Below, piece by piece: positions 1-22,313 of a DNA stretch of 22,313 nucleotides. The position numbers and the translations under genes were made by a program. How positions within the stretch are numbered: position 1 is the stretch's first letter; each line of letters starts with the position of its first letter. Source of the stretch: a virus; IMG/VR virus record IMGVR_UViG_3300045975_000361, positions 1 through 22,313 of that record. One strand, written 5' to 3'. The notes under the pieces were generated by a model, which was not told where the DNA came from, did not search any database, and saw only the letters and a program-made list of their open reading frames with translations.

Positions 1-32
1 ACCTACTGATTTACGCGGGGAGCCTGTTCTAA
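1..32 (+). CDS. C-terminal end of an upstream gene (partial)
   Basis: One frame is open from the window edge and ends at TAA 30-32, giving a tail that reads LLIYAGSLF. Only about nine residues are visible, so the product cannot be identified. In Mu-like head clusters the gene before the protease is a portal or minor head protein, but that is inference from gene order only. The stop lies three bases before the next start, which fits continuous translation of one operon. Confidence 0.4.
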   Translation, partial: LLIYAGSLF

Positions 33-35
33 CCC

Positions 36-215
36 ATGGCCCTGAACAAGCGCGAAAAAACCCGGGTGACCTCCGACCTGCCCCATCCGCTGTTCTATGC
101 CCTTGACAATTTCGTGAAAAAAGCGGGGGTGCCCAAGGCGCGCTTCGTGCTGGAAGCGATCCGGGAGAAACTGCGCCGGGAAGTGCGCCGGACCGGCCTG
201 CGCGCCGTTCAGTAG
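36..215 (+). CDS. Small ribbon-helix-helix-like protein, 59 aa
   Basis: This 59-residue basic protein starts at ATG 36 behind a GGGGAG ribosome binding site (18-23). Its layout matches the ribbon-helix-helix (Arc/CopG/MetJ) fold: a short alternating strand near residues 9-14 (TRVTSD), a helix around 17-29 (HPLFYALDNFVKK), a turn AGVPKA at 30-35, and a second helix around 36-50 rich in R, E and L. RHH proteins act as dimers that insert the paired strands into the DNA major groove, usually as repressors. The gene sits between an upstream head gene and the protease, an unusual place for a regulator, so it could instead be a structural or packaging accessory. The fold call is from pattern only. 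The operator-like repeats at 21155-21189 are possible targets, without direct evidence. Confidence 0.7.
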   Translation: MALNKREKTRVTSDLPHPLFYALDNFVKKAGVPKARFVLEAIREKLRREVRRTGLRAVQ

Positions 216-225
216 AAATTCAGTA

Positions 226-1764
226 GTGGATGGAGCCGGGGGCCGGAATGAATCAGCATCGGCACCTGTGAAGCGACTGGCACCCCACATTTTCGGCGCC
301 GAGATCCCCGGCGGGAATTACACGGCCGAGGAGATTTCCGTCAACGGGGTGAAGTTCTTCAAGATTCGCCGGGTGCCGATTTTCTGCGCGGTGCCCAAGG
401 GCGAACGTGGGAACAAGAAGGACATCGGCCGCGAATGGATGCTGGCCGCCCTCGAGCGCGCGAAGGACCGGGAGACGAAGGACCGCTACCTCGCGCCGCT
501 TCACTTCCACCACCACTCGTGGGGCGACAAGGCGCAGGCCGCGGGGTTCATGCGCCTGACCGAGGTCGGCACGATCGAGTACGAGGGGAAGCCAATTGAC
601 GCGACGTTCGCGGACCTGCTGGTCCCTGGCGACAAGTTCGGCATGATCGAAACTTTCCAGTTCCCGTACCGGAGCGTGGAGGTTTTCGACTGGGAGGCGC
701 CGGAGATCAACAGCCTGGCGCTTCTGGACCACGAAGTGCCGTTCTTCCGCCTCGAGCTTCTGACGATCGGGGAGAAGGTGGCCCAGAGCAACGCGCGCGA
801 GCTGGTTTTCGAGGCCTACCGCGCGATGCCGATCAAGAACGTGGTCTATGCCGGCAAGGGCGGCGTGGCGACGTTCAGCCTGAAGGGCGCGAAACTGGCC
901 GCGCCGCCGGTGGTGGACGACGAAAAGAAAAAGAAGCCCGCGGCCGAAGGCGACACCGAGGACGCGGTGAAGGGCGACGAGGACGACGGCCAGCCGATGC
1001 CCTGCCCGACGTGCAAGGGCGAAGGGTTCGACGGCGAAGAGAAGCTGTGCCCCACCTGCAAGGGTGAGGGCGAAACCACGGGAACCGGCGACGACGCCGA
1101 CCAGGACACCGAAGCACTGGGAGACGACGACATGAAAGCGCTGCTGACGAGGATCGCGGAAGGACAGGACGCCATTCTGGCGGCCCTTGGCAACCTCGGC
1201 AAGGCGCCCACGGATCCCGCCGCGCCCCCGGCCGAGCCGAAGGAGGACCCCGCCGCCGCCAAGATGGGCGCCGAGCTGAAGGGCGCGCTGAAGGGCATGG
1301 CCGAAATGGCCGCCGAGGCGCGGGCCGCGCAGAAGGAAATCGCCGCGTTCCGGGCCGACCAGGCCGCGGACACGCTGGTGCAGGAGAAGCTGGACGGCGA
1401 GCTGAAGGGCAAGAACCTCGACAAGGACGACCTGACCCAGCTGAAGAAATTCGCCAAGCTGGGCAAGGAGTACCTGAACAGCTTCAGCGCCGTCCTGGCG
1501 AAGCGCCTGCCGGACGACCCGCACGGGATTGACGACGACGCCAACGGGAGCACGCCCCCCGGGACGCCGAGCGCGGGCGAGCTCATGCACGTGGAGTGCC
1601 TGAAGAAGTACGCCCACGACCCGAACCTCTTCGCGCAGGCCCAGGTGTTTTACAAGGAAGCCCTGGCGATGCAGAAGAAGGGTTTTGACCGCGACCCCGC
1701 CCGCCACGTGGACGTGCAGATGCGCTTCGCCGCGAAGGAGATCGGCGCCGGCCGGACGTTCTAG
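226..1764 (+). CDS. Capsid maturation protease with scaffold domain (Mu gpI-like)
   Basis: The 512-residue product looks like a head protease fused to a scaffold, as in the Mu I/Z gene. Residues 1 to about 205 carry the Mu-gpI-like pattern: a His-rich segment (H93-H97), an AAGF turn, an FADL stretch, then FPYRSVEV (146-153) and SLALLDHEVPFF (about 164-175). An acidic lysine-rich linker follows, containing two CPTCKGEG units (C260/C263 and C275/C278). Residues 303 to about 430 are Ala/Lys/Glu-rich and probably helical coiled coil. The C-terminus resembles a capsid-binding tail. The position just before decoration and major capsid genes supports the role: the scaffold directs procapsid assembly and the protease then clears it. 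The GTG start at 226 is the longest option and has no clear ribosome binding site, so the true N-terminus may be slightly later. The protease family is inferred by pattern; I cannot assign the catalytic residues. Confidence 0.72.
   Translation: MDGAGGRNESASAPVKRLAPHIFGAEIPGGNYTAEEISVNGVKFFKIRRVPIFCAVPKGERGNKKDIGREWMLAALERAKDRETKDRYLAPLHFHHHSWGDKAQAAGFMRLTEVGTIEYEGKPIDATFADLLVPGDKFGMIETFQFPYRSVEVFDWEAPEINSLALLDHEVPFFRLELLTIGEKVAQSNARELVFEAYRAMPIKNVVYAGKGGVATFSLKGAKLAAPPVVDDEKKKKPAAEGDTEDAVKGDEDDGQPMPCPTCKGEGFDGEEKLCPTCKGEGETTGTGDDADQDTEALGDDDMKALLTRIAEGQDAILAALGNLGKAPTDPAAPPAEPKEDPAAAKMGAELKGALKGMAEMAAEARAAQKEIAAFRADQAADTLVQEKLDGELKGKNLDKDDLTQLKKFAKLGKEYLNSFSAVLAKRLPDDPHGIDDDANGSTPPGTPSAGELMHVECLKKYAHDPNLFAQAQVFYKEALAMQKKGFDRDPARHVDVQMRFAAKEIGAGRTF
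1132..1764 (+). CDS. Probable internal in-frame scaffold protein, 210 aa (Mu gpZ-like)
   Basis: ATG 1132 lies in the frame of the protease gene at codon 303 and is preceded by GGGAG (1119-1123) at a good distance. Starting here gives MKALLTRIAEG and a 210-residue product holding only the Ala/Lys/Glu-rich helical part and the C-terminal tail. In phages lambda (C/Nu3) and Mu (I/Z) the scaffold is made separately from an internal start of the protease gene. The start falls right after the acidic linker, at the boundary of the helical region, which is where such a start is expected. The site is visible; its use is inference. Confidence 0.55.
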   Translation: MKALLTRIAEGQDAILAALGNLGKAPTDPAAPPAEPKEDPAAAKMGAELKGALKGMAEMAAEARAAQKEIAAFRADQAADTLVQEKLDGELKGKNLDKDDLTQLKKFAKLGKEYLNSFSAVLAKRLPDDPHGIDDDANGSTPPGTPSAGELMHVECLKKYAHDPNLFAQAQVFYKEALAMQKKGFDRDPARHVDVQMRFAAKEIGAGRTF

Positions 1765-1841
1765 GCCACGCCGCGACCCACCCGACCGTGCCCGACCTGG
1801 ACTGAGAACAGAAACCACCACCTGAGCCGGAGGACAGAGAC

Positions 1842-2303
1842 ATGGCCCTCGTCGCCGCGACGTTCTACCAGAACCACGACCGTGGAAACGGTGGCCACCC
1901 GGCGGCGTACCCGGTGGCGGACGGCGTTCAGATCTACGCCGGAAGCCTGGTGGGCCTTGACCAGAGCGACGGTTTCCTGAAGCCGTGGGCGAACGCCACG
2001 GCCACGGACCTCGACTTCAAGGGCCTCGCCCAGCAGAGCGTCCTTGGTGACGCCACGCCGGCCGCGGGCCTGCCCGTTCCCGAGTGCACCGTGGAAGAGG
2101 GCGGCCTCGTGCTCGAGCGCGTGGCGATCGCCGGCCTCGACGCACAGGACAAGGTGGGCAACAAGGTGTACGCCAGCGACGAAAACACGTTCACGCTGAC
2201 CCCGACCGCCGGCAGCGATGCGGTGGGGACCGTGAAGCGCTTCTGGGGCGTGGACCAGGGCGACATCGAGCTCTACACCCCGAACGAGTACCTGGACCAG
2301 TAG
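1842..2303 (+). CDS. Capsid decoration (cement) protein
   Basis: This 153-residue protein starts at ATG 1842 with a perfect GGAGGA (1829-1834) ahead of it. The sequence is beta-rich, with the layout of small head decoration proteins: IYAGSLVGLDQSDGFLKPW near the start, then a DLDFKGLAQ segment, a central VERV-like strand and a GNKVYASDENTFTLT strand near the end. Proteins of this kind bind the outside of the expanded capsid and stabilise it. Its place between the protease/scaffold and major capsid genes is the normal one for a decoration gene in lambda- and Mu-type head clusters. A DUF2190-like family is the closest I can suggest; family membership is not proven from the sequence alone. Confidence 0.65.
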   Translation: MALVAATFYQNHDRGNGGHPAAYPVADGVQIYAGSLVGLDQSDGFLKPWANATATDLDFKGLAQQSVLGDATPAAGLPVPECTVEEGGLVLERVAIAGLDAQDKVGNKVYASDENTFTLTPTAGSDAVGTVKRFWGVDQGDIELYTPNEYLDQ

Positions 2304-2371
2304 TAAGCGACGGCCGACCGGACAGCGTGCCACAAAACACCCGAGAACCAGACCCAGAAGGAGCCTGAAAC

Positions 2372-3388
2372 ATGCAGCTCGTAGAATCCGGCAGCACGCT
2401 GACGCCCGGCCTGCGCACCGACTTCTGGGACACGTACGAGCCCATGTACAAGGGCGTGAAGGAAGAGCTGAGCCAGCTCATGAAGATGGACGTGCCGTCG
2501 AACAAGCTCACCGAGCTGTTCGGCTACTACCTGGCGGCCCCGCACCCGGTGATCTGGAAGCGCGGCCAGGTGGCGACCCACAAGGCGTTCAAGGCCGTGC
2601 AGTTCTCCATCCAGAACCGCGACTGGGTGATCGGGACCGACTGGCACCTGAACGACGAGGCCGACGACCAGACCCAGAGCCTGCGCGGACGGGTGATGGA
2701 CACCGCCGAGCACATGAGCATGCTGGACGAGCGCGTGCTGTTCCAGATGCTGCAGGACGCGAGCGACACCGAGCTCCTCGAGAGCATTCCGAACGCGCCG
2801 GACGGCGCGCCGCTGTACAGCACGACGGACGGCGAAGGCGGCGACCGCTTCCAGGTGACGGACGGCAACGTGATCACTGGCGGCGACATTTCCACCAGCG
2901 ACATCATCCGGGAGTACTGTTTCGACGCGAAGAACCGTTTCCTTCGCTTCAAGGACGGCCAGGGCCAGCCGCTGTTCCAGCCCAAGATGGTGGACGAGGG
3001 CCTCGTGCTGGTGGCGAACATCGACAACAGCAAGGTGATTTCCGAGGCCTTCAAGCAGGCCCGGACGATCGGGATCCTGAAGAACGTGGCCGGGACGGAG
3101 AACGTGGCCGCGGCCGCGGTTTCCAACATCATCCTGGACAGCGGCCTCCAGGTGAAGCTGTGGCTCACCAGCCGCGTGACGAACGACAACCTGTACTTCT
3201 TCCTCCAGAGCCCGCGCGCGAAAAAGCCGTTCTTCAAGCTGCTGCGCCAGGAGGTCCGGGAAGTGACGTACGACATGACGAACGACGGCCACGCGAAGCG
3301 CACCAAGGAAGTGGGCATGCAGTGGGACGCGCGCTACGGCTACGGGATCATGCTCCCGTACGCCACCGTCATGGTGGACAACAGCTAA
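2372..3388 (+). CDS. Major capsid protein (Mu gpT-like)
   Basis: The 338-residue product starts at ATG 2372 behind AAGGAG (2358-2363). It fits the Mu gpT-like major head subunit: an N-terminal helical segment with SQLMKM, a region around residues 62-95 (KRGQVATHKAFKAVQ, then IQNRDWVIGTDWHLNDEADD), a helical TAEHMSMLDERVLFQMLQD segment, and an APLYSTTDGEGG element matching the place where gpT relatives carry their glycine-rich loop. The DLNNDYGI-type C-terminal strand is represented by YGYGIMLPYATVMV. Length is typical for an HK97-fold shell subunit. It follows scaffold and decoration genes, and a strong hairpin terminator follows it, as expected for the most abundant virion protein. Confidence 0.78.
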   Translation: MQLVESGSTLTPGLRTDFWDTYEPMYKGVKEELSQLMKMDVPSNKLTELFGYYLAAPHPVIWKRGQVATHKAFKAVQFSIQNRDWVIGTDWHLNDEADDQTQSLRGRVMDTAEHMSMLDERVLFQMLQDASDTELLESIPNAPDGAPLYSTTDGEGGDRFQVTDGNVITGGDISTSDIIREYCFDAKNRFLRFKDGQGQPLFQPKMVDEGLVLVANIDNSKVISEAFKQARTIGILKNVAGTENVAAAAVSNIILDSGLQVKLWLTSRVTNDNLYFFLQSPRAKKPFFKLLRQEVREVTYDMTNDGHAKRTKEVGMQWDARYGYGIMLPYATVMVDNS

Positions 3389-3422
3389 TTCCGCGGCGGA
3401 AAGCCGAAAACGATTCGCTGGG

Positions 3423-3455
3423 AACGGCCGGCAGGTTTCGCCTGCCGGCCGTTTT
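3423..3455 (+). terminator. Strong intrinsic terminator after the capsid gene
   Basis: A perfect 13-bp stem (3423-3435 with 3441-3453) closes a TTTCG loop and runs into a TTTT tract. It lies 34 bases after the capsid stop codon and upstream of the next ribosome binding site. It probably ends most transcripts behind the capsid gene, so downstream genes receive fewer copies or need their own promoter or antitermination. Confidence 0.85.
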
Positions 3456-3492
3456 CCCACCCGACAGCCGGAGAAAAAGGAGAGCCTGAGCC

Positions 3493-4155
3493 ATGGCGAA
3501 GAACAAGGGGAAGGACGACGAACAGAAGGACCCCGCCGGCGCCGACGTTCCCGAGGCGCCGCCGCCCACCGCGAGCGCGACCCCCGACGACCTGGTGGTC
3601 GATGAGGCCGAGAGCGTGCCCACCGAAAGCGTGACGGTGACGCTTCCGCCGGTGGAGCCCGAGAACAAGGACTGGTATTACATCGGGCTGATCGACAAGT
3701 GCCCCAGCAACGTGGTGCACATTGCCGGGATCGACTTCCCGAAGTATTTCGACCCGCCGCGCGAAGGCGGCGACGGCGAGCAGTTCCGCCACCGCATGCG
3801 CGGGAAGCTGATTCGCCTGACGCCCAAACAGGTGGCCAAGGTGAAGAAGGACGTGCTGGACCAGTTCTTCCAGATCGACCCCACCAAGGTGCAGAAGAAA
3901 ACGAAGAAGAACGTCTACTACAAGCCGGCGCAGGACGACCGGTCCGTGGCGTTCTTCGCCTTCATGCAGCGGGTGAAGAACCCGCGCCAGCTGAACCGCG
4001 ACATCATGTCCCCGACGCCACCGACCCTGGCGAAACTGCCGGAGGGCATGCCGCTCCTGCCGGCGTTCTTCGACCCGAACAAGATCCTGAACCACAGCGC
4101 CGGCAAGCCGCTGCTGAACGTGCCGGAAGAGCTGCGCCAGCCCGCCACCGCGTAA
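3493..4155 (+). CDS. Uncharacterised virion-region protein, 220 aa
   Basis: I do not recognise this family. The start ATG 3493 is preceded by AAGGAGAG (3478-3485). Residues 1 to about 58 are low-complexity, rich in Lys, Asp, Pro and Ala, and probably disordered. From about residue 57 (DWYYIGLIDKCP) the sequence becomes an ordered mixed alpha/beta protein, with a very basic stretch around 115-140 (KQVAKVKKDV, KVQKKTKKNV) and a Pro-rich end. It is the first gene after the capsid terminator, where head-completion or capsid-associated proteins are often found. The basic patch could contact DNA or the acidic capsid surface, but that is speculation. Confidence 0.75.
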   Translation: MAKNKGKDDEQKDPAGADVPEAPPPTASATPDDLVVDEAESVPTESVTVTLPPVEPENKDWYYIGLIDKCPSNVVHIAGIDFPKYFDPPREGGDGEQFRHRMRGKLIRLTPKQVAKVKKDVLDQFFQIDPTKVQKKTKKNVYYKPAQDDRSVAFFAFMQRVKNPRQLNRDIMSPTPPTLAKLPEGMPLLPAFFDPNKILNHSAGKPLLNVPEELRQPATA

Positions 4156-4167
4156 CGAGCCGACCAC

Positions 4168-5463
4168 ATGCCCACAGAAGCCACGGTCCAAGATCAGATT
4201 GCCCGCCTCGCGGACATTCTGATTTTTTTGATGGACGAAGGGGGAAGCGCCGCCACCAACCTGCTGGACCTGGTGAACGGCCTCGTTCCCGAAGGCGACT
4301 ACAACGTGGACCTGGTGGGCGGCCTGCGCGACGTGGTGGCCGGGATGGAGAACGCGATTACGGCCGGGCCGCGGTCCTTCGACGCCATGCTGAAGAGCTA
4401 CGGCCAGGTCATGCAGGTGCCCGAGCTGGGCGGCGCGGCCCTGTGCCAGCGCCTCTACCGCTGGTGCATCGACAACGGGATCACGGTCAAGAGCCGCGAA
4501 TTCACGTTCGGCGCGCCCAGCGGACCGAGCTCGAACCAGGGCAGCGGCGTGATTCGCCGGCTGACCAAGGACGCCTACGGCTACGACATCGAGAGCGGGT
4601 TCCCCGAGCTGAAGAAATTGCAGTGCATCCGCGACCGGTACAGCGGCGCCGACGCGCTGGGCGGCGAAGAGGTTTTCAAGATCTGGGGCGATGCCAGGAG
4701 CCCGTACCGCCTTCAGGTGCGCGGGAGTGGCCTTTCCGCCGAAGTGCGCGGCCGCACGTGCCGCGACACCCAGGGCCTCGTTCAGAACCCCAGTTTCAGC
4801 GCCGTGGTGGGCGACGTGCCCGCGGTGGACAGCTTCACCGGATGGGAGCTGGTGAGCGGGACCCTGCCGCAGTGCGACCAGGCGGACGGCCACCAGTTCA
4901 GGACGTACCAGGGCGAAGGCACGCCCTCGAGCCTGAAGGTCACGGGGAATTTCCTTTTCCGCCAGGACCTGACGCAGCGCGCGGCGAAGTTCAACCCGGA
5001 CCGGCCTTACTTCTCGCGCATGGCCTGGAACACCGAGATCGGAAGCGCGGTGGCCGCCACCGGCGCCATGATCATTGTGCGCGTCGGAAACGTGGAGTAC
5101 AGCACGCCCTTTGACGGAACCGAAGTGGGGTGGCAGCTGCTGGTGGGACCGGACGACGAGGAGGCCTGGTTCCGCAACTTCAACGCCAGCCCGCTGTACG
5201 TGGAAATTGAAGTCCAGGGCCTGGGGAGCGGCTACCTGAACCTGGACGATTTCCAGCTGTACCAGTGGGACCGATTCGACCAGACGTACCTCACGGTCGA
5301 CGGGGGCGAAGATCCTTTCATGTTCGATGACGAGTACAGCTTCGAGGACACGGCCGTGGACGATTGCGAGATCCAGCGGCTGTTCGCCTACACGAAAAGC
5401 ACGTACATGCCGCACGGGACCGGCGCGACGGGTTCACCGATCACGTGGGCCGACCACTCGTAG
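4168..5463 (+). CDS. Virion protein with carbohydrate-binding-module-like jelly roll
   Basis: This 431-residue protein starts at ATG 4168, twelve bases after the previous stop. Residues 1 to about 200 are mostly helical and unfamiliar. Residues about 205-365 show the pattern of a CBM4/9-like jelly roll: it opens with NPSFS, has a SFTGWELVSG turn, and closes with LNLDDFQLYQW, the usual final strand with paired Asp. Such domains bind sugars or act as spacer modules on phage capsids and fibres. The gene stands between the capsid gene and a glycine-rich fibre, so a role in a capsid-surface appendage that touches glycans on the host is plausible. The domain call rests on its edge motifs and aromatic pattern; the binding function is inferred. 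Confidence 0.68.
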   Translation: MPTEATVQDQIARLADILIFLMDEGGSAATNLLDLVNGLVPEGDYNVDLVGGLRDVVAGMENAITAGPRSFDAMLKSYGQVMQVPELGGAALCQRLYRWCIDNGITVKSREFTFGAPSGPSSNQGSGVIRRLTKDAYGYDIESGFPELKKLQCIRDRYSGADALGGEEVFKIWGDARSPYRLQVRGSGLSAEVRGRTCRDTQGLVQNPSFSAVVGDVPAVDSFTGWELVSGTLPQCDQADGHQFRTYQGEGTPSSLKVTGNFLFRQDLTQRAAKFNPDRPYFSRMAWNTEIGSAVAATGAMIIVRVGNVEYSTPFDGTEVGWQLLVGPDDEEAWFRNFNASPLYVEIEVQGLGSGYLNLDDFQLYQWDRFDQTYLTVDGGEDPFMFDDEYSFEDTAVDDCEIQRLFAYTKSTYMPHGTGATGSPITWADHS

Positions 5464-5471
5464 AGGAAACC

Positions 5472-5795
5472 ATGAGCAGCGTCCTTGCCTTCAAGCTGGG
5501 CCACGAGAGCGTGACGGCGGACACGCCGATCCTTGGCACGGACGCGCTGTACAACCCCAAACAGCTGGCCGTGCTCAACTTCGCCGGCGTGGCGGACGAC
5601 GACGGCTACCTGACGCTGCTGGTCTATGACCTGGATGGAAACCTGCTGACCACTGCCAAGACCCAGAGCGCGGTCGCGGTGACGGGCGGGAACGGGTTCA
5701 CGGGAAGCTGGGTGGTGCACCCGGCTTACAAGTACGACGTGAAATTCAGCGCCACCACGCACCTTCACCTGGTCGCACAGGAAGTGAGGGCCTAA
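5472..5795 (+). CDS. Small beta-rich virion protein, 107 aa
   Basis: The start is ATG 5472, eight bases after the previous stop and behind an AGAGGAA ribosome binding site; earlier in-frame starts would overlap the previous gene deeply. The 107 residues alternate in short strands: LAVLNFAGVADDDGYLTLLVYDLDGNLLTTA, a GGNGFTGSW turn and a YDVKFSATTHLHLVAQE end. That pattern suggests an immunoglobulin-like or beta-sandwich domain. I do not recognise the family. Its place directly before the glycine-rich fibre suggests it is an adaptor or capping domain of the same appendage. Confidence 0.72.
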   Translation: MSSVLAFKLGHESVTADTPILGTDALYNPKQLAVLNFAGVADDDGYLTLLVYDLDGNLLTTAKTQSAVAVTGGNGFTGSWVVHPAYKYDVKFSATTHLHLVAQEVRA

Positions 5796-5799
5796 GCCC

Positions 5800-7017
5800 A
5801 TGCTTTACGGCGGCATCGGAGAGTTCGACCGCAAGGTGGTGGTGGCCGCGGACGTGCAGGATTCCGCGATCGTGACTTCCAAGATTGCGGCCGGAGCTGT
5901 GACCGGCCCGAAGCTGGCCAGCGGCGTGGACCTGCCCGATTTCGGGGACGCGAGCGACGGCGACTTTTCGACGGACGGATCGACGGCCGCGCCGAGCTGG
6001 GCCACGAAAAGCGGATCCACGTACACCATGACGCGGAACGCCTACCTGGGAACGCTGACGCTTTCCGGGACGGCCAGCATTGTGACGAAGGGATACGCCC
6101 TCTTCGTGAACGTGCTGCTGGATTTGACCGCCGCGCCCGCTGACGCGATCACGGCAAGCGGCTACGGCCCATCGAACGACGGAGTGAACGGAAGCGCGTC
6201 CGCAGGAGCCGGCGGCCAAGCCCTGACCGGAGCCAGCGCCGTGCCGGCCTCGGCCGAAGTGGGAACGTCGACGGGCGCCGGCGCCGGGGCGAGCGGCGGA
6301 ACGACCGCCCAGGCCGGCGTGGGACAGGCTGGAAGCGCCCTCACCTCGAACGCGGGCGGCGGATCCGGGACCGGCGGGGCCGGCGGAAACGGCGAGGCCT
6401 CGAACGGAAACACCGGCGGCACCGGCGTGACGCCGACCCTGAACGCCACCGGGACGAAAAGGAAAATGACCGCCTTCCTGCGCGCCGCTGCGCTGCTGAC
6501 CGGCGGCGCAAACGGGAGCGGCGGGGGCGGGGGCGGGGGCGGCGGCGCCGGCGTCGGCGGCGGGGGCGGCGGCGCCGGCGGACAGGGCGGGTGCCCGTGC
6601 ATCGTTTTCGCGCGAAGCATTGCCCTGACCGGAGCCGCGGCGGGTGCCATTTCCTCGAAGGGACGAGCTGGCGGCGTCGGTGGAAACGGCCACACCAACG
6701 TGACGAACGCCGCCGGTGGCGGGGGTGGCGGGGGTGGCGGGGGCGGATGGGTGTACGTCGTTTTCGAAACGCTGGTCGGGAGCGCGAGCAACGTCCTGGA
6801 CGCCTCGAGCGGGGCCGGAGGGAACGGCGGGAACAAGGGTGGCGGAACGGCACAGGACGGCGCCGGCGGAAACGCCGGAGCCGGCGGCCGGATTACGGCG
6901 ATCAACGCCCGCACCGGCGTGGTTACGGAGACGAACAACACCGCCACGGCCGGAGGATCCGCCAGCGGAAAAACCGGAGGAACCGCCGTCACGACCCGCC
7001 AGAGCCTCGCCGCATAG
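5800..7017 (+). CDS. Glycine-rich fibre protein, 405 aa
   Basis: The product starts at ATG 5800, four bases after the previous stop. The N-terminus holds the repeat style common at the base of phage fibres (DSAIVTSKIAAGAVTGPKLASG, about residues 21-42). A strand-rich middle follows (about 65-110). From about residue 125 to the end the protein is dominated by Gly, Ala, Ser and Asn, with two long poly-Gly runs near residues 242-265 and 307-317, the second leading into WVYVVFET. Glycine-rich fibre tips in other phages (for example T-even-type adhesins) pack polyglycine helices and bind receptors through loops. Unusually, this gene lies among head genes, so it may be a capsid fibre; a tail or neck fibre is the alternative. 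Codon choice stays high-GC with strongly G-rich tracts. Confidence 0.75.
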   Translation: MLYGGIGEFDRKVVVAADVQDSAIVTSKIAAGAVTGPKLASGVDLPDFGDASDGDFSTDGSTAAPSWATKSGSTYTMTRNAYLGTLTLSGTASIVTKGYALFVNVLLDLTAAPADAITASGYGPSNDGVNGSASAGAGGQALTGASAVPASAEVGTSTGAGAGASGGTTAQAGVGQAGSALTSNAGGGSGTGGAGGNGEASNGNTGGTGVTPTLNATGTKRKMTAFLRAAALLTGGANGSGGGGGGGGGAGVGGGGGGAGGQGGCPCIVFARSIALTGAAAGAISSKGRAGGVGGNGHTNVTNAAGGGGGGGGGGGWVYVVFETLVGSASNVLDASSGAGGNGGNKGGGTAQDGAGGNAGAGGRITAINARTGVVTETNNTATAGGSASGKTGGTAVTTRQSLAA

Positions 7018-7065
7018 GCGAGCTGTGATAGGATTCGCCCGACCCCAACGAGAGGAAGAAGCGAC

Positions 7066-7425
7066 ATGCGGACGATCATCATTCCCGAGGCCTTCAAGTG
7101 GGAGCACGAGAAGGCGCCGAAGGACACCCACCGCATCGTGACGTTCGAGATCTGGGTGCGCGACATGATCGAGGCCACCAAGGACTTCGGCCAGTGGCCC
7201 AACACGGCCAAGGCGCTGCGGATTCTGAGGGCCCTCGAGAAGCCGGCCAAGGTGGACGGAAAGATCGGCGCCACCGACGCCCGAATGAAGATCACGCTTG
7301 AAGAAGAGGACTACCAGGCCCTGAAGAAAGCCCTTCATGGCATGCAGTACCACCCCGCGTATTCCATCGCCCTGGCCACCGCCGGGTTCCAGGACGCGAT
7401 CGAGGACGCGAAGCACACGAAGTAA
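7066..7425 (+). CDS. Uncharacterised protein, 119 aa
   Basis: A good AGAGGAAGAA site (7051-7060) precedes ATG 7066. The protein is mainly helical and charged, beginning MRTIIIPEAFKWEHEKAP and containing the helix FEIWVRDMIEATKDF. I do not recognise it. It comes 48 bases after the fibre gene and before the connector candidates, so it may be a neck, head-completion or small assembly protein. Its mixed charge and lack of signal peptide or membrane segment suggest a soluble factor. Confidence 0.72.
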   Translation: MRTIIIPEAFKWEHEKAPKDTHRIVTFEIWVRDMIEATKDFGQWPNTAKALRILRALEKPAKVDGKIGATDARMKITLEEEDYQALKKALHGMQYHPAYSIALATAGFQDAIEDAKHTK

Positions 7426-7440
7426 CCGGAGGCCGCCGCC

Positions 7441-7917
7441 GTGAGCCTGAGAACGCGCTGGGAAGAGAGCCTACCCGAGAAGCGCCGCCGCCAGCTTTCG
7501 AACGCTGACGACACGGGGAGCCTTTCCCAGAACGACACGGTGGTGGACCGGGCCTGTGTGCGCGTAAAGGCCTTCATTCGGATTTTCGCCGGCCTCGACT
7601 ACGACGCCGCGGACGGCGACAACGACGAACGGATCTGGACCGTTGCCGTCGACGGGGTGACCGTGCTCCTTCAGCGCCAGAACGGCGCGGCCGAGCGCAA
7701 GGAGCAATTCGCGGAGTGGAAGCTGCTCGTGAAGGACCTGGCCAAGGTGACGAGCCGCAACCGCGTGAAGCCCACCACCAGCTCGAAGCTGACGCCGACG
7801 CCGGAAGTACAGAGCGGCCAGATCGTGCGCCCGGACTTCGACCGCCCCAAGTTCAACCGCGCCGTGCCGGACAACAACGGAGACACCCAGGACCGCATTA
7901 CCATGGCCGGCGACTAA
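7441..7917 (+). CDS. Head-tail connector candidate (Mu gp36-like), 158 aa
   Basis: The GTG start at 7441 follows a GGAGG site (7427-7431) after the previous stop. Residues about 33-110 form a helical bundle pattern: a DTVVDRACVRVKAFIRIFAGLDY helix, a DERIWTVAVDGVTVLLQRQ helix, and a KEQFAEWKLLVKDLAKV helix. This resembles the DUF1320/gp36 and gp6-type connector proteins that form a ring at the portal exit. The last 45 residues are basic, polar and probably flexible. The position ahead of the gpG-like and tail genes fits a connector. The family match is moderate and rests on helix layout and order of genes. Confidence 0.5.
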   Translation: MSLRTRWEESLPEKRRRQLSNADDTGSLSQNDTVVDRACVRVKAFIRIFAGLDYDAADGDNDERIWTVAVDGVTVLLQRQNGAAERKEQFAEWKLLVKDLAKVTSRNRVKPTTSSKLTPTPEVQSGQIVRPDFDRPKFNRAVPDNNGDTQDRITMAGD

Positions 7918-7926
7918 GGGGCCACC

Positions 7927-8652
7927 GTGGCCGTAGAAAACACCCCGATCGCCGCCTGGCGCAAGGAAGCCCTCACCGTGGTGGTGAGCCTTCAGCGGAC
8001 CCTGGACGAGCGCGGCCGCGCCAAGCTGCTGAAGCAAATCGGCGTGGTCATGATGACGCGCACCCAGAAGGCCTTCGCCACCGAGTCCCTGTTTTCGAAG
8101 TGGCCGGCGCGCTACCCGAAACAGAAGGCGCCCAAGTTCAACGTGGCCGGCGCGATTCAGGACCTGCTCGAGGGAAGCCGGGTGAAGGAACGCCGCTGGG
8201 ACGACCGGCCGGCCCTGAAGGACCGCGGGATCCTGGCGCGCAGCTTCAACAGCATGAGCAAGGCCCTGAGCTACCCGAACGCCTACACCGTGGCGATCGG
8301 GACGACGCTTCCCTACGCCGCCGTGCACCAGTGGGGCGGCGAGAGCGAGCCCAAGGTGCTCACGCGCGACTTCAAGGTGAAGCTGGCGGCGTTCCTGATC
8401 ACGAAACGCGGCCGGACGGTGCGGGACAAAATGGTGCACCTGTTCGACCTTGAGGTCTACACCCAGGAGATTCTGGCGCGCCCGTTCCTTGGAATCCTGC
8501 CCGAGGACCTGCTGAAGTTCCGTGATATCATCGAAGAGGCAGGACGGGAGGCGCAGGCGAATGCCCTTGACAAACTGCGCAACCCGAAACCCAGGGAAAA
8601 ACCCGGCTCCATGAAGAAACTGTGGCGCTGGTTCAAAAAGTGGTGGCGATGA
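7927..8652 (+). CDS. Virion morphogenesis / tail completion protein (Mu gpG-like)
   Basis: The GTG start at 7927 lies nine bases after the previous stop and behind AAGGGG. The 241-residue product carries the signature of the phage virion morphogenesis family (Mu gpG, P2 gpS): ALKDRGILARSF around residues 97-108, then a strand and the motif PYAAVHQWGG around 130-140, and the closing ARPFLGI...LLKFRDIIEEAG around 184-210. Relatives join or complete the tail at the head-tail interface. The C-terminal tail is very basic with tryptophans (KKLWRWFKKWW), which is not common in the family and may contact nucleic acid or membrane. Its stop overlaps the next start in an ATGA, so translation is probably coupled. 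Confidence 0.8.
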   Translation: MAVENTPIAAWRKEALTVVVSLQRTLDERGRAKLLKQIGVVMMTRTQKAFATESLFSKWPARYPKQKAPKFNVAGAIQDLLEGSRVKERRWDDRPALKDRGILARSFNSMSKALSYPNAYTVAIGTTLPYAAVHQWGGESEPKVLTRDFKVKLAAFLITKRGRTVRDKMVHLFDLEVYTQEILARPFLGILPEDLLKFRDIIEEAGREAQANALDKLRNPKPREKPGSMKKLWRWFKKWWR

Positions 8653-9215
8653 GCACCGCATACGCCGACGAAATCAAGAGGATTCCGGGAACGCTGGTGG
8701 TGAACCCCACCGACCTTTCCCTGGCCTACCCGTACGGGGGAACGGTGCTGGGGGTGGTGCGCGCGATCGAGATTGACCTGGGCCAGCGCGTGCGCATGGT
8801 GGTGGACGAAGGCGGCGGCGGTGGCCACGTGCAGGGGATCCGCCTGGGACAGGCCAGCGCGCTTCACGCCGTGCTTCGCAGCTGGGACAAGGACATGGTG
8901 AGCGCCCTTTTCCCGAACACCACCGTGGTGGAAGGCCTGCCGCTTCAGCTGAACCAGGAATTCGGAAGCGGGGTCCAGCCGCCCGGCGTCTTCGCCACGG
9001 ACGTGAGCGCCACCGTAAAGCTGCTCTTCGCCCCCACCGCCCCCCTTCACCACGAGGGATTCCTGCTGTACAGGGCGTTCCCGCACGCCCAGGAGGCCGC
9101 CAGGATGCAGGCCAGCCTGACGAAGGAAATCGGGGTGGCCGTTTCCTTCATGGGCCTTCCCGACGACAGCACCCGGCGCCACGCCGTGGGATTCCTCGAG
9201 AGGATGACCCTTTGA
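8649..9215 (+). CDS. Major tail tube protein candidate, 188 aa
   Basis: ATG 8649 overlaps the previous stop as ATGA and is preferred to an upstream in-frame ATG at 8622 that would extend into the gpG-like gene. The sequence has the beta-sandwich pattern seen in long-tailed phage tube proteins: an opening IPGTLVVNPTDL, a conserved-looking YPYGGTVLGVVRAIEI strand pair, a central RSWDKDMVSALFPN helix and loop, and late strands with PTAPLHHEGFLLYRAFP. Tube proteins stack as hexamers to make the tail channel. Its place after the connector genes and before the tape-measure-position gene supports this. A tail-terminator role is possible but less likely. Confidence 0.58.
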   Translation: MSTAYADEIKRIPGTLVVNPTDLSLAYPYGGTVLGVVRAIEIDLGQRVRMVVDEGGGGGHVQGIRLGQASALHAVLRSWDKDMVSALFPNTTVVEGLPLQLNQEFGSGVQPPGVFATDVSATVKLLFAPTAPLHHEGFLLYRAFPHAQEAARMQASLTKEIGVAVSFMGLPDDSTRRHAVGFLERMTL

Positions 9216-9589
9216 GCGACACCAAGACGCCGCCGCGCGCCAACCGCGGCCTCGACCCGGTGGTGGCCCTGCTGTTCAAGGGCGCCGGCGCGCTGAGCTC
9301 CGCGGAAATGGACCTGCTGGTGGCAGAGCTCGAGGCCTTCCAGCGCGCCGGCGGCCACTTCAGCTGGAACGAGTGGCGCCTGCTGGACCAGGACACCAAG
9401 GACGCCGCCGTGGCCGCCGGCAACCGGATCCGCCTTCAGGAAGCCCTCCTGCTGGCCGCGGCCGTCCAGGGACCCGAGGCCGCCGCGGCGCTGAACGTGC
9501 CGCTGGACGGGGGCGACATGCTGGCCGACGTGGTGGTGAAGGGGGCGGCCGAGCGCATGCGCGCCAAGGCCACGGAGGTTCGCCAGTGA
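9212..9589 (+). CDS. Small tail-assembly protein, 125 aa
   Basis: The start is TTG 9212, overlapping the previous stop as TTGA and preceded by AGAGGA (9199-9204). The protein is mainly helical, with LDPVVALLFKGAGALSSAEMDLLVAELEAF in the first 50 residues and an Ala-rich helix further on. I do not recognise the family. In long-tailed phages a helical tail-assembly chaperone gene follows the tube gene, so that is the position-based guess. I see no obvious slippery sequence that would give the frameshifted longer form common among those chaperones. Confidence 0.6.
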   Translation: MSDTKTPPRANRGLDPVVALLFKGAGALSSAEMDLLVAELEAFQRAGGHFSWNEWRLLDQDTKDAAVAAGNRIRLQEALLLAAAVQGPEAAAALNVPLDGGDMLADVVVKGAAERMRAKATEVRQ

Positions 9590-10407
9590 CCCTTTCCCAG
9601 ATCGCGCGCCAGCTGAAAAAGCTGCTGCAAGAGCGGACCTTTGCCGGGGTGCCGGGGAACAAGCCCGTTTTTCACCCCGATTCGGTTTTCATTTCGGTGG
9701 CCCCGGAAAAGGAAGCCGTGCAGGACGCCGTGCAGCCCGTGTGCATGATCATTCCTTCCGAAGGACAGGTGGACCCGGAGGGGAACGGCGAACAGCCCGA
9801 CTACTTCGAGGGGACCATTACCCTGCTGCTGTTCAACATGGTGGAAGGGGACGCGCTGGGCGAGCGGTCGCTGATCGGAGCGAACCGCGACACCAGCACG
9901 CCCTTTGGCCACGGGATCCTCGAGCTTCACCCCGACGTGTACGCCGTGGCCGCGAAGGTGACGGCCGCCAACGGGCTGACGCTTCAGGCCACCAGCGCCG
10001 GCCAGGTGCGCAGCAAGGCCGTCCAGGGCGACCAGGGCAACTTCATGCTGACCGCCCAAGAGCTCAACTTCAAAGCGATCCACACGACCCTGGAAACGTA
10101 CGAGGCCGCGCGGCGCTTCCGCGCGAGCGTGGCCGGCGGAACGGTGAGCCTGACCTGGCTCCTTCCCCCCGACCGCTTCGACACGTACAAGCCCGTGCTG
10201 CGCCGCGCCGCCGGTTCGACGCCGCCGGCGAGCCCGAGCGCGGGGACCGGCATTCCCCTCGCCGCCGGCGCCAGTTCGAAGAGCGACACCCCCGGCGCCG
10301 GCACGTGGAGCTACAGCCTCTTCATGGCCTATGACCCCGACAACAACACGCCCAGCGCCGAGAAGAAGTACAGCGCGGCCGCGACGATTGCCGGGGTGAG
10401 CGTATGA
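9586..10407 (+). CDS. Tail-terminator-position protein with FN3-like C-terminal domain
   Basis: GTG 9586 overlaps the previous stop as GTGA; upstream in-frame starts would lie deep in the preceding gene. The 273-residue product has two parts. Residues 1 to about 175 look like a tail terminator or minor tail protein, with a helix SQIARQLKKLLQERTF, strands, an EGTITLLLFNMVEGD strand and an ILELHPDVYAVAAKV helix. Residues about 178-273 read as a fibronectin type III-like sandwich: VSLTWLLPPDRFDTYKPVLRRA, a Gly/Pro/Ser loop, and GTWSYSLFMAYDPDNN. FN3-type modules are often added to exposed virion proteins and may weakly bind surface carbohydrate. The domain split is visible; the exact tail role is inferred from position. 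Confidence 0.55.
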   Translation: MTLSQIARQLKKLLQERTFAGVPGNKPVFHPDSVFISVAPEKEAVQDAVQPVCMIIPSEGQVDPEGNGEQPDYFEGTITLLLFNMVEGDALGERSLIGANRDTSTPFGHGILELHPDVYAVAAKVTAANGLTLQATSAGQVRSKAVQGDQGNFMLTAQELNFKAIHTTLETYEAARRFRASVAGGTVSLTWLLPPDRFDTYKPVLRRAAGSTPPASPSAGTGIPLAAGASSKSDTPGAGTWSYSLFMAYDPDNNTPSAEKKYSAAATIAGVSV

Positions 10408-11096
10408 TCAAAGCGGATGATGCGCGAATTGCGGTGAAGCTGGACAGCCGCGAGGCCGAGGAAGAGCTGGAACGCCTGCGCGCGGCCCTCGAGGGCCTGG
10501 ACGTGCAGACGGAGAAGGAGACGCGGGAGAAAACCGAGGAAAGGAAACAGGACACCGATTCGAAGTACACGCTGGGTGGGGTGATCCGTGGAGCGTACGA
10601 CGTGGTGATGAACACCCTGGAAACCGCCACGATGCTTTCCCCGCTCATCCGGGGATACGTGCACGAAGAAGTGGTCCAGATGCTGCGCGGGGATTCCTCC
10701 CATGACCTGAGCTGGTGGGGCGACCTGCGCCAGGGCCTTGGCCTCCTGTTCGAAGAGAAGGTCGAGCCCCGCATGAAGAAATTCGAGGACGAAATGATCA
10801 AGTGGACCGCGCTGATTCAGAGCGTGGTCCCGGCCGGCATGGACACCATCGAGGTTTTCAAGGCCGCCGCGCTGTTCGGGGAGGGGATGAGCCCCAGCGA
10901 CCTGGTAGACGTTTTCGGCCTGTTCATGGACCTGAACCAGCAACAGCGGATGTTGAAGGGGGACACCGCGCGCCGGAGCTTCGAGGCCTACGGAAGCGCT
11001 TTCCACAAAATGGCCGAGAAGCTGGGGGAGGAGTACTCGAGCGACCGCCTGCAGGCCGCGCTGGGTGAGATGCTGGAACAGAGCTTTTACAAGTAG
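10404..11096 (+). CDS. Short tape-measure-position protein, 230 aa
   Basis: ATG 10404 overlaps the previous stop as ATGA. The N-terminus has the style of tape measure proteins: a short strand (ARIAVKLDS) then a long charged coiled coil (about residues 12-48, AEEELERLRAALEG and onward). The middle and C-terminus are helical, with a hydrophobic VVMNTLETATMLSPLI stretch and later charged helices. No transmembrane signal or peptidase domain is evident. It sits between tail tube and distal-tail candidates, exactly where a tape measure belongs, but tape measures usually exceed 600 residues. It may therefore mark a very short tail, or be an assembly chaperone or an internal tail protein. The tape measure call is inference. 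Confidence 0.45.
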   Translation: MIKADDARIAVKLDSREAEEELERLRAALEGLDVQTEKETREKTEERKQDTDSKYTLGGVIRGAYDVVMNTLETATMLSPLIRGYVHEEVVQMLRGDSSHDLSWWGDLRQGLGLLFEEKVEPRMKKFEDEMIKWTALIQSVVPAGMDTIEVFKAAALFGEGMSPSDLVDVFGLFMDLNQQQRMLKGDTARRSFEAYGSAFHKMAEKLGEEYSSDRLQAALGEMLEQSFYK

Positions 11097-11104
11097 AGGA
11101 ACCC

Positions 11105-12502
11105 ATGGCCCAAACCCAACAGTACGCGATCGACTTCGGGGGATACACCCTGGGCGGCGCCACGGGCCGGCCGATTGAGGCCTTCGCGCAGCATCGGATC
11201 GGCGCGGCCGTTTCCAGCGTTGACTTCACCTTTGTGGTGAGCCACCCCGATAAGGCCACTTTCGTGGGCCTCTGCGAAGCCGCCGAGGCCGCCTTCAGGA
11301 AGCCGCGCCAGAGCCTGCTGGTCACGAACGGCGGACTGACGATCCTTACGCTTTCCCACACCGGAAACACCGGTTTTGACAGCGATCCCCACATCGTGAA
11401 GCAAGGCCAATTCGGGGACAGCGCCAACAGCCGCTTCTACACGGTGGAGATTACTTTCGGCATGCCGGCCGACAACCTGGGGACCGGCGGCCGGAGGAAC
11501 AGCGACGTGGCCCTGACCTACGACGAGGCGCGCATGGCCGTCCTGACGATTTCCGGGACGTACACCGCCACCCCCGGCTCGAGCGCGAGCGACAACTACG
11601 ACGCAGGGATCGGGCCCTATTGCACCGCGCGCCTGGCCGAGTACGGGATCACGTACGCGAACCTGAAGCCGGAAACGGTGGTGAGGAACGAGACGGACAA
11701 GGTTTTGCAGTTCACGCGCGTGTACCACCAGATCATTTACAGCGAGGCCGGCGCCGCCCTGGACGACCCCGAGATCCAGACGCAGGCGCTGGTGATTTCG
11801 AGGATTGACGAGGCACCGGGGGATTCCCCGGAAGAGAGCGTGACGCGCCTCGCCACCGCCGTGTGCACCTACGACGCCGTGCTGAACGCGCTGCTGACCA
11901 CGGACGTGCGCGGGAAGTGGGAGGAAATCAAGGACTGGGTGGGCGCGCAGGCCTCTTCCATCCTTGACGGCGCCTTCGCGGTGGTGAAGCGCGAAGTGAA
12001 GTTCTTCCCGGACACCAACCGGCTGAGCGCGGTCCTGACCCTCGAGGGTTCGACCACCGGATCGGTCATTGCCATGAAGGTGACCACCACCGACAAGGTG
12101 CTGGACAACCCCAACCTGAAGCCGGTGCTGAACGGCGACCGCTGGGCGCGCATGTACTACCCGGGGTTCCCCGACCTGACGCGCACGCGGGTGGAAACGA
12201 AAAGCGTCGTGATCGGCGGCGACGGCACCACGGTGGAGAGCGGCAACCCGCCCGACTTCAGCGACCCCGACACCGACCCGGTGGCCAGCGGCCTCTCGTA
12301 CATGCGGCTGGGCCCCAGCGGCGGCCGCTGGGCGCGCCTTTCGAAGGACGGGACCGAAGAGATCCGACAGAAGGGCCAGAGCCTGGGCGGAAACCTGGTG
12401 ATTTCCGACCGCACGACCACGACGACGTGGCAGTATTTCCACGAGTTCGAGGCCGTGGGGATTGGTGGAGACGCCGACCCCGACAACCCACAGGTGGGAT
12501 AG
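11105..12502 (+). CDS. Distal tail / baseplate protein candidate, 465 aa
   Basis: The start ATG 11105 follows AGAGGA (11095-11100), eight bases after the previous stop. The N-terminus (YAIDFGGYTLGGATGRPIEAF, then VDFTFVVSHPDKATFVGL) has the strand-helix order of distal tail proteins that link tube and hub. The central part is strand-rich with helices, and the C-terminal 100 residues include an acidic linker (DFSDPDTDPV) before a WARLSKDGTEEIRQKG strand pair. I do not recognise the family with certainty. Its place between the tape-measure-position gene and the large hub gene supports a baseplate or tip role. No catalytic motif is evident. Confidence 0.5.
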   Translation: MAQTQQYAIDFGGYTLGGATGRPIEAFAQHRIGAAVSSVDFTFVVSHPDKATFVGLCEAAEAAFRKPRQSLLVTNGGLTILTLSHTGNTGFDSDPHIVKQGQFGDSANSRFYTVEITFGMPADNLGTGGRRNSDVALTYDEARMAVLTISGTYTATPGSSASDNYDAGIGPYCTARLAEYGITYANLKPETVVRNETDKVLQFTRVYHQIIYSEAGAALDDPEIQTQALVISRIDEAPGDSPEESVTRLATAVCTYDAVLNALLTTDVRGKWEEIKDWVGAQASSILDGAFAVVKREVKFFPDTNRLSAVLTLEGSTTGSVIAMKVTTTDKVLDNPNLKPVLNGDRWARMYYPGFPDLTRTRVETKSVVIGGDGTTVESGNPPDFSDPDTDPVASGLSYMRLGPSGGRWARLSKDGTEEIRQKGQSLGGNLVISDRTTTTTWQYFHEFEAVGIGGDADPDNPQVG

Positions 12503-12509
12503 AGCCCCA

Positions 12510-14741
12510 ATGAAAACCCCGACCGTTACCCTTGCCGGCCAGCCGTGCGTCGGCGGATCCGTGGCGCGGTGGCGCTTCCGCGAGGGAGTGCTGCCCGTCA
12601 TTGAGACGTTCGAGGTTTCCCGGAAGGTGGCCAAGATCCTTCAGGGTTACACGGTGGGGACGCCGCGCGGGGTGCGCCTTTACATGGAGATCGAAGGCCG
12701 GCCGCCCCTGACTGTTGACGATCTTTTCATCATCCAGGTGGGCCCCGGAGTGGACCCGTACAGCTACAAAATCAAGGTGGCGGACCGGCGGATCTGGTGG
12801 AGCTACGCCCACGTGGAGCGCTTCTACAACATGCGCCGCCGCATCGGGGTGCGCCGCGTGGACCAGTACGACCGGGTGGAGCTGACGACCACCCCAGACG
12901 TTTTCTGGTATGCGCCCTGGACGATGAAGAACCCCGACGCCGGCGCCGCGGGGAAGTGGACGCCCCACGAGGCCCTCGAGGACGTGCTGAAGGAGCTTCA
13001 GGACGCCGAGAGAAGCGCCGGCATCGAGCCCTTCAGCTTCGCGATCAAGGAAGGTGCGATCAAGAAAGAAATTCCGCTTGAAGGGGTGGAGATTTCCGAC
13101 AAGGGAAACGCCGCCCTTCAGAAGCTGCTGTCCTACATGCCCGTGGGCGCGCTGCGCCTGACGGCCAGCGGAAACGTGGTGGTGTACAGCCGCGCGGACG
13201 GCGGCGACAAGGCCGTGGCGAAGAAGATTCGCCCCGAGCTGCTGGGCGAGGGCCACGTGCGCATGGTGGACAACGGCGCCCTGCGCCCGCGCGAGGTTCA
13301 CGTGCTTTTCAGCGCCGAGCCCGAGCTGAGGATCAACTACATTGAAAACCGGACGTACAAGGATGCCTTCGCCAACGGGACGCTGAAAAGCGCGCTGGTG
13401 CCCGAGAGCGAGATTGAGCTGGACATGGAGAACGTCCTGCCGAGCCCCGACCTGAGCCTGACGCTCGAGACGGGGGAGAAGGTGGCCGAAGGGACGTGGA
13501 TTACGGTCGACCAGGCTTTCAAGGCCTGGGGGCCGGCGCCGCGGATTGGAAAGAACCTTGACCACGCGATCGTGCAGCGCCTCTTCAACCCCTACTTTGA
13601 CCTGTGGGGGCCGCTTTCCATGCTGGGCCGACTGGACCCCTTCCACCCGTGGACGGCCCGGATTGCCGCCCTTCAGCGCCACTACCGGCAGACGTTCCGC
13701 ATTAACCGGCGGATCATGGACCGCCTTTGGAGAATTGAAGGGAAGCGCTTCGGAAGCATCGACGTGGTGAGCGGCCAACGCAGCTGCGCCACCGCGTATT
13801 TCGACCGGTGCGAGGTTTACGCCACCCCGCTTTTCGTTCGCCAGCACGACCTGGGATACAAGCCCGGGGAGGCCACGTACGCCACCAACGTGGCCGGCTA
13901 CCCGGGCGGCGCGGACGGCGCGATCGACAGCGACACCTGGGTGGGGCCGGCCACCGTGAACGTGGTCGATAGCGACCAGGGGATCGTGCACCTGGAATTC
14001 AAGATGCACCCCCTGAACCTGTACGAGAAGATCCTTCCGGGGATGATGGACAGCGACACCCTGCCCTCGGCCGACGTGGCCGCCTTCGCGCGCGGGACGA
14101 GCCGGCGCCCGGTGACGTTCAACAGCCGGGTGCAAAACGGGAAATTCCCCGCGCTGGTGCCCCGCTTCAAGTGCGCCATCATCCTGACCGCCATTCCCGG
14201 GGCGCCGAACACGGACCAGAAGCTGGTTCGCGTGGTGGTGCGGCCGGAGGACGTGAAGGACATTCTGCCCGACGCCGCGGCCGAGGGGGTGACGAACGCC
14301 TACGGGCCCGTCATGGAAATTCGAATTGGCCCCGGGGTGGAAACGGCGAGAATCCCCTGGTTCGACGGAGCGCGCGACCGGATCAAAAGCCTTCTGGGAA
14401 TTCCCGAAGTGCCCGACAGCCGGCCGAACCTGGACGACCTGATCATTAACCTGGACTTCAACAGCGACACCGGAGGAGCGAGCCTGAACGCGATCGCCAA
14501 GGCCTACGCCGCGCGCGTGTACGCCGGCCTGTGCGACCGCATGGGCGGCCAGGGCGCCGGCGTGCTCGCCGCTGGCACCGAGCCCGCCGGCTGGGTGCAG
14601 GAAGTGACCCACGCCATTGACCCCAAGGGCCCCGGAATCACGATCGTTTCCCTTCCCGACAAGCTGGCCGACATGGACCCGCGCAGCTTGATGGACGCGA
14701 ACACCAGGGCCCACGTCATGCGCACCCCCCCGCTGAGGTAG
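12510..14741 (+). CDS. Tail hub / tip protein, 743 aa
   Basis: The start is set at ATG 12510, seven bases after the previous stop; an in-frame ATG at 12462 would overlap the earlier gene by 41 bases. Residues about 20-250 resemble tail hub proteins (gp27/gpP/Tal type): a strand set VARWRFREGVLPVIETFEV, the LFIIQVGPGVDPYSYKIKVADRRIWW region, a helix DVLKELQDAERSAG, and a strand block ISDKGNAALQKLLSYMPVGALRLTASGNVVVY. Later parts are mixed, with Gly/Asp-rich loops and a terminal helix. Hub proteins form the trimer that ends the tail tube and carry the tip. No peptidase or lysozyme motif is visible, so penetration enzymes may be elsewhere. Confidence 0.58.
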   Translation: MKTPTVTLAGQPCVGGSVARWRFREGVLPVIETFEVSRKVAKILQGYTVGTPRGVRLYMEIEGRPPLTVDDLFIIQVGPGVDPYSYKIKVADRRIWWSYAHVERFYNMRRRIGVRRVDQYDRVELTTTPDVFWYAPWTMKNPDAGAAGKWTPHEALEDVLKELQDAERSAGIEPFSFAIKEGAIKKEIPLEGVEISDKGNAALQKLLSYMPVGALRLTASGNVVVYSRADGGDKAVAKKIRPELLGEGHVRMVDNGALRPREVHVLFSAEPELRINYIENRTYKDAFANGTLKSALVPESEIELDMENVLPSPDLSLTLETGEKVAEGTWITVDQAFKAWGPAPRIGKNLDHAIVQRLFNPYFDLWGPLSMLGRLDPFHPWTARIAALQRHYRQTFRINRRIMDRLWRIEGKRFGSIDVVSGQRSCATAYFDRCEVYATPLFVRQHDLGYKPGEATYATNVAGYPGGADGAIDSDTWVGPATVNVVDSDQGIVHLEFKMHPLNLYEKILPGMMDSDTLPSADVAAFARGTSRRPVTFNSRVQNGKFPALVPRFKCAIILTAIPGAPNTDQKLVRVVVRPEDVKDILPDAAAEGVTNAYGPVMEIRIGPGVETARIPWFDGARDRIKSLLGIPEVPDSRPNLDDLIINLDFNSDTGGASLNAIAKAYAARVYAGLCDRMGGQGAGVLAAGTEPAGWVQEVTHAIDPKGPGITIVSLPDKLADMDPRSLMDANTRAHVMRTPPLR

Positions 14742-14745
14742 AACC

Positions 14746-17667
14746 TTGTTTGTAACTTCCAGCCGCGACGGAAAATTGGGGTTCCTTGCCCTCCAGCACC
14801 ACCACTGGAAGGACAAGGGCGGGGACGTGGACTGGAGAACGTGCATCATGGCCACGCGGGTGGTGAACCGCGACGACGACGACGCGACCGACACGACCGA
14901 CGCCGGGGAAGGCGGATACGACCTGGACCCGCGCGCCACCGGCGACGTGGTGAACGTCTTCGCCTGGCCGGGCTCGCTTGACCCGGCGCCCGCCGGCCGC
15001 GCGCTGGCGGGGTTCAGCTGGGCCTGGGCCGCGGTGGTGGCGAAGGAAAAGAAGAGCACGGCGCCCGACGCGAGCCCGAACAAGGATCCCGACCAGAGGC
15101 CGAACGACCTGGACGGACCGATCGAGAGCGACCCCCTTTCGCAGCTGGGGATTCACGCGGACGGCACGCCGGCGCCGTCCACGAAGAGCTCGAGCAGCGC
15201 CAGCTACCCGCCCTTGCAGAACGACCTGACCGACGACGCAGCCGCCGGCGGCCCCGAGGGCCAGCCGACCGACAAGCCCGCCTCCTTCCACCTGCTGCCC
15301 GTGCTGAACGACCGATGGGAGCCGGACACGTCGTACGATTCCGTGGAGGTCCTGGCCGCGGCCGACCAGGACGGGAACACCCTGGTGCCGAAGTACGCGA
15401 TCGGCACGCGCGGCATCCTGCTGGCCGGGAGCGACAACAACGCCCAATTCCCGCTGTTCTTCCCGTGCGACAACCGGCTGACCGCCCCCAACTTCGCCGG
15501 CGACCCCACCACCGGCACGCTGGTCGCGGACACCACGAGCGAAGCCAAGATCGACCCCGCGCGGACCGCCCACCTGCAAAGCATGATGCGGGTGATCAAA
15601 GGGCCGTACGCGCCCGAGCCCGACGTCATGAAGAGCTGGGGCGAGGCGGACGGCCTGACCGGGGACAACAACGTGCTGGCCTGGAACCTGGGCGGGAGCG
15701 CCGCTTTCGGCGGCGGATACGACCAGCTGACCGGCCTCGAGGACAGCTTCGCGGGGTGGGTCTGGATGACAGGCCCCGCCGCGTTCGAGGGCGGCGGACC
15801 CCACCTGTGCCGCGAGGAAGCGCACGGGCCCTTCGCCATGGGGTGCTGCGCCAACCACCGCCTGGCCGTCGACGGTGACGGGAACCCGATTTTCCCCCTT
15901 CACCAGCACCTGGGGACGCTGTGGACGTTCAACAACAGGTACGAGATCTCGGCCGACAACATCGACACCGGCTATAACGGGTTCGGCGCGACCGGGAGCG
16001 GCGCGGCCGGCGTCTGTGGGCCGATGATTTTCGAGGGCCCGGTGAAGCCGGCCGTGCGCGGGCCTTACGTGAACGTGGTCCACCTGCGCTTCGACGCCGG
16101 CGCGCGCCACGACTGGTTCGACAGCAACCGCCCCGGCGCCTGGCGCTGGCAGGCGGACAGCTACTTCACCGAGCCGGACCAGCCGGACACGCCGACACCG
16201 GGCCAGCCGCCCCCGCCGCCGCCGTGGGACCCGACCACCGGCCAGCCGCCGTACCCGGGCCGCCTTCCGCCCGAGGACCCCGACCCGGGAGACCCGGATT
16301 TTGGATTCATTCCCCAACCCGACATCTGGGACCCGATCCGCCGGCAGAAGCTGGGCCTTCCCCTCGAGGAGAATTACCCGCCGCTGGGGCCGACCGGGCC
16401 GATCAACACCCCCCCGCGCAACCCGCCGCCGGACGGTGGCGACCCGGGAGGGGGAGATTTCCCCTTCAAGGGCGAGGGCGGCGGCGACATCGTGCCCGGC
16501 GGGATCCCGCGCGACACCACGAGCCCCGGCTACCTGCGCGAACGCGGGTGGCTTTCGATCGCCTACACGGACGGGGTTCCCCCGACCATGACGCCGACCC
16601 AGGGCGGCGAGCGCGACCGCTTCGCCGCCACCGGGATCATGACGAGCTTCCCGGGGTTCCTCTTCCGCCCCCAGTATTTCAGCAACGGGGTGACGGATTA
16701 CCGCCACTGGATGGAGCCCGACCCCGCGCTGGTGAAGCTGTTCGACCGTACGGCGCCGGTGGTGCTGCGCATGGAGGCTTACGGCGCGCAGGGCGCGACC
16801 CCGGGCGGACCGTTCCTGACGACTTCGACGGGGATCGAGTACACCACCCTTCCCAGGACGCAGCGCTACCCGGGCGGAAGCGGACCCGGCGGCGTGGTGT
16901 ACCTGAGCGCCGACAGCGACATGAGCCTGATCGACCAGGACCTGGACCCGGGCTGGGTGGAAGCGAGCCCCGGCCACGTGCTGGCCGGCCCGAACGTGTA
17001 CTGGGGAGCCGGCCTGCCCAACCTGGCGGACGGCGGCGTGCTGCTGGGTTACCGGTGGGGCGCCGACCCGGACGGAAATCTGAGCTTCGATCGGGTGGAC
17101 GGGACCGGCGAGCTGGTCTTCTCGCTGATTCTGCCGCAGGCGGACGGCGCCGCCGGGGACGCGCTTCTGACGGACGGCGCCGGCCAGCTGTACTTCTCCA
17201 CGATCGTGCCCGGCGCCAGCATTGTGAACGCGCTGGGCCCCGTGGGGACGCCGGCCGACACCGCGCAACACACGCTTCTGAGCACGACGATTTCCGCCGG
17301 AACGATCACGGCGCCGAAAACCGAAATTCAGATTGAAGCCTGGGGGACCTTTGCGGCCAACGCGAACGTGAAAACGGTCGCGCTGCTGGTGGGCGGCGTG
17401 CCCCTGGTGACGAACGACGTCACGACCGCCCCCAACGGGCTGAGCTGGCGCCTTTCCGCCAAGGTGGTACAGACCGCTACCCCGAACACGCAGACGTGCT
17501 TCGCCTCTGGCATGGTGGGCGCGGGGCCGCAGACGACGCTGGTCGCGGCGCTGAACAACCCCACGGCCGCGCCGATCGTGGTCGCGGTGGCCGGCCAGAA
17601 CGGCACCGCGGCGGCCAACGACATCGTGGCCCAGGGCCTCGAGACGAGCATCGCGGAGGCCGCATGA
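14746..17667 (+). CDS. Large tail tip/fibre protein, 973 aa
   Basis: The start is TTG 14746 behind GAGG (14734-14737), five bases after the previous stop. This long protein has several parts: an N-terminal region with acidic linkers (residues 1-180), an ordered middle with several Cys (FFPCDN, HLCREEAHGPFAMGCCANH), and a strongly Pro-rich linker at about 480-600 (PPPPPPWDPTTGQPP and repeats). A Gly-rich section follows, and a C-terminal beta-sandwich domain from about 818 (PGASIVNALGPVGTPADTAQHTLLSTT onward) is of the type common in receptor-side fibre ends. It probably forms a central tip or side fibre attached to the hub. Its stop overlaps the next start as ATGA. Confidence 0.68.
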   Translation: MFVTSSRDGKLGFLALQHHHWKDKGGDVDWRTCIMATRVVNRDDDDATDTTDAGEGGYDLDPRATGDVVNVFAWPGSLDPAPAGRALAGFSWAWAAVVAKEKKSTAPDASPNKDPDQRPNDLDGPIESDPLSQLGIHADGTPAPSTKSSSSASYPPLQNDLTDDAAAGGPEGQPTDKPASFHLLPVLNDRWEPDTSYDSVEVLAAADQDGNTLVPKYAIGTRGILLAGSDNNAQFPLFFPCDNRLTAPNFAGDPTTGTLVADTTSEAKIDPARTAHLQSMMRVIKGPYAPEPDVMKSWGEADGLTGDNNVLAWNLGGSAAFGGGYDQLTGLEDSFAGWVWMTGPAAFEGGGPHLCREEAHGPFAMGCCANHRLAVDGDGNPIFPLHQHLGTLWTFNNRYEISADNIDTGYNGFGATGSGAAGVCGPMIFEGPVKPAVRGPYVNVVHLRFDAGARHDWFDSNRPGAWRWQADSYFTEPDQPDTPTPGQPPPPPPWDPTTGQPPYPGRLPPEDPDPGDPDFGFIPQPDIWDPIRRQKLGLPLEENYPPLGPTGPINTPPRNPPPDGGDPGGGDFPFKGEGGGDIVPGGIPRDTTSPGYLRERGWLSIAYTDGVPPTMTPTQGGERDRFAATGIMTSFPGFLFRPQYFSNGVTDYRHWMEPDPALVKLFDRTAPVVLRMEAYGAQGATPGGPFLTTSTGIEYTTLPRTQRYPGGSGPGGVVYLSADSDMSLIDQDLDPGWVEASPGHVLAGPNVYWGAGLPNLADGGVLLGYRWGADPDGNLSFDRVDGTGELVFSLILPQADGAAGDALLTDGAGQLYFSTIVPGASIVNALGPVGTPADTAQHTLLSTTISAGTITAPKTEIQIEAWGTFAANANVKTVALLVGGVPLVTNDVTTAPNGLSWRLSAKVVQTATPNTQTCFASGMVGAGPQTTLVAALNNPTAAPIVVAVAGQNGTAAANDIVAQGLETSIAEAA

Positions 17668-17888
17668 GCGTGATCATTTCTTACCTGCAAACGAACACGA
17701 ACAGCCAGCGCGCCGTGCGCTTTTTCCTTTGCACGACCGCCGCCGAGCTCCCCACCACGACGCCGGCCGCGGACGGGGACAAGGGATACGCGAAGGACAC
17801 GGATTCGCTGTACAGCTTCGACGGCACGAGCTGGAACCTCCACACCACCCAGGCCCAGGCGCGCACGCTGGGTTCCTTCAGGATTTAG
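17664..17888 (+). CDS. Small fibre accessory protein, 74 aa
   Basis: ATG 17664 overlaps the preceding stop as ATGA, which decides this start over in-frame sites inside the fibre gene. The 74 residues read as a short strand, a polar stretch (LQTNTNSQRAVRFFLC), a turn (TTTPAADGDKGYAKDTDSLY) and SFDGTSWN. The GDKGYAKDTDSLYSFDGTSW pattern is common in phage fibre and appendage domains, where a parameter-like segment describes a small knob. I do not recognise a named family. It probably assembles with the fibre proteins on either side. Confidence 0.65.
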   Translation: MSVIISYLQTNTNSQRAVRFFLCTTAAELPTTTPAADGDKGYAKDTDSLYSFDGTSWNLHTTQAQARTLGSFRI

Positions 17889-17891
17889 AAA

Positions 17892-18965
17892 ATGATCCTT
17901 GACCTGACCACCAGCAAACTTCAGGTCCTGCTGGCCGGCGCGATCACGACGAACCAGCTGCCGGTGACGGTGGACGCCGTGGACAGCACGGCCAACGGGT
18001 TCACCCCGGTGGCGACGTTCCAGAACACCAACAGCGGCAACCCGGTGGACATCCTGGCCGCGCCCGCCTCTGGCCACTACCGGAAGGTCAACGCGCTGAG
18101 CGTTTACAACGCGGACACCGTGGCCGCCACTGTGACGATCAGAAGGAACGACAACTCCACCACCTACGTGCTCATGGTGGTGACGCTGGCCGCCGGCGAA
18201 ACGCTTCACTTCACGGACACCCAGGGGTGGTTTGTGCTGGACGCCAGCGGCCAGAAAAAAACCACCATGACGATCCCTTCCGGCGTGTACATCGGACGCA
18301 GCTTCATCACGTACACGGACGGAGCTTCCCACACGTTCACCCAGAACCCGCTGACCCGGAGATTGCGCGCGATGGTGCAGGCTGGCGGCGCCGGCGGGGG
18401 CGGCGTCGACGGCACGGCCGGCACGAACGTCGCCGCGGCCGGTGGGGGCGGCGCCGGAGGCTACGCCGAGCGCGAGTACACCGCCGTGACCGCGGCCACC
18501 GTTTTCTCCGCGGTGGTGGGCGCGAAGGGCGCCGGTGGGACCGCCGGCGCCAACCCCGGAACCGCCGGTGGAGATTCGACTTTCACGGACGGCACCACGA
18601 TGGTGACGGCGAAAGGCGGGAACCCCGGCACCGGAGACACTGGGGACGGAACGACGAGCCACGTCGCCGGCGGCGCGGTTTCCACCGGAGCCACCAACGG
18701 CCAGGTGGATATTCCCGGAGAGGCGGGAGCGGATTCGCTGACGGTCACGAACATTTTCGGACTGAGCGGCCGCGGCGGCCACAGCGTCATGGGGAAGGGA
18801 GGATCCGGCCTTGTGCGCATCCAGGCCGACGCGGCCAGCACGGCGGGAACAAACGCGACCGGAAACGGAGCCGGCGGCGGCGGCGCGGCGTCCGGCGCAA
18901 GCGCCACGAACGTGGCCGGCGGCGACGGCACCAACGGCCTGATCATCGTTGAGGAATACACATAG
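17892..18965 (+). CDS. Glycine-rich tail fibre / adhesin, 357 aa
   Basis: ATG 17892 is four bases after the previous stop. Residues 1-125 form a beta-rich attachment domain with YRKVNALSVYNADTVAATVTIRRND, a GETLHFTDTQGWFVLDASGQ end and no signal peptide. From residue 126 the protein fits the phage glycine-rich domain family: it begins MTIPSGVYIGRSF, alternates GGAGGGG blocks with strands such as YTAVTAATVFSAVVGAKGAGG, and ends with GLIIVEEYT, the usual last strand of that family. Such domains form receptor-binding tips. It is a second glycine-rich appendage, but its ordered repeat style differs from the head-cluster one at 5800, which is richer in long poly-Gly runs. Confidence 0.75.
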   Translation: MILDLTTSKLQVLLAGAITTNQLPVTVDAVDSTANGFTPVATFQNTNSGNPVDILAAPASGHYRKVNALSVYNADTVAATVTIRRNDNSTTYVLMVVTLAAGETLHFTDTQGWFVLDASGQKKTTMTIPSGVYIGRSFITYTDGASHTFTQNPLTRRLRAMVQAGGAGGGGVDGTAGTNVAAAGGGGAGGYAEREYTAVTAATVFSAVVGAKGAGGTAGANPGTAGGDSTFTDGTTMVTAKGGNPGTGDTGDGTTSHVAGGAVSTGATNGQVDIPGEAGADSLTVTNIFGLSGRGGHSVMGKGGSGLVRIQADAASTAGTNATGNGAGGGGAASGASATNVAGGDGTNGLIIVEEYT

Positions 18966-18988
18966 GCGCGGACTTCGAGGGCGAACCG

Positions 18989-19471
18989 ATGGAAACAGCG
19001 AAACGGGACGACGCGGACACCGCGCTGCTGGATTACATGGACCTCAAGTACGGAGACGACAAAATGGCACCACACAGGCCTGACGGGGGAATGCCCACGC
19101 CGCCACCCGGCATGGCGCGATCGCCGGGAGACCTGGAACAGGAATGGCGGGATGGGGTCTGGGCCGCGCTACGCGACCTGAAGCGCGGAGTGGACACCCA
19201 GACGACGCAGATCACGCAACTTCTGATCGCCACCAGCGGGGCCGTCAAGGAAGTGGACTTGAACAAGGGCCTCCAGGCCGTGCGCGAGGAAATGTTCAAG
19301 GAGCTGAAGGCCGCGAAGGAAGCGAACGAAAAGGAAATGGAGCCGCGGGACCGACAGCTGCGCGAGCTTCACGATTTCAAGGTTAGGATCATGACCATTG
19401 TACTGGTGGGGAACGCCGCGCTTGTTATCCTTGGCGTCCTTGCCGGGCTGGGATTGCACTTCTGGAAGTAG
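18989..19471 (+). CDS. Tail-anchored coiled-coil membrane protein, holin-like candidate
   Basis: ATG 18989 follows GAGGG (18977-18981). The 160-residue product has a polar Pro-rich first third, a charged coiled coil (about residues 60-130, with LRDLKRGVDTQTTQITQLL and VREEMFKELKAAKEANEKEME), and one hydrophobic segment at about 135-158 (MTIVLVGNAALVILGVLAGLGLHF) at the very C-terminus. There is no signal peptide. This layout resembles XhlA-type phage membrane proteins that work with a holin, and it lies after the fibre genes where lysis genes usually sit. A virion-associated membrane protein is also possible. Only the coiled coil and membrane segment are seen directly. Confidence 0.62.
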   Translation: METAKRDDADTALLDYMDLKYGDDKMAPHRPDGGMPTPPPGMARSPGDLEQEWRDGVWAALRDLKRGVDTQTTQITQLLIATSGAVKEVDLNKGLQAVREEMFKELKAAKEANEKEMEPRDRQLRELHDFKVRIMTIVLVGNAALVILGVLAGLGLHFWK

Positions 19472-19582
19472 ACGGGAAAGAACGTGGCGGAAGCGACGGG
19501 CGGCCGAGCTGAGCCGGGGACGGTGGACATGGAGCCCACCGGGATTGCCGGCCAGGACCACCAGCCACGAGGAGTTTCTGCC

Positions 19583-20350
19583 ATGCCGCCGCTGCCACGC
19601 CGCTACGCCGCCGCCGTGCTTCTCATCCTGACCGCCCTGGTTTTCGCCGGGTGCGGCGCGCCCGAGACGCTGAAGGAAACCAACCGCCTGAACGCGGACG
19701 CCGCCCGACAACAGCAGGCCGACGCCGAAGCCATTGACCGACTGGCGACCGCCCTCGAGCAAGCGCAGCCGCAGGCCGCCGCGGACTTGCACGCCCTGGC
19801 GGCCGCGATTCGGACCGCCGGGAAGAACATTGAAGCCGGAAGCGCCGTGATCGAGCGTTACGAGGGCCCGCCCGCCAACCCCGTGCCGTACACCCCCACC
19901 GCGCACACCGCCACGATCGTGAAGGCCAACACCGACCTGGACCAACGAGAGAAGATCCAGCAAGGCATAGAAACGTTCTTCACCAAGACGCTGGGCTCGC
20001 TGGCGGACAAGGCCGTGCCAGGCGCCGGCGTGCTGATAACCGGGGTGGCCCTGTGGGCGCTGAACGCCTACCGGAAGATGAAAACGGCGTTCAAGACGGT
20101 GGCCAACAAGGTCGAGGACAACCCCGAGCTGAAGGGCCAAATTGCCCAGTACGCCAGCCACATCGGGGAAGCCGCGACGGTGAAGTGGGCCGTGGACAAG
20201 GTGGGGGTGAGCGGTGGCCCGCCTGCCGTGCCGGCTACAGGCCCGGCGGCGCCACCGGCCCCGCTGCCCCCCGTCGCCGCGGCCAGCCCTGCGCCTGCCG
20301 TGGCCCTGCTCGAGACTGGTCCAGCCGAGACGAAAACGCGTCCTGAGTGA
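19583..20350 (+). CDS. Lipoprotein with C-terminal Pro/Ala-rich tail, 255 aa
   Basis: The start ATG 19583 is chosen because GAGGAG (19569-19574) precedes it and it puts a classic lipoprotein signal at the N-terminus: positive residues, a hydrophobic core, and the lipobox LVFAGC with Cys at residue 24. A GTG at 19484 is in frame but would bury the signal. Mature residues are helical and Gln/Ala-rich, then a hydrophobic segment (GVLITGVALWALNAY, about residues 149-163) and a Pro/Ala-rich tail. It may act in lysis as a spanin-like outer-membrane partner, or change the host surface to exclude other phages. The neighbouring membrane protein has its segment at the C-terminus, not the N-terminus, so a standard spanin pair is not shown. 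Confidence 0.7.
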   Translation: MPPLPRRYAAAVLLILTALVFAGCGAPETLKETNRLNADAARQQQADAEAIDRLATALEQAQPQAAADLHALAAAIRTAGKNIEAGSAVIERYEGPPANPVPYTPTAHTATIVKANTDLDQREKIQQGIETFFTKTLGSLADKAVPGAGVLITGVALWALNAYRKMKTAFKTVANKVEDNPELKGQIAQYASHIGEAATVKWAVDKVGVSGGPPAVPATGPAAPPAPLPPVAAASPAPAVALLETGPAETKTRPE

Positions 20351-20416
20351 ACCTGCGCGCACGCCGGGGCGATGAACCGAACGCCCCGGACCGCGGATCC
20401 CGGGCCCCGCCAATGG

Positions 20417-20445
20417 ACCGGCCGAGACACCCTCGGCCGGTTTTT
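20417..20445 (+). terminator. Intrinsic terminator after the lipoprotein gene
   Basis: A perfect 10-bp stem (20417-20426 with 20432-20441) closes an ACACC loop and is followed by TTTT and C. It begins about 67 bases after the lipoprotein stop and probably ends the late transcription unit. Confidence 0.85.
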
Positions 20446-20448
20446 CTG

Positions 20449-20478
20449 TTGACACAGGGGAGCCCGGCGCGCCCTAAC
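20449..20478 (+). promoter_or_regulatory. Possible promoter of the RNA cassette
   Basis: A consensus TTGACA lies at 20449-20454, directly after the terminator T-tract. The best -10 match at a usual distance is weak (CCTAAC, 20473-20478, spacing 18). A promoter here would transcribe the tRNA-like genes up to the next terminator. The exact -35 match and the position are suggestive; the poor -10 keeps confidence low. Confidence 0.35.
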
Positions 20479-20606
20479 ACGCTTCCTTGGCCGAGTGGCC
20501 CATGCGCTTCCCCAAACGCGACACCGGGGGCGCGAAGGCCGCGGCCGTTCATTCCCGGGTCCAGAACCGCCTGGGAGGGCCCGCCGGCGCCCGCAAGCCG
20601 GCAAAC

Positions 20607-20677
20607 CGCGGGGTGGACCAGCAGCTGGTCACGGCCCTCATAAGGCCGCCACGAAGGTGCGATTCCTTCCCCCGCTA
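20607..20677 (+). tRNA. tRNA-Met (CAT), initiator-type features
   Basis: A cloverleaf can be drawn. The acceptor is CGCGGGG paired with CCCCGCT so that position 1 (C) and 72 (T) do not pair. T8 is present, and the D stem is GACC/GGTC with an A11:T24 pair. The anticodon stem is CGGCC/GGCCG with loop CTCATAA (CAT at 20639-20641). A four-base variable region and a T stem GAAGG/CCTTC follow. The unpaired 1-72 and the A11:T24 pair are hallmarks of bacterial initiator tRNA; the third hallmark, GGG:CCC in the anticodon stem, is replaced by GCC:GGC. Oddities are a seven-base D loop without the usual GG and G instead of T at position 55. CCA is not encoded. Elongator Met or Ile2 identity is possible. 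Confidence 0.7.
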
Positions 20678-20849
20678 TTCGACGGAACACGATTCTCGAC
20701 CGGGACGCTTGGCTGAACAGTTCGCCTTGCCCCGCCGGCGGATTTCGTGGCCACCGATTCGAAGGCCTTCGCCCTCTGGCCACATGGGGCGCGAGACGAG
20801 GGCCGGCGTCAGGGGCCATGATCCCCGGCCAGCGGGAGGGGATGGACAG

Positions 20850-20911
20850 CCGGCGGCGCGAGCCTTCGCGGGACGTAGCCGCCGGAGCGGGTTCGATTCC
20901 CGCCCCACCCA
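20850..20911 (+). ncRNA. Nested hairpin followed by an orphan TpsiC-like arm
   Basis: An 8-bp stem (20850-20857 with 20878-20885) encloses a smaller hairpin (20858-20861 with 20866-20869, loop GCCT). Directly after it stands a perfect T-arm-like element: GCGGG, loop TTCGATT, CCCGC (20887-20903), followed by CCCACCC and A. The 3' end looks like that of a tRNA, but no matching 5' acceptor with normal D and anticodon arms can be drawn upstream; GGGAGGG at 20834-20840 pairs except for one A/A. It may be a decayed tRNA or a tRNA-like small RNA. Confidence 0.35.
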
Positions 20912-20959
20912 TTGCCGGCACGACCCAGTGGGGCGACAGTTCCACCGGGAGGATCGGCC

Positions 20960-21033
20960 TTCCCCTTCGGCTAATTGGTATGCCAGCGGATAGCACCGGC
21001 CCGCGCGTCTGGGTTCGAATCCCAGAGGGGGAT
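20960..21033 (+). tRNA. tRNA-like gene with abnormal anticodon arm
   Basis: Most of a tRNA is present: acceptor TTCCCCT/AGGGGGA (one T/G wobble), T8, a D arm GGC/GCC with loop AATTGGTA containing the normal A14 and GG, A26, and a perfect T arm CTGGG-TTCGAAT-CCCAG. The 23 bases between A26 and the T arm do not make a standard anticodon arm. One fold gives a GCGG/CCGC stem with an oversized loop; another gives a five-pair stem with one A/C mismatch and loop AGCACCG, which would read as CAC (Val) but lacks T at position 33. The anticodon therefore cannot be assigned. CCA is not encoded. It could be a functional odd tRNA, a decoy, or a decaying gene. Confidence 0.55.
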
Positions 21034-21093
21034 TTAGAGAGAAAAACGAAGTGCCCGGGACGCGGGACGCCGCGACGAGCCCGGGGGGCCACG

Positions 21094-21131
21094 AACCGGC
21101 GCGCATTCCAGATCAGCGCGCCGGTTTTTTT
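21094..21131 (+). terminator. Intrinsic terminator closing the RNA cassette
   Basis: A perfect 10-bp stem (21095-21104 with 21116-21125) with an 11-base loop runs into seven T residues. It lies about 60 bases after the tRNA-like gene and isolates it from the promoter region that follows. Confidence 0.88.
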
Positions 21132-21154
21132 GTGAGAAAACGGAAGCCTCGACG

Positions 21155-21189
21155 TATGACGCGCTGCGTCAACCACTTACGGCGTCATA
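21155..21189 (+). promoter_or_regulatory. Operator-like repeats of TGACGC/GCGTCA
   Basis: TATGACGC (21155-21162) pairs as an inverted repeat with GCGTCA (21166-21171) across three bases, and with a second, longer copy GCGTCATA (21182-21189). Three half-sites within 35 bases upstream of a promoter are typical of a repressor or activator site that binds cooperatively. No regulator gene is adjacent; the RHH-like protein at 36-215 or a regulator outside the window could be the partner, which is inference. Confidence 0.5.
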
Positions 21190-21192
21190 GAT

Positions 21193-21246
21193 TGTGATCT
21201 ATTCACGCTTGACTATTGAGTATTGCCACAACTGTGGTAGTATAAG
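21193..21246 (+). promoter_or_regulatory. Promoter region with further inverted repeats for the small-gene operon
   Basis: This AT-rich stretch contrasts with the GC-rich surroundings. It holds GTGA-N5-TCAC (21194-21206), candidate -35 boxes TTGACT (21209-21214) and TTGAGT (21216-21221), and TAGTAT (21238-21243) 16 bases after the second one. A CCACA-AC-TGTGG palindrome (21226-21237) occupies the spacer right up to the -10 candidate, so a bound protein there would block polymerase. The first gene starts at 21277. Which hexamers are used cannot be decided from the sequence. Confidence 0.5.
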
Positions 21247-21276
21247 AGTACAACGAACGCAGCGGAGGACGACAAG

Positions 21277-21555
21277 ATGCGCGCAGGATCAAGCCAGAAC
21301 GAGTACCAGAAGAAGCTGGGGTGGATGTTTGACGAGATCCCCAAAACCGTGCTGGCCGCGATCGCCGTAAGCCTGACGGTGAACAGCGCGGAGGGCGGAC
21401 CCGAGGACGTGGCCGCGGCCTGCCAGGACTGGCTCGCGCATGAATGGGAGGTTCTGCACCTGAACGGGATTGTTCCGCAGAAGCCCACCGGGAAAACCAC
21501 GCTCGAGGCCCTCAAGCGCGTGCGTTCGCGCGCGTGCCTTCGAGGTGGAAAATGA
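21277..21555 (+). CDS. Uncharacterised protein, 92 aa
   Basis: A GGAGGA site (21264-21269) precedes ATG 21277. The 92-residue product has an N-terminal polar segment, a hydrophobic-rich helix (IPKTVLAAIAVSLTVN, about residues 22-37), a helix with tryptophans (DWLAHEWEVLHLNG), and a basic end (ALKRVRSRACLRGGK). I do not recognise it. It is the first gene behind a regulated-looking promoter, so an early, host-takeover-type role is plausible but not shown. It overlaps the next gene as ATGA. Confidence 0.72.
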   Translation: MRAGSSQNEYQKKLGWMFDEIPKTVLAAIAVSLTVNSAEGGPEDVAAACQDWLAHEWEVLHLNGIVPQKPTGKTTLEALKRVRSRACLRGGK

Positions 21556-21743
21556 AAACGCCGCGCTGGTTCACCAGATGGGAAGGGGCCTGGATTGTCG
21601 GCCAGCACACCTTGGGGGACGGGTTCATTCTGATCCACGTGGCCCTGCCGATCGGTGGGGGCTGGATGCAGCGCGCGTACGAGACGCGCGAAGGACCGAA
21701 CGGTGACTATGCAGGCCGCTGGCACTTCCAGAGGGAGTGGTAG
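21552..21743 (+). CDS. Small protein, 63 aa
   Basis: ATG 21552 overlaps the previous stop as ATGA, with GAGGTGG upstream (21542-21548). The 63 residues are aromatic and strand-like (WFTRWEGAWIVGQHTLGDGFILIHVALPIGGGWMQRAYE and further), suggesting a compact beta domain. No family is recognised. Translation coupling to the gene before it and a close following gene suggest one operon. Confidence 0.66.
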   Translation: MKTPRWFTRWEGAWIVGQHTLGDGFILIHVALPIGGGWMQRAYETREGPNGDYAGRWHFQREW

Positions 21744-21745
21744 CC

Positions 21746-21934
21746 ATGGAATGGTTCGAGCCCGCGGTGCTGCCCAACACGAAGGACGCGCGGGCCCACC
21801 TGTTCAAGGACGGGATTTCCCTTTGCCGGCGCTGGATTGGAGGCCCCACCGACCCTGACGGATGGACGCCGGCCGTGGAGTGCGGCCACTGCCGCGACTG
21901 TGAGAAGCGAAACACGGACCCCAAGGAGAGATAA
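21746..21934 (+). CDS. Small cysteine-rich protein, 62 aa
   Basis: ATG 21746 lies two bases after the previous stop, behind GAGGGAG (21730-21736) at a normal distance; a GTG at 21737 in frame would touch that site and is less likely. The product contains one Cys near residue 27 (SLCRRW) and a cluster ECGHCRDCEKR near 44-54, giving four Cys and one His that could bind a metal. It has no membrane segment. The family is unknown; small zinc-binding proteins are frequent in early phage operons. Confidence 0.66.
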   Translation: MEWFEPAVLPNTKDARAHLFKDGISLCRRWIGGPTDPDGWTPAVECGHCRDCEKRNTDPKER

Positions 21935-21939
21935 AGATC

Positions 21940-22313
21940 ATGAGCGCACGCCTCTGCCTGAGCTGTGGCACCACCTACGATTACGAGGACGGGACGGATC
22001 CCGTCTGGTGCGGACGGTGCAACAAGAAAACCGTGGACCCACAGGCCGTCCAGATGAACCCGCCGCCACCGTGGTTGCGCCCGCGCCCCACGGCGCCCAC
22101 CGGCCCGCTGGTGCCAGACCCCGAGGCCCTCGAGCGCCACGCCGGGGAGATTGCGGCGCGCGAGGCCGAGCAGGCCCGCGACGTGCGGACCCAGGACGCG
22201 CTGACCAGCACGCGCGTGCCGTACAGCCGACAGGCCGGCCTGCCGCCGCGCCAGCTGACCTGCGGGTGCTGCACGGAAGGGTGCGTCTGCCGGATTCACT
22301 GCGATGTTCCCCG
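21940..22313 (+). CDS. Zinc-ribbon protein (runs off the window)
   Basis: ATG 21940 follows AAGGAGAG (21923-21930), and the frame stays open to the last base, giving at least 124 residues. The N-terminus is a zinc-ribbon pattern: C6-x2-C9, then C24-x2-C27 (LCLSCGTTYDYEDG and VWCGRCNKKT). A Pro-rich segment and a charged helix (PEALERHAGEIAAREAEQARD) follow. A second cluster near the end of the visible part reads CGCCTEGCVCRIHC, dense in Cys with one His. Two metal sites on one small protein suggest nucleic-acid or protein binding. The family and the true end are not visible. Confidence 0.72.
   Translation, partial: MSARLCLSCGTTYDYEDGTDPVWCGRCNKKTVDPQAVQMNPPPPWLRPRPTAPTGPLVPDPEALERHAGEIAAREAEQARDVRTQDALTSTRVPYSRQAGLPPRQLTCGCCTEGCVCRIHCDVP

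Follow-up and report, generated by a model that had tools for sequence, protein, structure and literature searches.

The window, by which we mean the whole 22,313-base virus record (IMG/VR; GC 67%) analysed here, probably carries a functional phage-borne initiator tRNA whose elbow is held by A18-G55, with G19:C56 kept, and not by G18-pseudouridine55. It belongs to a class of tRNAs, called here the A18/G55 class, that we found on at least about 100 IMG/VR contigs and at least 115 cellular contigs. Variants of tRNA loops have been selected in vivo; the open-access literature that we searched (subscription papers and preprints were outside its scope) held no account of such an initiator class or of its elbow, and within these limits the class appears undescribed. 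A large initiator class with a coupled elbow swap offers a natural test of the roles of the elbow and of pseudouridine 55 in initiation, and A18/G55 tRNAs should not be set aside as pseudogenes by gene finders. We also suggest that many uncultured phages may bring their own start tRNA.

The tRNA gene

The tRNA-Met originally predicted in this DNA is real and its coordinates are exact: ARAGORN reports tRNA-Met(CAT) on the same strand and interval, to which the Rfam tRNA model gives 45.5 bits (gathering threshold 29, E 5.9e-7). Each letter cited in that prediction, namely the C1/T72 non-pair, A11:T24, the GCC:GGC stem, the D loop without GG and G55, is present in the layout (Table 1). The cloverleaf is the minimum-energy fold of the tRNA, with a fold z-score of -2.67, and all of its 20 helix pairs are intact, 1:72 aside, with A11:U24 and C12:G23 in the D stem. 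The variable region is CCAC (4 nt), the discriminator is A73 and no CCA is encoded. At the elbow, A18 and G55 stand in place of the G18-pseudouridine55 pair; G19 and C56 are retained.

Table 1. Coordinates of the tRNA gene, its parts and the flanking hairpins in the window
Feature	Position	Strand	Basis
Initiator-type tRNA-Met(CAU), A18/G55 class, 71 nt, without encoded CCA	20607..20677	+	ARAGORN, Rfam, covariance models
C1, unpaired with U72 (20676)	20607..20607	+	Sequence; 1:72 open in most A18/G55 class members
D loop AGCAGCT, 7 nt, A18 G19 replacing G18 G19	20620..20626	+	Layout; class consensus AGNAGYA
Anticodon arm CGGCC-CTCATAA-GGCCG; 29-31:39-41 is GCC:GGC replacing GGG:CCC	20632..20648	+	Layout; phage contigs L135-L141
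T loop TGCGATT, G55 replacing U/pseudouridine 55	20658..20664	+	Layout; loop tallies
Terminator-like hairpin and T run, upstream edge of RNA unit	20415..20443	+	Hairpin scan
Terminator-like hairpin ACCGGCGCGC...GCGCGCCGGT then T7, downstream edge of RNA unit	21095..21131	+	Read from sequence; loop exceeds the scanner's length

Initiator and elongator identity

Three covariance models were trained without the window tRNA, on A18/G55 initiators, on canonical initiators and on elongator CAU tRNAs (Met and Ile2 elongators pooled), and gave it 76.5, 59.6 and 33.7 bits, respectively; the elongator model aligned it only by deleting positions. Position-wise log-odds for the same three classes (101, 80 and 64) agree with this order. 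The initiator identity first proposed could have failed by a better elongator score, and the comparison came out the opposite way. Among the marks of bacterial initiators, the window tRNA has the open 1:72, A11:U24 (purine11:pyrimidine24), the CAU anticodon, A37 and A73; it lacks the paired 1:72 and Y11:R24 of elongator tRNA-Met and tRNA-Ile2, and it also lacks the initiator pairs GGG:CCC at 29-31:39-41. In E. coli these pairs are regarded as important for selection in the P site. They are not a strict initiator mark in our sample, since they are absent from most A18/G55 class members and are found in only 50 of the 82 canonical phage initiators. Judged from the model scores and from its two ends (see below), the window tRNA is an initiator by descent.

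Canonical tRNA-fMet shares with the window tRNA the acceptor stem and T8-G9-G10-A11, as found in U72-type initiators, together with the open 1:72, A11:U24, the CTCATAA loop and A73. It differs by G18, U55 and GGG:CCC, which are A18, G55 and GCC:GGC in the window tRNA with its 4-nt variable region. The C1xU72 non-pair is no rarity in itself: ...CCCCCGCTA also ends many phage initiators whose loops are otherwise canonical, and C1xU72 initiator tRNAs from 28 other IMG/VR contigs have the same CGCGGGGTGGA at the 5' end and the same CCCCCGCTA at the 3' end. Initiator-type tRNAs are frequent in IMG/VR, and the remark that phages often carry elongator tRNAs may stand only in a softened form. A proposed tie to the GTG and TTG starts of the window is unsupported, because the anticodon loop is an ordinary CTCATAA and many window genes are preceded by purine-rich GGAG-type sites.

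The GCC:GGC stem is rarer than these marks and recurs in a few phages, some of which also have G55 (L139-L141) and others U55 (L135-L138), and departures from GGG:CCC are common in the class and occur in cultured-phage tRNAs such as those of Aeh1 and phi-ST2. We regard this stem as a secondary feature that may reflect either the evasion of nucleases or a relaxed selection in the P site. Three of the phages mentioned (L135, L136 and L138) carry tRNA arrays in which ARAGORN reports a tRNA-Pyl(CTA), possibly an amber suppressor, along with an initiator in which GCC:GGC is combined with U55.

Evasion could also account for the whole tRNA, if its G39 (not C39) stem and its elbow resisted initiator-cutting nucleases such as VapC and it replaced a host tRNA that had been cut; we consider this rather unlikely. 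G39-type stems are recurrent in the class, and phage tRNAs with anticodon-loop changes have been predicted to evade tRNases, but phages generally avoid tRNA-fMet where VapC cuts the anticodon (PMC10264068). Moreover, the anticodon loop of the window tRNA is unchanged, and the initiators of Patescibacteria themselves have similar stems.

The A18/G55 class in phages

Using an IMG/VR pattern that fixed the CAU loop, the T loop TGCNATTC and four scattered letters of the D arm, we matched at least 119 contigs, most of them with initiator-type tRNAs that have the 7-nt D loop AGNAGYA; as a few are chance matches, we put the class at roughly 100 contigs as a minimum. The window tRNA has both features that define the class, a D loop AGNAGYN without G18G19 and a T loop TGCRATT. 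The deviations of the window tRNA had been taken for lost initiator marks; they characterise instead an initiator class that recurs. When a pattern blind to the anticodon was used, nearly all tRNA-shaped matches were again CAU, and the loops of the two exceptions (L405 and L421) differ from CAU types by one or two letters. The other tRNAs of phage loci with a G55 CAU tRNA comprise 733 with U55 vs 27 with G55. As far as these short sequences go, the A18/G55 elbow belongs mainly to initiators.

Cultured phages (Aeromonas Aeh1, Vibrio phi-ST2, Prevotella Lak-A2 and crAss-like cr116_1) also carry initiator-like tRNA-fMet genes, several with an altered anticodon stem, but all those examined keep the D-loop GG, unlike the window tRNA; none of the initiator tRNAs examined from the BLAST search against cultured phages has G55, all having U55. 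As to a single or multiple origin of the class, a tree on 58 columns, compatible with either, gave an AU p of 0.31 for one clade.

The A18/G55 class in cells

Among the cellular contigs listed, 91 are titled as Patescibacteria groups. In G002, a complete Campbellbacteria chromosome, and in the genomes G003, G004, G006 and G007, a class member is the sole initiator-pattern match, and elongator CAU tRNAs accompany it in the same loci. TruB, the pseudouridine 55 synthase, was matched in G003, G004 and G006 and, with a score below the family cut-off, in G002, and was unmatched in G007. The strict class pattern was found in 12 of 145 sampled Patescibacteria genomes, and the class is not universal across this group. 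It was also found in 2 of 149 Planctomycetota genomes, one match apparently due to chance. The other is a Planctomycetota MAG (G001) that carries a class member within an accessory array of 30 tRNAs (L326 42-3728, contig C69) and, elsewhere in the genome, a canonical initiator.

The initiators of this Patescibacteria subset (for example Campbellbacteria CP011215, L301) resemble the window tRNA in the 7-nt D loop AGNAGYN, the T loop TGCRATT and A11:U24, and in a 1:72 that is mostly unpaired, a 4-nt variable region that is common and a CCA that is mostly absent. They differ from it in having usually AGG or GGU at 29-31, where the window tRNA has GCC, and A21, where it has U21, and the GC content of their hosts is far below that of the window.

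The tRNAs nearest to that of the window are cellular (L272 at 78.9%, L364 and L280 at 77.5%), and it shares the 4-nt variable region and the lack of CCA with its cellular relatives; in most phage members this region has 5 nt and CCA is present. These likenesses would be expected if the initiator of the host were itself of the A18/G55 type and its gene had been picked up, the elbow then reflecting host ancestry and not phage adaptation. We hold such an inheritance to be a serious possibility, with somewhat less than even chances: the GC content of 67% in the window compares with a median of 42% for cellular G55 loci, no host link was found, and homologues of window proteins were absent from the fetched loci bar one weak match. 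Inheritance is compatible with initiator function; all that it disputes is why the elbow is of this type.

Coupling of the D loop and the T loop

G18G19 occurs in none of the 69 unique G55 phage tRNAs, which were chosen by their T loop, and in 77 of the 78 U55 initiators, which were drawn by acceptor sequence; the coupling was built into neither search. It was built into the genome pattern and the last viral pattern, which were excluded as evidence, though some of their loci enter the wider tally. This tally, with D loops assigned automatically, covers all unique CAU tRNAs in the fetched loci: A18G19 is present in 186 of 186 that have G55, and GG in 214 of 223 that have U55. It also covers the non-CAU tRNAs, nearly all unselected for their loops by any search: 38 of the 43 with G55 have AG (for example in L228, L196 and L326), and the 1296 with U55 divide into 1064 with GG, 24 with AG and 208 other or unclear.

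The joint occurrence of A18 and G55 is thus a general elbow covariation, non-CAU tRNAs included. Because A18 varies with G55 and G18 with U55, the natural reading is that an A18-G55 tertiary contact replaces G18-pseudouridine55, G19:C56 being retained. We lean slightly towards A18-G55 as a second natural solution to the elbow, a paired change that can arise in any isotype, is concentrated in initiators and would permit initiation without pseudouridine 55. An elongator CAU tRNA of Nealsonbacteria (L364 5032-5104) also has G55 with an AG-type D loop (AATAGCG / TGCAAGT).

Stem conservation and the neighbouring RNA pieces

Compared with the relative in L326, the window tRNA differs at 8 stem pairs, all 8 still paired and 7 of them changed on both sides, and at 5 unpaired positions. 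Across the aligned class, 98.5% of cells are paired, A11:U24 is present in 24 of 24, and 17 of the 20 pairs have double-sided changes, vs 12.5 in shuffles. We rejected a degenerate gene on account of this compensated stem variation. We read the odd letters as a shared design and not as decay, since the class is the sole initiator matched in several Patescibacteria and is common in uncultured phages.

The tRNA sits in a stretch without recognised gene (about 20351-21276) bounded by the two terminator-like hairpins of Table 1, the upstream one being weak alone because the scan found 1 in a region where chance would give 1.3. A TTGACA directly after it (20450-20455) might serve the RNA unit as a -35 box; no good -10 box was seen. 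Further downstream, a tRNA-like piece at 20834-20911 has a perfect T arm (GCGGG-TTCGATT-CCCGC) and an 8-bp GC stem (CCGGCGGC/GCCGCCGG) with no clear D arm; it scores 23.2 bits with the elongator model and 19.9 bits with the tmRNA model, and may be a relic or an unusual tRNA-like RNA. A tmRNA at 20839-20910 is ruled out by the latter score against a gathering threshold of 47, most of the model being skipped. At 20960-21033 ARAGORN reports a tRNA-Ala(AGC) whose acceptor, D and T arms are good but whose anticodon stem is mismatched (A-C, G-G), which Rfam misses even at E 10 and which is probably a damaged tRNA. Since both pieces look degenerate, the locus may be a decaying array.

These malformed neighbours are what would be expected if the window tRNA were itself the relic of an array, or else an RNA that acts outside initiation. 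A non-proteinogenic tRNA-Gly with sequence elements altered to escape EF-Tu, a change that may have its parallel in the window tRNA, is documented in Staphylococcus aureus (PMC9976931). This RNA differs from the window tRNA in its glycine isotype, its cell-wall role and its lack of initiator marks. Its GUGC T loop and missing G18G19 are presumably a further likeness. Both forms of this explanation seem to us improbable, as all stems are paired with their changes compensated, and the loops fit a class that is the sole initiator matched in some cells.

Proposed function

From known biochemistry, it is most likely that the window tRNA is charged, formylated and used as an initiator. Host MetRS would charge it through CAU and A73, and the formyltransferase would accept it by its unpaired 1:72 and purine11:pyrimidine24, the same features, above all the open 1:72, leading EF-Tu to reject it; IF2 would then bring it into the P site. 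The phage might in this way gain an initiator that is independent of pseudouridine 55 and has a non-canonical anticodon stem, and initiation might persist where host initiator is in short supply or is cleaved by a nuclease of a defence system, although we propose these last two steps with less confidence. Against initiator function stand the replacement of GGG:CCC by GCC:GGC, the absence of an encoded CCA and the degenerate neighbours.

The phage and its relatives

tRNA genes are frequent phage attachment sites, and a phage that integrates into the initiator gene of its host might carry a copy that restores it. We think it very improbable that the window tRNA is such a remnant, as no integrase was recognised among the window proteins searched and the tRNA is complete and flanked by terminator-like sites. 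No phage relatives were found by capsid and neck protein searches of IMG/VR or by tail and neck searches of INPHARED, and the gene neighbourhoods of other GC-rich lone-tRNA phages have no common theme. The capsid-like protein of the window has a distant relative (28%) in a Planctomycetota genome (L453 / G195:C181:7516-8412), which was rejected as a phage relative for want of shared neighbours and gives a weak hint of the host.
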